Source: Candidatus Enterovibrio escicola (GTDB taxonomy: Bacteria > Pseudomonadota > Gammaproteobacteria > Enterobacterales > Vibrionaceae). Taken from it: DNA of 64,000 nt. Under the pieces are notes generated by a model, which saw only the letters and a program-made list of their open reading frames with translations, was not told the origin of the DNA and ran no database searches. How positions within the stretch are numbered: position 1 is the stretch's first letter; each line of letters begins with the position of its first letter. The stretch is taken from the NCBI RefSeq assembly GCF_002464935.1, contig NZ_NBYY01000031.1:1-64000 (forward strand), given 5' to 3'. Shown in pieces: positions 1-64,000 of the stretch. The position numbers and the translations under genes are program-made.

Positions 1-465
1 GTCCCAAGCAAAAGCTACCGAGGGTTAATACGATACCTAACCAACTATTTGTCATCCCTGCCGATAGGCTTATCTAAGATAGTTGGATATGGCGGTCATC
101 AAGTCAGGTATTATTATCAATAACATAAAATAAAGTTGAAAACGTATGAGACAGTGGATGCTCAGGTATTTGTTGGCAGGCTGGTTTAGCACATTCTGCC
201 TAAAGGATTTTAACGAGTGAGATATTATTACCTTCAAGCGATAGCGAGCTTTAAGAAGTGGTATGAAGTGATAGTGAGGACAGCAGGAGTGGTGGATGAA
301 TGATGAGCTACACTAAACGTATCAGCTATCTAGAGCTTTTCGAAGAGGTAGCAGGTCGTAATCCCTTAAAATGTGTGTTTTGTGGGAGAGAGATAGATTT
401 GATTATCTTCTCCCATCTAAAGCATGGTGTACTCTTCAATTTATTTGCTTCCAATAATAGTTAAT
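1..465 (+). pseudogene. IS91-like transposase, C-terminal fragment
   Basis: The frame that enters from the window edge reads RYLTNYLSSLPIGLSKIVGY, which fits the Tyr-bearing segment near the end of IS91-type (Y2, rolling-circle) transposases. It is followed by VGRLV and HILPKGF, then a long tail ending in CVFCGREIDLIIFSHLKHG. An in-frame TAA follows RYYYQ near position 119, and further stops interrupt the frame, so this is a relic. The same tail recurs at 17903-18122 and, on the other strand, at 26430-26640. The N-terminal part lies outside the window. Confidence 0.75.
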
Positions 466-1259
466 TGATATAATTTTTGTTCTTGATATCCCCAATTAAA
501 ACCATTTTTCATCCACTTCTCAGATAATCGACACTGCCGTACTCATCTAGATGATGAGGGTTAGACACCTCGGTATGAGTTTCTTAAAGCCAGACAATCG
601 AACAAATAATAACCTATAGTATTAAAAGGATCGCGGATACTGACATTGTTCATGGCAAGCTCAATAATTTATCTTTTACCCTCGCCTAACAAGCCCTGTA
701 TACTAGGTCGAAAGGTTCTGTCAATAGATGCCTAACCTTTCCGGTGCAGTATTTCTGAACAGTCCTTGTTTACTGATAAAACGACATTTAACGTCAAGGG
801 ACCCACCACAATCAGCCTAACACCTTAACAGGTAGGAGTTTTACACAAAAAAACGTATTGGATACATGAGCCTCCTTACCTCAGAAACTGTTATGGTCGT
901 GCATCCAGTAGTTCAGCGTAATTTCACCACCGTAATCAATAACGTGATCGAAGCGAATTATCCATCAAATTGGAGAAAATAATACAAGAAGGTAATCATC
1001 TACCTTCCTTCAACTATATCATAATTTTCGTATCAATTTGTGATATGCCAGTCAAAGACGCTTGTCGTCTACGGTAAAGCTCATAGTATTCACCTTTCAA
1101 CACTTGGATTTTAGCTCGTTTTCCCTTCAAGGTACTTCTGAGGACAGAATTACCCACATCTTGGCTGAAACATAGCTTGGCTGAAACATAGCAAACTTTT
1201 CATTACCTAACAGTTTATTTTCTACAACAAATCGAATGGCACAATCGAGTACTTTCAGA
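466..1259. other. Gene-free stretch, decayed sequence
   Basis: No intact gene is visible. On the minus strand two short open stretches (about 1130-1259, reading FAMFQPSYVSAKMWV, and about 1030-1140, reading KGKRAKIQVLKGEYYELYRR) lie in different frames directly downstream of yfbR. They could be parts of one decayed gene, but I do not recognise its family. A perfect 16-bp tandem duplication lies at 1161-1192. Confidence 0.4.
1161..1192. repeat. 16-bp perfect tandem duplication
   Basis: The 16-mer TTGGCTGAAACATAGC occurs twice with no gap. It lies inside the decayed stretch downstream of yfbR, where a slippage-type duplication would carry no cost. Confidence 0.85.
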
Positions 1260-1859
1260 TCAGGGTTCATCACTAATCTCATCAAGACTTAAGGAAAAAC
1301 TGGTCGCAAACGTCGCCATGAAATAATCCGAAGCATAGGTTCTGCGATCTTCCATCGTCTTTTCAATTCGTCTTTTTGCTTGGAAAAATTCGTGATTTCC
1401 CGCTGAAAGCTCTTCTAAGCATTTAAGATAAGCACATATTGCATCCGCTTGTTTTACCAGTCTATATTCCTCTTGATCGATCTCATTGGTATCAATGAGT
1501 GGGCGGTAGTCCTCTCGAAACGCTTCAGGTAACATAGATACAAGCTTATCTTCAGCTATGCGCTCTATTTTTTTATATTCATCAGCAATGGCTAAATTGA
1601 AGTATTTAATGGGAGTAGGTAAATCTCCAGTTAAAACCTCACTACAATCATGAAACATAGCCAACAACGCAACACGCTCAGGAACACAGCAACCTCCAAA
1701 CTTTTTATTCTCGATCAGAGATAACGCGTGTGCAACAAAAGCAACTTGTAAACTATGCTCGGAGATATTTTCGTTAATGACATTACGCATCAACGGCCAA
1801 CGGTAAATGAGTTTCATCCTCGCTAGATAAGCAAAAAAGTGACTGACTTGCTGACTCAT
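1260..1859 (-). CDS. yfbR: 5'-deoxynucleotidase YfbR
   Basis: HD-domain phosphohydrolase of 199 aa, the usual length for YfbR, which removes phosphate from dNMPs in nucleotide salvage. The metal-binding HD signature is visible as [13 protein letters not shown] near residues 34-46 and [19 protein letters not shown] near residues 70-88; the PTPIKY motif after the HD pair is typical of YfbR. The start [21 protein letters not shown] aligns with the family N terminus. No close operon partner is left: downstream is decayed DNA and upstream is a 507-bp gap before the ppiD stop. The frame is intact. Confidence 0.92.
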
Positions 1860-2366
1860 AACATTCTTGACCTAAATAAGAAAAATATCGAATAATCATT
1901 TTAATTGGACTAACGTAGTTCCTCGAGATTTTTGCTTAAAAATCATACTGAGTGAAAGAATAAAACGGAATAATCAACACCGTTATATAAAGCAGGAGCT
2001 TGAATGCCCTGCAAATAATTCTACGTAACAGTCATACGTTCCGTTGTACACAGTTTCTTGACCTGTTTCCAAACTTTATCAGAAAACAATTTACACCTTA
2101 GTTCCAAGGATGTATATACGAAGAAATCTTCTGGGAAATCTTTTTTTCTTATCTAATTCACAGCAGTTTTTCCGACCGATGAGTCAAAAAAATTAACATT
2201 TCTTAGTTGATATCCAGTAAACAAATTGTAAATTTAAAATAGGTGTCTGGTTGCCAGTGAAAGAAGTTTCATACGGAATTCTTCAGCTACAATTTATAAA
2301 TTACATCCGTAAACTTGACTTGATCAAGTGTACGTGATTACCCCGTCCATAATTCTTTGTGAATTA
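1860..2366. other. Intergenic gap between ppiD and yfbR
   Basis: About 500 bp of AT-rich sequence with no open frame of note, no tRNA-like fold and no IS match to other copies in the window. It holds the 3' flank of ppiD and presumably the yfbR promoter, but I cannot point to clear -35/-10 boxes. Confidence 0.5.
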
Positions 2367-4259
2367 TTATTCCATCGTTTGAAGTGAGTAATTCACATTT
2401 GTGCTTGCCCTGAGTTGATCAAGCGTCGCGGTCAGTTCAGTATTTACCATGGTACTCACAACACGTTTAGCCATTTCACTGTCTAGGCTAATATCCATTT
2501 TGTCTGGATCTGTAACACTATCCAAAGCCACCAGAAGTACATCACCGTTAAGTAGATTCACCATATCAAATTTACTCGTGTCAACCTCTGGAATGGGAAT
2601 TGTAAACGCCAGCGCCACCAATTCTCGATCTGTTGATATACGGCTAAGTACACTCGGTTTGCTGAACTGATAACCCAAATCATTAAAACGTGTATGATTT
2701 CCTGTATTTAGCTCTTCAACCAATAGACTCGCAAGAGTTTGGACTGCTTGCAACCCTTTTTGGTGCCTCAGTTGTATAGTCACCAAATCTTCAACTTCTT
2801 CAAAAGGAAGTATGACTTCAGGACGAACATCTCCTACACGTACAACAACAACGTGCTCTGGTGAAATATCAATTATATTTGAGTTCAAACCCTCTTCACG
2901 AACCTCAGGCAACTGTAACGCTTGCACTACACTGGGATTTGCTAAGGTTCCATTAAGTTCTGACAATGAAACGAAATCTGTATGCTGCACCCTACCATTT
3001 ACAGCATTCGCTACATTTTCCAAGTCATTTAGCATTTCGAAAGATTTTTCTGCCAAGATCTTTGACAGTGAAGAGAAATTCTCAGTGGCTTGCTGCTGCT
3101 TTAAAAATCTAACTATCTGATCATGCACACTTTCAAACGATTCGGAATTTGAAACCTTTGTGTCATCTAGCTTTATGATGTGATAACCAGAACTTGATTT
3201 CACTATACTTGAAAGGCTACCTTTATTTTTCAAGGCAAATGCGGCTTCTTCGAACGTAGTGTCCATAACACCAGACTCGAACCAATCAAGTTGACCACCC
3301 AACCCTGCACTTAAGGTATCATCTGAGTGAATTTCCGCCAATTTAGAAAAGTCCACACCAGCGCGTAGCTCTGTCAGTATTGCTTCTGCTTTTTCTTTTG
3401 AAGCATCACCATGGCCTTTAATCATGATATGGCTAACTTTAACTTGCTGAATTGTACCCCCACCATAAGAAGCAAAATTCTCGTCATAGTAGGATCTCGC
3501 TTCATTTTCAGTAACATTCAGAATGTCACCCATGCTGTCTACGGAAAGCTCTATGTATGAGATTTTGAACTGCTCAGGGCGGATAAATTGAGAAAAATTT
3601 TGCTGATAGTATTCTTGCTTTTGTTTATTAGTGACCTCAGCTTTTTGAGAAAAATCAGCCAATGAAAGAAACAGTGTACGTACTGAACGGGTTTGCCCTT
3701 CCAGTTTATGCATTGCTTCAAGTTCACCTGTTAACGTAAATTCACTATTTTGAAGTGCATTCACCAACTGCTCACGCACCAAATATTTCCGCATATATTC
3801 TGCAAATTGGTCTGGTGTAAAGCCATTACGGCGGATCCCTGCCAAATACAGATCATTGCTAAACACACCCTTGGTTTGGAATGCTGTCATAGTACGGATC
3901 GAGTTTTTTATTTGCTCTTCACTAACACGGAGACCAAGAGAATCAGCTTGTTGATTCAATAGAGTTTGATTTACCATGCGATCAAGAACATTACGGCGGA
4001 ATTGTGCTAGATAGTTTGCATCGCTTAACAGCGTTGAGAAACGGTTACCGACCTGTGTTTCCATATGTACACGCTCATTTTGGTAGGCATGTTCGAATTG
4101 ATTTCGGCTAATTTTTTGATCACCAACCTCGACTGCAGGCTTTTCACCAGTAACCAAAAAGTAACTACTAACGCCAGCAAAAACAAAGGAAAATATAACA
4201 AGACTTAAGATGCTCTTAACCACAATGCTATTCACGCCATCCCGTAGTCGCTCCATCAT
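2367..4259 (-). CDS. ppiD: Periplasmic folding chaperone PpiD
   Basis: Membrane-anchored SurA-like chaperone of the periplasmic side of the Sec translocon, 630 aa (E. coli PpiD is about 623). Residues 1-11 are cytoplasmic (MMERLRDGVNS), followed by one transmembrane helix at about 16-37 (ILSLVIFSFVFAGVSSYFLV), an N-terminal chaperone domain with ISRNQFEHAYQNER, and a parvulin domain around residues 270-370 (VSHIMIKGHGDASKEKAEAI; SAGLGGQLDWF; SGYHIIKLDD). Two consecutive ATGs are present. AGGAG lies only 2 nt before the first and 5 nt before the second, so translation may start at 4256. It is the last gene of the Vibrio-type tig-clpP-clpX-lon-hupB-ppiD series. Confidence 0.95.
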   Translation of the reverse strand: MMERLRDGVNSIVVKSILSLVIFSFVFAGVSSYFLVTGEKPAVEVGDQKISRNQFEHAYQNERVHMETQVGNRFSTLLSDANYLAQFRRNVLDRMVNQTLLNQQADSLGLRVSEEQIKNSIRTMTAFQTKGVFSNDLYLAGIRRNGFTPDQFAEYMRKYLVREQLVNALQNSEFTLTGELEAMHKLEGQTRSVRTLFLSLADFSQKAEVTNKQKQEYYQQNFSQFIRPEQFKISYIELSVDSMGDILNVTENEARSYYDENFASYGGGTIQQVKVSHIMIKGHGDASKEKAEAILTELRAGVDFSKLAEIHSDDTLSAGLGGQLDWFESGVMDTTFEEAAFALKNKGSLSSIVKSSSGYHIIKLDDTKVSNSESFESVHDQIVRFLKQQQATENFSSLSKILAEKSFEMLNDLENVANAVNGRVQHTDFVSLSELNGTLANPSVVQALQLPEVREEGLNSNIIDISPEHVVVVRVGDVRPEVILPFEEVEDLVTIQLRHQKGLQAVQTLASLLVEELNTGNHTRFNDLGYQFSKPSVLSRISTDRELVALAFTIPIPEVDTSKFDMVNLLNGDVLLVALDSVTDPDKMDISLDSEMAKRVVSTMVNTELTATLDQLRASTNVNYSLQTME

Positions 4260-4341
4260 AACTCCTACAAATTACTAATTGAACGTCACTTATGAAACTA
4301 AGTAACCTCATATCAAAATTCACTGTGAACCTTGGTTAAAC

Positions 4342-4650
4342 CTAGGTATACGCCCATGCCGTAGATCTTACAGCTTTAAATTTAACCATGTTTTTCGTAA
4401 TTTTACCATCTTTGAAGTTCGGTACTCTAGCAACATAGCAACCGGAATATCGATTTTTACACCTATTACGACCCACACGCGATAAGACGGTCACGAACAG
4501 AGAATGTACCGAAACAAATCACTGCTCCTAGACCGTCATCTTTTAAAGAATCAGAAATAAACTCAATCAGCATACCCAATGTGCAACTAGGTAATACCTT
4601 AGACAGGTCAATATCCGCTGAAATTTTATCAATTAACTGTAACTTGTTCA
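4342..4650 (-). pseudogene. hupB: DNA-binding protein HU-beta, frameshifted
   Basis: Starting from GTG at 4650 the frame reads VNKLQLIDKISADIDLSK, clearly HU (MNKSQLIDKIA in E. coli), then LIEFISDSLKDD and FGTFSVRDR, and stops at a TAA after CGS. In another frame the sequence continues as RVGRN, then VARVPNFKDGK, the equivalents of the HU arm (RTGRNPQTGK) and C terminus (AAKVPSFRAGKAL). So at least one indel separates the two halves near 4478. The N half also carries non-conservative changes (KVLPSCTLGM where HU has KAAAGRALDA). Position between lon and ppiD is the standard hupB locus in Vibrio. HU-alpha elsewhere would have to cover the nucleoid role. Confidence 0.85.
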
Positions 4651-4858
4651 CTTTTCCGTACCTTAGTACAAAACGAACGACAAATCCCATCTTCGCGATG
4701 TACAAGTGTGCGATAGTTACCATTGTTATTTATATAAAAGAACACAACCTTGATCTGTTATGAATTAAGGTCTAGCAGTATTTATTCCAAAATATCCCTC
4801 AATCAAAACACTGACAAACCTCTTACAGACTATCTGTATATTACATTACTTAATTTTA

Positions 4859-7222
4859 CTACACGTCTCTGTTTTGTGGTGTTACACGCTCAATTCCATG
4901 CGGATTATTTTGCAGTGCAAGGCTTAATACCTCGTCTATCCAACGAACGGGATGGATGTCCAGATGCGCTTTGACATTGTCAAGGATCTCTTCTAAATCA
5001 CGTTCATTCTCTTTTGGAATCACAACTGTCTTAATGCCTCCACGCTGCGCGGCTAATAGTTTTTCCTTCAAACCACCAATGGGGAGAACCTCACCCCGAA
5101 GAGTAATTTCACCAGTCATCGCAACATCAGCTCTCACTGGGTTACCCGTCAGGCTCGATACGAGCGCTGTACACATCGCAATACCGGCACTTGGACCATC
5201 TTTAGGCGTTGCACCTTCCGGTACGTGTACGTGAATATCACGTTTCTCATAGAAATCACTGTTGATACCCAGTTTATCAGCACGCGTTCGAACCACCGTC
5301 ATAGCTGCTTTTATCGATTCTTGCATCACGTCACCCAGTGAACCTGTTTGCGTTAGTTTGCCCTTTCCTAACATCGATTCTGTTTCAATGGTCAGTAAAT
5401 CACCGCCCACGGACGTCCAAGCAAGACCCGTAACCTGACCCACTCGATTACTCACATCCGCTTTACCGTAATCAAAACGCTGGACACCGAGATAATATCT
5501 AAGGTTATCTTGATTAATAGTGATCGATGTGATCTCTGTATTCAGGAGAATTGCCTTCACAGCTTTACGACAAAGCTTGGAAATTTCACGCTCAAGGTTA
5601 CGTACACCCGCTTCACGCGTGTAATAACGTATAATGCCAACGATAGCTGAGTCTTCAATAGTCACTTCACTCGGCTTCAAACCATTGCGTTTTACTTGTT
5701 TATCCATCAAGTGTTGTTTGGCAATGTTCAGTTTTTCATCTTCGGTGTAACCGGAGAGACGAATAACTTCCATACGATCAAGCAGCGGTCCTGGGATGTT
5801 CATGGAGTTCGAGGTAGCCACAAACATCACATCCGACAAATCGTAATCCACTTCCATATAATGGTCGTTAAACGCGTTGTTCTGTTCTGGATCAAGTACT
5901 TCTAACAATGCAGATGCAGGGTCACCCCGCATATCAAAAGACATTTTGTCGATCTCATCCAACAGGAATAGGGGGTTCTTCACCCCTACCTTTGCCATTT
6001 TCTGAATCAGTCTTCCTGGAAGTGAACCAATGTAGGTACGACGGTGACCACGAATTTCTGCTTCGTCACGTACACCACCCAATGCCATGCGGGTATACTT
6101 ACGTCCTGTAGCCCTAGCTATCGACTGTCCCAATGATGTTTTACCCACACCAGGAGGGCCAACCAAGCAAAGAATTGGTCCTCTTAACTTATTAACGCGA
6201 TTTTGTACCGCGAGATACTCAAGAATACGTTCTTTAACACGTTCTAGGCCGTAATGGTCTTCATTCAGGACTTTTTCAGCCTTTGCCAAATCTTTCTTTA
6301 CTTTCGTACGCTTCGACCACGGTACAGTAATCATCCAATCAATATAACTACGCACGACTGTCGCTTCTGCTGACATCGGTGACATCATTTTTAGTTTATG
6401 GAGCTCTTGCTCCGTCTTTTCTTTTGCTTCCTTAGGCATCTTAGATTCTTCAATCTTGATTTTCAGGCCTTCGAATTCATCTGGTGCATCATCCAGCTCA
6501 CCCAACTCTTTCTGGATGGCCTTCATCTGTTCATTAAGATAGTACTCTCGCTGACTCTTTTCCATTTGCTTTTTCACGCGACTACGGATACGTTTCTCTA
6601 CTTGCAGTAAATCAATCTCTGACTCCATCATGGTCATCAAAAATTCGAGTCGCTTAGAAATATCTATTATCTCAAGCGCTTGTTGTTTATCATGCAATTT
6701 AAGTGGCATGTGTGCCGCAATGGTATCCGCAAGGCGATCCGCGTTATCAATGCCATTCAACGACGTTAAAACTTCAGGTGGAATTTTTTTGTTCAGTTTT
6801 ATGAAGCCTTCAAATTGACTGATCACCGTTCGAACTAGCACTTCTTGCTCACGCTCATCCACTTCTGGCGTTTGCATATACTGTGAATCTGCAATGAAGT
6901 AATCGTTTTCACTGAATTTCTTAATTTCCGCGCGATAAAGACCTTCCACTAGCACTTTGAGTGTACCATCTGGTAGTTTTAATAACTGAAGAATGGAAGC
7001 AACTGTACCCACCTCATAGAGGTCCTGAATAGAAGGGTCGTTTGTAGCGGCCTCTTTTTGAGCTACCAACAAAATCTGCTTATCATTATCCATCGCAGCT
7101 TCTAGGCAACGGATAGACTTATCCCTTCCTACAAACAGTGGAATAACCATATGCGGGTAGACAACCACGTCACGCAGAGGTAAGACCGGAATTCCAATGC
7201 GCTCGGAACGTTCCAAGTTCAT
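4859..7222 (-). CDS. lon: ATP-dependent protease Lon
   Basis: Cytoplasmic AAA+ serine protease of 787 aa (E. coli 784) that degrades damaged and regulatory proteins. In order: N domain starting [19 protein letters not shown], coiled-coil region around 190-270, Walker [12 protein letters not shown] near 356, Walker [10 protein letters not shown] near 420, and the Ser-Lys dyad in [11 protein letters not shown] (about Ser 679) and [13 protein letters not shown] (about Lys 722). The frame is intact. Its leader carries a sigma-32-like promoter and a duplicated start region with a 14-codon ORF whose TGA overlaps the lon ATG (see separate entries). Flanked by clpX upstream and the hupB relic downstream. 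Confidence 0.98.
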
Positions 7223-7295
7223 ATTATTTTCTCTTCCGTTGCGGATATTAATGACAAATTCATATTGTTCTCCCTTCCGTTTCGGATATTAATAA
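7214..7295 (-). repeat. 41-bp tandem duplication of the lon start region
   Basis: Two adjacent 41-bp units (7295-7255 and 7254-7214) match at 35 of 41 positions. Each holds ATTAATATCCG, AACGGAAG, a purine-rich ribosome site and an ATG-AAY-TTG start. The downstream unit is the real lon start; the upstream unit starts the 14-codon leader ORF. The differences between units show the duplication is not brand new. Confidence 0.85.
7219..7263 (-). CDS. 14-codon leader ORF overlapping the lon start
   Basis: ATG at 7263 opens a frame reading [14 protein letters not shown] and ends in TGA at 7221-7219, which overlaps the lon ATG (7222-7220) as ATGA. It has its own Shine-Dalgarno (GGAAGGGAG) 7-8 nt upstream of the ATG. 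It arose because the lon initiation region is duplicated: MNL copies the first three lon codons. Whether it is translated is inference; if so, lon initiation could be coupled to it by termination-reinitiation. Confidence 0.45.
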
Positions 7296-7325
7296 GTATA
7301 TGGGGGTTGAATGACAGGATTCAAC
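7296..7325 (-). promoter_or_regulatory. Sigma-32-type heat-shock promoter of lon
   Basis: On the minus strand GTTGAA, 14 nt, then CCCCATATA closely matches the E. coli lon promoter (GTTGAA with CCCCATATA) and the sigma-32 consensus (CTTGAAA, CCCCAT). The -35 element lies in a perfect 7-bp inverted repeat GTTGAAT-N6-ATTCAAC. The expected transcript would begin just upstream of the duplicated leader. Confidence 0.75.
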
Positions 7326-7344
7326 GGTATAGGCTTCAGATAAT

Positions 7345-7373
7345 AGAAAAGGGAGCTATTGCCCCCTTTTTTT
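7345..7373 (-). terminator. Rho-independent terminator after clpX
   Basis: AAAAGGGGGC-AATA-GCTCCCTTTT on the minus strand forms a 10-bp stem with one G-T wobble, followed by a short T-rich run. It lies about 50 bp past the clpX stop and upstream of the lon promoter. Plus-strand reading ends in T7, so it could work in both directions. Confidence 0.75.
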
Positions 7374-7422
7374 ACATAATTTTCTTGTCACATAAAACGC
7401 TTATCCTTACGAAATTTTGGGG

Positions 7423-8703
7423 TCATTCAGCGCTAGCTGCTTGATTCTCCACCACTGCATAAATCAACATAGGATCAGATTCACCTTTGATCACTGATTC
7501 ATCAATAACCACTTTAGTAATATCTTTACTTGATGGAAGGTCGTACATCGTATCGAGTAGCACTGCTTCCACGATGGAGCGAAGACCACGTGCTCCAGTA
7601 TTGCGATCCATAGCTCTCTTTGCAATAGCAGTCAGCGCATCATCAAGAAACTCTAGCTCTACGCCATCGATTTCTAGTAATGCTGCATACTGTTTCGTCA
7701 GTGCATTTTTTGGCTCACGAAGAATTTGAACCAGTGCATTTTCATCAAGCTCACTCAATGTAGCTATCACAGGAAGACGACCTATAAACTCTGGTATCAA
7801 CCCATACTTAACAAGATCTTCGGGTTCTACTTTGCTAAACAGATCGCTCAGTGTCGCTGCCTGATCTTTTGTGCAGATTTCAGCACCGAAACCAATACCA
7901 CTCCTTTTTGCTACACGCTGATCAACAACTTTATCAAGGCCTGAAAATGCACCGCCACAGATAAATAGAATCTTAGAGGTATCTACCTGTAAGAACTCTT
8001 GCTGCGGATGCTTCCGCCCGCCCTGTGGTGGAACAGAAGCAATTGTACCTTCAACTAGTTTTAACAGTGCTTGCTGCACGCCCTCACCTGAAACGTCACG
8101 CGTGATGGATGGATTGTCTGATTTACGTGATATTTTGTCGATTTCATCGATATACACAATACCACACTCAGCTTTTGCAACATCATAGTCACACTTTTGA
8201 AGCAACTTTTGGATGATATTTTCAACGTCTTCACCCACATACCCAGCTTCGGTCAATGTGGTTGCATCCGCCATCGTGAACGGAACATCGAGAAAACGTG
8301 CCAATGTTTCAGCCAACAACGTTTTACCGCTACCGGTTGGACCAATTAGTAAAATGTTACTTTTACCCAGCTCAATGCCTCCAGTATTAATGTCACCATT
8401 TCTCAGACGTTTATAATGATTATACACCGCTACAGACAGTACTTTTTTAGCCTTATCCTGACCTATGACATAATCATCAAGGTGCGCACGAATTTCCCTG
8501 GGTTTAGGAGGATCGTTACTGCTACGGTTAGGCATGACCTTTTTTATTTCTTCACGAATAATGTCATTACACAAGTCAACACACTCATCGCAGATATACA
8601 CAGAAGGTCCAGCGATTAACTTACGGACTTCATGCTGGCTTTTGCCGCAGAAAGAGCAGTAGAGCAACTTGCCGCTCCCACTGTCTTTTAGCTTATCTGT
8701 CAT
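7423..8703 (-). CDS. clpX: ATP-dependent unfoldase ClpX
   Basis: AAA+ unfoldase that feeds substrates to ClpP; 426 aa (E. coli 424). The N-terminal zinc-binding domain shows CSFCGKS near residues 16-22 and CDECVDLC near 38-45. Walker A is GPTGSGKT near 120-127, the pore loop GYVGED follows near 153, Walker B is [10 protein letters not shown] near 182, and sensor/arginine motifs lie in [12 protein letters not shown] near 370. The gene lies 138 bp downstream of clpP on the same strand, as in other gammaproteobacteria, and ends at a clear terminator before lon. Intact. Confidence 0.98.
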
Positions 8704-8841
8704 TCGCTAACCTCATTAGACGTACGCCTCTGTTTACCATAATTTGAGTTTACATCAACTCCATAGAAATTTCCGAAGTGATGCATCCTCAATTCAAAAA
8801 CAGTCGGTGTTAAAAATCTAACCATCTCAGAATTAAAATAG

Positions 8842-9465
8842 TCAATCTCGCTTATTAAATATCTCATCAATCAAACCATACTCTACGGCATCTTGTGCGG
8901 ACATGAAGTTATCGCGATCAGTGTCGCGCTCGATTACCTCAAATGGCTGTCCCGTATGCTTGGATAACAGCCTATTCAATCTATCTTTGATCATCAAAAT
9001 TTCCTTTGCATGAATTTGGATATCTGATGCCTGACCTTGGAACCCCCCCAAGGGTTGATGTATCATCACTCGTGAATTTGGTAAGCAATAACGTTTATCC
9101 TTTGCGCCACCAGCCAACAGGAATGCACCCATTGAACACGCTTGCCCCATACATACCGTGCTGACATCGGGTCTGATATGTTGCATGGTATCATAAATTG
9201 ACATGCCTGCAGTTACAGATCCTCCTGGTGAGTTAATATAAAGAAATATATCTTTTTCTAGATTTTCCGATTCGAGGAACAAAAGCTGTGCAACCACCAA
9301 ATTTGCCGTGTAGTCTTCAACTTGGCCTGTCAAAAATATCACACGTTCCTTTAGCAATCTGGAATATATGTCATATGAACGTTCACCACGGGAGGTCTGC
9401 TCAACCACCATCGGAACCAACGCGTCCCTGATTGAAGGCATTTCGTTATTTACTTGAAAGCTCAT
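8842..9465 (-). CDS. clpP: ATP-dependent Clp protease proteolytic subunit ClpP
   Basis: Serine peptidase of 207 aa (E. coli 207) that assembles into a double heptameric ring with ClpX or ClpA. The catalytic Ser lies in [15 protein letters not shown] (about Ser 111), the His in [12 protein letters not shown] (about His 136) and the Asp in the DRD segment near 185. The N-terminal propeptide-like stretch [20 protein letters not shown] precedes [18 protein letters not shown]. It sits 108 bp downstream of tig and 138 bp upstream of clpX in the conserved order. Intact. Confidence 0.98.
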
Positions 9466-9573
9466 AGTGTTATTTCCCTAAAATAAATAGCCAAAATGAA
9501 TTACTCTCATACGAACCATTATCATCAGAAAAGTAAATTCTAAGTCAAATGTTCACTCAACAACCCTAAGTAG

Positions 9574-10875
9574 TTAAGCCTGAACTGAGTTCATTAAATC
9601 AAAGAAACTTTGTTTCTTATTAGAAACTTGTGCTTTAACCAGTAATACATCGATCGCTTGCTCTTCAAGAGCAAGGTTACGCATGTTTTCCATCATACGT
9701 TGATCTTTCTCATAATAAGCAACTACTTCAGATGGATCTTCATAGGCAGAAGCTATTTCAATGATCAGCTCTTTCACACGGGCTTCCTCTGCGTTCAAAT
9801 TTTCAGATTTGATAACTTCACCGAGAAGAAGACCAACAACTACTCGGTATTTTGCTTGCTCTTCGACCAATTCATGTGACAATTCAGGTGTGTTCTTCAT
9901 TTGTTCTCCGAAACGATTAACCACTTGCTCACACAAAATGTTAATTTCTTGATCGATCAGAGTAGAAGGTACATCAATACTGTTGTGCTTTACCAAACCA
10001 TTGATCACTTGTTCTTTAATCAGAATCTTAATAGCTTGCTTCATTTCACGTTCCATATTTCTACGAACTTCAGTTTTAAGTACTTCAACACCACCCTCTT
10101 GAATACCGAAACGTGCAACAAATTCGTCAGTCAATTCTGGCAATTCCTGCATTTCAACTTTGCGCAATTTAACATAGAATTTCGCGGTTTTACCTTTCAA
10201 AGGTTCAGCCGGGTAATTTTCTGGTAAATTTACTTCAATTGTGAATTCATCACCCACTTTCTTACCAACAAGCTCATCCTCGAAATTTGGAATCATGCTG
10301 TTTTTACCCATAATCAGTACAAAGTTTTCTGCTTTACCCCCTTCGAATGTATCGCCATTGATAGAACCTGTGAAGTCGATAGTTACACGGCTATTTTCTT
10401 CCACAACAGAGTCAACATCTACCCATAAGGTTTGCTGTTTACGTAAAGTTTCAATCATATACACAACGTCTTCATCTGTTATCTCAGTGTGTGGTTTAAC
10501 CACTTCAACTTTATCCAAATCTTTCAGATCTATAACTGGATAAATTTCAAAAGAGGCCTTAAAGACGAGGTCTTTACCATATTCAATTTCTATCGGGGTA
10601 AACGTTGGTCTACCGGCTGGTTTGATTTTTTCTTTGATGATAGCTTCCATGAAATGACGTTGCATCAATTCACCCAACACATCGCTATGTACTGCTTTGC
10701 GATACATACGTGAAACCATTTTAAAAGGTACTTTACCTTTACGGAAACCATCGAAACGACGATTCCTAGTAATATTACGTAACTCAGTAGTAACGATGTC
10801 TTCTATATTTGCTGTTAGAACAGTGATAGTCAGCTGGAGTTTCAATTTTTCTATGGTTTCAACCGTAACTTGCAT
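9574..10875 (-). CDS. tig: Trigger factor, ribosome-associated chaperone and PPIase
   Basis: Cytoplasmic chaperone at the ribosomal exit tunnel, 433 aa (E. coli 432). The ribosome-docking signature GFRKGKVP lies in RRFDGFRKGKVPFKMV at about 43-50. The FKBP-type PPIase domain spans about 155-240 (VTIDFTGSINGDTFEGGKAE; MIPNFEDELVGKKVGDEF). The C-terminal arms follow. The start MQVTVETIEKLKLQLTITV matches the family N terminus. First protein gene of the tig-clpP-clpX-lon block, downstream of the intron-bearing tRNA-Arg on the same strand. Intact. Confidence 0.97.
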   Translation of the reverse strand: MQVTVETIEKLKLQLTITVLTANIEDIVTTELRNITRNRRFDGFRKGKVPFKMVSRMYRKAVHSDVLGELMQRHFMEAIIKEKIKPAGRPTFTPIEIEYGKDLVFKASFEIYPVIDLKDLDKVEVVKPHTEITDEDVVYMIETLRKQQTLWVDVDSVVEENSRVTIDFTGSINGDTFEGGKAENFVLIMGKNSMIPNFEDELVGKKVGDEFTIEVNLPENYPAEPLKGKTAKFYVKLRKVEMQELPELTDEFVARFGIQEGGVEVLKTEVRRNMEREMKQAIKILIKEQVINGLVKHNSIDVPSTLIDQEINILCEQVVNRFGEQMKNTPELSHELVEEQAKYRVVVGLLLGEVIKSENLNAEEARVKELIIEIASAYEDPSEVVAYYEKDQRMMENMRNLALEEQAIDVLLVKAQVSNKKQSFFDLMNSVQA

Positions 10876-11212
10876 TGTATTTTTAACCTCAAAACTAACT
10901 CAGAATAGCTGAGTGATGTTGTCCGTTTCTTCCAATAGCATCCTTTTATGCTGCAGCTATTTATTTGCCAGAGCACCTGAGAAACGGAATAAAAAGCGCC
11001 AAACCTCATGGTATCGACATGCCCCATAAGATAGAGGCTAAATGCTAGGACGAGTAATTGTACCGACACCGTCCTTATGAGTCGAGATAGAGCCTGTGAA
11101 TCATAGTGTTTCTGTGAGATTGGGGCTATAATTTTGCTGTCAAGGGGATACTATTAGAAGAGCGACAGATGTGAGCACGTCACATATAAGAAATATAGGA
11201 AAATAAACAGGA

Positions 11213-11249
11213 GAAAAAAGGAGCAGGCAGTCAAAAGATTGTCTGATCC
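11213..11249 (-). terminator. Probable terminator downstream of tRNA-Arg
   Basis: GGATCAGACAATC-TTTT-GACTGCCTGCTCC followed by TTTTTT on the minus strand pairs at 10 of 13 positions. It starts about 10 nt beyond the tRNA CCA end. The mismatches are A-C or T-C, which become G-T wobbles on the other strand, so the hairpin is weakened in the tRNA direction. Confidence 0.6.
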
Positions 11250-11259
11250 CTAAATTTTG

Positions 11260-11581
11260 TGGCGCGCCCTGCAGGATTCGAACCTGCGACCACATACTTC
11301 ATCGCACTATAGCTTTCGCTACCACCCTTAGGCTTTGTGCGCTGGACTATCCCTTCACCATAACAATGTTATATATTGTCTTAGGTGGATGCCGTCTAGT
11401 CTCTACACCTTCCTAACTGTAAAATCAGGCTTGGCTCGGGATTACCGACCAACGGTAGGGTTTCCCCGAATTTGACATCTTACACCTTAAAAGTTTCCAA
11501 ATAAGGGCCCAAACTAAAATGTAAATAACATGCTTCTAACTATTAGAAGGTACGTGCTCTATCCAACTGAGCTAAGGGCGC
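11260..11581 (-). tRNA. tRNA-Arg(UCU) interrupted by a group I intron
   Basis: Exon 1 is 11581-11545 and exon 2 is 11299-11260; joined they give a 77-nt tRNA ending in CCA. The acceptor stem GCGCCCT/AGGGCGC with G73, the D arm GCTC-AGTTGGATA-GAGC, the anticodon stem CGTAC/GTATG and the T arm GCAGG-TTCGAAT-CCTGC all pair. The anticodon loop becomes CTTCTAA with anticodon TCT, which reads AGA and AGG. This matches E. coli argU closely. The 245-nt insert lies directly 3' of anticodon base 36. A strong promoter lies upstream and tig is next downstream. Unless the insert splices out the tRNA cannot work, and I see no other arginine UCU tRNA in the window. Confidence 0.93.
11300..11544 (-). ncRNA. 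Group I (IC3-like) self-splicing intron in tRNA-Arg(UCU)
   Basis: The 245-nt insert has a complete group I core on the minus strand. P2: CCUUA/UAAGG. P3: AUGUC with GGCAU. P4: UUCGGG with CCCGAG. P5: UACCG/CGGUA. The segment AAUCCCGAGCCAAGCC is the conserved P4-J-P6 region seen in cyanobacterial tRNA-Leu introns. P7: GACUA in GAGACUAGACGGC with UAGUC in GGGAUAGUCC. P8: CCACC/GGUG around ACAAU/AUUGU. P9 region: CGCAC/GUGCG enclosing a UAGC-GAAA-GCUA hairpin. The intron ends with G (omega-G) before exon AAGUAUG. There is no ORF inside. P1 pairs exon CUUCU with intron AGAAG; the splice-site pair would be U-A rather than the usual U-G. Confidence 0.92.
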
Positions 11582-11614
11582 ACTCTGCTTACACCAGTAC
11601 AAGTGTAAGACTAA

Positions 11615-11642
11615 ATTATAAGGCGAAGAAATACGCCGTCAA
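11615..11642 (-). promoter_or_regulatory. Sigma-70 promoter of tRNA-Arg
   Basis: TTGACG, 16 nt, TATAAT on the minus strand, near consensus at both boxes. It lies about 35 nt upstream of the tRNA 5' end, a normal leader length for a stand-alone tRNA gene. Confidence 0.8.
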
Positions 11643-11913
11643 CAAATTTTATTTACAGTTTGTATTGAATGGTAAATATATGGAGATATATCTTGTCTTT
11701 GGTTCATATTTCAGCCCTATTAACGAACAAATAATAGTCCCTATAACATCCAAATAAGTATTTATTATTTGCTCACTACAGCAGATCATAACAGGAATAC
11801 TCACTCAACAAATGCATGCTTCATGGATTCTATGCTCCAATACTTTCTCATTACGTCACCTGTTTGCTCTGGTGTCAACGTGAGGTTGTTGATTGTGAGG
11901 TTGTTGCTTAAAT

Positions 11914-12893
11914 CCACCTGAGCTGTGCATAAGAAATAAACTAAATCCCCAATTCTAGATCTGAATCGTTTGAACAAAACTATTGATTGCATAAAAACTT
12001 GGATATTGAATAACTTAGACGCTATTTTCGTCGATGTTGACGATTTCTACCAGATTTTCCTCCTTCCATGGAAAAATACCTAATTTCTTCAGGTGTCAAA
12101 CAAAGAAACAAGATTTCTCGCCTCTCAGTTAGCGAAATCATGACGATAGTGATAGCTTTCCATCAATTTGGGTATCGCGACTTCAAAACCTATTACATCC
12201 ACTTTGTTTACCGCTACCTCACCAACGAATTTCCTGAATTAGTCAGCTACATGCGAATACTTAAGCTCATGCAAGGTATTCTAGTTTCGCTTTATTCTTA
12301 CCTCATTCACCGTAAGGCAAAGCTGACAGGGATTGCTTTCGTTGATTCCTCCAAGTTACAGGTTTATCACAACCTCCACATTCTCAGACATCAAGTTTTC
12401 AAAGGTATCGCTAAGCGAGGAAAAGGAATTATGAGGTGGTTCTACGGCTTCAAATTACACCTCATTATTAATGACCAAAGTGGCATTATTTCAGTCAAAG
12501 TAACGACGGCTAACGTGAATGATAGAAAGCCTGTGTCAGAAATGGCTGACGAGCTGTGGGGGATGTTTATACGGAGATAGAGGTTATATCTCTGATCCAT
12601 TGGAGCGGAAACTTGCAGACACGGGAGTGACACTAATAACGGGTGAAAAAGAATATGCAATCCACAGTGATGAAACTATTGGACCGCCTGATACTCCGGA
12701 AACGATTTACTATTAAAACCATTTTTAATCAACTAAAAGACATATCCCAAAGCGAACATTTTTGGCACCGTAATTGTACCAGTTTTATGGTCAACTTGCT
12801 GGCGGGGCTCATCGCGTATTCATTCCAACCAAAAAAGCCGAGTATCAAGAGGACTTGGCTTGATAAGCAAGCACTTATGCAGATCTGAGGTTA
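11914..12893 (+). mobile_element. IS982-family element, copy A, broken transposase
   Basis: About 980 bp bounded by ends of the form ACCTGAGCTG...GCATAAG and CTTATGCAGATCTGAGGTTA, imperfect inverted repeats shared by all IS982 copies here. The transposase reads NLDAIFVDVDDFYQ, SGVKQRNKISRLSVSEIMTI, GIAFVDSSKLQVYHNLHILR and RWFYGFKLHLIINDQSG, the IS982 signature. The start is TTG in place of ATG, and frames shift near 12070, 12565 and 12640, so no full protein is made. It sits inside the terminal repeat of the neighbouring IS5-type element. Confidence 0.85.
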
Positions 12894-13850
12894 AAGCAGG
12901 CTTATAACGTACTGATCTCAATATTTTTTACAGTTTTAACTTATCTGCTGGCGAACAGGTATACTGAGTCTTAGAACTTTGTTCATCGCTTTCATATTTG
13001 CCAGCGCTTCACTAACTTGAGCATTCTAATTACGAAGACTAAGTTTAGGGCTGAACAACTGTTGATAGCGAAACATTGCTGTTTCTGCTAATGAGCGTTT
13101 GTGATAACCCCTGTTCTTTCCCCATCCGCCAGTTTATCCTTTTTTAACGCCTTTACAGTTTCATTTTTAGGATGCCCTTTCTCCCAGTACTCTGCGTTGC
13201 TTCGAGGTGGAATAATGGGCGTTATTCTTTTGTTTTTCAGCACATGGTGACATATTTTTGTGTCATAGAGTCGGTTAACATTGAATTGCTATATCTTTCA
13301 TCGTAATGGATTACGCAATGTAGGTAAAACCTCATTGTCACCCACAAAAATTAGGCTAACTTCTGCAGCAATTTTCTCATGAGTATAGACATCAACCGCG
13401 AGATGAAGTTTGCGCAAAATACGTCGCTTTTCCTTACCATGTTTACGTGTTCTCCGTTCGCCTTTGCCGTATATATTTAGGCTTGTGGCATCAATAACGA
13501 CATAGACGACAGCTCCTCGACTCGGTAAATGATACTTAACTTCTACGGTCTTCGAACTCACGAAGTGGCAGTTTTGATATACCTTTCACCATCAGTACCA
13601 TTTCAATTTCGGCATCGAAAAATATAAACCCACGGCCACGATAACCATAACGCTTTGGACAATACCATGCCCTAGTCGTAATATCGTCTATCCAAAGAAT
13701 TGCTGAACCACAATTTACTAATGCTTGATTATATTATTTCCAGCTGCTGATCTTTTACTTAGTCTTTCCCATCATCACCTCCCGCTTAATTCCATGATGA
13801 TCTGATCGTAGAAATTACGATTAGTTCAGATATTTTGGAAAACAACGACG
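12894..13850 (-). mobile_element. IS5-family (IS903-like) element, broken
   Basis: Its 5' end, TTGTTTTCCAAAATATCTG, lies near 13850 and its 3' end runs to 12894, where IS982 copy A interrupts the terminal repeat (the outer piece GGTTGTTGCTTAAAT is at 11898-11913). The transposase remnant 13561-13298 reads YHLPSRGAVVYVVIDATSLN and RKLHLAVDVYTHEKIAAEVS, a DDE core of the IS903 group. Upstream residues and the C-terminal third are in other frames. The element is inactive. Confidence 0.8.
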
Positions 13851-14029
13851 TTTAACATGGTTACAGGTATGTGTTGTGTTGTAGGTTAAGTTGTTTTTCA
13901 TGATGTGATTATAACGCTTCATCATACTGCTCGAAAAACACTTATCAAGGATTAACGACCCTAGCAATTTCATGTTTTTTTTGTCAAAATAAAACATCTT
14001 TTCAGTCTGTATCACACCAAAGGATCGCC

Positions 14030-14884
14030 ATGGTCGCTCAACTCATTGATGGGAAAATAATTTCTCAAACTGTTCGCCAAGAAGTCACAGCTCGTGTAGA
14101 AATAAGAAGGGCCGCTGGCTTAAGAGTACCTGGGCTAGCTGTTGTTATGGTTGGAGACGATGCAGCTTCACAAGTATATGTGGATAGCAAACGCCGTGTG
14201 TGCAAAGAAGTTGGATTTATTTCAAAATCCTACGATCTACCTGCTGCTACACGTGAAGAAGAATTAATCGCATTAATTGACAAGTTGAACTCAGACATAG
14301 AGATCGACGGGGTTTTAGTACAGTTACCACTCCCTGCACAAATTAATCCGACCTCCGTGTTTGAACACATCGACCCCGAAAAAGACGTAGATGGTTTCCA
14401 TCCCTACAATGTAGGCCGTTTGTGTCAACGGATACCAAGACTTCGTTCATGTACTCCGAAAGGTATCATTACCTTACTAGAGCGCTACAACATCCCAATT
14501 ATCGGTATGCATGCAGTAATGGTTGGTGCATCCAATATCGTGGGTCGCCCAATGACTATGGAATTACTGCTAGCAGGCTGCACAACAACAACATGTCATC
14601 GCTTTACTACAGATCTGGAGAACCATGTCCGCCAAGCAAGTTTATTGATTGTTGCTATTGGTAAACCTAACTTTATTCAAGGTGATTGGATCAAACCTGG
14701 GGCAATTGTCATTGATGTAGGTATCAACCGCCTAGAAAATGGTAAATTAGTAGGTGACGTTGAGCATGATATAGCGATAAAGAAAGCCAGTCACATTACT
14801 CCAGTTCCAGGTGGGGTTGGTCCCATGACAGTTGCAACACTAATTGAAAATACGCTACTGGCTTGCGAGCAATTTCACTCGTAA
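14030..14884 (+). CDS. folD: Bifunctional methylene-THF dehydrogenase/cyclohydrolase FolD
   Basis: Converts 5,10-methylene-THF to 10-formyl-THF in the one-carbon pathway; 284 aa (E. coli 288). The catalytic lysine motif is [14 protein letters not shown] near residues 50-63, with [12 protein letters not shown] near 95, DVDGFHP near 122, an NADP-binding stretch [13 protein letters not shown] near 163, and the C-terminal signature [16 protein letters not shown] near 262. It supplies 10-formyl-THF for PurN, also in the window, and works beside GlyA. Both sides are IS debris, so it stands alone as a transcription unit. Intact. Confidence 0.97.
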
Positions 14885-14965
14885 CCAAATGATAAAACCC
14901 ACTATACCTCCACCCCCATTAAATTTCTCAATTTATCGGATATTTTAACAGTATAAAGGAAGGAG

Positions 14966-15115
14966 TTGTTGAGTAAATTAGGCCTATAACGTACTGCTCC
15001 CAAATTTTTTACAGGCTTAATTTGTCTGTTAGCAAACAGGCATACCGAGTCTTATAACTTTATTCATTGCTTTCATATTTGCTAGCCCTTCACCAACTTG
15101 AGCATTGTAATAACT
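14966..15115 (-). mobile_element. IS5-family 3' tail fragment
   Basis: The ~145-bp terminal segment of the IS5-type element (AGGCCTATAACG near the end, through CACCAACTTGAGCATTGTAA), read on the minus strand. It stops exactly where IS982 copy B begins. The same IS5/IS982 junction is seen at 30169, 37760, 40451 and 58984. Confidence 0.8.
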
Positions 15116-16093
15116 AACCTGAGCTGCGCTCAAGAAATGAACTAAATGCTAAAGTCGCGATCTAATCGTTTGAAAAAACCATTAATTGCATAAGGACTTG
15201 GATATGAATAACTTAGACGCTGTTTTCGTCGATATCGACGACTCCTACCAGACTTTCCTCCCTGCATGGAAAAAACACCTCATTTTTTCCGGTATGAAAC
15301 AAAGAAACAAGCCTTCTCACCTCTCCGTTAGCAAAGTGATGACGATAGTGATAGCTTTCTATCAATTGGGGTATTGAGATTTCAAAACCTATTACATCAA
15401 ATTTGTTTGCCTCTGTCTCACCAACGAATTTCCTGAATTAGTCAGCTACACGCGAATGCTCAAGCTCATGCAAGGTATTTTAATTCCGCTTTGTTCTTAC
15501 CTCACTTACCGTTAGGTAAGACCGACATGGATTGCTTTCGTTCATTTATCAAAGCTACAGGTTTGTCACAACATACGTATTCTCAGACTTCAGGTTTTTA
15601 AAGGTACCGTGATGCGAGGAAAAGGAACGATGGGGTGGTTCTACGGCTTCAAATTACACCTTATTATCAATGCCCAAGGTGGCATTATCTCAGTCAAAGT
15701 GACAACGGCTAACGTGGATGATAGAAAGCCTGTATCGGAAATGGTTGACGAGTTTTGGGGCTTTTATATTAGAGATTAAAGGTTATATCTATGGTCCATT
15801 GGAGCGGGAAATTGCAGACAAGGGAGTGACACTGATAACGGGTGTAAAAAAACATGAAATCCAAAGTGATAAAACTTTAAAACTGCCTGATAATCCGGAA
15901 ACAATTTATTATTAAAACCATTCTTGACCAACTAAAAAACATATCCCAAATCAAGCATTCTCAGCACCGTAGTTATATCAGCTTTATGGTCAACTTGCTG
16001 GCGGGGCTTATCGCGTATTCATTTCAACCAAAGAAGATAAACATCAAGATAACTAGGTTTAATAAGCAAGCGCTTATGCAGATCTGAGATTAA
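15116..16093 (+). mobile_element. IS982-family element, copy B, broken transposase
   Basis: Full-length (about 975 bp) with both ends recognisable. The transposase starts at ATG 15204 (MNNLDAVFVDIDDSYQTFLP) but reaches a stop after AFYQLGY (15375) and has further stops and frameshifts (ACCGTTAGG near 15510; GGGCTTTTATATTAGAGATTAA near 15765). The C-terminal piece is ANLLAG-like near 15985. It truncates the IS91-like remnant to its right. Confidence 0.85.
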
Positions 16094-16876
16094 TTAGCCC
16101 ATAAGGTTCTTATCACATATTGACGCGCCGGAAACTCAAGCTCCATTAACTTCAGTAAGTATTTTTGCCAAAATAATCATAACTGAGATAACGATAAATA
16201 CTAAAACCCTTTCCAATCTTGGTTTGAAGGAAAGAATGCACCTTTAACCAGTATCACATGTAAATGCGGATTGTAGTTGTCATCACGGCTATGGGTATGG
16301 ATGAAAACAATGACGTCAATTTCACGAACATCAGTCTTAAAGTGCGCCTGAATCAACTCTGATAAACAAGCTTCCACCAAAACCATAAATCCAGAATACA
16401 AACGCTTCTGATTGGAGTGATTATGGAAAGGAACACGAAGGTGTCTAGGCAATGTTCAGACAACTTGCCGATAGCTCACTCCAAGAAACAGGCGTACGCC
16501 TATTGTAACCATACTCTCCCGTGCATAACGCTTTCCACATTGTGGACAAGCTTTCCCCTTACAACTAAAATTAACCTTATATTTCCCCTTAACCACAACC
16601 CAATTATTGATAAGTGGCAAAGCCATTTTCTGCGCTTCCACACTTCATCATTTTAGTGATTTCTGAATAATAATCAGTGTGATAGCTGGGATAACTGGAT
16701 ACGAATATGGTCTAATTCGTAGTGAAAATACGTTTAAATCAAAACAGCTTCGATTTGATACCTTTGAAATTTATTCATGCCTTTTATTTGTTCAATCGTA
16801 CTAAGTGTATTACAGATAGGGACATGCCTTAATCCCCACCATATATAGTTTTTAGGAGGAAATTCTTACGGTGAAA
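16094..16876 (-). mobile_element. IS91-like element, 5' part, truncated
   Basis: On the minus strand 16641-16456 encodes a zinc-binding N domain (FSCKGKACPQCGKRYARESM) and 16452-16201 continues as RVPFHNHSNQKRLYSGFMVL and HTHSRDDNYNPHLHVILVKG, with the HxH metal motif of Y2 rolling-circle transposases. A stop/frameshift separates the two. IS982 copy B cuts it off before the tyrosine segment. The upstream flank to 16876 ends in the 56-bp hairpin repeat described separately. A second copy of the same arrangement is at 26428-27491. Confidence 0.75.
16819..16876 (-). repeat. 56-bp hairpin repeat, copy 1
   Basis: Begins GGACATGCC and ends near GTGAAA. In the other copies CTAGGA and TCCTAG form a 6-bp hairpin close to the end; here the arms have drifted (TTAGGA, TTCTTAC). 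It joins the middle of an IS256 transposase at a site equivalent to GAAC (here TAAC). Upstream it is continuous with the IS91-like remnant. Confidence 0.6.
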
Positions 16877-17902
16877 TAACAGGGAGTGGAATCAAGTTTA
16901 ACAGTACACTGGTTCCACCCTATTTCAATCAAAGCAAAAACATAGAAGAGCTTATCTCTTGGCTCTATCTGAGGGGGATTTTCACGGGCGATATGCAGCC
17001 AGTCTTGGGATCGCTCTTAGGTAAGAAAGCAAAGGGTTGTTAGTAAATAGTGTTTCTCGACTCAAGCAGCAGTGGGAAGCAGCATACTAGCAGTGGTGTA
17101 AGCGTGACCTAAGTTAATGGTGGTATGTCTACATTTAGACCTATGGTGTTTACTACAAAGATCGGATGGATGAAAAGCTTTGCCTGCTTGTTGTCATCGG
17201 CGTCGATGCGGCCAGCCGCAAGGAAGTGGTAACCGTTATCTATGGGTATAGATAGTCAGAGGTCAGTTGGCTTGAAGTTCTGTTAGAGTTAACGTACCAA
17301 GGTATCAGTATCACTCCCGAACGCGCCATTGGTGATGAAGCTTTCGGTTTTTGGAATGTAGTGATAAAGCATTGGTCAACGACTCGTCATCAGCGCTGCT
17401 GGGTATACAAACCGGTCAATATATTAAATAAACTCCAAAAATCTGTTCAACCAAGAAGGAAAGAAACGCTTCACGATATCTGGATGGCGTATAGACAACA
17501 AGAGGCACAGAAAGCTTTTGGACAATTCGGAATACGATATAATGCTACATATCCCAAAGCAGCGGAGTGCCTGACTAAAGAGAAAGTGGAAACGCTGGCA
17601 TTTCACGATTTCCCCGCCGAGCACTGGACACATATGCGAACGACAAACCCCATTGAATTAATGTTTGCAACGGTGAAACTAAGAACAAACAAAACCAAGA
17701 ATTATAAAAGCCGAAAAACGATACTGGCAATGGCCTGCAAACTGACGCAAACCACTGAGGTTAACTGATGTAGCCTGCGAGGCTTTAAATTACTCTCAGA
17801 TATCATCAAAGGCGTGAAATTCAGAGGTGGGTGCATTCGTGAAACAAACCTCCATCATCAGGATACTGCACTGAAAATTGTATACCAGATTTGACCATAG
17901 CT
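16877..17902 (+). mobile_element. IS256-family element lacking its 5' part
   Basis: The transposase frame starts mid-protein (GSGIKFNSTLVPPY-like, then ELISWLYLRG) and runs through DEKLCLLVVIGVDAASRKEV to 17361-17768, the longest open part (WSTTRHQRCWVYKPVNILNK; FPAEHWTHMRTTNPIELMFA). Several stops lie before 17361 and a TGA at 17766. The right end ATTTGACCATAGCTC is the IS256 terminus. The N-terminal ~85 codons are replaced by the 56-bp hairpin repeat. The right end sits in an IS91-like C-terminal fragment. Confidence 0.8.
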
Positions 17903-18122
17903 CACATTATGGCCTTCAAGCGATAGCGAAGCCAGCAGGAGACTTGGTGGATGCAATGATGAGTTACACCAAACGTATCAACTATGTAGAACTTTTCTAA
18001 GAGGGGTAACAAGTCGTAATCCCTTAAAATATGTGTTTTGTGGGAGATAGATGGAGTTGGTTCGGCTCTCCCACCCAAAGCATGGTGTATTCTTCGAATT
18101 ATTTGCTTCCGATAGTGGTTAA
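17903..18122 (+). pseudogene. IS91-like transposase, C-terminal end fragment
   Basis: Matches the tail at 1-465 (MMSYTKRINYVELF; NPLKYVFCGR; FASDSG) with stops. It begins with ACATTATGGCCTTCAAG directly at the IS256 right end. The element at 26428 begins with the partner sequence ATATTATG, so an 8-bp target duplication of IS256 in IS91 can be rebuilt from the two loci. Confidence 0.7.
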
Positions 18123-18513
18123 CTTTTACTTGTCTTCAAACGTTTACTAATGCAGGTGTATGTAGGGGATTTAAGCGAGACATTCATCAACATAAAAACC
18201 GAATTGAGAAAACCCTCTAATCCACGAAGTGGGAGCTTAAAAAGACCTTTTACCATCAGTGCCGTTTCAATCGAGATATCCGAAAATATAAACCCACGGT
18301 TACGATGACCGTGATGCTTTAGACAATACTATGCCTTAATGGCAGCGGCATCTATCTAAACAATGACTGAATCTCGGTTTACTAATGCTTGATTATATCG
18401 TTCTCAGTTGCTGATCTTGTGCTTGTCTTTCCCATCACCAGCTCCCACTTAACTCCATGATGATCTGATCGTCGAAATTATAATTAGTTCAGATATTTGG
18501 GAAACAATGCCGT
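18123..18513 (-). mobile_element. IS5-family 5' fragment
   Basis: Minus-strand 5' end of the IS5-type element, from the terminal GTTTCCCAAATATCTGAAC near 18510 to a segment equivalent to TTCGAACRCTTACTAATGCA near 18135. It holds the N-terminal transposase codons (ISNWERYNQAL-like) with stops. Truncated by the IS91 tail. Confidence 0.75.
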
Positions 18514-18564
18514 AAAGAAGTGGAAACTCCTGCTTTTTTGTTTAATGTAGATTATATTGATTGT

Positions 18565-19731
18565 TCAATCTTGCCAAAATAAATCTCGTGTATATACCTT
18601 ATGCAAGGTATCTTCTAACGATTCATCTAAACGATTCGAGACAATCACATCAGCACGGTCTTTAAATACGCTTAGATCTGTCAGCACTTCAGAATTAAAA
18701 AACGTGTCTTTTTTAAGTGAAGGTTCATAAACAATAACATCAACACCTTTCTCCTTAATTCGCTTCATCACCCCCAAAATAGACGAAGCTCTAAAATTGT
18801 CAGATCCAGATTTCATGATTAGTCGATAGATCCCGACAACTTTAGGATTCCGCTTCAAAATTGCTTTAGCGATAAAATCTTTCCGCGTTCGATTAGCATC
18901 AACAATTGCACCGATAAGGTTATTGGGTATTTTTTTATAGTTTGCCCGTAGCTGTTTAGTATCTTTAGGTAAACAGTAACCTCCATAACCAAAAGAAGGA
19001 TTGTTGTAATGATTACCAATCCTCGGATCTAAACATACGCCCTGTATGATTTCGCGCGTTTCCAAGCTTAGCGCTTCAGCATAGGAATCCAACTCATTGA
19101 AATAAGCTACACGCATCGCAAGGTAAGTATTAGAAAACAGTTTCACCGCTTCTGCTTCTGTAGAGTGAATAAAAAGAATAGGTACATCTTTACGTTCAGC
19201 CCCTTCAAGTAACAATTCTGCAAATATTTTTGCTTGCTTAGTTTTGGCACCTACGATAATTCGTGAGGGATGAAGATTATCATGCAAAGCTTTACCTTCA
19301 CGTAGAAATTCAGGCGAAAAAATTACATTATCAGTGTTGAACTGCCGTTTAACCAATTCAGTGAAACCCACAGGAACAGTCGATTTAATCACAATTATTG
19401 CCATTGGGTTAATACTTACTACTTTTTTGATTACCATTTTTACGGACGATGTATCAAAGAAATTTTTTTTTGGATCATAATTAGTGGGTGTAGCAATGAT
19501 AACAATACCTGCCCACTCATAAGCAGCAATACTATCCAAGGTGGCATAAAAGCGCAGATCCTTATGAGCGAGAAAATGCTCGATATCACTGTCAGTAATG
19601 GGTGACAGCCCTGCATTCAACATATCGACCTTCTCAGGAAGAATATCCACAGCAACCACATGATTGTGTTGAGCTAGGATCATTGCATTAGAAAGCCCGA
19701 CGTAGCCAGTACCTACAACCGCTATCTTCAT
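18565..19731 (-). CDS. ugd: UDP-glucose 6-dehydrogenase
   Basis: Oxidises UDP-glucose to UDP-glucuronate for capsule, LPS or exopolysaccharide sugars; 388 aa, the same length as E. coli Ugd. N-terminal Rossmann motif [19 protein letters not shown], then [10 protein letters not shown] near residue 77, [13 protein letters not shown] near 113, [20 protein letters not shown] near 140, and the catalytic Cys in [16 protein letters not shown] near 260. The C domain ([20 protein letters not shown]) is complete. No polysaccharide cluster remains around it: IS fragments on the downstream side and a gap plus IS982 on the other. Intact. Confidence 0.95.
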
Positions 19732-20177
19732 TTGATCACTCCATGTCCATAGTCAAAAACTCACCCATCCGACATAGCTCAACACCACTAAAGTATTTTT
19801 GATACATAGGAAGATCTATTTCCTCTTAAATATAGAACATGAAAGGAATTTGAAGGTATATTGATGGATTCGCTATCTATGTCTTCAGTCTTACTACCCA
19901 ATTGCATTGATATTGAAAAGCAGAAGGGATAAGAACTGAAAGGAACGCCAATACTATCAACTAACACGTTACTGATAGTTGCATCGCGGTTAGGTAGATC
20001 GTACCAGAATTTAGGCATATCCTATACATTTATACAAGTGCATAAATTTTGCACTAGTGACGGGATAATACAATTCATTAGGCATTATTTTTATATACCG
20101 ATGATTTCTATTAGATTTTCCTTTATATTGTGAGACACGTATTACTTCTTCATATCCAATATAATAAACAAGTCTAC
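19732..20177. other. Gene-free stretch upstream of ugd
   Basis: Contains a 76-codon minus-strand frame (20018-19788, MPKFWYDLPNRDATISNVLV) of unknown kind. It has no recognisable domain and composition that does not clearly mark it as coding. It may be a remnant of a neighbouring polysaccharide gene; I do not call it a gene. Confidence 0.35.
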
Positions 20178-21006
20178 TTAACCTGAGCTGCGCATAAAAA
20201 ATGAACTAAATACCCAAGTCGAGATCTGATTGTTTGAAATAAATTATTGACTGCACAAGGACTTGTGCATGCATAACTTAGACGCTGTTTTCATCGAAAA
20301 TGACAACTTCTGATAGACTTTCCTCCCTGAATGGTAAAAACACCTAATTTCTTCCGGTATCAAACAAAGAAACAAACATTCTCTCCTCTCAATTAGCGAA
20401 GTGATGACGATAATGATAGCTTTCCATAAATCGGGGTATCGAGACTTTAAAACTTATTACATCCACTTTATTTGTCGCTCCCTCACCAATAAATTTCCTG
20501 AATTAGTTAGTTACACGAGGATGCTCAAACTCATGCTAGGTGTTCTGGTTCTGCTTTACTTTTACCTCACTCACCGTCAGGCAAGGCCGACAGAGATGGC
20601 CTTTGTTGATTCGTCTAAGTGACAGGTTTGTCACAACCTACGTATTCTCAAACATCGGGTTCTTAAAGGTACCGCGCAGGGAGGAAAAAGAACGATGGGG
20701 TGGTTCTACGGTTTCAAATTATACCTTATTATCAATAACCAAAGTGGCATTATCTCAGTCAAAACGACGACGGCTAACGTGAATGATAGAAAGCCTGTAT
20801 CGGAAATGGTTGACGAGCTTTAGGAGTGTTTATACGGAGATAAAGGTTATATCTCTGATCCATTCAAGCGGGAACTTGCAGACAAGGGAGTGACACTGAT
20901 AACGGGTGTGAAAATATCCCAAATCGCGTATTCATTTCAACTAAAGAAACCGAACATCAAGATGACTCGGTTTGATAAGAAAGTGCTTATGCAGATCTGA
21001 GGCTAA
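20178..21006 (+). mobile_element. IS982-family element, copy C, internally deleted
   Basis: Left end TTAACCTGAGCTGCGCATAA at 20178 and right end GCAGATCTGAGGCTAA at 21006. About 150 bp shorter than full copies: after GATAACGGGTGTGAAAAT the sequence jumps to ATCCCAAATC and then to GCGTATTC, removing the last third of the transposase. Stops occur before this too (TCTAAGTGACAGG near 20620). It sits directly at the 3' side of the cold-shock gene. Confidence 0.85.
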
Positions 21007-21053
21007 TTAGGACGACATAAATGTTATTTAACCATTTATGCCGCATTTTTCAA

Positions 21054-21263
21054 TTACATAGCTACTACGTTAGCTGCTTGTGGACCTTTCTGCCCTTGCT
21101 CGACTTCAAAAGACACTTTTTGTCCTTCCGCTAAAGTTTTAAAACCTTCAGAAGCTATTGCTCGGAAATGCACGAATACGTCAGCACCTCCGTTGTCTTG
21201 TGTGATGAATCCAAAACCTTTTTCTTCGTTAAACCACTTTACGATACCCGTTGTCTTAGACAT
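21054..21263 (-). CDS. Cold-shock protein, CspA family
   Basis: Single-stranded nucleic-acid-binding protein of 69 aa with the full cold-shock fold: RNP1 KGFGFITQ near residues 16-23 and RNP2 VFVHF near 30-34, ending [10 protein letters not shown]. It works as an RNA chaperone and/or transcription antiterminator. The sequence cannot say whether it is the CspA, CspC or CspE role. The first codon follows AGGGACACAAC. Downstream a stem (CGGCATAAATG/CATTTATGTCG) is followed not by a T-run but by the IS982 copy C end, so the original terminator may have been damaged. Confidence 0.95.
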
Positions 21264-21589
21264 GTTGTGTCCCTAATATATATAAATATGAATAATAAAT
21301 TTTCGCGATAATGCGAGGCACTGGCGCTTGAATTATTGAATGTGACGATGAAGCTAAGGGAAACACTAAGGATAACGACAGTTACGAAGAAATCTTACGG
21401 TTTTACTTTGGCTTGAAGTTCCATTAATAAATCTGAACATACAGAGCAGTTACATACTACTCCCCTTACTAAATTAGTAAAGGGCTAATTTCACTTTTAA
21501 TAAACCCTATCACCATCTACCTATTTTTCTATAGTGATCTTTAATAGCTACCGTTGACGTTAAATGTAGCTCTTACCAGCACACAAAAA
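21264..21589 (-). other. Upstream region of the cold-shock gene
   Basis: About 325 bp without a gene. It includes an AT-rich run (TATATATTAG) right before the ribosome site and would hold the promoter and the long 5' UTR typical of csp genes. I cannot identify a cold box with certainty. A TACTAATTTAGTAAGGGGA-type short hairpin lies near 21460-21485. Confidence 0.35.
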
Positions 21590-21849
21590 TGGTTAAAAAC
21601 CGTAGTGTAGTCCGTGGTGGACACCCATAACTATCATTGCAAGTCATGTATCGAAACTTCCAGTTTGGATATATATACACGGTTTATCAGGTGAGGATAA
21701 AAGAGCAACTGGTTGAAGTTATTATGAAGAATGCGGATATCCGAAATTCCTCTCGAGAACTACACATCTGCATTAATGCGGTTGTCTGGGTTTTAAAAAG
21801 CTCACACCAAGTTGTATTACCACATTCACTTTTGATGTACCAAAAGTAG
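21590..21849 (+). pseudogene. IS1-family InsA remnant
   Basis: Reads HCKSC, then ETFQFGYIYT and KEQLVEVIMKNADIRNSSRE with LHICINAVVWVLKSS, which lines up with IS1 InsA ([40 protein letters not shown]). Stops and shifts lie in the N-terminal zinc part, and InsB is absent. Ends were not found. Confidence 0.65.
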
Positions 21850-21898
21850 TGCTTATCGTCCAAGTAGATAAGAAATGGTCTTTAAGTGGGTAACATAA

Positions 21899-22089
21899 AT
21901 AACCTGAGCTACGCATAAAAAATGAACTAAAGGCCAAAATCGAGATCTGATCATTTAAAAAACTATTGCCTGCATAAGGATTTTGGCATGAATAACTTAG
22001 ACGATGTTTTCGTCGATATCGATGATTTCTGCCTGACTTTCCTCCCTACATGGTAAAAACACCTCATTTCTTCCGGTTTCAAATAAAGG
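21899..22089 (+). mobile_element. IS982-family copy D, left part, split by ISL3
   Basis: Left end AATAACCTGAGCTACGCATA through NLDDVFVDIDDFCLTFLPTW and a stop (TGGTAAAAACACC). It ends at TTTCAAATAAAGG, where the ISL3-type element is inserted. The remainder resumes at 24376. Confidence 0.85.
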
Positions 22090-23431
22090 GGTATGCGGAT
22101 TTAGTGAGTGAAATTGGACTTCTAAAATCCCTTTCAAATTCTTTGATCAAAGTTGATATGCTCGAACCATAGTTCGTTACTATTTTCAGTTCCACAGCCA
22201 TATCAAACAAGCTAATGGCATCATCAGGAATTGGATCTCGTTGATATAGTGGACGTTTCACTTTTTGGAATCCTTTAGTAAATAGCATTTTAGCCCTAAG
22301 AGCTTCAAAGCTATAACCTCGATCAGTACGGTTCATAACTTGAATGAGGTTGTTGAGACTTTCCGTATAAGCATTCGTTATTGGATGATCAAAGTACGCA
22401 AAAACTTCATTGTGCCAGTTCCCCATAGCTTTGATCAGCGGATCGAAATACCGCGTCATTTCAGGTGAAACCTGTCGTAGCCAAGCGGAGTAAGCTTGCT
22501 GAGCTTCATCACGCGTCTGACTGTTCCAAATGACAACGAAAGACTCTTTAAATTCGTAAGCTTTTCCCATTCTGGGATAGTTAAGTATCCAGCCAGAATA
22601 ACGTAAGTATTCCGCATCTGAGAGTTCGTGCTTTCGCTTTAGCAGTACAAATCTATCCTTTAGTAGTCCACGGCGCTGTTGTGGCGTAAGTTGGCTACGT
22701 ATTGCTTTTCTTGCACGCTCTAACGACTCGTTAGCCATTTTGACTACGTGAAACTTATCTATGACGATAGTGGCATTCGGTATCATGGTTTCTACCGTGT
22801 CCTTTATAAGGACACCACATGTCCATTGCGACAAATTCAATACGCTCTCTGTCTTCGCGTTTTGTAAAGTAGCGAAGTAGAGTTGATTTATTACGGTTGT
22901 TGAATATATCAATGACTGTTTGATGCTCAATATTGGTTAACACGCATCAAGGTTTCTTGATGATATGAATTTCATCAATTCCTAACCATTTTGGCATTTC
23001 AAATTTCAGTTGTTCTTCTTCACGCTCGCAGTAATCTTGAAATATGTTACGGATTGTTTTTTCATCCACACCTATATCATCTGCAATACTTAAAAATGTA
23101 CGTTTCTGGCTCTCTCGCTCGATGTATTCAATAAGCCGTTTAGTCATCCTACGTTTTTATCTTTGCGCGATACAAGCTCGTAGAACGTCTTATTACAACT
23201 TTGGCACTTAAAACGTTTATGATTTAGGTGGATGCCGACACGCTTGCCGTGCATGGGTATATCCATAAGAATTTCGGTTCTTTTCCCAAAACCAACGAGA
23301 TCAGATGTGTAGCAGTGGATGCAAAATGAAGGCGGGTATTTTAGTTCAGCGTAAACCTGATAATCATACTCAGATTCATGAACCTGACTAACATTGTAGT
23401 CAGAACAATTCAAAATATTTGTCATAGTCAA
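22079..23431 (-). pseudogene. ISL3-family transposase, multiply broken
   Basis: Minus-strand order: 23431-23144 zinc-ribbon N domain (PPSFCIHCYTSDLVGFGKR; RFKCQSCNKTFYELVSR), 23147-22947 helix-turn-helix (LSIADDIGVDEKTIRNIF; PKWLGIDEIHIIKK), a shifted piece 22943-22755 (REDRERIEFVAMDMW), then 22860-22079 with the DDE continuation (IPNATIVIDKFHVVKMANES; NWHNEVFAYFDHPITNAYTE; NRTDRGYSFEALRAKMLFTKG). At least three frameshifts or stops separate the parts. The last codons run through the terminal repeat and use a TGA in the host IS982. Confidence 0.85.
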
Positions 23432-24375
23432 AAAGAAAGGGGCCGAAGCCCCTTGCTGTCACTCCACTTCTACTACATCATTAATGCTACCCTCAGCGTA
23501 CAACTCTTTGGATAGCCAGCGGTGGCCAAAAAACTCTTTAACCTCTTCCAGCGTTTCACAGACCTTGCCGCTAAAACGGTCACGCTCATCTTGCCTTCTA
23601 GTGCGACCAACTTGATGACAGATAAATTTTCCGCTTTGGTCTTGTAAAGAGATAACTCTGTCCAACGACCAGTTTGACCGTTATAACTACTGCCAATAGC
23701 TTGATTATCAGAACTAGCCGCATTTGCTACCAGTTCACCAGTAAAGCGAACGTTTGGCGCGTTATCAATATCAAGTATAAATGTTTCCATGTCAGAGTCC
23801 TCGTCTACGTCAATTATTTGCTCTATCTCAAGTATGCTGTAATTAATGCTGCTGAAATCAGAATCCAGATAGTCAGCCAATTCGTGTGCATTCAGCTTGT
23901 CACAATCTTCATCAACAACCGTAACGCTTTCTACAGACCAAACAGCATCCTGTCCCTCGGTTCCTGTAAACAGAGAATCGGAGTCGCATTCGTCGTAGTT
24001 AAAGCCTTCGGTGTAAGTAATTTAGATACCATCTAAGGTTGAGGTTTTAGAAGCCAAACCAAAAACGTGAGGAATATCGTTCAGATCAAAAGATTCGTTT
24101 TCTTCGTTCCACTCTTCAACCTGACGATCAAGACGCTCTAAAACTTCGCAATCTTGTTCTCTCTGCCAGTCGTTGCGAGCTACCAGAGTTTCAAATTCAG
24201 CAATAGAGATAGTTTTCATGGTTAAATCCTTGTCTTCTCAGAGTCGCCGCTAAGTTCGGCTGTGGATGTCTCCACATTCTTAGTACAAGAGTATTTGGTT
24301 TATGATATCAATTATTAAATCCGATTTTAACCAATTAATACATCCTGTGAAAATCAATCACTAAATCCGCATACC
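22090..24375 (-). mobile_element. ISL3-family transposon with a passenger gene
   Basis: A 2.29-kb element with inverted ends GGTATGCGGATTTAGTGA and TCACTAAATCCGCATACC, 18 bp and perfectly matched, inserted in IS982 copy D. The flanks AAATAAAG (left) and AAATAAAA (right) look like a slightly decayed 8-bp target duplication, the size known for ISL3. It carries a broken ISL3 transposase and, between it and the other end, a non-transposase gene also now broken. Confidence 0.85.
23459..24219 (-). pseudogene. Passenger gene of the ISL3 element, broken, unknown function
   Basis: One original reading frame of about 253 codons can be rebuilt: MKTISIAEFETLVARNDWQR to KTSTLDGI, an in-frame TAA at about 24022, continuing in the same frame as ITYTEGFNYDECDSD through LADYLDSDFSSINYSI and APNVRFTGELV, then a frameshift near 23635 into SGKFICHQVGRTRRQDERDR and FFGHRWLSKELYAE to the stop at 23459. 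It is acidic and rich in Asp and Glu in the middle. The C-terminal part resembles plasmid-borne hypothetical proteins I have seen, but I cannot name a family. It is read in the same direction as the transposase, upstream of it. Confidence 0.6.
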
Positions 24376-25170
24376 AAAATAAAAGAAACAAACGTTCTCG
24401 CCTTTCAGTTAATAAAATAATAACGATAGTGATAGCTTTCCATCAATCGGAGTATCGAGACTTTAAAACTTATTACATCCACTTTGTTTGTCGCTACCTC
24501 ACCAATAAATTTCCTGAATTAGTTAGTTACACGAGGATGCTAAAACTCATGCAAGGTGTTCTGGATCTGCTTTACTCTTACCTCACTCACCGTTAGGCAA
24601 GGCCGACAGCGATTGCCTTTGTTGATTCATCTAAGTGACAGGTTTGTCACAACTTACGTATTCTCAGACATCAGGTTTTTAAAGGTACCACGCAGCGAGG
24701 AAAAGGAATGATGGGGTGGTTCTACGGTTTCAAATTACACCTTATTATCAATAACCAAAGTGGCATTATCTCAGTCAAAATGACGACGGTTAACGTGAAT
24801 GATAAAAAGCCTGTATCGTAAATGGTTGATGAGCTTTGGGGTGTTTATACTGAGATAAAGGTTATATCTCTGATCCATTGGAACGGGAACTTGCAGACAA
24901 GGGAGTGACACTGATAACGGGTGTGAAAAAATATGAAACCCAAAGTCATGAAACCTTGGAACCGCCTGATTCTCCGGAAAAGATTTATTATTGAAACCGT
25001 TTTTAACCAACTAAAAAATATTCCAAATCGAGCATTCTAGGCACCGTAGTTGTATCAGCTTTATGGTCAACTTGCTGGCGTTGCTTATTGCGTATTCATT
25101 TCAACCCAAGAAGCCGATCATTAAGATGACTAGGTTTGATAAGCAAGCGCTTATGCGGATCTGAGGTTAA
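24376..25170 (+). mobile_element. IS982-family copy D, right part
   Basis: Resumes copy D after the ISL3 element (RNKRSRLSVNKIITIVIA-like) and runs to the right end GCGGATCTGAGGTTAA at 25170. Stops are frequent (CACCGTTAGG; TCTAAGTGACAGG; TGTATCGTAAATG). Its right end cuts off the last ~100 bp of the neighbouring IS256. Confidence 0.8.
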
Positions 25171-26427
25171 TTTAAATCCTCTCAGGCTACATCAGTTAAC
25201 CTCAGTGGTTCGCCTCAGTTTGCAGGTCATTACCAGTATTGTTTTTCAGTTTCCATAATTCTTGGTGTTGTTCGTTCTTAAGCTTCACTGTTACAAACAT
25301 TGATTCAATGGGGTTTGTTGTTTAAATATGTGTCCAGTGCTCGGCGGGGAAATCGTGAAATGCCCGCGTTTCCACTTTCTCTTTAGTCAGGCACTCCGCT
25401 GCTTTGGGATATGTAGCATTATATCGTATTCCCAATTGTCCAAAAGCTTTCTGTGCCTCTTGTTGTCTATACGCCATCCAGATATCGTGAAGCGTTTCTT
25501 TCCTTCTTGGTTGAACAGATTTTTGGAGTTTATTTAATATATTGACCGGTTTGTATACCCAGCAGCGCTGATGACGAGTCGTTGACCAATGCTTTATCAC
25601 TACATTCCAAAAACCGAAAGCTTCATCACCAATGGCGCGTTTGGGAGTGATACTGATACCTTGGTACGTTAACTCTAACAGAACTTCAAGCCAACTGACC
25701 TCTGACTATCTATACCCATAGATAACGATTACCACTTCCTTGCAGCTGGCCGCATCGACGCCGATGACAACAAGCAGGCAAAGCTTTTCATCCATCCGAG
25801 CTTTGTAGTAAACACCATAGGTCTAAATGTAGACATACCACCATTTACTTAGGTCGCGCTTACACCACTGGTTGTATGCTACTTCCCACTGCTGCTTTAG
25901 TCGAGAAACACTGTTTACTGACAACCATTTGCTTTCTTACCTAAGAGCGATTCCAAGACTGGCTGCATATCGCCCGTAGAAATCCCCCTCAGACTAGAGC
26001 CAAGGGATAAGCTCTTTTATGTTTTTGGTTCGCTTGAGATAGGGCGGAACCAGTGACTTTTGAACTTGATCTAGCTCCCTGTTTTATATCCAATCTTTGG
26101 GACTTTGACGGTTAATGTCGCCGAGCCTAGTAAGTAGGTGCGGCTCAGGCAAATGACCATTGCGAACCACTCCCTGCCTTCCGTTAGCTTGGAGTGACAT
26201 AAAATTATTGAGCAAGGATTTAACCTCGGCTTCTATAGCTTGAGACAACAACTGCTGTGCGCCTTGTTTCAGCAGTTCATTAAGTGGGTTTTTTAGTTTA
26301 TGAAGCTTGATAACGTTATGATTATTGTCCATGCTGTGTATTCCTTATTAGTTGTTAATCTGGCGATATTAATCAACAGGTTACACCGCATTATTTCCTA
26401 CCCACACACCAGGAATCACTATAGCTC
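25171..26427 (-). mobile_element. IS256-family element, near full length, broken
   Basis: The 5' end, GAGCTATAGTGATTCCTGGT (from 26427), is followed by the transposase start at 26332 (MDNNHNVIKLHKLKNPLNEL; LLSQAIEAEVKSLLNNFMSL), then after stops and shifts by the C-terminal half at 25600-25322 (MIKHWSTTRHQRCWVYKPVN). The extreme 3' end is missing at the IS982 junction. It lies inside an IS91-like element, with ATATTATG beside its left end. Confidence 0.85.
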
Positions 26428-27491
26428 CATAATATATAACTCGTTGAAATACTTTAGGAAAACTGTTCTGAACCAGCCTCCCATATAAATACCTGAGCAT
26501 CCATTGTCTCATCCATTTTCAACTTAGTTTTATGTAATTGATAGTAATACCTGATTTCATGACCGTCATACCCAACTATCCTAGATAAGAATATCGGCGG
26601 AGATGATAAATATTTGGTTAGATATCGTATTAACCTTTGGTAGCTTTAATCCTTGGGACTTTATTTTTACGACCCTTGCCAAGATGGGCATAAAAATCCT
26701 CAGTATCATTAGCCCATAAGGTTATAATCACATATTGACGCGCCAAAAACTCAATCTCCATTAACTTCAGTAAGTGTTTTTGCCAAAGTAATCGTAGTTG
26801 AGATAACGATAAATACTGAAACCATTTCCAATCTTGGTTTGAAGAAAAGAATGAACCTTCAGCCAGTATCATTGGTAAATGTGGATGTAGTTACCATTAC
26901 AATTATAGGTATGGATGAAAACAATGATGGCTATTTTATAGGCATCAGTCTTAAAGTTCGCCTGACTCAACCCTGATAATAAGGCTTCCACCAAGACCAT
27001 AAGCCAAGAATATAAACACTTCTGATTGGAGTGACTATGGAAAGGAATACGAAGTTATTCAGACAATGTTAAGACAATTTACCGATAGCTCAATCTAGGA
27101 AACAAGCGGATTCCTATTTTGGACATACTCCCCCGTGCAGAATGTTTTCCACATTACGAATAAGTGTTCCCCTTACAACTAAAGTTAACTTTATGTTGCC
27201 CTTAAACGCAACCCAAGAATTGGTAAGTGGCAAAGCCATTTTCTGATCTTTTACACTTCAGCATCTTAGAGATTCCTTAATGATAATAATCGGTGTCATA
27301 GCGGGGATCACTGGATATAAATATGACCCAATTCATAGTGAAAACACGTTTAAAGCGAAGCAACTTAGATTTGATACCTTTGAAATTCATTCATGCCTTT
27401 TCTATGTTCAATCGTGCTAAATGTATCACAGAAAGGGACATGCCTGAAGCCCCACAACATATAGTTTCTGGAAGGAAATTCCTAGGTGAAC
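26428..27491 (-). mobile_element. IS91-like element with 5' end, decayed
   Basis: Minus-strand remains: zinc-domain region near 27130-27250, PHLHL-type HxH region near 26880-26900, 26872-26630 (ILAEGSFFSSNQDWKWFQYL; RQYVIITLWANDTEDFYAHL), then the tyrosine segment near 26640-26540 (IRYLTKYLSSPPI-like) up to 26428, where IS256 begins. The upstream flank is near-identical to that of the copy at 16094-16876 and ends in the 56-bp hairpin repeat followed by GAAC. Confidence 0.75.
27436..27491 (-). repeat. 56-bp hairpin repeat, copy 2
   Basis: From GGACATGCC to CCTAGGTGAAC, followed immediately by GAACAAAGTTATAAG of an IS5 tail. Upstream it is continuous with the IS91-like remnant. Confidence 0.7.
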
Positions 27492-27587
27492 GAACAAAGT
27501 TATAAGACTCAATATGCCTATTCGCCAAAAGACAAATTAAGACTGTAAAAAAATTGGGATCAGTGCGTTATAGGCCTGATTTAATCA
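27492..27587 (+). mobile_element. IS5-family 3' tail fragment
   Basis: GAACAAAGTTATAAGACTC through GGCCTGATTTAATCAACAAC, the last ~95 bp of the IS5-type element including its terminal repeat. It starts at the GAAC where the hairpin repeat abuts. Confidence 0.8.
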
Positions 27588-27914
27588 ACAACTCCGGTTC
27601 AAACAGCACCCTTTCAAGTTGTGGTGTATATGGAGCAGTAATTTAGCGTCATACTGCACAATCACGGGTATGCATATACTTAAATAACTTGAAGCTGTTC
27701 AATTCCAGAGGTCATCAGGATGTTCAATCCTAGGCAATTCCTCACAGGAATAATCAGTCTATGTCTTAATGCTGGGATCCAGCTATTTAATTTTATAGTT
27801 TGAAAGTTCTGAGAAAGGAGATACTAAACCGTATTGTACTTCAACCAAAAATGCCATTCGAATCTAAAAACCTACAGTAAAGTAAGAGGGTTAAAAATAT
27901 AGAAAAAACATGTT
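27588..27914. other. Gene-free stretch downstream of ffs
   Basis: About 330 bp with no recognisable gene or IS match. Toward 27905 the minus strand shows ACATGTTTTTTC just after the 4.5S RNA, which may serve as its T-run. Confidence 0.4.
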
Positions 27915-28028
27915 GGGTGGAGGTCTCCCCAGCTACATCCCTACACACACAGAACTCACGCGAGCTGCTTCCTTCCAGATCTGACTCCGTTCATAAGTTA
28001 GCATTGCAGGAGAACCAAGGAAACCTCC
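27915..28028 (-). ncRNA. ffs: 4.5S RNA of the signal recognition particle
   Basis: The minus strand reads GGAGGTTTCCTTGGTTCTCC, then the domain IV core GTCAGATCTGGAAGGAAGCA, then GTAGGGATGTAGCTGG and the closing strand ending GACCTCCACCC. The 5' GGAGGTTTCC and 3' GGGGAGACCTCC pair across the base of the hairpin. It matches E. coli ffs in length (114 nt) and in the GGAAGGAAGCAG loop bound by Ffh. It lies just upstream of the xthA stop on the same strand. Confidence 0.93.
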
Positions 28029-28213
28029 AAGGATTTTATACACAATATCTTTCTATTGATGAAGGAAACTCTTTCACAATGAAATATTATGTGAAAATAC
28101 CGCGACTAATGCAAGAGAGAATTTCATATTAGTTATTTTGGAAACAAGGCTGAAGGGAAAGATCGTTAAATTTCCTTTCTATTATACAAGAATCCCTCAC
28201 TAGCATCTAGCCT

Positions 28214-29020
28214 TTATTTAAACTCCGCCCAAATCGGCGCATGGTCCGAGGGTTTCTCAATTCCACGGAGTTCATAATCAATACCCGTATCCACGCATTT
28301 ATTAATCAAGGACGCCGTCACAAAAATTACGTCAATACGTAAACCTCGATTATCATCAAAGCCACGAGAACGGTAATCAAACCAAGAGTATTTGTCGTCT
28401 ACATCGGGAAATTGTTGGCGGAAAGTATCACTAAAGCCCCAATTCATCAAGGTTTCCAGCATTTCACGTTCTTCTGGTTGGAAAGAGCACTTACCTGTTT
28501 TCAGCCATCGTTTTCGGTTTACATCACCGATACCAATATCACAGTCCAGCGGACTAATGTTAACATCTCCCATCATAATGACATGCTGATCATTACTGTG
28601 ATAGTCATTTAAGTATATCATCAAATCTTTATAAAACTTACGTTTCGTCGGATATTTTATTTTGTGCTCGATGTTTTCACCTTGAGGGAAGTAACCGTTT
28701 AGTACGGTTACCTCACTTCCATCTGGTTGCTTAAACGTAACCATGATCATGCGTCGTTGTGCGTTTTCCTCATCGGTAGGGAACCCTTTTTGTATTTTTA
28801 TCGGTTCTTCCTTGCACAGGATGGCGACACCATAGTGAGCTTTTTGCCCATAGGAATATACTTTATAACCCATAGATTCGACAGCTGCTAGGGGGAAAGC
28901 ATCATCATGCACTTTGATTTCTTGTAGTCCAATGACCTCAGGCTGATGTTTGTCAATTAATGCTTGCAGTTGGTGAAGGCGAGCACGTAGTCCATTAATA
29001 TTGAATGATATGACTTTCAT
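28214..29020 (-). CDS. xthA: Exodeoxyribonuclease III
   Basis: AP endonuclease and 3'-5' exonuclease of base-excision repair, 268 aa as in E. coli. EEP-fold motifs in order: [17 protein letters not shown] near residue 5, LQEIKVHDD near 32, the loop NGYFPQGEN near 112, [15 protein letters not shown] near 150, [20 protein letters not shown] near 210-230, and [10 protein letters not shown] at the C terminus. The start gives [13 protein letters not shown], the usual N terminus. Intact, on the same strand as ffs. Confidence 0.97.
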
Positions 29021-29077
29021 GCGATTATTATTTTCTCTCTCGTGTGGAACGTAACAATGATATTAATCATATTATAG

Positions 29078-29154
29078 GGCGTCGTTTCCTAAATATCTGA
29101 ACTAATCGCAATTCCTACGATCAGATCATCATGGAGTTAAACGGAAGGTGATAA
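29078..29154 (+). mobile_element. IS5-family 5' end fragment
   Basis: GGCGTCGTTTCCTAAATATC through CATGGAGTTAAACGGAAGG, the first ~75 bp of the IS5-type element with its terminal repeat, then a direct join to an IS256 end. It lies about 60 bp upstream of xthA and may separate it from its original promoter. Confidence 0.8.
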
Positions 29155-29210
29155 GAGCTATAGTGATTTCTGGTGTATGGGTAGGAAAGAATTAGGTGTA
29201 ACATGTTGTT
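29155..29210 (+). mobile_element. IS256-family 5' end fragment
   Basis: GAGCTATAGTGATTTCTGGT, then ATGGGTAGGAAA and GGTGTAACATGTTG, equal to the 5' terminus of the copies at 26427 and 36907. The rest of the element is absent. Confidence 0.75.
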
Positions 29211-29228
29211 TAATATCATAAATCTATA

Positions 29229-30168
29229 TAATTTCTTGCTTATCCAACCTAGTTGTCTTGGTTTTCGGCTTTTTTGGTTGAAATGAATAAGCAATCATCC
29301 CCGCCAGCGTGTTGGCCATACAGGTGATACAACTACGGTGCCGAGAATGCTCAATTTGGGATATGTTTTTTAGTTGGTCAAAAACGATTTCAATAATAAA
29401 TCGTTTCCGGAGCATCAGGCGGTTCCAAAGTTTCATCACTTTATGGTTCCATATTTTTTTGCACACCCATTATCAGTGTCACTCCCTTGTCTGCAAATTT
29501 CCGCTCCAATGGACCAGAGATATAACCTTTATCTCCGAATAAACACCCCAAATCTCGTCAACCATTTCCAACACTGGCTTTCTATCATCCATGTTAGCCA
29601 TCGCCACTTTGGTCATTGATAATAAGGTGTAATTTTAAACCCTAGAACCACCACATAGTTCTTTTTCCTCGCTTCTAGATACCTTTAAAAACTTAATGTC
29701 TGAAAATACATAGGTTGTGACAAACCTGTAGCTTGTACGAATCAACGAAGGCAATCCCTATCGGCCTTGCCTTACTATGAGTGAGGTAAGAGCACAGCGG
29801 AACCAGAACACCTTGCATGAGCTTGAGCATTTGCGTGTAGCTAACTTAGTAAATTCATTGGTGAGGTAGCGACAAACACAGTGGATGTAATAGGTTTTGA
29901 AGTCTAGATACCCCGATTGATGGAAAGCTATCACTATCATCATAACCTCGCTAACTAAGAAGCGAAAAGGCTCATTTCTTTGTTTAACACCGGAAGAAAT
30001 TAGGTGTTTTTTCCATTCAGGGAGGAAAGTCTAGTAGAAGTCGTCAACATCGACGAAAACACCATCTCAGTTATTCATGCCAAACTCCTTATGCAGACAA
30101 GAGTTTTTTCAAACGATCAGATCGCGACTTTGGCATTTAATTAATTTCTTATGCGCAGTTCAGGTTAA
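29229..30168 (-). mobile_element. IS982-family element, copy E, broken
   Basis: Left end TTAACCTGAACTGCGCATAAG at 30168; the right terminus is lost (the reading DKQEII ends where CTTATGCAGATC should follow). The C-terminal part 29466-29224 is open (RLMLRKRFIIEIVFDQLKNI; FQPKKPKTKTTRLDKQ). Shifts occur near 29640 and 29760. Confidence 0.85.
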
Positions 30169-30328
30169 TGACAATGCTCACGTTAGTGAAGAACCAGCAA
30201 AAGTGAAAGCGATGAATAAAGTTCTAAAACTCGGTATGCATGTTCACCAGCAGACAAATTAAGACTGTAAAAAAGATGGAGATCAGTGTGTTATAACCCT
30301 GCTTTAATCAACAACGCTTATGCCTGCC
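30169..30328 (+). mobile_element. IS5-family 3' tail fragment
   Basis: TGACAATGCTCACGTTAGTG to TTTAATCAACAACGC: the IS5 tail beginning at the recurrent IS982 junction. It includes an undisturbed GATGAATAAAGTTCTAAAAC stretch where other copies carry the hairpin repeat. Confidence 0.8.
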
Positions 30329-30810
30329 ATTATTAAAAACTGGTAGGGTCAATGGTGACAAGCATTAAGGATTTACAGTCGGAAGGTTTTTGTATTTTCA
30401 AATTAATAGTGGTCGAATCTGTACTTGCTTTGCCACTGATAAAGCTTATTCAACAAGAATGACCATACTTGGCGACAAGAAATCCACGAAGCGACTTACC
30501 TTCATCAAATATATTCTGATGTCAACTTAGATGCTTAGCCATATGTTTCTTTGCCATGTTAGCAACATGGCATTAGGAATTTTAGGAAATCCAATTTATA
30601 TCCCATATTTGCTGTAAATAATCTATAAACAGTCCTTCTCGCTGTTAATTTATGTCTAATAAAGCATACAATCAAACATGTTTATTTAAGGTAATCGATA
30701 TTTGTTTTTACTTTTGCAATTTTCGATAATCAGGTATTACCAACTCACTGGTAGTGGGTGACATACCAATATTAACTAGTTGTTTCACTACTAAATAAGG
30801 TAGGTACATT
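30329..30810. other. Upstream region of pflB
   Basis: About 480 bp with no intact gene. In Vibrio a focA formate channel gene normally precedes pflB; I find no convincing FocA sequence here. The part from about 30650 should hold the pflB promoter. No perfect FNR site is visible. Confidence 0.45.
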
Positions 30811-33087
30811 ATGTCTAAGAATTTTTCTAAAGCATGGAAAGGTTTCATTGAAGGCGAATGGCAAGAAGAAGTTAACCTTCGTAACTTCATCCAGAAAAAC
30901 TACACTCCTTACGAGGGTGACGAATCGTTCCTACAAACTAAAGGTACTGAAGCGACTAACGCGCTTTGGGATAAAGTGATGGAAGGAGTTAAAATCGAAA
31001 ACACTACTCACGCACCCGTTAACTTTGATACCTCACTTATCTCTACCATTACTGCTCACAACGCAGGCTATATCATCAAAGATCTGGAGAAAATAGTAGG
31101 TCTTCAAACTGATGAGCCTCTGAAACGCGCGCTTATCCCTAATGGAGGGGTACGCATGATCGAGAATTCTTGTAAGGCTTATGGCCGTACTCTAGACTCG
31201 ATGGTTTCTAAAATTTACTCAGAATACCGAAAAACACACAACCAAGGTGTATTCGATATCTACACTCCAGATATCCTGAACTGTCGTAAATCAGGTGTTT
31301 TAACTGGTTTGCCCGATGCTTACGGCAGAGGACGCATTATAGGTGACTACCGGCGCGTTGCGCTGTACGGTATAAACTTCCTGATAAAGGATAAAGTCAC
31401 TCAGTTCAATTCACTACAAGAAAAACTGGAAACTGGCGATGACCTGCAAATGACAATGCAACTGCGCGAGGAAATTCAAGAACAATCCCGTGCTCTAATA
31501 CAGATAAAAGAAATGGCAGCAAAATACGGCTGTGACATTTCGGATCCTGCGACTAATGCACAAGAAGCAGTTCAATGGGTTTACTTCGGCTACCTTGCCG
31601 CAGTAAAATCCCAAAACGGTGCCGCAATGTCTCTAGGTCGAACTTCTACATTCCTAGACGTGTACATTGAACGTGACATTGCTGAAGGCAAGATTACTGA
31701 AGTTGAAGCACAGGAAATTATCGATCACTTCGTAATGAAACTACGTATCGTCCGTTTTCTACGTACTCCTGAATACGATGAGCTGTTCTCTGGCGACCCA
31801 ATTTGGGCAACTGAATCAATAGGAGGTATGGGGGTTGACGGTCGTACTCTAGTTACCCGTACTAACTTCCGATTCCTGAACACCCTATACACCATGGGGC
31901 CAAGCCCAGAGCCAAACATCACTGTTTTGTGGTCTGAGCAACTACCGGTAGGCTTCAAAGAGTTTTGTGCTAAAGTATCTATCGACACATCTTCTATCCA
32001 GTACGAAAATGATGACTTGATGCGTCCAGATTTCAACAACGATGATTACGCTATCGCTTGTTGTGTATCACCAATGGTTATTGGTAAGCACATGCAATTC
32101 TTCGGTGCCAGAGCAAACTTAGCAAAAACCCTACTATATGTAATCAACGGTGGTGTTGACGAGAAGTTGAAACTACAAGTCGGTCCTAAACGAGCACCAA
32201 TGATGGATGAAGTACTAGACTTTAAAAAGGTTTGGTCTGGTCTAGACATCTTCATGGATTGGTTGGCAACTCAATACATCACCGCACTGAACGCTATCCA
32301 CTACTCTCACGACAAGTACAGCTACGAAGCATCAATGATGGCTCTGCACGATCGTGACGTTTTCCGTACCATGGCCTGTGGTATCGCAGGACTATCTGTT
32401 GCCACTGACTCTTTATCTGCTATAAAGTACGCAAAAGTTAAGCCAATCCGTGACGAAGACGGCATCGCCTTTGATTATGAAATTGAAGGTGACTATCCGA
32501 AATTCGGTAATAATGATTCACGCGTAGATGACATTGCGTGCGAACTAGTTGAAAAATTCATGACTAAGATCCGTAAGATGAAAACCTACCGTAATGCAGT
32601 ACCCACGCAGTCTATCTTAACCATAACCTCAAACGTGGTCTACGGGAAGAAAACTGGGAATACCCCAGATGGTCGTCGTTCCGGAGCGCCCTTCGCACCC
32701 GGTGCAAACCCAATGCATGGTCGTGACGAAAAAGGTGCTATAGCATCTCTGACGTCTGTAGGTAAACTTCCATTCGCACATGCGAAAGATGGTATTTCTT
32801 ACACCTTTTCTATCGTGCCTAACGCACTTGGTAAAGACATTGACACGCAGAAAGCAAATCTTGGTGGGCTGATGGACGGTTATTTCCACTACAAATCAGG
32901 CACCGAAAGTGGCCAACACCTGAACGTGAACGTTTTGAACCGTGAAACTTTGGAAGATGCAGTTAAGCACCCAGAAAAGTACCCACAGTTAACCATCCGA
33001 GTATCAGGTTATGCTGTGCGTTTTAATTCTCTAACTGCTGCACAGCAGCAAGATGTTATCACACGTACATTCACTGCTGTTCTATAA
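30811..33087 (+). CDS. pflB: Formate C-acetyltransferase (pyruvate formate-lyase)
   Basis: Glycyl-radical enzyme that splits pyruvate with CoA to acetyl-CoA and formate in anaerobic growth; 758 aa (E. coli 760). The catalytic Cys pair lies in [20 protein letters not shown] near residues 416-418. The glycyl-radical loop [12 protein letters not shown] is near the C terminus (Gly about 731). It begins [20 protein letters not shown], typical of PflB. GGTAGG precedes the ATG. A strong terminator follows 37 bp downstream, before pflA. Intact, with more regular codon use than the IS debris around it. Confidence 0.98.
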
Positions 33088-33123
33088 TTCAAAGCTCTAA
33101 TTGAACAAATAAACTCACGCTTT

Positions 33124-33158
33124 CACAAAAACACCTCTATTGGAGCGGTGTTTTTGTG
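33124..33158 (+). terminator. Rho-independent terminator between pflB and pflA
   Basis: CACAAAAACACC and GGTGTTTTTGTG form a perfect 12-bp stem around an 11-nt loop, with a T-rich 3' arm. pflA is therefore probably expressed from its own promoter in the following 120 bp or by read-through. Confidence 0.8.
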
Positions 33159-33277
33159 TGTATTTAATTTTTCTTCAACAAAGTGCTGCTTAATTATATA
33201 AAAGACAATTGTTTGGTATACCTACCCGTCTGTAATAAAATAACACCTTACTCCTTTTCAATAATTCGGAGAATCTA

Positions 33278-34018
33278 ATGTCTATCAATGGCCGTATCCA
33301 CTCATTTGAGTCATGTGGTACCGTCGATGGTCCTGGTATTCGCTTTATCGTATTCCTTCAAGGATGCCTAATGCGCTGCAAATACTGTCATAACTGTGAT
33401 ACATGGGATCTTGATGGTGGGCGTGAAGTCAATGTCAAGGATATAATGAAGGAATTGGTCACCTACCGACACTTCATCGATGCATCAGGTGGCGGTCTTA
33501 CCGCATCTGGCGGTGAGGCTATGCTACAACCTGAGTTTGTGTTTGATTTATTCCGTGCTGCACAGGCTGAGGGTATTCACACTTGCCTTGACACAAATGG
33601 TCATATCCGCAAATACACAGACATCGTTGACGATGTGCTAAGTGCAACCGATCTGGTGATGCTAGATCTAAAGCAAATGAATGATACTATGCATAAGAGT
33701 CTCGTTGGCGTATCAAACAAACGAACATTAGATTTTGCTCGCTACCTCCAACAACGCTGCCAAAAAACTTGGATTCGCTACGTTATTGTACCAGGTTACA
33801 CGGATGATGAAGATTCAATACGTCAGCTAGGGGAATTTCTCAAAGGCATGGACAATGTTGAAAAAGTTGAAATGTTACCCCTCCACCAGCTAGGTGCCTA
33901 TAAGTGGGAAATCCTAGGTTATGAATACGAACTCAAAGACATTAACCCACCAACAACAAGAACAATGGAAAACCTTAAATCAATTCTTGAAGATTACAAC
34001 CTAAAAGTGATGTATTAA
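33278..34018 (+). CDS. pflA: Pyruvate formate-lyase-activating enzyme
   Basis: Radical-SAM enzyme that installs the glycyl radical on PflB; 246 aa, as in E. coli. The cluster-binding CxxxCxxC is in [17 protein letters not shown] near residues 29-45, preceded by [18 protein letters not shown]. The SAM-contacting GG(E) region is [16 protein letters not shown] near 69-84, and DLKQMN lies near 130. CGGAGAAT ends 4 nt before the ATG. Partner of the upstream pflB. Intact; IS30 debris begins about 110 bp after the stop. Confidence 0.97.
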
Positions 34019-34127
34019 GTGCCTATTTTAATATATAATGCTCAACGTTGGGTTAGTTTATTTATATGTACTAAAAAGTATCAACTACATCTGTTCTTGC
34101 AAGTAAAATGCCCTCCACCCTGTGAGA

Positions 34128-34745
34128 TTCACAAAAATTATATCTTAAGCCGCCATCAAATACTCTACAAAATATCGTTAGGAGAACGATACTAAAGACT
34201 CGCTCTACCACGTGTATTGAGTATATATCCTATCTTAAAATTTTCTTATTACTGACTCCGTTGAAGTTAGTTCCTTTGGCTAAGAATCTCCTTATCAGAC
34301 CATTGGTCTGTTCATTCAGTCCCCAATCACTTGACCGAGAAGGTCTGGAAAAACAGAAATTAGCGTCTATGATTTTAGCAACTTCCTCATGAATGGCGAA
34401 CTCTACACCCTTACTTAACGTGAGGGTTTTGAAGTCATAAAAGGGGAATTCATAATTTTAATAAACGTTCCCACTACAGTACCCACCTGTTTATTGAGCA
34501 TCTTTCTGATGCAGTAGATCTTATTGGTGTTATCAACTACAGTAAGCAGAAAAAACTTGTCCCCAAGTCCCGACGATAGTGTCAATATTGAAATGACCTA
34601 ACTCGGCCTTTTTATCAGCAATATCAGGGCATGTCTTAATGCCAACTCGGTTCTTTATCTTTAGTTTATCACCGCAGCGCAGCTTCATTTTATAGGGTTT
34701 ATATTTTATAGGGTTTATATTTTATAGGGTTTATAATGATGGTGA
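34128..34745 (-). pseudogene. IS30-family transposase remnant
   Basis: The minus strand reads LLTVVDNTNKIYCIRKMLNK, EVAKIIDANF and SRSSDWGLNEQTNGLIRRFL followed by AKGTNFNGVS, the IS30 DDE core with its conserved N-E-N/T-GLIR segment. Multiple stops. The left part (34128-34260) is the C-terminal coding end. It starts about 110 bp after pflA. Confidence 0.75.
34687..34734. repeat. 16-bp unit repeated three times
   Basis: ATTTTATAGGGTTTAT occurs three times in perfect tandem at the upstream edge of the IS30 remnant. It is probably slippage of an original single copy in the IS30 coding region. Confidence 0.85.
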
Positions 34746-34793
34746 AGATCCTTGTATAGGGAACCAAAATTATCCCTGTCATGCCATATATAC

Positions 34794-35678
34794 CGACGTT
34801 GTTTTCTAAATATCTGAACTAATCTCCATTCCTACGATCAGATCATTATAGCGTTAAGCGGGAGGTTATAATAGGAAAGGGAAAGATCAGCAATTTGAAA
34901 CAATATAATCAAGCATTAATAAACCCCTTTTGGATAAACGTCGCTGACATTAAGGCATACCATTGCCTAATGGCATCACGATCATCGTAGCCGTGGGTTT
35001 ATATTTTCGGATATCGCGATTGAAATGGCACTGATGGCGAAAGGTATTTCTAAGCTCCCACTTCGTGGATTAGAAAGCTTTCTCAATTCGATTTTTACGT
35101 TGATGAATATCCCACTGAAATCCCCTAGATACACCTGCATTAGTAAGCGTTCGAAGACCGTAAAAGTTGAGTACCGTTTGCCACGTTTATAGGCGGTCGC
35201 ACACGTCGTTATTGATACCACAGGCCTAAAAGTATACGACGAAGGTGAATGGAAAACGCGTAAACTCGGTAAGGAGAAGCGGTATATTTAGCGCAAGCGG
35301 CATCTTGCCGTTGATGTGTTTACTCATAAGGTTATTGCTGCAGAAATTAGCCTAGTTTCTATGGGTAACAATGAGATTTTACCTATATTGCTTAACCCAT
35401 TACGACGAAAGATACAGCAAGTCAGTGCTGATGGAGCTTATGAAACAAGAACATCTGACCACGTACTGGAGAACAAAGGAATAACACCACTATTCCACAT
35501 CGAAGCAACACGGGGGACTGGGAGTAATGGCATCCTATAAATTAAGCTGTAAAGGCGTTAAAGGAGGGCAAACTGGCGGAGTAGAAAAAGGACAGGGATT
35601 ATCATAAACGCTCATTAGTAGAGACAGCACTGTTTCGCTATAAAAATCTCTCAGCCCTAAACTCACTCTTCGTAATTA
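34794..35678 (+). mobile_element. IS5-family element, 5' and middle part, broken
   Basis: Starts GACGTTGTTTTCTAAATATC and runs through KTVKVEYRLPRL-like, DTTGLKVYDEGEWKTRKLGK with a stop (ATATTTAGCGC near 35286), then 35316-35540 (VFTHKVIAAEISLVSMGNNE; LNPLRRKIQQVSADGAYETR). It breaks at CTTCGTAATTA, the same point where IS982 interrupts other IS5 copies. Its tail reappears at 37760. Confidence 0.8.
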
Positions 35679-36907
35679 ACCTCAGAGGTTTGCATCAGTT
35701 TGCAAGCCATTGCTAGTATCGTTTTTTGGCTTCTACAATTCTTGGTTTTGTTCACTCTTAGCCTCACCGTTGCAAACATTAATTCAATGGGGTTTGTCAT
35801 TCGAATATGTGTCTAGTGTTCGGCGTGGAAATCGTAAAATGCTGACATTTCCACTTTGTCTTTGGTCAGATACTCCGCTGCTTTGGAATATTTAGCACCC
35901 TATCGTATTTCGAACTGTCCGAAGGCTTTATGTGCCTCTTGTTGTGTCTCCAACATCTAGATATCGTGAAGAGCTTCTTTCATTTTTGGTTGAACAGCTT
36001 TTAGGACTTTATTTGATACATTGGCCGTTTTGTGTACCCAGAAGCGATGATGACACTTCATTGCCCAATGCTTTATCACTGCATTCCAAAAACCGAAAGC
36101 GCCATCACCAATGGCGAATTCAGGAGCAATACTGTTATCTTGGGACGTTAGTTATGAAAAAACTTCAAGTCAACTAATCTCTGACTCCCTATACCCATCG
36201 ACAACGGCTAGCATTTCCTTGCGGCAGGTATCCATCGACACCTATGACAATAAGCAGGCAAAGATTGTCATCCATTCAAACTTTGCAGTAAATACCATCG
36301 GACTAAATGTAGACATACCGCCGTTTACTTAGGTCGCGCTTACGCCACTGGTTGCATTCTGCTTCCCATTGCTACTTGAGTTAAGAAACACTGTTTGCTG
36401 AAAAGCCCTTGGCTTACTTACCTAAGAGCGATTCCAAGTCTGGCTGCATATCGCCCGTGGAGATCTCACAAAGATAAAGCCAAGGGATAAGCTCTTCTAT
36501 GTTTTTGGTTCGCTTGAGATAGGACGGAATCAGTGTGCTGTTGAACTTGATACCTCTCCCTATTCTATCTCGAACCTTTGGGATTTTGACGATAATGTCG
36601 ACGAGCTCAGTTTGTAGGTGCTACTCAGGCAAATGACCATTGCGAACCACTCCCTGCGTTCCGTTATCTTGGAGTGCAGTAAAATTATCGAGCAAAGATT
36701 GGACCTTGACTTTTATAGCTTGAGCCAACAATTACTGTGTACCTTGTTTTAGCAGTTCATTAAGAGGATTTTATAGTTTATGAAGTTCAGTAACGTTATG
36801 ATTATTATCCATGCGATATATTGCTTGTTGGTTGTTGATCTGGCGAGATCAATCAACAGGTTACACCGCATTATTTCCTACCCATATACCAGAAATCACT
36901 ATAAGCT
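35679..36907 (-). mobile_element. IS256-family element, 3'-truncated, broken
   Basis: 5' end GAGCTTATAGTGATTTCTGG at 36907, N-terminal transposase near 36810-36620, C-terminal part at 36150-35700, many stops. The last ~100 bp are missing: at AACCTCAG the sequence passes straight into the IS5 remnant. It occupies the place of the right part of IS982 copy F. Confidence 0.8.
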
Positions 36908-37759
36908 CCGCAAGTTCTTGATTTGGGATATATTTTTTAGTTGGTCAAAAATAGTTTTAATAATAAATCGTTTCCGGAGCATCAGGCGGGCCCAAAGTTT
37001 CATCACTTTAGGTTTCATATTCTTTTTTATACTCGTTATCAGTGTCACTCTCTTGTCTGGAAGTTCCCGCTGCAATGGACCAGAGATATAACCTTTTTCT
37101 CCGTATAAACACCCCCAAAGCTCGTCAGCAAGTTCCGACACAGGCTTTTTATCATCCACGCTAGCCGTCGTCACTTTAACTGATATAATGTACTCTACTC
37201 ATTGATAATAAAGTGTAATTTTAAGCCGTAAAACCACCCCATCCTTCCTTTTTCTTTCTTCTCGGTACCTTTAAAAACCTGATGTCTGAGAATACGTAAG
37301 TTGTGACAAACCTGTCACTTAGATGAATCAACAAAGGCAATCGCTGTCGGCCTTGCCTGACGGTGAGTGAGGTAAGATTAAAGCAGAACCAGAACACCTT
37401 GCATGAGTTTGAGCGTCCTCGTGTAACTAACTAATCCAGGAAATTTATTGGTGAGGTAGCGATAAACAAAGTGGATGTAATAAGTTTTAAAGTCTCGATA
37501 TCCCGATTTATGGGAAGCTATCACTATCGTCATCACTTCGCTAACTGAGAGGCGGAAAGGCTTTTTTCTTTGTTTGATACCGGAAGAAATTAGGTGTCTT
37601 TTCCATACAGGGAGGAAAGTTTGGCAGAAGTCGTCGACATCGACGAAAACAGCATCTAGGTTATTAATGCCAAAATCCTCGTGCAGTCAATAGTTTATTT
37701 CAAACGATAAGATCGCGACTTGGGCATTTAGTTCATTTCTTATGCGCAGTTCAGGTTAA
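36908..37759 (-). mobile_element. IS982-family element, copy F, 3'-truncated
   Basis: Left end TTAACCTGAACTGCGCATAAG at 37759; coding remnants include 37174-36899 (KPVSELADELWGCLYGEKGY; SGPLQRELPDKRVTLITSIK). About 130 bp at the right end are missing where IS256 starts. Stops are frequent in the N-terminal half. Confidence 0.85.
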
Positions 37760-37964
37760 TTACAATGCTCAAGTTAGTTAAGCGCTGGCAAATTTGAAAA
37801 CGATGGACAGGCCTTAAACCCTACCATATATAGTTTCTGAAAGAAAATTCCTAGGTAAAAGAACAAAGTTATAAGACTTGATATGCCTGTTCACCTGAAG
37901 ATAAATTAGGACTATAAAGAAATTAGGATCAGTGCATTATAGGCCTGATTTTATCAATAATACC
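37760..37964 (+). mobile_element. IS5-family tail carrying a solo hairpin-repeat insertion
   Basis: The tail of the IS5 copy begun at 34794: TACAATGCTCAAGTTAG onward to CTGATTTTATCAATAATACC. It is split at ACGAT/GAACAAAGTT by a 56-bp insert (37805-37860) with no target duplication. Confidence 0.8.
37805..37860 (-). repeat. 56-bp hairpin repeat, copy 3 (solo insertion)
   Basis: GGACAGGCC to CTAGGTAAAA, inserted cleanly between CGAT and GAAC of an IS5 tail that is known uninterrupted elsewhere (for example 30205-30225). No IS91-like sequence is next to it. This fixes the repeat's length at 56 bp. Confidence 0.75.
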
Positions 37965-38284
37965 CCTTCCATTACTTTAAAATCCTCACGTCAGATAACG
38001 ATACAGAGTTCGCCGAGCATAAAGATGTTGCTGAAATTACAGACGCTGATTTCTATTTTGCCAGACCTTATAGGTCAAGTGATCGGGGATTAAAGGAGCA
38101 TACAAATGGTTTGATAAGACGCTTTTTATCCAAGGAAACTCTTTTCAATGAAGTCAGTAATGAGCAAATTGCCAAGATAAAACACATCCTCAATACACGT
38201 AATAAGGCGAGTCTTAGATATCGCTTTCCTAACGATATTTTTTTAGAGTATTTAATGACGACTTAAGATATAACACATGTACAT
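37965..38284 (+). pseudogene. IS30-family transposase, C-terminal fragment
   Basis: Reads YFKILTSDNDTEFAEHKDVA, then YRSSDRGLKEHTNGLIRRFL and NEVSNEQIAKIKHILNTRNK to a stop after LEYLMTT. This is the IS30 DDE C-terminal half without its N terminus, starting right at the IS5 end. The frame is open over about 100 codons. Confidence 0.75.
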
Positions 38285-38357
38285 TTCAAATTATGGTGGC
38301 GTTTAGGTTTAAGGAGCCTGCCATTATCTTCAATAGAATTACATTAACTGTTTTATT

Positions 38358-39333
38358 TGGCGTTGTTTCATAAATATCTGAACTAATCGCAATTCCTACG
38401 ATCAGATCATAATGAAATTAAGCGTGAAGTGATGACAGTAAAGGCCAAGCATAAGATCAGCAACTGGAAACAATATAATCAAGCATTAGTAAACCGAGGA
38501 TCAGTGACTTTCTGGATACCGCGATTGAAACTGAACTAATGGTAAAAGATATTTGCGAGCTTTCACTTCGTGGATTAAAAGGCTTTCTCAATTCGGTTTT
38601 TACGTTGATGAATGTCACGATAAAATTCTCTACATACACTTTTATTAGTGATACGTTCGAAGACCGTAGAAGTTAAGTACCGTTTGCCAAGTCGAGGAGC
38701 TGTCGACCACGTCGTTATTGATGCCACAGCTCTAAAAATATACGGTGAAGGTGGATGGGAAACGTATAAACACGGTAAGGCGAAGCGCCTATCTATCGCA
38801 AATCTCATCTTGCAGTTGATGTATTTACTCATGAGGTTATGGCTGCAAAAGTTAGCCTAGTTTCTGTAGGTGACAATGCGGTTTTACCTACATTTATTAA
38901 CCTATTAAGACGAAGAATACAACAAGTCAGTGCTGATGGAGTCTATGACACAAAAGCAGGTCACCACGTACTGAAGAACAAAGTAATAACGCCCACTATT
39001 CCACCTCGAAGCAACACGGAGTACTGGGAGAAAAGGCATCCTAGAAATGAAGCTATCAAGGCGTTAAAAGAGGATAAACTGGCGGAGTGAAAAAAGGACA
39101 GGAGTTATCACAAACGGTCATTAGTAGAGACAGCAATGTTTTGCTATAAGCAGTTGCTCATTCCTAAACTCACTCTTCGTAATTACAATTCTCAAGTTAG
39201 TGAAGTGCTGGCACATGTGAAAACGATGAGCAAAGTTATAAAACTCGGTATGCCTATTTACCAGCAGATAAATTAAGAATGTAAAATAGATTGAAATCAG
39301 TGCGTTATAGGCCTGATTTAATTAACAATACCG
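38358..39333 (+). mobile_element. IS5-family (IS903-like) element, both ends present, broken
   Basis: The most complete IS5 copy: left end GGCGTTGTTTCATAAATATC and right end GCCTGATTTAATTAACAATACC, fitting the IS903 terminal repeat pattern (GGCTTTGTTGAATAAATC). The transposase runs KAKHKISNWKQYNQALVNRG, then 38648-38860 (KTVEVKYRLPSRGAVDHVVI) and 38839-39090 (HEVMAAKVSLVSVGDNAVLP) in another frame, with stops. About 976 bp. Confidence 0.85.
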
Positions 39334-39464
39334 TTTGATTGGAGAATGTTGGAGTACGGACTTGAATTCAGAGATAGGCATGAGGCATAAAAAGAACCAT
39401 ATATTGTAGTGACCATAACTATATTAGAATTCTTACCATACTAAAACAACAGGAAATTTTACTG

Positions 39465-40304
39465 ATGAAAAAATTAAAAGTTTATTGTTTTATTCTTTGT
39501 ATGATTTTAATCCTCTTAGGGGGGATTGGGGCAAACATGATTTTTGAGGTACCTAAGACATCTAAATTAGCTTCGGGTGACAATAATCTACGTTGTCTTG
39601 ATTACAAACCCACAGCATCTATAGATGTTTCAGAGCCATTACATATTGGAGTTTGGAATATTTATAAACAGCGATTGGACGGTTGGAAACATGAACTTCT
39701 GACGCTTTCTCAGAAAGCGTCATTGATCTTGTTACAAGAAGCTCAATCTTCATCAAATTTATCAGACTTTGTCGCAGTACATGGCTGGCATAGTAACCAA
39801 GCTTTTGCTTTTGCAATGAATGGAAAAATTACTGGGGTAATGACATTGTCAGACCTAGTACCGCAGAGGGTATGCGCTTACACTATAATAGAGCCATATT
39901 TACGATTGCCAAAGAGTGCACTTTACAGTGAGTTTCTGCTTTCAAATGGACGGATACTTACTGTCATCAATATCCATAGTATCAATTTTACGTTTGGTAT
40001 TGAAGAATATCTAGAACAGCTTCGTGCGTTGATTGAGGCTGTAAAAGTCCTTCAGGGGCCTCTTATCATTGCGGGAGATTTTAATACATGGAGTGAGCTA
40101 AGGCTGCAAACGATCAAAACAGAATTAAACACAATTGGCTTACAAGAAGCTAGTTTTTCTCCTGATATTCGTCTTAAATTTTTTGGTTTGCCTCTGGATC
40201 ATGTTTTCTACCGAGAATTGATCCTAGAAAGGGCGAGCAGTAAAGAGACAGAATCCTCTGATCATAATATGATTGTAGCAACATTCTCATTTAATAATAA
40301 GTAG
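39465..40304 (+). CDS. YafD-like EEP-family protein (UPF0294)
   Basis: A 279-aa protein of the endonuclease/exonuclease/phosphatase fold. It begins with a membrane segment at residues 6-26 (VYCFILCMILILLGGIGANM) that may be an uncleaved anchor or signal. The EEP motifs are GVWNIYKQRLDGW near 63, LLQEAQSS near 89 (metal Glu), VINIHSINF near 170, AGDFNTWSE near 205, DHVFYREL near 245 and SSDHNMIVATF near the C terminus. In Vibrio its usual neighbours are the rnhA-gloB-mltD genes; here it is about 10 kb away from them among IS elements. The substrate is not established. Intact. Confidence 0.85.
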   Translation: MKKLKVYCFILCMILILLGGIGANMIFEVPKTSKLASGDNNLRCLDYKPTASIDVSEPLHIGVWNIYKQRLDGWKHELLTLSQKASLILLQEAQSSSNLSDFVAVHGWHSNQAFAFAMNGKITGVMTLSDLVPQRVCAYTIIEPYLRLPKSALYSEFLLSNGRILTVINIHSINFTFGIEEYLEQLRALIEAVKVLQGPLIIAGDFNTWSELRLQTIKTELNTIGLQEASFSPDIRLKFFGLPLDHVFYRELILERASSKETESSDHNMIVATFSFNNK

Positions 40305-40308
40305 GATC

Positions 40309-40451
40309 TGTTGATTAAATTTGGCCTATAACATGCTGATCTCAATCTTTTTTATAGTCTTAATTTGTCTACTAGCAAACAGGCATACCAAGTCTTATAA
40401 CTTGGCACATCGCTTTCATATTTGCTAGTGCTTCACCAACTTGATCATTGT
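40309..40451 (-). mobile_element. IS5-family 3' tail fragment
   Basis: CTGTTGATTAAATTTGGCC to CACCAACTTGATCATTGTAA: the same ~143-bp IS5 tail ending at the IS982 junction as at 14966. It starts 5 bp after the YafD-like stop codon. Confidence 0.8.
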
Positions 40452-41329
40452 AATCCACCTGAACTGCGCATAAGAAATGAACTAAATGCCCACGTCGCAA
40501 TCTGATCGTTTGAAAAAAACTATTGCCTGCATAAGGACTTGGGCATGCATGACTTAGACGCTGTTTTCGTCGATGTCGACGACTTCTGCCAGACTTTCCT
40601 CCCTGTATGGAAAAAAGACCTCATTTCTTCCGGTGTCAAACAACAAAACAAGCCTTCTTGCCTCTCAGCTAGCGAAGTAATGCTGATAATGATAGCTTTC
40701 CATCAATCGAGATTTAAAAACCTATTATATCCACTTTGTTTACCACTACCTCTCTCACCGTCAGGATTCCCTTTGTTAATTCGTCCAAGCTACAGGTTTA
40801 TAACAACCTACGCATTCTCAGACATCAGGTTTTTAAAGGTACCAAGAAGCGAGAAAAAGGAATGATGGGGTGGTTCTACGGCTTCAAATTACACCTCATT
40901 ATCAATGACCAAGGTGGCATTATCTCAGTCAAAGTGATGACGACTAACGTGGATGATAGAATCCTGTGGCGGAAATGGCTGACGATATTTGGAGGTATTT
41001 ATACGGAGACAAAGGTTATATCTCTGGTACATTGGAGCGGGAACTTGCAGACAAGGGAATGATACTGGTAACTAGTGTAAAAAAGAAACATGAAATCCAA
41101 AGTGATGAAACTTTGGAACCGCCTGATGCTCCGACAACGATTTATTATTAAAACCATTTTTGACCAACTAAAAGACATATTCTAAATCAAGCATTCTTGG
41201 CACCATAATTGTATCAGCTTTATGGTCAACTTACTGGCGGGGTTCATTGCGTATTTATTTTAACCAAAGAAGCTAAGCATCAAGATAACTCGGTTTGATA
41301 AGCAAGTGCTTATGCAGATCTGAGGTTAA
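40452..41329 (+). mobile_element. IS982-family element, copy G, internally deleted
   Basis: Left end CCACCTGAACTGCGCATAAG, right end CTTATGCAGATCTGAGGTTA at 41329. The start MHDLDAVFVDVDDFCQTFLP is good, but about 90 bp are missing after PLCLPLPLS, and frames shift near 40860, 40970 and 41080. Confidence 0.85.
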
Positions 41330-41379
41330 ATCACATTTCATACGTTCTAAAACCAAGAAACTAAGATTGATGAGAAGAT

Positions 41380-41614
41380 ACAATAATCTTCATAACTTGA
41401 TTGATTACAAGGAGAGAGATTTTATCTCTTCTTTTGAAACCTAAAATTTAATATTTGTCCTGAGCAGGAAGGCAAAACTAATAGAAATAGTCTATATCGG
41501 TAAAAATAGCGTCTAAATTATTAATGCTAAAGTACCTTTATGACTTATTTTTAATCCAAACTATCAAAGCGTGAATTGGGCATTTAGTCCATTTTTTATG
41601 CACAACTCAGGTTG
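41380..41614 (-). pseudogene. Divergent IS982-type 5' fragment
   Basis: The minus strand from AACCTGAGTTGTGCATAAA (41612) reads NNLDAIFTDIDYFY-like and then a diverged N-terminal transposase with many changes. It is more diverged than copies A-K, so probably an older relic or a sister IS982 type. The 3' part is absent. Confidence 0.6.
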
Positions 41615-41867
41615 AATACATAACAAAATATCCTACCGTTATTTTTAAAGAAATGGCATTACCAACTTTTTTGGAAAATATCACACTTCCGACTTGGATT
41701 CAGGCCTATTCGAGCAGCTCAAAGCCACAAGTCCATGTTGAATCACCCACAACGGTGATGTTACGAACAATAAAAGTGCTTGGTATGGTTTTTAGTTGAA
41801 TCAGAGATTCAACTAAAAAGTTGACCCGTAACGGTATACTAATAAGATTATATTTTAAATAAAAATA
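41615..41867. other. Gap with a short unexplained open stretch
   Basis: A plus-strand stretch of about 50 codons (41640-41790) reads FKEMALPTFLENITLPTWIQ and PTTVMLRTIKVLGMVFS. It has no start I trust and no family I recognise; it may be a gene remnant. GTTGAATCAGAGATTCAAC near 41795 is an inverted repeat (GTTGAATC/GATTCAAC). Confidence 0.3.
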
Positions 41868-42383
41868 TTATACTTGAGTTTGCCGTTCTTGAAATCTCTT
41901 TGCAAATGTTAACAGATTATGAGAATTCACTGGATCTAGTTCAGTTGTATTGATTACCCCAGCGTCAAGCTTTCTTCGTTGATGACCGCAAAGATTATAA
42001 TACACATCTTCACCTAAGTTATGCGTCCTAAATGCAGGAAAGTACAGAGCTACCGGCGTTATACAATGATTTAGCCTCGTACTAGTAATTCCTGATTGAT
42101 GAAAAGCATCTGCTTGTTTGCTACATAAGTCATAATCTCTTTCTTTTGCGGTAAGAAAAACAGGTTCCGGTATATTAAATTGCTTTCGCAGATTTACGTC
42201 TGAAATGTTTTCTAGATATGCTGGTACGATTTGGGTCGTTTCTACGGCATCGTTTGAAAGTAACGCGAGCATCAGCGCAAAATCAGACCGACGACCCTGC
42301 GTAACCGCGAGGTTTAAATCTCCTCCAAGTTGTGTATCAGAAATTAAATGGGTCTTATTTAGAGTATGAGTGTGAATTTGCAT
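41868..42383 (-). CDS. Conserved-looking hypothetical protein, 171 aa
   Basis: An intact 171-codon frame starting MQIHTHTLNKTHLISDTQLG and ending FAKRFQERQTQV. No signal peptide, membrane segment or catalytic motif that I can identify. Features seen: His-rich N terminus, GRRSDFALMLALLSNDAVE near 31-49, and a pair of Cys residues (Cys 87 in YDLCSKQAD and Cys 102 in LNHCITP). Its uninterrupted frame amid decaying DNA suggests it is under selection. I think similar proteins exist in Vibrio, but cannot give a function. It is flanked by an IS982 relic and an IS5 relic. Confidence 0.65.
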   Translation of the reverse strand: MQIHTHTLNKTHLISDTQLGGDLNLAVTQGRRSDFALMLALLSNDAVETTQIVPAYLENISDVNLRKQFNIPEPVFLTAKERDYDLCSKQADAFHQSGITSTRLNHCITPVALYFPAFRTHNLGEDVYYNLCGHQRRKLDAGVINTTELDPVNSHNLLTFAKRFQERQTQV

Positions 42384-42687
42384 ATTTATCTGCTATATGC
42401 TTAGTTAGTTCTTGTGTATCGACATAAATCATATCTGCTTTAGGTATCTTTTATATTTTTCTTCTTACTTACTAGTAAAACATTATTTCTCAGTCATTTT
42501 CCTGATAAGCATCACTTCCTTTATGTCTACAAGGAATGTGACTTTCCCGTAAAATGTGAGTATTTTAAATACTCATACAACATCACGAATGCTAATTCGT
42601 AGCCATAGGGAAGACTTGTGGATACAGGGAAAGATCACGAACATTTTTTAATCGATAAATGATCAGTTTGACAATGAGAACTAGTAT
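42384..42687. other. Gene-free stretch
   Basis: About 300 bp, AT-rich, containing the upstream region of the 171-aa gene. No IS or RNA match seen. GTGAGTATTTTAAATACTCA near 42557 is a short perfect inverted repeat (GAGTATTT/AAATACTC). Confidence 0.4.
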
Positions 42688-43075
42688 TGATTGATTTAAT
42701 CAGGCCTATAACGCACTGATCTCAATCTCTTTTACAGTCTTAATTTGTCTTATGGTGAACAGGCATACTGAGTCTTATAACTTTGTTCATCGCTTTCACT
42801 TTTGCTAGTGCTCCACTAACTTGATGATTGTAATTACGAAGAGTGAGTTTAGAGCTGAGAAACTCTTTATAACTAAACATTTCTGTCTCTGCTAAGGAGC
42901 ATTTATGATAACCCCTGTCCTTTTTAAAGTCTTTACAGCTTCATTTCTAGAATGCCCTTCTTCCAAGTATCCCGTGTTGCTTCGAGGTGGAATAGTGGTA
43001 TTATTCCTTTGTGATTCAGTACAGGGTAACATGCTCTTGTGTCATAAGCTCCATCAGGAGCTATGGTCAAACAAA
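42688..43075 (-). mobile_element. IS5-family 3' fragment
   Basis: From GATTTAATCAGGCCTATAAC at the terminal repeat through TAATTACGAAGAGTGAGTTT, so uninterrupted at the site where IS982 sits in other copies, to about CATCAGGAGCTATGGTC. The 5' half is missing. Confidence 0.8.
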
Positions 43076-43515
43076 ACCCTTTCCATCATACCAAGACTTA
43101 CACGAAGGATTGGTATAATTATTACCTTCCTACTTTTAATCTTATCCACTTCAATCAAATCCTTCCAACCTTAAATTATCAATTTTTCTATTTAAAAATT
43201 AGAGGCTGCTTCATAGATCAGTAGGTTACCAACTCTAGTCACCAACTCTCTGAAACATTTGATGCTAATATTACACTCTCGTATAAGACTTATTTTGTGT
43301 TTTACACAGCTGATGTATAACTTTAACGAAATTCATGACAGACTCCTGCAGAAATAAACTCACCGCATTTTACACAAGGAAATTCTATCAAATATAAAAC
43401 GGTAAACTGCTTGTACTTTCTACCATAAAAACATTGCACAACTATTTTCCTCTTACAATATGGCTGTGAAAATGTCCAATTTTATTTCTTGTTCAGAACT
43501 TGGTAAGGATCACCT
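43076..43515. other. Upstream region of purM
   Basis: About 440 bp without a gene; presumably contains the purM promoter. I looked for a PurR operator (ACGCAAACGTTTTCGT type) and found no convincing match. Confidence 0.4.
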
Positions 43516-44559
43516 GTGATCGGTAATAAATATTCTCTTAGCTATAAAGATGCCGGTGTTGATATTGAAGCAGGAAATACTCTAGTTAAACGAATAAAAA
43601 GTGTTGTAAAACGAACTCTTCGTCCTGAAGTAATGGGTAGTATCGGTGGTTTTAGTGGGCTGTGTGAATTACCCACCAAATATAAACATCCTGTACTTGT
43701 GTCAAGTACAGATGGTGTAGGGACAAAGCTATACTTGGCAATAGACCTGAAAAAGCACGATACCATCGGTATTGATTTGGTTGCGATGTGTGTGAATGAT
43801 TTGATCGTACAAGGTGCAGAACCCCTGTTTTTCCTCGATTACTACGCGACTGGGAAACTAAATGTGGATACTGCCGCAGCGGTGGTCAACAGTATTGGTG
43901 AAGGTTGCTTACTGTCAGGTTGTTCACTGATTGGGGGTGAAACTGCAGAGATGCCTAGTATGTTTGAAGGAGGATACTACGATATTGCAGGGTTCTGCGT
44001 GGGTGTTGTGGAAAAAGAAGACATCATTGATGGCACAAAAGTCAGTGTTGGTAATGCGCTTGTCGCCATCGCTTCATCAGGACCTCATTCAAATGGTTAC
44101 AGCCTAATCCGTAAAATCATCGATGTGGTTAATGCTGATGTTGCAATGGAACTTGACGGTATATCCTTGGCTGATCACCTTCTTGAACCGACCCGTATTT
44201 ACGTTAAACCGATGCTTAAAATGTTAGAAAGCTGTGATGTATATGCTATTTCTCATATCACAGGTGGTGGTTTCTTGGAAAACATCCCACGTGTATTACC
44301 GGAAGGTATGAAAGCAGTTGTCGACAGTATGAGCTGGGAATGGCCTGTCATTTTCAAATGGCTGCAAGAAAAGGGTAACATCACTCAACACGAAATGTAC
44401 CGTACCTTTAACTGTGGTGTCGGTTTGGTTATTGCATTGCCTGCAGAGCAAGCTCAACCCGCGATCGATATTCTAAATCAAGAAGGCGAGAACGCTTGGT
44501 TATTAGGTTACATCGAAAATGCAGCCATCGACGGAGAGCAAATTGAAATCAAGGAGTGA
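43516..44559 (+). CDS. purM: Phosphoribosylformylglycinamidine cyclo-ligase (AIR synthetase)
   Basis: Fifth step of purine synthesis, FGAM to AIR with ATP; 347 aa (E. coli 345). Starts with GTG preceded by AAGGA at a good distance; [20 protein letters not shown] matches the PurM N terminus. Key segments: [13 protein letters not shown] near 40, [17 protein letters not shown] near 57, [20 protein letters not shown] near 85, [14 protein letters not shown] near 130, [14 protein letters not shown] near 185 and [15 protein letters not shown] near 245. The stop lies 2 nt before the purN ATG, so the two form one operon. Intact. Confidence 0.98.
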
Positions 44560-44561
44560 TC

Positions 44562-45197
44562 ATGAAAAATATAGTGGTGCTGATTTCAGGAAATGGGTCT
44601 AATCTACAAGCTATCATCGATCGATGTCATCGACAGAACGGCATCAATATTGTTGCAGTCATCACCAATAAGGATAAGGTCTATGGCCTTATTCGTGCAA
44701 AAAAGGTCGGAATTGATACAGTTGTGGTGCCCTGCACTGTCACTACAAATCGAAGCACGTACGACGCTAGATTGATGACAATCATTGATAGCTATCAGCC
44801 AGACCTTGTTGTCCTCGCAGGATTCATGCGAATTTTAACACCACAATTTGTCCAGCATTACTACAGTAAGATGCTCAATATTCACCCCTCCTTGTTACCA
44901 AAACACTCAGGATTAAACACTCATCAACGCGCCATTGATGCCAGAGATGGGGTACACGGAGCGTCCGTGCACTTCGTTACCAAGGAGTTAGATAGTGGCC
45001 CTGTTATTCTTCAAGCCTGTGTTCCCATTTTTAAAGAGGATGATATGTACAGCGTTTTTAACCGTGTACAAGAACAAGAACATTGTATTTATCCACTTAC
45101 TGTTGAATGGTTCTGTCAGGGGCGTTTAAAAATGGAAGAAGGAAAAGCGATCCTAGACGGCCAAACGCTTGGGACTTCAGGCTATAATATGGGTTAA
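44562..45197 (+). CDS. purN: Phosphoribosylglycinamide formyltransferase
   Basis: Third purine step: transfers formyl from 10-formyl-THF to GAR; about 211 aa (E. coli 212). I prefer ATG 44562 (AAGGAGTGATC just before it) over a GTG two codons upstream. Substrate-binding start KNIVVLISGNGSNLQAIIDR; catalytic Asn-His-Asp set in NIHPSLLPKHSGLN (Asn and His near 106-108) and FVTKELDSGPVI (Asp near 144). QEQEHCIYPLTVEWF is the usual C-terminal block. Downstream of purM by 2 nt. It depends on FolD for its cofactor. Intact. Confidence 0.97.
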   Translation: MKNIVVLISGNGSNLQAIIDRCHRQNGINIVAVITNKDKVYGLIRAKKVGIDTVVVPCTVTTNRSTYDARLMTIIDSYQPDLVVLAGFMRILTPQFVQHYYSKMLNIHPSLLPKHSGLNTHQRAIDARDGVHGASVHFVTKELDSGPVILQACVPIFKEDDMYSVFNRVQEQEHCIYPLTVEWFCQGRLKMEEGKAILDGQTLGTSGYNMG

Positions 45198-45278
45198 TTT
45201 CCCAATACTCAGCTGACAAGAGACAAGCCACTTCATTTATCAATCTTATTCATTGATAAATAAAGCTTTATACCAATT

Positions 45279-46058
45279 TCAATTGGAATTGCAGGTAAGC
45301 ATTTCACCAAGATGAAAGACACAGTATTCACCTGGCTGCATTTTGCTCCATGTTTCATTATGGGTCAGGGGGTGGGTGGCGATCACCGTCACTACATCAT
45401 TGGGTGTTGTTTCTTTTTGAAAATCAACCGTTACATCCTCATCAATTAAGCTAGCATGGCCAAACGGCGCACGTCGCGTGATCCAATGAAGATTGCTTGT
45501 ACAATATGCCATGACATAATCACCATCGCTAAACAGCATATTAAACACACCTAGACTACGCAGTCTGTCACAACACCTAGCAATAAAACGGAATACTTCT
45601 GTCATATTCTCTTGCTTTTCAGCATAGTTCTGTTCGATTTCATGCAACAACCAACAAAACACATTTTCACTATCTGTTTCTCCGACAGGTTTAAAGTGCC
45701 CAGAAGATAAATTTTCATAACCTGATAGCTGACCGTTATGTGCATAGGTCCAATAACGTCCCCAAATTTCGCGTGTAAACGGATGGGTATTTTCCAAACT
45801 GATCCCTCCACGATTAGCTTGGCGAACATGGCTAATAACCGAACGGCTTTTAATCGGGTAATGTTGAACCAATTCAGCAATCTTTGATTTATAGCTAGGA
45901 TCCGGATCTTTAAATGTTCGAAATCCCTTTCCCTCATAAAACGCAATGCCCCATCCATCTCGATGAGGGCCGGTGTTTCCCCCTCGCTGGATCAAACCAG
46001 TAAAACTAAAACAAATATCGGTCGGTACATTGGCACTCATACCAAGAAGTTCACACAT
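45279..46058 (-). CDS. yafJ: Class II glutamine amidotransferase YafJ
   Basis: Ntn-hydrolase-fold amidotransferase of 259 aa (E. coli YafJ 255). The nucleophile Cys 2 follows the initiator Met ([15 protein letters not shown]). Further motifs are [15 protein letters not shown] near 38-52, [19 protein letters not shown] near 75-93 and [13 protein letters not shown] near 104-116. Its acceptor substrate is unknown. Its start overlaps the gmhA stop by 8 bp, so the two are co-translated; this pairing is conserved in E. coli and Vibrio. Intact. Confidence 0.93.
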
Positions 46059-46665
46059 AACTTGTCACGCTTTCCTTAGAGAATGCCTGATTTAGCATTT
46101 CTTTTTCGACTAGTTGGATCAAGATGTGAATAATTTTAATATGTACTTCCTGAATACGATCGGCGTAACCAAAATGTGGTACGCAAATTTCAATATCTGC
46201 TAGACCTGCTATTTTACCACCATCCTTACCTGTTAGAATAATAGATTCCATGCCTTTGGCTTTTGCTGCTTCAATCGCTCTCAAAATATTAACCGAATTA
46301 CCTGATGTCGACAGACCTAACAGTACATCGCCTTTTATACCCACGGCTTCAAGGTAACGAGAAAATATAAATTCATAGCCAAAATCATTGCTCACACAAG
46401 AGATGTAGCTTGAATCAGAAATGGCAATCGCTGGATAACCAGGGCGATTTTCGCGATATCGTCCAGTCAATTCTTCAGCAAAGTGCATCGCATCACAGTG
46501 AGAACCACCGTTGCCACATGACAGCACCTTACCACCTGAATTGAAGGTATTTACCAACAGCATCGCCGCTGCTTCAATATCTGTGATGTTCTTATCGTCC
46601 TTAATAAACCTATCCAGTACATACACTGCTTCGTTTAGCTCTGAGCGAATGAGATCTTGGTACAT
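46051..46665 (-). CDS. gmhA: Sedoheptulose 7-phosphate isomerase
   Basis: First step of ADP-heptose synthesis for the LPS inner core; SIS-domain protein of 204 aa (E. coli 192, so about 12 residues longer at the C terminus). Sequence starts [20 protein letters not shown]; the active-site segment is [20 protein letters not shown] near 50-69, followed by [31 protein letters not shown] near 119 and [20 protein letters not shown] near 165. Overlaps yafJ by 8 bp. In E. coli and Vibrio fadE lies next to this gene; here it is absent and IS remnants take its place. Confidence 0.97.
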
Positions 46666-47076
46666 GGTAACCCTCTATTTATCGTTGAAGGGCGTATACA
46701 AGCCGACAAAACAACTATTCAAGTAGTATACTACTATTAAACTGTAGATTATCGATATATACTGGCTACTTACCACTTAGCTGGTAAGTTAAGTAAAAGT
46801 AACTGGATAAAACACATTTCAGCCTAGTTTCTTGATTTACGCTATATAGCGTAAATCTTTAATATGACGGATCCTAATTTTATATTTCATTAATAATCCA
46901 CTTATAATTATGTAATAAGACCTCGTATCAATTCAAGACAAATTGATGGAAAAGAAAACCAAACATGGAAACAAATCTGTACTTAGATTACGTATATATA
47001 CCCAATCAACTTACAAATTCAGGTTTGAATACCTCATTTTGATGTTAAAACGCGGAGCTTATTTCATTGGGCTAAT
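46666..47076. other. Gene-free stretch upstream of gmhA
   Basis: About 410 bp. Contains the gmhA promoter region. A near-perfect inverted repeat GATTTACGCTATATAGCGTAAATC lies near 46834-46857 (stem GATTTACGCTAT/ATAGCGTAAATC), which could be an operator or terminator without a long T-run. No fadE coding sequence recognised. Confidence 0.5.
46834..46857. repeat. 24-bp perfect palindrome upstream of gmhA
   Basis: GATTTACGCTAT is followed directly by its reverse complement ATAGCGTAAATC. The position, about 170 bp upstream of the gmhA start, and the perfect dyad without a spacer suit a protein-binding site, or a terminator (TTTAAT follows). Function unknown. Confidence 0.7.
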
Positions 47077-48036
47077 TCAAGATCAGATCTGCATACGCGC
47101 TTGCTTATCAAGCCGAATCATCTTGATGCTCAGTTTCTTTGATTGAAATGAATACGCGATAAGCCCCACCAGCAAGTTGACCATAAAGCTGATACAACTA
47201 CGGTGCCGAGAATGCTCGATTTAGGATATATTTTTTAGTTAGTCAAAAACGGTTTTAATAATAAATCGTCTCCGACGCATCAGGCGGTTCCAAAGTTTCA
47301 TCACTTTAGGTTTCTTTTTCACACCAGTTATCAGTGTCACTCCCTTGTCTGCAAGTTCCCGCTCCAATGGACTATTGATATAACCTTTATCTCCGTATAA
47401 ATACCTCCGAATATCGTCAGCTATTTCCGCCACAGGCTTTCTATCATCCACGTTATTCGTCGTCACTTTGACTGAGATAATACCACCTTGGTCATGGATA
47501 ATAATGTGTAATTTGAAACCGTAGAACCACCCCATAGTTCCTTTTCCTCGCTTCTCAGTACCTTTAAAAACCTGATATCTGAGAATGAACAGGTGTGAAA
47601 AACCTGTAGCTTAGACGAATCAACAAAGGCAATCTTTGACGATGAGTGAGGTAAGAGCAAAGCGAAACCAAAATACCTTGCATGAGCTTGAGCATCCTCG
47701 TGTAGCTAACTAATTCAGGAAATTTGTTGATGAGGTAGTGACAAATAAAGTGGATGTAATAGGTTTTAAAATCTCGATACCCCGATTGATGGAAAGCTAT
47801 CACTATCGTCATCACTTCGCTAACTAAGAGGCGAGAAGGTTTGTTTCTTTGTTTGACACCGGAAGGCATTAGGTATGTTTCCCATGAAGGGAAGAACGTC
47901 TGGCAAAAGTCATCAACATCGACGAAAATAGCGTATAAGTTCTTCCTCCTCAACTCCTTATGCAGTTAATAGTTTTTTCAAACGATCAGATCGCAACTTT
48001 AGTATTTAGTTCATTTCTTATACGCAGCTCAGGTTA
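47077..48036 (-). mobile_element. IS982-family element, copy H, broken
   Basis: Left end AACCTGAGCTGCGTATAAG at 48036, right end near 47077 (GATCAGATCTGCATACGCGC). Transposase in pieces: 47953-47564 (NLYAIFVDVDDFCQTFFPSW; SRLLVSEVMTIVIAFHQSGY), a short deletion at THRQ, then 47535-47239 (MGWFYGFKLHIIIHDQGGII; RRRFIIKTVFD). The start codon region is damaged (MRRKNLY in place of MHNLD). Confidence 0.85.
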
Positions 48037-48049
48037 CTTAGATGAAAGT

Positions 48050-48440
48050 AAATCTGCCAAGAATATACCTCGAACGTATGATCACTCTAAAAAAGGAAGT
48101 CCATGCTATGGAGTTCAGGATGGGCACTAGAAAGGAAAAGTCAACACCATTTGTACTATCATCAATCATATTTTTCTAACGTTTCGCTTAGTAATTGGAA
48201 GTCTCGATGCGGAGGCATTTCATGCATGGATCAAACAAGATTTACTTCCGAAAGTTCCAGATTAAGCTGTGATTGTTATGGATAATGCGAGTACTCATAA
48301 GAGTAGCGACACACTGAAAGCAATTAAATCTCGTGGTTGTACTTTAGAGTGGTTTCCTCCTTAACAGTCCCGATATTAACCAAATAGAACATAAATGGGC
48401 AAAAATGAAGTCTAAGTAAGAAGAAAAGAGCGCTGTTCCA
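48050..48440 (+). pseudogene. IS630-family transposase remnant
   Basis: Reads GSLDAEAFHAWIKQDLLPKV, then AVIVMDNASTHKSSDTLKAI with SRGCTLEWFPP and SPDINQIEHKWAKMKS: the DDE part of IS630/Tc1-type transposases (DNAS-H, PPYSPDLNPIE). A TAA interrupts PD-AVIV and a shift follows FPP. The N-terminal half is missing. Confidence 0.75.
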
Positions 48441-48856
48441 TTGACAAGCAGTTTTATAAGTATGTGGATTATACCTATTTATTGTGATCTAGCTATAGAG
48501 TTAATATTTTAAACGTTATCTGAGGAATTCTGTTTGAAATACACAAGAGCACAAAACGTCCTGTAAATCGCGCTATGCACGATTCTGAGATACTTAAGGA
48601 TTTTTTGGGGTCAAAAAACCTGAGTTTTATTAGAAATACACGCTACATCGTAGCCTAAGCGCCTTAATGGTCATTTTAAAAGGACTAGATGCTAACTATT
48701 AGTTATGGAGGCTAAATTTCTGAAGAAATTTAATAATTTTACCGTAAACAATCACCCGACAGACAGGTGAGAATTCACTATGATTTATTGCATCACTCCT
48801 TGGATAGATAACGCTGACGTCTGGGGTTCTTATAACAACATGTAATATAGTCATAA
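48441..48856. other. Gene-free stretch
   Basis: About 415 bp with no recognisable gene. This is the interval, with the flanking IS copies, where fadE would be expected from gene order in relatives. Confidence 0.4.
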
Positions 48857-48912
48857 GGACATGCCTTAAGCCCCACCACATATAGTTTCTAGGAGGGAAT
48901 TTCTAGGTGAAA
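48857..48912 (-). repeat. 56-bp hairpin repeat, copy 4
   Basis: GGACATGCCTTAAGCCCC to TTTCTAGGTGAAA, followed by GAAC and an IS5 tail. No IS91-like coding sequence next to it. Confidence 0.75.
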
Positions 48913-49019
48913 GAACAAAGTTATAAAATTCGGTATACCTGTTATCCAGCAGACAAATTAAGACTGTAAAAAAGATTAGGATCAGTGCGTTATAGGCCTA
49001 ATTTAATTAACAACACCCG
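48913..49019 (+). mobile_element. IS5-family 3' tail fragment
   Basis: GAACAAAGTTATAAAATTC to TAATTTAATTAACAACACCC, the terminal ~107 bp of the IS5-type element starting at the GAAC next to the hairpin repeat. Confidence 0.8.
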
Positions 49020-49144
49020 CATCGCAGGTACATTAAACTGCGAATTATACCGTGTAAACAACATTAAATAAATGAAAAGAGAAGAAGCACATATTCCTCA
49101 TTTGTACCTATCTTGTTTCCTACACCTGCTGATTTATCAGCAAA

Positions 49145-50437
49145 TTATTCTTGAGGAGGTTTATCCAGTTTGTCTTCCCTTGGATTAAACAATTTCCTCG
49201 CTTGAATTTTACGAATAATGAGCCAAGTTAAAATAGCCAACACCAGAAGCAATATATTGCCAACGATGATAGTAATCAGTGCGATCTTACTTTCTTCCTC
49301 GCGTTCCAATATATGCCGTTTCTTACTTTCAATATGCAGCCATCCGCCTTCGCTAACTTCACGCTCGATTTTCGCCTGCTCAATAGAGGCATAATCCACC
49401 ACAGTGAAAGTTTGTTCTGGCAATTCAAATACCAAGGATCTCTCTGAGATCTTATCAGTAGCATAAAGCCAAGCATGCCACTTATGCCTGCCTGGCTCAT
49501 TAGAATCATCAATATTGAAAGTTAGTCTTGTATATTCACCCGAAGCTTGTCCCTGATAAACCGATAATTTTCCATTACTATCTGTAAACTCGGCGTGTAC
49601 AGCGATGGTTCCTGGTTCAATACTCGCTGTGTCTGATTCAACAAAAAAATGGTGTGGCAATTCTTTTTTACGGCTTTGTTTGAACATAGCTATTAATGGT
49701 GGAGGATACACTAACACTTCCTGCTCAAGTGTTCGAAAAAACACGCCGTTTCCTGAAGTAACTCTAGTTCGGTATTTACCTGGCATCACATTAACAGGCA
49801 ATTCCACAGTGAATACACCATCACCAGCATATTCATCTAAACCAGAACCATCATCAATAAACCGTCCTAATATTCTTGTTTTTGGTTGTTGATCTACGGG
49901 AATCCCTTCAATGCTTTCAATGAATTCAGTAAATGTGACTGCAAGTTCAACACTATCGAGAAATTCACGAAGGTTCAGTGGATTACCATCCTGCATCAAA
50001 CGTGCCGTAAATTTAACTTTTTCTCCTTGATACAACCGATCAGGAAAAATATCGACATTCATGCTCAGGTTTGAAAGGATACGAATTTTATTATCAGGAG
50101 TTACTTTACCAATAGCTTGCCAAGGACCTGGCATTGGGTTTAAGACAGATATGATATCCATATCATACTCTTGATGCCAAGAGACTGTATATGGATGACG
50201 CCACGCATACAATTTCAAACCGTCAGGCTGAATGAGAATAACTGATTTACTATGTTTCTCGCGATAAATGAGAAAGGTAACTTGTGTGATGGTAGCATCG
50301 ATACGAAATCGGTTATTTAGTAAGCGAATATCACGATCTGATGTTTGTTCTGCCATGGCATTGAATATTATCAATAATACAAGCAGTAACCCAACCAAGT
50401 CTCCTCTCATAAACTCTTCTATTACCTCCATAAACAT
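49145..50437 (-). CDS. TIGR03503-family membrane-anchored protein
   Basis: About 430 aa; function unknown. The N-terminal signal/anchor is LVGLLLVLLIIFNAMAEQ. If translation starts at the internal MRGDLVG (50410) it becomes a clean signal peptide, whereas the longer start overlaps dnaQ by 16 bp. The middle is beta-rich with PGPWQAIGKVTPDNKIRILS near 100 and GSGLDEYAGDGVFTVELPVN near 195, similar to extracellular beta-sandwich domains. A C-terminal membrane helix (about 385-410, ITIIVGNILLLVLAILTWLI) is followed by a basic tail RKIQARK. In Vibrio a protein of this family sits beside dnaQ, as here. Intact. Confidence 0.8.
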   Translation of the reverse strand: MFMEVIEEFMRGDLVGLLLVLLIIFNAMAEQTSDRDIRLLNNRFRIDATITQVTFLIYREKHSKSVILIQPDGLKLYAWRHPYTVSWHQEYDMDIISVLNPMPGPWQAIGKVTPDNKIRILSNLSMNVDIFPDRLYQGEKVKFTARLMQDGNPLNLREFLDSVELAVTFTEFIESIEGIPVDQQPKTRILGRFIDDGSGLDEYAGDGVFTVELPVNVMPGKYRTRVTSGNGVFFRTLEQEVLVYPPPLIAMFKQSRKKELPHHFFVESDTASIEPGTIAVHAEFTDSNGKLSVYQGQASGEYTRLTFNIDDSNEPGRHKWHAWLYATDKISERSLVFELPEQTFTVVDYASIEQAKIEREVSEGGWLHIESKKRHILEREEESKIALITIIVGNILLLVLAILTWLIIRKIQARKLFNPREDKLDKPPQE

Positions 50438-51144
50438 TTGCCATTTTTTTCAATGGTGTCTAGCCGCACATTATGCTTTTCTACATCATCGGCAGATGCA
50501 TAGATGATCTTTAGCGATTTCATTCTATCTTCTACACGTCGAATATACTTTCCATCCTGATGGTGTTCATCGCTATCTCTAAACACTAGTACTGTCTGTC
50601 CACCGGTCATCAACAGATAAATATCCGCCAATATCTCAGCGTCTAGCAATGCTCCGTGCAGCGTACGGTGAGAATTATCGATGCCATACCGTTCGGTGAG
50701 TACATCCAAATTATTTCGCTTACCTGGAAAAATTTTCTTTGCCATGGCCAAAGAATCGGTGATCTTACAAAAATCTTGGGTTTTACCAATGCCTTTACCC
50801 AACATTTGGAATTCATGATCCATAAAACCAACGTCGAAGTTCACGTTATGCGCGACTATTTCAGCTCCTCTTATGAATTCTAAGAACTCCTGATGAACAT
50901 CTGCATAAGTAGGTTTATCCACTAAAAATGCGTCGGTAATGCCATGAATGGCAATCGCTTCTGGATCAATTTCACGATCTGGCTTGATGTAAACATGGAA
51001 ATTTTTACCTGTGAGCTTACGCTTGATAATCTCCACAACACCAATTTCAATAATCCTATGACCTTCATAATGAGGTCCACTATCACGGTTCATACCCGTA
51101 GTTTCTGTATCAAGAACTATTATTCTTTCGTAACTGGCTTTCAT
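50422..51144 (-). CDS. dnaQ: DNA polymerase III epsilon subunit (proofreading)
   Basis: 3'-5' exonuclease of the replicative polymerase, 240 aa (E. coli 243). DEDDh residues: Asp and Glu in IVLDTETTGMN near 9-19, Asp in AHNVNFDVGFMDHEF near 97-111, His and Asp in HRTLHGALLDAEILADIYLL near 158-177. The C-terminal polymerase-binding tail is present. Divergent from rnhA with 51 bp between starts, the same arrangement as in E. coli, so the promoters must overlap. Its 3' end overlaps the next gene's possible start. Intact. Confidence 0.97.
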   Translation of the reverse strand: MKASYERIIVLDTETTGMNRDSGPHYEGHRIIEIGVVEIIKRKLTGKNFHVYIKPDREIDPEAIAIHGITDAFLVDKPTYADVHQEFLEFIRGAEIVAHNVNFDVGFMDHEFQMLGKGIGKTQDFCKITDSLAMAKKIFPGKRNNLDVLTERYGIDNSHRTLHGALLDAEILADIYLLMTGGQTVLVFRDSDEHHQDGKYIRRVEDRMKSLKIIYASADDVEKHNVRLDTIEKNGKCLWR

Positions 51145-51195
51145 AGCGTCACTTATGTCAGACTTGATGATAAATTTACTTAAATAATAACAAAT

Positions 51196-51663
51196 ATGGT
51201 TAAGCAGGTAGAAATTTTTACGGACGGTTCTTGTCTCGGCAATCCAGGACCTGGCGGGTATGGGGTTGTCTTACGCTACAAACAGCATGAAAAAGAACTC
51301 AGTGAGGGCTTCAACCTTACGACTAATAATCGTATGGAGTTGCTAGCCGCCATTATTGGGCTCGCCAGTTTGAAAGAATCCTGCACAATAACGTTGACCA
51401 CAGACAGTCAGTACGTCCTCCAAGGCATTACCAAATGGGTACACAATTGGAAGAAACATGGATGGAAAACAGCAGATAAAAGACCTGTTAAGAATGCAGA
51501 TTTGTGGAAACGTCTCGACGAGGAAAGTCAGCGTCACAAGGTTAACTGGCAATGGGTGAAGAGCCATGTAGGTCATTTTGAAAATGAACGTTGCGATGAA
51601 TTAGCTCGCCACGCTGCAGAAAAACCAATATATTCAGACGAGGGATACAAATCCAACAACTAA
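51196..51663 (+). CDS. rnhA: Ribonuclease HI
   Basis: Cleaves RNA in RNA-DNA hybrids; 155 aa, identical in length to E. coli. All four metal ligands are present: Asp 10 in [18 protein letters not shown], Glu 48 in [10 protein letters not shown], Asp 70 in [11 protein letters not shown] and Asp 134 in [13 protein letters not shown]. The catalytic His lies in [11 protein letters not shown] near 124. Divergent from dnaQ; its stop overlaps the convergent yafS stop by 4 bp. Intact. Confidence 0.98.
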
Positions 51664-52424
51664 TGACCCCTAGATATCACTAATGTATCATCAGTGCGAT
51701 AATTTACCCTGACTGGGGACAATCGCTTACGCAATCTCCATTCTAGCCTGATTGGTTTCAACGGATAGGTTCGCTTCCTTGCCACAATGAAATACAACGA
51801 ACCAATCATGGGAAGAAGGCCAGAAAATGCGTTCTCAATCCATGCACCACTGGTTCGATGTTTCGTAGCTGGGATCAAACCAAAGCACGACAGATCAATA
51901 ATCTCGTAGTTAAGTACACCCAGCCAATCTCGCACTCTTAATGGTGTAAACATCCGTCCATTCCATGGAAGACAATGTTTACGCAAATGAATAAGCCGTT
52001 GAATTCCCATTAAACTACTCGGATTCACACCAGTAACAATAAGGTAACCATCATCTATCATGATCCTGTCTATTTCGCGTAAGAGTTGATGTGGATCATC
52101 AGTATAATCTAGTTGATTTGCAAGAATACAAACATCAAATGCTTTACTAACAAAAGGCAAATTATAGATTTCAGATTCGACATTACGTAGGGGATTTAAC
52201 TTATCAATACAGACCTGATGCTGAATGTTACAATGTCTGCTCACCAATTCACAGCTCAAACCACCAAGCTTGAGCATGTGGTAACCGAACATACGTGGCA
52301 GCCACTCATCAAGTCTCGTTTGTATATGCAAGCCTGCCCATTCGCCATGTGCGAATTGAGCCCATGTATAGGGGTATTCTAAAGGGCGTTGGCTACATGC
52401 TAGTTTCATAATTAATGATGTCAT
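51660..52424 (-). CDS. yafS: SAM-dependent methyltransferase YafS-like
   Basis: About 250 aa of the YafS methyltransferase group. The SAM-binding region is degenerate ([14 protein letters not shown] near 63) as in relatives; [20 protein letters not shown] near 95-114 and [20 protein letters not shown] near 130-150 are typical of class I enzymes. The start at MTSLIM leaves 14 bp to the divergent gloB start; [13 protein letters not shown] at 52409 is a reasonable alternative. Target unknown. The gene order rnhA-yafS-gloB is as in E. coli. Intact. Confidence 0.88.
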
Positions 52425-52438
52425 AGCTGGAGAGTAAA

Positions 52439-53197
52439 ATGCTATCTATATTAAACATACCTGCATTCAATGACAATTATATCTGGCTACTAGAAGCTAA
52501 TGATAATCATTGTGCTATTATCGACCCAGGTAATGCCGTACCAGTATTGGAAGTCCTTGAAGAACGAGGCCTCCATCTCGACGCCATATTGATTACACAT
52601 CATCATCATGATCATGTTGGTGGTGTCCCAAAGCTTAAGGCGTGTTTTCATGATCTTACAGTTTATGGCCCTACCACCACTCGTTTTCCTTATGTCACGC
52701 ACCCGCTAAGCAACAACGGTAAGTTCGTATTGTTTAATTCCATTTTTACTGTTTTCCAAGTTCCTGGACATACACGGGACCACATCGCTTATTATGCTGA
52801 TGGTATGTTGTTTTGTGGTGATACACTCTTTTCTGGTGGATGTGGACGCCTCTTTGAAGGTACTCCGGCACAGATGCTTGCATCACTTACAATTCTGACC
52901 TTGTTATCAGACAATACCAAGGTATATTGCGCACACGAGTATACTCAAGCCAATTTAAAGTTTGCTTTGGCTGTTGAGCCTAATAATTTTCTACTCAATC
53001 AGTATGCATCTGACGTCAATGTATTACGCACAAGTGGGATGAGTACCATACCAAGCTCCATAGGCAAAGAGAAATCCATTAACCCTTTTCTACGCACCCA
53101 TTATGCGTCTGTAAAAGCAGGAGTGAAACACCGAGTTGAATGCACATCAGATCTTGACACTTTCACAACCCTAAGACGCTGGAAAGATGAATTTTGA
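52439..53197 (+). CDS. gloB: Hydroxyacylglutathione hydrolase (glyoxalase II)
   Basis: Hydrolyses S-lactoylglutathione in methylglyoxal detoxification; 252 aa (E. coli 251). Metallo-beta-lactamase fold: ILNIPAFNDNYIWLLE at the N terminus, the zinc motif LITHHHHDHVGGVP near 51-64, PGHTRDHIAYY near 108 (third His), FCGDTLFSGGCGRLFEGTP near 124-142 (bridging Asp), and VYCAHEYTQANLKFA near 161. The C-terminal substrate-binding helix includes NPFLRTH. CTGGAGAGT precedes the ATG. mltD follows 67 bp later on the same strand. Intact. Confidence 0.97.
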   Translation: MLSILNIPAFNDNYIWLLEANDNHCAIIDPGNAVPVLEVLEERGLHLDAILITHHHHDHVGGVPKLKACFHDLTVYGPTTTRFPYVTHPLSNNGKFVLFNSIFTVFQVPGHTRDHIAYYADGMLFCGDTLFSGGCGRLFEGTPAQMLASLTILTLLSDNTKVYCAHEYTQANLKFALAVEPNNFLLNQYASDVNVLRTSGMSTIPSSIGKEKSINPFLRTHYASVKAGVKHRVECTSDLDTFTTLRRWKDEF

Positions 53198-53264
53198 CAT
53201 TCGCCCATTGTAAGTACTGCTACAGGCTGATCAGTATCAGACATTTTTTGAAAGGTCGTCACGT

Positions 53265-54833
53265 ATGAAGTTACGATATGTTCTAACCTGTTCGATTCTC
53301 CTTATAGGATGTCAGCTCTCCAAGACAAATAACATCGAAACAATAAGGATGATACCAGAGAAAACAACCACCAATCAACAAATAGAAACCAATTCCATCG
53401 TGGTAAAAGAAGATCCAATTCCTCATGCCGTTACACCTCAAGCTCAAGAAAATATCTGGGATCGGATCACGATGCAATTGGAGTTAGCCGTTCCAGATAA
53501 GCAACGAATAAACTACTATCGCAACTGGTATCTCAAGCATCCACAACACTTGGAAACGGTCGCCAAACGTGCGGAACCCTTCTTATATCTGATAACAGAG
53601 AAAGTTGAAGCACGCGGTATTCCGCTTGAAATTGCATTACTTCCAATAGTTGAAAGCGCCTTCGACCAGTTTGCATACTCACACGAGCAAGCAGCTGGTC
53701 TTTGGCAATTTGTACCTGACACTGGACACCGTTTTGGTCTTAAACAAAATTGGTGGTATGACGGTAGACGTGATGTTATAGCGTCAACTGATGCTGCATT
53801 AGATTTACTTGAGTACCTTCACAAGAAATTTAATGGCAATTGGTTTCATGCTTTAGCAGCCTATAACACTGGTGAAAGACGAATATTTATGGCCATCCGT
53901 AAAAATAAATCTATGGGTAAACCAACTGATTTTTGGTCACTCGATTTGCCAAAAGAAACCAGTGAATATGTACCAAAGTTGATCGCAGTTGCAGATATCA
54001 TCAAACACCAACACAAATATAAATTATCTCTGCTCCCCATTGTAAATAAGCCTGTAGTTGGGACTGTTGATCCTAACGTGCAAATGGACTTAGCACAGGC
54101 AGCAAACTACGCTGGATTATCTCTATCCGAACTTAAAAGCCTCAACCCTGGCTACAATCATTGGGTAACATCACCGAATGGCCCAACACATTTTCTTTTA
54201 CCTCACAATAAAATTGACAGGTTTAAGCGAACGTTTTCGGATAATGGTAATAAAAGTATAAATATCACCCGCTACAAGGTAAAAACTGGCGATTCTTTGA
54301 GCCTCATTGCACAACGTCACCATACAACAATAAAAGTGATAAAACTTGCCAATAGCCTCGATAGCTCTAATATTCTCTCAGGTCAACACCTGATAATACC
54401 GAATGGATTAAAAGTCCAAACCAAATATTCATTGAATGATCTACGACGTTTTGCTAAATTTTCAAGCAAGAAAAATAGTGACTACAAGTTGAGTTACAGG
54501 GTTAAACAAGGTGACAGCTTCTGGAAAATTTCTCTCGAACAGGATATATCATACAAAGACTTGGCACGCTGGAATGGCATGAATCTGCAAGACCCACTAC
54601 ATATTGGACAAAAACTGACAATGTGGAAAAGAGCAGATGACAATGTACTCATTCGGACTATCCTTTATTCAATTCGTGAAGGAGATTCATTAAGTAGTAT
54701 TGCTTTACAATATAACGTATCTGTATCCGAGTTAGTAAAATGGAATTCCCTAAAAAAGCATGAGTATCTCAAGTTGAGACAAAAACTTAAGATCTACATT
54801 GACATATCTGAAACTAACTCAAAAACACGATAA
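53265..54833 (+). CDS. mltD: Membrane-bound lytic murein transglycosylase D
   Basis: Lipoprotein that cleaves the glycan strands of murein; 522 aa. The signal peptide ends in lipobox LLIGC with Cys 16. The transglycosylase domain shows the catalytic Glu in ALLPIVESAFDQFAY near 127-141, then AAGLWQFVPDTGHRFGL, DGRRDVIASTDAALDLL and LAAYNTGERRIFMAI. Three LysM repeats follow: about 335-380 (YKVKTGDSLSLIAQRH), 410-455 (YRVKQGDSFWKISLEQ) and 467-512 (YSIREGDSLSSIALQY). GAAAGG precedes the start. It may be co-transcribed with gloB. Intact. Confidence 0.97.
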   Translation: MKLRYVLTCSILLIGCQLSKTNNIETIRMIPEKTTTNQQIETNSIVVKEDPIPHAVTPQAQENIWDRITMQLELAVPDKQRINYYRNWYLKHPQHLETVAKRAEPFLYLITEKVEARGIPLEIALLPIVESAFDQFAYSHEQAAGLWQFVPDTGHRFGLKQNWWYDGRRDVIASTDAALDLLEYLHKKFNGNWFHALAAYNTGERRIFMAIRKNKSMGKPTDFWSLDLPKETSEYVPKLIAVADIIKHQHKYKLSLLPIVNKPVVGTVDPNVQMDLAQAANYAGLSLSELKSLNPGYNHWVTSPNGPTHFLLPHNKIDRFKRTFSDNGNKSINITRYKVKTGDSLSLIAQRHHTTIKVIKLANSLDSSNILSGQHLIIPNGLKVQTKYSLNDLRRFAKFSSKKNSDYKLSYRVKQGDSFWKISLEQDISYKDLARWNGMNLQDPLHIGQKLTMWKRADDNVLIRTILYSIREGDSLSSIALQYNVSVSELVKWNSLKKHEYLKLRQKLKIYIDISETNSKTR

Positions 54834-54931
54834 AAATCGACAAACCAATGGTATGCTATTTTCTAATTTCATGTTATCTACATAAAGTCATTGCTCATCT
54901 ACTTCACAGATAAGCACCATTTCATATACAT

Positions 54932-54987
54932 GTACATGCCTTTAAGCACCACACATATAGTTTCTGTGAGAAAATTTCTAGGTGAAA
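54932..54987 (-). repeat. 56-bp hairpin repeat, copy 5
   Basis: GTACATGCC to TTTCTAGGTGAAA, followed by GAACAGGGGGCGG in the middle of an IS256 transposase. It lies about 100 bp past the mltD stop. No IS91-like coding sequence next to it. Confidence 0.7.
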
Positions 54988-55996
54988 GAACAGGGGGCGG
55001 AATCAAGTACAACAGCATACTGGTTACGCCCTATATCAAGCAAACCCAAAATATAGAAGCGCTTATCCCTTGGCTCTGTCTGCGTGGGATCTCCACGGGC
55101 GGTGTCAGCCATCCCTGAAATCTCTCTTAGGTAAGCAAGCCAAGCGGTTGTCAGCAAACAGTGTTTCTCGACTCAAGCAACAGTGGGAAGTAGAATACGA
55201 CCAGTCGCGCAAGCGCGACCTCAGTAAACGTCGGTATGTCTATATTTTGGCCGATGATATTTACTGCAAAGTTAGAATGGATGACAAACTTTACCTGCCT
55301 GTTGTCATAGGCGTCGATAATACCAGCTACAAGGAAGTACTCGCCGTTGTCGATGGGTACAGGGAGTCAGAGGTTAGTTGGCTTGAAGTTCTGTCACAGC
55401 TAACGTGCCAAGATATCAATATCTCTCCTTAACTCGCCATTGCTGATGGTGCTTTCGGTTTTTTAAATACAGTGATAAAGCATTGTCCAACGACGCGTCA
55501 TCAGCGCTGCTGGGTATACAAAACGGCCAATGTATTAAACAAAGTCCCAAAATCCGTTTAACCAAGAATGAAAGAAGCGCTTCGTGATATTTGGATGACG
55601 GAGACATAACAAGAGGCACATAAAGCCTTCGGACAGTTCAAAATACGATATGGTGCTAAATATCCAAAAGTAGCGGAGTGCCTGACCAAAGACAAAGTAG
55701 AAATTCTGGCATTTTACGATTTCTCCACCGAGCACTGAATACATATTCGAACGACAAACCACATTAAATCAATATTTGCAACGGTGAGGCTAAAACGAAC
55801 AACACCAAAAATTGTGGAAGCCTAAAAACGACATTGGCAATGGCCTGCAAACTAGTGCAAACCTCTGAGGTTAACTGGCATAGGTTGAGAGGCTTTAAAT
55901 TGCTCTCAGATATCATCAAAGGCGTGAAATTCAAAAATGGCATTTGTGAAATAAACGTCAATCATCAGGACACTGCTCTGAAAGCTATACCCAGAT
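54988..55996 (+). mobile_element. IS256-family element lacking its 5' part, broken
   Basis: Starts mid-transposase at GAACAGGGGGCGG (GGGIKYNSILVTPYIKQTQN; IEALIPWLCLRGISTG), continues after a shift in 55150-55432 (SRLKQQWEVEYDQSRKRDLS; KLYLPVVIGVDNTSYKEVLA), then in several pieces to the right end ATTTGATTATAGCTC near 55995. Same left breakpoint as the copy at 16877. It is inserted in an IS5 element at CACTATTCCAC. Confidence 0.8.
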
Positions 55997-56343
55997 TTGA
56001 TTATAGCTCACTATTCCACTTCAAAGCAACGCGGGGTACTGAAGAAATGACATCCTAGAAATGAAGCTGTAAAGGCGTTGAAAGATGACAAACTGGCGTA
56101 GTTTAAATAGGACAGTGGTTATCACAAACGCTCATTAGCCGAAATAGAAATTTATAGCTATACTCAGTTATTCAGTCCTAAACTCACTCTTCGTTATTAA
56201 AATTATATAAGTTGCTGAGGCACTGTAAATGTGAAAGAAATAAACAAAGTAATAAAACTCGGGATACCTGTTCGCTAGCGGATAAATTAAAACTGGAAAG
56301 AAGATTTTTGTCAGTGCATTATAAGCCTGATTTAATCAACAAC
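55997..56343 (+). mobile_element. IS5-family 3' part
   Basis: From CACTATTCCACTTCAAAGC (transposase PTIPPRSN region) through GGTTATCACAAACGCTCATT to TTTAATCAACAACACC. The IS982 target point is uninterrupted but diverged (TTCGTTATTAAAATTATA). The 5' part is absent. Confidence 0.75.
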
Positions 56344-56404
56344 ACCCCTTTAAATCACAATCAATTTATTGAATACATGATCGGAAAGGCACCCGATTCT
56401 AGAT

Positions 56405-56925
56405 GCCAAAACAAGAAATAAATCTTTGCTCTTTTCAATCAGTGAAGTAATAATGACTATTATATTTTTATCATCAATCTGGATTTCTTGATTATAAAAC
56501 GTCTTACACCTACATTGTATACCATCACCTAACAGATAAATTTCCTGATTTGGTCAGCTCTACGCGGATGCTTGTCTTGATGCAAAGTACTCTAGTTTCC
56601 CTTTATCCTTCTCTGAGTCATTGTCAGGCCAAACCTCCAGTCAATGTGTTCATTAATTCAACTAACCTACAGGTTTGTCATAATTTACGTATTCTACGGC
56701 ATCGCGAATTTTAAGGGGATGTTAAACAAGGTAAGAGGTCATGAGATAGTTTTATGGCTTTACACTTCACCTTCTCATGAAAAATGAAGGCGGTATTATT
56801 TCAATAAATGAAGCAACAATCAATGTTGAGGACAAAGAATTGCTTGATATGGCCGATAATCTCTGAGGATTACTCATTGAATATATAACCAAGATCTAAG
56901 GTGAATTAAACCGTTGCCTGAATTA
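56405..56925 (+). pseudogene. Divergent IS982-type transposase remnant
   Basis: Follows the IS982 coding order (SFQSVK..IMTIIFL; KFPDLVSSTRMLVLMQST; NVFINSTNLQVCHNLRILRH; LLMKNEGGIISINEAT) but with far more substitutions and many stops than copies A-K. Probably an older or sister IS982 type. No clear ends found. It lies about 270 bp upstream of glyA. Confidence 0.65.
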
Positions 56926-57197
56926 AGTCATAAAAAGAACGAAAAATAACCGGCTGTGATACAAAAAGAGGTATTATTATAACTACCTGTTGTACAACAA
57001 ATTTTGTAAAATCTCGGTGTTTAAAATAACCACCACGAGAAAGTTTACTTTCGTATGAATACGGGTGTTACCAGTGCGGGGAAATAAACTTATTCCGAGG
57101 TTAAAACTAAATTGTAAAAATGTTTTGTGTTTACGAAACATTCAATCAACTAGTTGTAAATGTTAACTTAAGGGACAATTTAACTCAGGAGAGATAA

Positions 57198-58448
57198 ATG
57201 TTAAAACCTGACATGAATATAGCTGATTACGATCCAAAGCTTTTTGCTGCGATCCAAGAAGAAACAGCACGGCAGGAAGAGCACATTGAACTTATCGCTT
57301 CAGAAAACTACACCAGCCCTCGTGTTATGGAAGCGCAAGGTTCCCAGTTAACCAATAAATACGCCGAAGGCTACCCAGGTAAGCGTTATTATGGGGGCTG
57401 TGAATTCGTAGATAAAATAGAAAGGTTGGCTATTGATAGGGCGTGTGAGTTGTTTGGGTGTGAATACGCGAATGTCCAACCACACTCAGGATCCCAAGCG
57501 AACAACGCGGTTTATATGGCGCTACTAAACTTAGGCGATACTGTATTAGGCATGAGCCTTGCGCATGGCGGTCACCTAACCCACGGCTCCCCTGTTAACT
57601 TCTCTGGTAAGTACTACAACATCATTCCGTATGGTATCGACGAAGCGGGTCAAATTAACTACGATGAAATGGAGGAGATGGCAGTTGAGCACAATCCGAA
57701 AATGATCATCGGTGGTTTCTCAGCTTACTCACAAGTTGTAGATTGGGGGCGTATGCGTCAAATCTCTGACAATGTTGGTGCTTACCTATTTGTTGATATG
57801 GCTCATGTTGCGGGTCTTATTGCAGCAGGTGTTTACCCAACACCAGTACCACACGCACACGTTGTAAGCACTACGACGCACAAAACTCTTGCGGGTCCTC
57901 GTGGTGGTCTGATCTTGTCTAATGCAGGTGAAGATATGTATAAAAAGCTAAATTCTGCGGTATTCCCAGGTGGTCAAGGTGGTCCTTTGATGCATATCAT
58001 TGCTGCGAAAGCGGTAGCGTTTAAAGAAGCCATGGAGCCTGAGTTTGTAGAGTATCAACAACGGGTTGTCAATAATGCTAAAGCAATGGTGGTACAGTTC
58101 CAACAGCGCGGTTATAAAATCGTATCTAACAGCACGAAAAATCACTTATTCTTAGTTGATTTAATTGATAAAAATATCACTGGTAAAGAGGCAGATGCAG
58201 CATTGAGTTTGGTAAACATTACTGTGAATAAAAACAGCGTGCCGAATGATCCACGCAATCCATTTGTAACTTCTGGTATTCGTGTAGGTTCCCCTGCGAT
58301 CACACGTCGTGGTTTCACAAAAGAAGACGCGAAAGAATTGGTAAACTGGATGTGTGATGTGTTAGATGATATTAAGGACAAGGACGTGAGTGACGTGATA
58401 AAAACCAAAGTGCTGGAGATTTGTAAGCGCCTGCCTGTTTATTCTTAA
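57198..58448 (+). CDS. glyA: Serine hydroxymethyltransferase
   Basis: PLP enzyme converting serine and THF to glycine and 5,10-methylene-THF; 416 aa (E. coli 417). N terminus [40 protein letters not shown] near 30; [12 protein letters not shown] near 66; the PLP lysine in [19 protein letters not shown] near 222-240 (about Lys 229); [20 protein letters not shown] near 252. CAGGAGAGATAA precedes the ATG. It feeds one-carbon units to FolD and, through it, to PurN. The upstream 270 bp contains ATGTTT...AAACAT near 57119-57140, a possible but unproven operator. Intact. Confidence 0.98.
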
Positions 58449-58741
58449 GATAGCATCCGCTAAGTAAAACATCTATGGGTATACAGATACTTAGATATAA
58501 CAATCTGTTCTTATTATACATTATATTTATATTTTCCACCTACTAATTAGGTACAATAGCTAATCAACTTGGAAATGTAAGTTTCGGCGTACATTACTGA
58601 TGTCATAATCAAAGCATTATTCTGTTGGTTGAAGCCCTATCAAAAAGGAATAACACCGAGTATAGCATCAGTAAACTCGCCCTACGGTAGGGAATCAGTA
58701 TGTCAATTACGTCGTTACATTCCCCGTGAAATATACCTATC
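58449..58741. other. Gap after glyA
   Basis: About 290 bp without a recognisable gene or terminator hairpin of note; IS debris starts at 58742. Confidence 0.4.
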
Positions 58742-58834
58742 AAACTGAACTCTACATAAGAAATAAACTAAATGTCCAAATTGAGATCTGATCGTTTTAA
58801 TCAGAGCACCAGTCGCAAAAGGATTTTTTGCATG
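58742..58834 (+). mobile_element. IS982-family left-end fragment
   Basis: AACTGAACTCTACATAAGAA through GAGATCTGATCG to AAAAGGATTTTTTGCATGG, i.e. the non-coding left end up to the start codon. It is cut off there by the IS5 element. Confidence 0.75.
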
Positions 58835-58835
58835 G

Positions 58836-60836
58836 TGTTGTTGATTAAATCAGGCCTATAACGTATTGATCCTAATCTTTTTCATAGTATTAATTTGTCT
58901 GCTGGCAAATAGACATCACGAGTCTTATGACTGTGTTTATTGCTTTTACATTTACTAGGGTTTCACCAACTTGAGCATTGTAATTAACCTCAGATATAAA
59001 TTAAGCGCTTGCTTATCAAACCTAGTCATCTTGATACTAGGCTTCTTTAGTTGAAATTAATACGCGATGAACCCCGCCAGCAAGTTGACCATAAAGCTGA
59101 TATAACTACGGTGCCGAGAATGCTCGATTTGGGATATGTTTTTTGTTGGTCACAAACGGTTCCGATAATACATCGTTTCTGGAGTATTAGGCATCCCAAC
59201 TTTTCATCACTTTGGGTTTCATATTCTTTTTTATACCCGTTATTAATGTCACTCCCTTGTTTGCAAATTCCCGTTCCAATGGACCATAGATATAACCTTT
59301 ATCTCCGTATAAACACCCAAAGCTCGTCAGTTGTTTCTGACATAGGCTTTCTATCATCCACGTTAGCCGTCGTCACTTTGACTAAGATAATGCACCTTGA
59401 TCATTGATCATAAGGTGTAGTTTGAAGCGGAGAACCAGCCTATCGTTCCTTTTCCTCGCTTTGAGGAACCTTTAAAAACCTGATATCTGAGAATGCGTAG
59501 GTTGTAACAAACCTGTAGCTTGGACCAATCAACAAAGGCAATCCCTAACGGTAAGTGAGGTAAGAACAAAAAAAACCAAAATACATTGCATGGACTTGAA
59601 CATTTGCGTGTAGCTGACTAATTTAGGAAATTCGTTGGTGAGGTAGCGGCAAACAAAGTGGATGTAATAGGTTTTGAAGTTTCGATATCCAGATTGATGG
59701 AAAGCTATAACTATCGTCATTACTTCACCAACGGAGAGGCGAGAAGGCTTGTTTCTTTGTTTGACACCGGAAGAAATGAGATGTTTTTTCCATGCAGGGA
59801 GGAAAGTCTGGCAGAAATCGGCGTCATCGACGCAAACAGTGTCTGAATCAGACAATGCCCAAGTCCTTATGCAATCAATAGTTTTTTTCAAACGGTCAGA
59901 TTGCGAATTTGGCATTTAGTTCATTGCTTATACGCAGCTTAGGTTAATTAGGAAGAGTAAGTTTAGGACTTAGTAACTGCTTATAGCGATGCATTGCTGT
60001 GTCGGCTAATGAGCATTTATGATAACCACTGTCCTCTTTACACTCCGCTAATTTAGCTTTTTTAACTCTTTTACCGCTTCATTTTTAAGATATCATTTTC
60101 GTAGTAACCTACGTTGCTTAGAGGTGGAATAATGGGTGTTATTCCTTTGTTATTCAGTACGTCTTCTGTGTCATAGGTTCCATCAGTACTGACTTGCGAT
60201 ATCTTTTGCCGTAATGGGTTAAGCAATATAGGTAAAACCTAATTATCCCCCATAAAAACTATGGTTAACCTCGGTGGAGATAACCGCATGAGTAGACACA
60301 CCAACCGCAAGATGAAGTTTGTGCCAGATACACCCCTTCTCCTTACCGTATTTACGCGTTTTCCATTCACCTACACCGTATACCTTTCAACCTGTGGCAT
60401 CAATAACGACGTGGGCGACAGCTATTCAACTCGACAAACTGTACTTAACTTATATGGTATTCGAACACTTACTAATGCAAGTGTATGTAGGGGATTTCAG
60501 CGGGACATTCATCAACGTGAAAATTGAATTGAGAAAGCCTTTTACATCCACGAAGGGGGATATTGAAAATACCTTTCACCATCAGTGCCGTTTCAATCTC
60601 GGTATCGGAAAATATAAACCCATGGCTAGGATGAACGTGATGCTTTAGACAATGCCATACCTTAATGGCAGTGGTGTCTATCTAAAAAGTGACTGAGCCT
60701 CGGTTTACTCATGCTTGATTATATTGTTTCCAGTTGCTGATCTTATGCGTAGCCTTCCCCATAATCACTTCCCGCTTAACTCCATGATGATCTAATCGTA
60801 GGAATTGCGATTAATTCACATATTTTGGAAACAACG
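58836..60836 (-). mobile_element. IS5-family element with IS982 nested inside
   Basis: 3' end TGTTGTTGATTAAATCAGGC at 58836 and 5' end TTGTTTCCAAAATATGTGAA near 60836. IS982 copy J splits it at GTAATTA, between the tail (58836-58984) and the rest (59948-60836). The transposase is in pieces with stops (RHMKVFTRFPFTYTVYLST-like shadow frames; TVEVKYSLSS region near 60420-60470 in minus). This is the locus where both sides of the recurrent IS5/IS982 junction are preserved. Confidence 0.85.
58985..59947 (-). mobile_element. IS982-family element, copy J, nested in IS5
   Basis: Right end TTAACCTCAGATATAAATTA near 58984 and left end AACCTAAGCTGCGTATAAG at 59947, flanked by AATTA on both sides as an apparent 5-bp target duplication. 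The N-terminal frame 59880-59529 is open (VCVDDADFCQTFLPAWKKHL; SRLSVGEVMTIVIAFHQSGY), then broken. The start codon context is lost (insertion of SDSDT before VCVDD). Confidence 0.85.
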
Positions 60837-61048
60837 CTCACTATCCTTAATGAAAAAGCTTGGATACCTTCACGTCAAAGATCCTGTTTCCCATAAAATT
60901 AGGTAGTATTCTCGATAAATCATACAGTAATGCAGCACGAAATGAATTGTCTAAAATTCGGTTTCATGAAATTCTCATGACTTTCTATTGCTACAGCATA
61001 GCCCTCCTCTTATCATGAATGTTTAGAATTTAGTTATCTGGCCAATAT

Positions 61049-62188
61049 ATGTTACGAGTTTTATTCTTACTTCTAAGCTTAGTCTTAAAGCAAGAAGATA
61101 TCATGGCAGCATCAATCTTCAGTGCGGAAGTAGTATTAGATGACAGTAGTGAAACTACTGAGCAAATCGCGAAGGTAAAAGTGTTTGTTGACGTACTGAT
61201 CAAAGCATCCGGACAATTAAATGTGAGTGAAAATCTAGTTATCCAAAAGGCATTTCCAACTGTGAATCAGTACATAACTCAGTTAGAGTACGGAAATATT
61301 AACGGGCAACGCAGCCTTATTGTTTGGTTTGACGATGCCAAAATACGGACTCTGTTGATGCAAGCGCAAACGACGTATTGGGGTTTGCCTCGTCCAGAAA
61401 TATTGTTCTGGGTTGTCGAAAATACAGTTACTCGACGTAATGTTATTTGGGAGCAATCAGGTTTACATCTGATTGATGAGTTAAAGGTTCAGGGTGAACG
61501 CCGAGGTTTACCTGTTCTCATCCCTGTGGGTGACTTTGACGATGTAGTTACTATTTCGGTTTCTGATCTATGGGGTGGCTTTATGCAACCAATTCAGGAT
61601 GCCAGCGCTCGCTATAATCCCTCTGGGGTGGCAGTGGTAAAAATATATGGTAATGAATTAAGCTGGCAACTATTTCCAAATATTACAACCATGGGACATG
61701 ATGTACCCATTGAAGGTTATGCATTTGGGTCTCGCTTTCTTATGTTTTCTCAGATGATCAACGATATATCTGACTTCTATGCTCAGCACCTCGGTATAAC
61801 TTTAGGGGAGGAAAATAGAAGTGAAAAACAGCTACAAATTTTTGGACTCGACTCTGCAGAAACATTCTTCATAGTTGAACGTATACTGAAAGGGCTGAAT
61901 TCAGTGGCAACTGTGCATCTTGAATCCTTGATGGGGGGGGTTGCAATGTTTCGAGTGAACTTATTGGCATCAGAAAACGTATTCTACAATGAAATAATGC
62001 CAGAACATCGTCTTCGTCGTATTGAAACAACGGAGGACAGGATTGAACCACTGGTTGATAGGAATCCGGTCTCTGACTCTTTAGTCGTTGGTAGAAAAAG
62101 TAGTATTGGTGTCGATGCTGTCACATCTATTGATTCTGTACTACAAACACCAAATGAACCCATCCTTCGTTTCCAGTGGAATGGTTAA
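61049..62188 (+). CDS. DUF2066-family protein
   Basis: About 379 aa, function unknown. It starts with a hydrophobic stretch (MLRVLFLLLSLVLKQ) that may be a signal peptide, although the following residues EDIMAAS make cleavage unclear. Features of the family: AKVKVFVDVLIKASGQLNVS near 42-61, VNQYITQLEYGNINGQRSLI near 72-91, VWFDDAKIRTLLMQAQTTYW near 92-111, and PVLIPVGDFDDVVTISVSDL with WGGFMQPIQDAS near 155-185. An SLMGG motif lies near 291. In Vibrio a member lies near purM-purN; here it is 16 kb away. No stop or shift, so likely functional. Confidence 0.82.
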   Translation: MLRVLFLLLSLVLKQEDIMAASIFSAEVVLDDSSETTEQIAKVKVFVDVLIKASGQLNVSENLVIQKAFPTVNQYITQLEYGNINGQRSLIVWFDDAKIRTLLMQAQTTYWGLPRPEILFWVVENTVTRRNVIWEQSGLHLIDELKVQGERRGLPVLIPVGDFDDVVTISVSDLWGGFMQPIQDASARYNPSGVAVVKIYGNELSWQLFPNITTMGHDVPIEGYAFGSRFLMFSQMINDISDFYAQHLGITLGEENRSEKQLQIFGLDSAETFFIVERILKGLNSVATVHLESLMGGVAMFRVNLLASENVFYNEIMPEHRLRRIETTEDRIEPLVDRNPVSDSLVVGRKSSIGVDAVTSIDSVLQTPNEPILRFQWNG

Positions 62189-62477
62189 TCTCGTTCCACG
62201 GGTAACACCAATTACTTTGAATGTATAATGATATAAGTAGGTGATCAAGAAAGAATGTAGTTTCTTATTTATTTTTCAAGCTCTGATTTTTCTTCTTTTA
62301 CCTCTGTAGACAATTTTCAATTCTAATCCTAGTTTCTAATCCTCCCTTATTACCGTAGTAAATATTGTAGATAAAAGACACGGATATCAGTAGCAACTCA
62401 ATCGATGGAAATATACAATCGTCTTCATCGAACTACAGTAAGGTAAAGATATGAACTAGGTCATGTATTCAATTAAG

Positions 62478-63420
62478 TAACCTCAGATCTGCATAAACGC
62501 CTGCTTATCAAGCTGAGTCATCTTGATACTCGGCTTTTTTGGTTTAAATTAATACACGATGAGCCCCGCCATAAAGCTGATACAACTACGGTGCTGAGAA
62601 TACTCGATTTGGGATATATTTTTTAGTTGGTCAAAAACGGGTTAGATAATAAATAATTTCCGAAGCATCAAGCGATCCCAAAGTTTCATCACTTTGGGTT
62701 TCATGTTTTTTATACCCGTTCTAAGTGTCACTCCCCTGTCTGCAAGTTCCTGCTCCAATGGACCATAGATATAACCTTTATCTCCGCATAAACACCCCAA
62801 AATCTCGTTAGCCATTTCCGGCACAAGCTTCCTATCATTCACGTTAGTAGTCATCAATTTTACTGAGATAATACCACCTTGGTCATTGATAATCAGGTAT
62901 GATTTGAGACTGTAGAACCACCTCCTCATTCATTTTCCTCGCTTCTCGGCACCTTTAAAAACCTGATGTCTGAGAATACGTAGGTTCTGATAAACCTGTA
63001 GCTTAGACGAATTAACGAAAGTAATCCCTGACGGTGAGTGAGGTAAGAGCACAATGTAACCAGAACATCTTGCATGAGCTTGAGCATTCGTGTATGGCTG
63101 ATCAATTCGGAAAATTCGTTAGCGAGGTAGTGGCAAACAAAGTGGATGTAATAGGTTTTGAAATCTCGATACCAAGATTGATGGAAAGCTATCACCCTCG
63201 TCATCACTTCGCTAACTGAGAGGCGAAAAGGCTTGTTTTTTGTTTGATACCGGAAAAATGAGGTGTTTTTTCCATGCAGAGAGGAAAGTCTGGTAGAAAT
63301 TGACGAAAACAGCGTCTAAGTTATTCAATGCCAAAGTCCTTATGCAGTCAATAGTTTTTTTCAAACGATCAGATTGCGAATTCGGCATTTAGTTCATTTC
63401 TTATGCGCAACTCAGGTTAA
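62478..63420 (-). mobile_element. IS982-family element, copy K, broken
   Basis: Right end TAACCTCAGATCTGCATAAA at 62478 and left end TTAACCTGAGTTGCGCATAAG at 63420. Frames: 63207-62926 (MMTRVIAFHQSWYRDFKTYY; SLIRLSYRFIRTYVFSDIRF, the latter shifted) and 62929-62642 (KLVPEMANEILGCLCGDKGY; MKPKVMKLWDRLMLRKLFII). The N-terminal codons are damaged by a 10-bp loss near 63300. Confidence 0.85.
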
Positions 63421-63504
63421 TTACTGGAGGAACACTGTCCATAGCATGTTTTTATCCTTATTCCATAACTATGTAACAAGATAGGATTAGAGTGGGAGAT
63501 ATCA

Positions 63505-64000
63505 GGGCTTTACTGATTGAATTAAGCCGTAAAGATATACGGCGAAGGTGAATGGAAGATTCGTAAACACCGTAAGGAAAAGCGGCAGATCTGGTGCAAA
63601 CTTCATATTGACTTTAATGTGTCTATTCATCAGGTTATCTCTGCAAAAGTTAGCTTAATTTCTGTGGGTGATAATGAGGTTTTACCTACATTGCTTAACC
63701 CATTACGACGAAAGAGACAACAAGTTAATGTTGATGGAGTTTCTAACACAAAAGCATGTCACCTCCTACTGAAAAATAAAGGAATATCGCCCAGTATTCC
63801 ACCGCAAAGCAATTCGGAGTACTGGAAAGAACGGCATCCTAGGAATGAAGCTGTAAAAGAGTTAAAAGAAGATAAATTAGCGGAGTGGAAAAAGGACAGG
63901 GGTTATCATAAACTCTCATTGGCAGAGATAGCAATGTTTCGCTATAAACAATTACTCAACCATAAACTTACTCTTCGTGATGACAATGATCAAGTTAGTG
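63505..64000 (+). mobile_element. IS5-family element, middle and 3' part, runs off the window
   Basis: From AAGATATACGGCGAAGGTGA (KIYGEGEWKIRKHRKEKRQI) through NPLRRKRQQVNVDGVSNTKA and PSIPPQSNSEYWKERHPRNE to SLAEIAMFRYKQLLNHKLTL, largely in one open frame from about 63530 to the window end. The 5' part is missing, so it is not a complete gene. Confidence 0.75.

Follow-up and report, generated by a model that had tools for sequence, protein, structure and literature searches.

The window, a 64,000-nucleotide stretch of a Candidatus Enterovibrio escicola contig (NZ_NBYY01000031.1), carries a tRNA-Arg(UCU) gene that is split in its anticodon loop by a group I intron. The features of the locus are as follows:

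9574..10875, minus strand: next gene downstream of the tRNA, which we take from knowledge of its sequence to be tig
11260-11581, minus strand: tRNA-Arg(UCU) gene, intron included, 322 nt
11260..11299, minus strand: 3' exon of tRNA-Arg(UCU), 40 nt, first base A37, CCA encoded
11300..11544, minus strand: group I intron, 245 nt, with terminal G, recognized by RF00028, fold and covariation
11310..11321, minus strand: hairpin of the P9 region with a GAAA loop
11342..11352, minus strand: P7 3' strand UAGUC and its neighbours
11388..11401, minus strand: P7 5' strand GACUA and P3 3' strand GGCAUC
11474..11479, minus strand: P3 5' strand GAUGUC
11506..11513, minus strand: contains the internal guide UUGGG, which pairs with exon UCU and intron AA to give U36.G of P1; invariant and paired in 10 of 10 aligned rows
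11545..11581, minus strand: 5' exon of tRNA-Arg(UCU), 37 nt, last base U36; ARAGORN reads the joined exons as tRNA-Arg(tct)
11615..11642, minus strand: predicted promoter-like TTGACGG..TATAAT, from its position and a by-eye comparison
14030..14884, plus strand: upstream neighbour of the tRNA, presumably folD, again named from knowledge of its sequence

Spliced, the exons yield 77 nt including CCA, which ARAGORN reads as tRNA-Arg(tct) with anticodon UCU. An Infernal search (cmscan) matched RF00028 at 11333-11528 on the minus strand, over model positions 1-253, with 61.9 bits (E 2.7e-13) against a gathering score of 50 bits. These results bear out a sequence-only reading of the same DNA, which had placed a group I intron between bases 36 and 37 of tRNA-Arg(UCU) in a Vibrionaceae genome; the 245-nt insert, the 77-nt tRNA, P3, P4, P7, the GNRA hairpin (here GAAA) and the terminal G that it described are all present, and the genome is indeed from this family. 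The longest stop-free stretch within the intron in six frames is 47 codons, which is too small to encode a homing endonuclease. Run by default, with no intron option, ARAGORN called zero tRNA genes in the window, and with the intron option it returned tRNA-Arg(tct) and its intron at the same locus.

By eye, the TATAAT box and the leader before the split gene look like those that precede uninterrupted tRNA-Arg genes in the genus. All 13 loci compared have a folD match upstream of the tRNA, and tig is found within about 400 nt downstream of the window tRNA. Short transposase-like fragments were seen by eye between folD and the tRNA and beyond (12068-13561 and 15186-16656), and a bacterial small SRP RNA is present at 27924-28020 on the minus strand.

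The fold was assessed in an alignment of ten introns that share this insertion site (eight from Vibrionaceae, including that of the window, one from Shewanella and one from Psychromonas), using a named structure from P1 to P9 with the P3/P7 pseudoknot. In the window, the core helices are P3 (GAUGUC/GGCAUC), P4 (UUCGGG/CCCGAG) and P7 (GACUA/UAGUC), and P1 is UCUAA/UUGGG, in which the U36.G pair that marks the 5' splice site is retained in all ten introns. A terminal G was found in 16 of the 16 introns listed, which represent both of the insertion sites described below. Of 566 cells, 97.7% were paired, a figure favoured by drawing the structure on the window row, whose pairs hold by construction; slid controls dropped to 30-41%. 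Covariation was counted on the rows of this insertion site (class A), and a combined alignment with class B, which misplaces P3, was left out of the counts. Double changes were present at 16 of 59 named pairs, compared to a shuffle mean of 4.8, and none of 500 shuffles gave a number as high; P3, P7 and P8 have one such pair each, and P2 and P6a also contribute. At one P3 pair, seven rows carry C-G and three carry U-A; at one P7 pair, nine carry C-G and one carries G.U. P4 and P6 were invariant across the ten rows, P5 as drawn was the weakest core helix (75% of its cells paired), and further pair types showed no excess over shuffles (185/500). The folding energy of the bare intron, with the pseudoknot unscored, was ordinary (z -0.73; 44 of 200 shuffles fold as well) and was dropped as an uninformative test of structure. 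A 7-bp hairpin spanning the splice site (11533-11549) could compete with P1; by eye, it occurs in none of the other nine class A introns, of which the Psychromonas version could form 4 bp. Altogether, the group I identity of the insert is confirmed. The core pattern of the window intron recurs in introns of tRNA-Leu and of other tRNAs, so the likeness to tRNA-Leu(UAA) introns remarked upon earlier holds as a pattern common to many of them. IC3 is a candidate label for its subgroup.

Group I introns splice in two steps: guanosine attacks at the U.G pair, and the freed 5' exon in turn attacks the position just behind the final G. The intron of the tRNA-Arg(UCU) precursor would be expected to remove itself in these two guanosine-started steps, with the 5' cut set by U36.G in P1 and the 3' cut by the terminal G.

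The assembly consists of 39 contigs (2.65 Mb) and is rated 99.73% complete. A scan with a tRNA model gave 39 hits, all of them uninterrupted genes and none with anticodon UCU, and ARAGORN, run on the hit stretches together with the two intron loci, found 41 genes, the split gene being the only one with UCU. The genome also has arginine tRNA genes with anticodons CCU, CCG and ACG. A genome-wide search with a D-arm pattern revealed no second exact copy and four places at two mismatches; thus, the second intact tRNA-Arg(UCU) gene that could have made the split copy dispensable was not found in the assembly. AGA is used 15 times in five neighbouring core genes. For AGG, tRNA-Arg(CCU) provides a second reader. 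Because the only UCU gene found is split, AGA decoding should require splicing of the intron, and the joined tRNA would be the only AGA reader of the cell; given the tRNA-Arg(CCU) gene, only AGA, and not AGG, should depend on it. The earlier suggestion that reading of both codons hinges on splicing is therefore probable for AGA and does not extend to AGG.

A second group I intron in this genome splits the only tRNA-Leu(CAA) gene found there (L001 1508-1882; G000:C22:150985-151305). Placed by hand, that intron seemingly follows position 32, which would be unusual. In the genus, a pattern aimed at tRNA-Leu(CAA) matched mainly tRNA-Leu(UAA)-like genes.

Among 329 Vibrionaceae genomes, the intron model matched in 19, above the cut-off in 17, at 24 places: 13 tRNA-Arg(UCU) genes, one tRNA-Leu(CAA) gene, four CAU genes, which on our own reading are tRNA-Ile2, and six places without an ARAGORN tRNA. 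One of the 13 (L004) is labelled Ser by ARAGORN and is Arg once spliced. The introns of the tRNA-Arg genes occupy two insertion sites, after U36 (class A, eight loci) and after U34 (class B, five loci). The class A core pattern was found on 58 named genome contigs and 13 viral contigs, and 63 of these 71 contig loci have an intron tRNA. Outside the Vibrionaceae, split genes labelled tRNA-Arg(UCU) by ARAGORN occur in Shewanella, Psychromonas, Haematobacter and Gemmobacter, although such labels are unreliable for intron genes, as seen for L004 and for near-identical Haematobacter introns labelled Arg or Ser. In an all-splice trial, L087, L124, L131 and L132 could give tRNA-Leu(taa), and L064, L065 and L105 could give a CAU tRNA, each among other readings. 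The split gene of the window is therefore not unique.

In a tree of 71 introns, for which the bootstrap was unsettled and row L096 was left out for length, the ten class A introns formed one branch (97/91). Related cores occur in phage and viral records, as do some tRNAs with introns, but a phage origin of the class A introns was set aside, as their branch is without any viral row. Five viral contigs of 20-281 kb (L145, L147, L148, L150 and L151) contain group I introns in tRNA-Leu(UAA) or tRNA-Arg(UCU), by ARAGORN label; a 2014 review, in the part available to us, described phage introns as known in protein genes only (PMC3984707). Two further matches were noted. In 1263 plasmid records, many of them from Enterobacteriaceae, part of the core of the E. 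norvegicus intron gene is matched, at about 77% in the rows inspected. In V. hepatarius, three group I intron matches without an ARAGORN tRNA lie within about 1 kb (G196:C19:151389-152422; L047-L049, L062), possibly an IStron-like element.

The surroundings of the intron genes in relatives proved to be distinctive. At eight of the 13 Vibrionaceae loci, the 5' part of a broken native tRNA-Arg(UCU) gene is located 87-228 nt upstream of the intron gene, behind the apparent native promoter; the other five, including that of the window, contain no remnant of a native gene. The break follows GGTTC, in the T arm, at four class A loci and GAGCAC, behind the D arm, at four class B loci. Six of the eight loci were traced downstream for up to 70 kb, the contigs of G017 and G330 ending nearby, and the native 3' part was recovered in all six, at distances of 15 kb (G255, V. 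renipiscarius), 18 kb (G328), 20 kb (G013, E. norvegicus FF-33), 24 kb (G246), 31 kb (G207) and 33 kb (G028) from the 5' part. When rejoined, the flanks gave an intronless tRNA-Arg(UCU) in 6 of 6 loci; for G013, where the right junction reads GGATC and the left GGTTC, the left letters were used. Mirror sequences at the island-side junctions are clear in G246, G207 and G328 and weaker in G255, G028 and G013. In G013, tig follows the right end of the island, which thus occupies the same locus as the window gene.

We searched the 329 genomes for the junctions themselves. The class B junction was found in four genomes, all at known loci and all with an intron tRNA. The class A junction pattern occurred at nine places in eight genomes, of which five are tRNA-Arg junctions; the other four (L184-L187) were unrelated when read. 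The five comprise four known intron-tRNA islands and one in G233 (L181), whose replacement tRNA-Arg(UCU) is complete, lacks an intron and has a different T arm. Across these nine tRNA-Arg islands the replacement tRNA is constant and the intron is present in eight, so the intron appears dispensable to them. Since at eight of the 13 loci the intron gene accompanies a broken native gene and does not itself interrupt it, and since its acceptor stem in class B differs from that of the native gene, a whole tRNA must have come in from outside. These loci look like integrative islands with recombinase trios that carry a replacement tRNA. As a separate observation, G017, which has a class B junction, contains a second whole, intronless tRNA-Arg(UCU) beside another tRNA (L173; G017:C87), perhaps in a prophage cluster.

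Behind the intron tRNA, class A islands have genes of about 480, 1115 and 220 aa, in that order. The first gene matches PF00589 in G246 and G013, and the second showed zero Pfam family matches in these two islands. At E <= 1e-40, the G246 recombinase was found in 3 of the 329 genomes (G246 itself, G207 and G255), and in all three an intron tRNA-Arg gene stands directly before it. Class B islands have a three-gene block at their end. In G328, the first gene of this trio matches PF00589, and the trio scored 293.3 bits for GmtY (cut-off 340), 458.5 for GmtZ (cut-off 600) and 44.8 for GmtX (cut-off 40), so that only GmtX exceeds its NCBIfam cut-off; G028 has a three-gene block of similar gene sizes. 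The first genes of the class A islands in G246 and G013 reached 29.7 and 42.8 bits for GmtY, far below its cut-off of 340, and their second genes gave no match, so a trio of GmtY, GmtZ and GmtX was not recognized in these two islands. Nine cargo proteins were compared with PADLOC, which identified type I restriction subunits in G028, HamA and HamB (Hachiman) in G328, a RecD-like helicase in G246 and a weaker LmuA match in G013, where one protein was without a match. No recombinase trio is present between the tRNA and tig in the window.

The same layout was found beyond this tRNA and beyond the family. At two CAU-tRNA loci of genus g12, which we took as Vibrio, a broken copy precedes the intron gene, and behind one of them lies a trio-like block whose first gene is a distant tyrosine recombinase. 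Among the 63 intron tRNA loci found with the class A core pattern, an upstream copy of at least 20 nt was seen at 11, counting 5' parts only; eight remain after removal of L149, which is a viral cluster containing further whole tRNA genes, and of L094 and L104, which repeat G013 and G255. These eight, all outside the Vibrionaceae, are as follows:

Shewanella SG41-4: class A, broken copy upstream, recombinase of the class A type
Shewanella SR44-3: class B, broken copy upstream
Pseudomonas matsuisoli: CAU gene, broken copy upstream
Gammaproteobacterial, Bacteroidetes, Rhodospirillales and Phycisphaerae assemblies: broken copy upstream, probably tRNA-Leu
Psychromonas: the broken upstream copy is of another tRNA

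As a control, we examined the best 29 loci, apart from loci of this study, in a 369-genome sample of the class, most of them labelled other than Arg. An intron tRNA was present at 25 of the 29, and none of the 25 had an upstream copy of at least 18 nt. Thus, most tRNA introns are not visibly island-borne, and the notion that every one of them is was ruled out.

The tRNA body of the window gene was compared to that of native genes. The window genome and E. norvegicus FF-33 belong to the same genus, many members of which have genomes of 5-5.7 Mb, compared to 2.65 Mb for the window. The native set for the genus comprised 13 genes, 12 intact ones read by eye from intronless genomes plus the rejoined flanks of G013. 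Three of 18 genus genomes (G002, G004 and G014) had no tRNA-Arg(UCU) match at one mismatch, and their gene may be diverged, lost or missing from the assembly. The window body differs from the 13 native Enterovibrio genes at 10-13 of 77 positions and from four rejoined native Vibrio genes at 4-9. Against the nine other class A intron genes, it shows 5-6 differences from six and 14-20 from three, and against five class B intron genes 5-11. Its closest match is a native Vibrio gene (4 differences), and the Shewanella SG41-4 body is at 15. The closest intron, in contrast, is that of Shewanella SG41-4 (84% over 215 nt), beside which the window intron falls in the tree (97/92); the E. norvegicus intron is placed among Vibrio ones. 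As intron and tRNA body have different nearest kin, more than one exchange is likely.

The window locus itself has neither an island nor a broken copy, and its tRNA lies between the promoter-like stretch and tig; an island origin of the gene is therefore argued from relatives and from its tRNA body. With a Vibrio-like body at a native Enterovibrio locus, the window copy has the appearance of a relic. Most simply, the lineage would once have had an island, or would have received an allele carried by one, and recombination between the tRNA ends would have followed.

Taken as a whole, the best explanation, which we consider probable, is that the window holds an island-derived, self-splicing gene for the only AGA-reading tRNA of the cell. 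It draws on the intron and its fold, the single UCU copy found, the island anatomy and rejoinable flanks of the relatives, and the Vibrio-nearer body, all read from sequence, from which we infer splicing, integration, excision and the route of the gene into this lineage. The tRNA body would be foreign and derived from a mobile island. Such islands would sit inside the native tRNA-Arg(UCU), broken at GGTTC in class A or at GAGCAC in class B, and would bring a whole tRNA-Arg(UCU) gene as a replacement, in most cases intron-bearing, that keeps the host alive once the native gene is cut; integration and excision would be carried out by their own recombinases. In the window lineage, the island would be gone, and homologous recombination between the tRNA ends that both copies share would probably have left the replacement at the native locus.

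A less probable course, which nevertheless deserves serious weight, is that DNA with an intron-bearing tRNA-Arg recombined at this locus through the tRNA ends and that no island was ever integrated there. An incoming intron allele would leave an identical sequence, and the foreign tRNA body is flanked by a native-like promoter region and the native downstream neighbour, as expected from such an exchange; however, an island-borne or similar donor would still be needed, and a relative in the genus, G013, has such an island at this very locus. Ordinary gain of an intron by the native tRNA-Arg(UCU), through homing or reverse splicing, would make the islands of relatives a coincidence, tRNA genes being common targets. 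The five of 13 loci without an island remnant, the window among them, and the lack of broken upstream copies at the 25 control loci agree with it, and co-conversion of exons in homing could import foreign exon letters. We consider it unlikely, as the intron has no endonuclease frame, the intron gene at 8 of 13 loci is a second gene beside a broken native one, the class B acceptor stem points to import of a whole tRNA, and the window body is unlike the 13 native genes of the genus. Loss of splicing, which would make the tRNA a dying pseudogene of a reduced genome (2.65 Mb), is very improbable, for although the splice-site hairpin could compete with P1 and the folding energy is not above shuffles, P3, P4, P6, P7, U36.G and the final G are intact and the 15 AGA codons in five core genes face the only UCU gene found.

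Beyond the window, an island-derived origin suggests a broader model: that small endonuclease-free tRNA introns travel between bacteria in replacement tRNA genes on trio islands that break the matching tRNA of the host, that the host, left with the island's self-splicing tRNA for an essential codon, is a hostage and so keeps the island in place, and that relics of the window type remain after island loss. We advance it tentatively, its chances being somewhat below even. A further idea, in which the intron conceals the replacement gene from the recombinase of the island that carries it, is weakly supported: the class A break lies some 15 nt from the intron site, and the G233 replacement is intronless, though with a changed T arm.

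Several known systems resemble parts of this picture. Gamma-Mobile-Trio islands were reportedly described by Mahata et al. in 2024. The class B block of G328 is like them in its GmtY-, GmtZ- and GmtX-like genes and defence-like genes, but its GmtY and GmtZ fall below the NCBIfam cut-offs, and the class A recombinases are more distant still. The small introns of tRNA-Leu(UAA), tRNA-Ile2(CAU), tRNA-fMet and tRNA-Arg(CCU) are of like size and interrupt the anticodon loop, and some of them have the same core pattern; the present introns differ from them in the tRNA, in their insertion after 36 (class A) or 34 (class B) and, for class A, in forming a branch of their own. Gamma-Mobile-Trio islands are also cited in a paper of which we consulted part (PMC12715929). 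Tycheposons, in the portion of their description that we saw, likewise have a tyrosine recombinase and begin with a tRNA gene, but neither an intron nor a broken native copy is mentioned there (PMC10872708). Interrupted tRNA-Arg-TCT genes with putative group I introns have already been reported in Beggiatoa BOGUAY and Ca. Thiomargarita nelsonii Bud S10 (PMC4853749), so the window does not hold the first in a gammaproteobacterium, contrary to what had been suggested. By their description, those genes involve the same tRNA and gammaproteobacterial hosts; the sections available to us do not mention the insertion site or an island and call the intron structure undetermined (PMC4853749).

Among open-licence papers, surveyed by title and abstract with subscription papers outside the scope, we found none that ties tRNA group I introns to integrative islands. 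To our knowledge, how small endonuclease-free tRNA group I introns spread between distant bacteria is unsettled. The new part of our results is the vehicle, islands with a replacement tRNA, and not an intron in tRNA-Arg(UCU) itself. The initial picture of an isolated insertion is right about the intron in the tRNA, but in relatives the intron arrives with a whole replacement tRNA on islands.

For annotation, the consequence is that ARAGORN with default settings misses the window tRNA, and tRNAscan-SE 2.0, according to the part of its description that we saw, is not designed for such introns (PMC8450103). The islands offer a candidate vehicle for tRNA introns: an intron-bearing spare beside a broken native gene was seen with tRNA-Arg(UCU) in both Vibrionaceae and Shewanella, and with CAU genes in both Vibrionaceae and Pseudomonas. 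The proposal can be tested through what it predicts for island stability, decoding of AGA and annotation. If it holds, even a single essential tRNA gene could serve as an island site without being regenerated: the island would break the gene and bring a spare.
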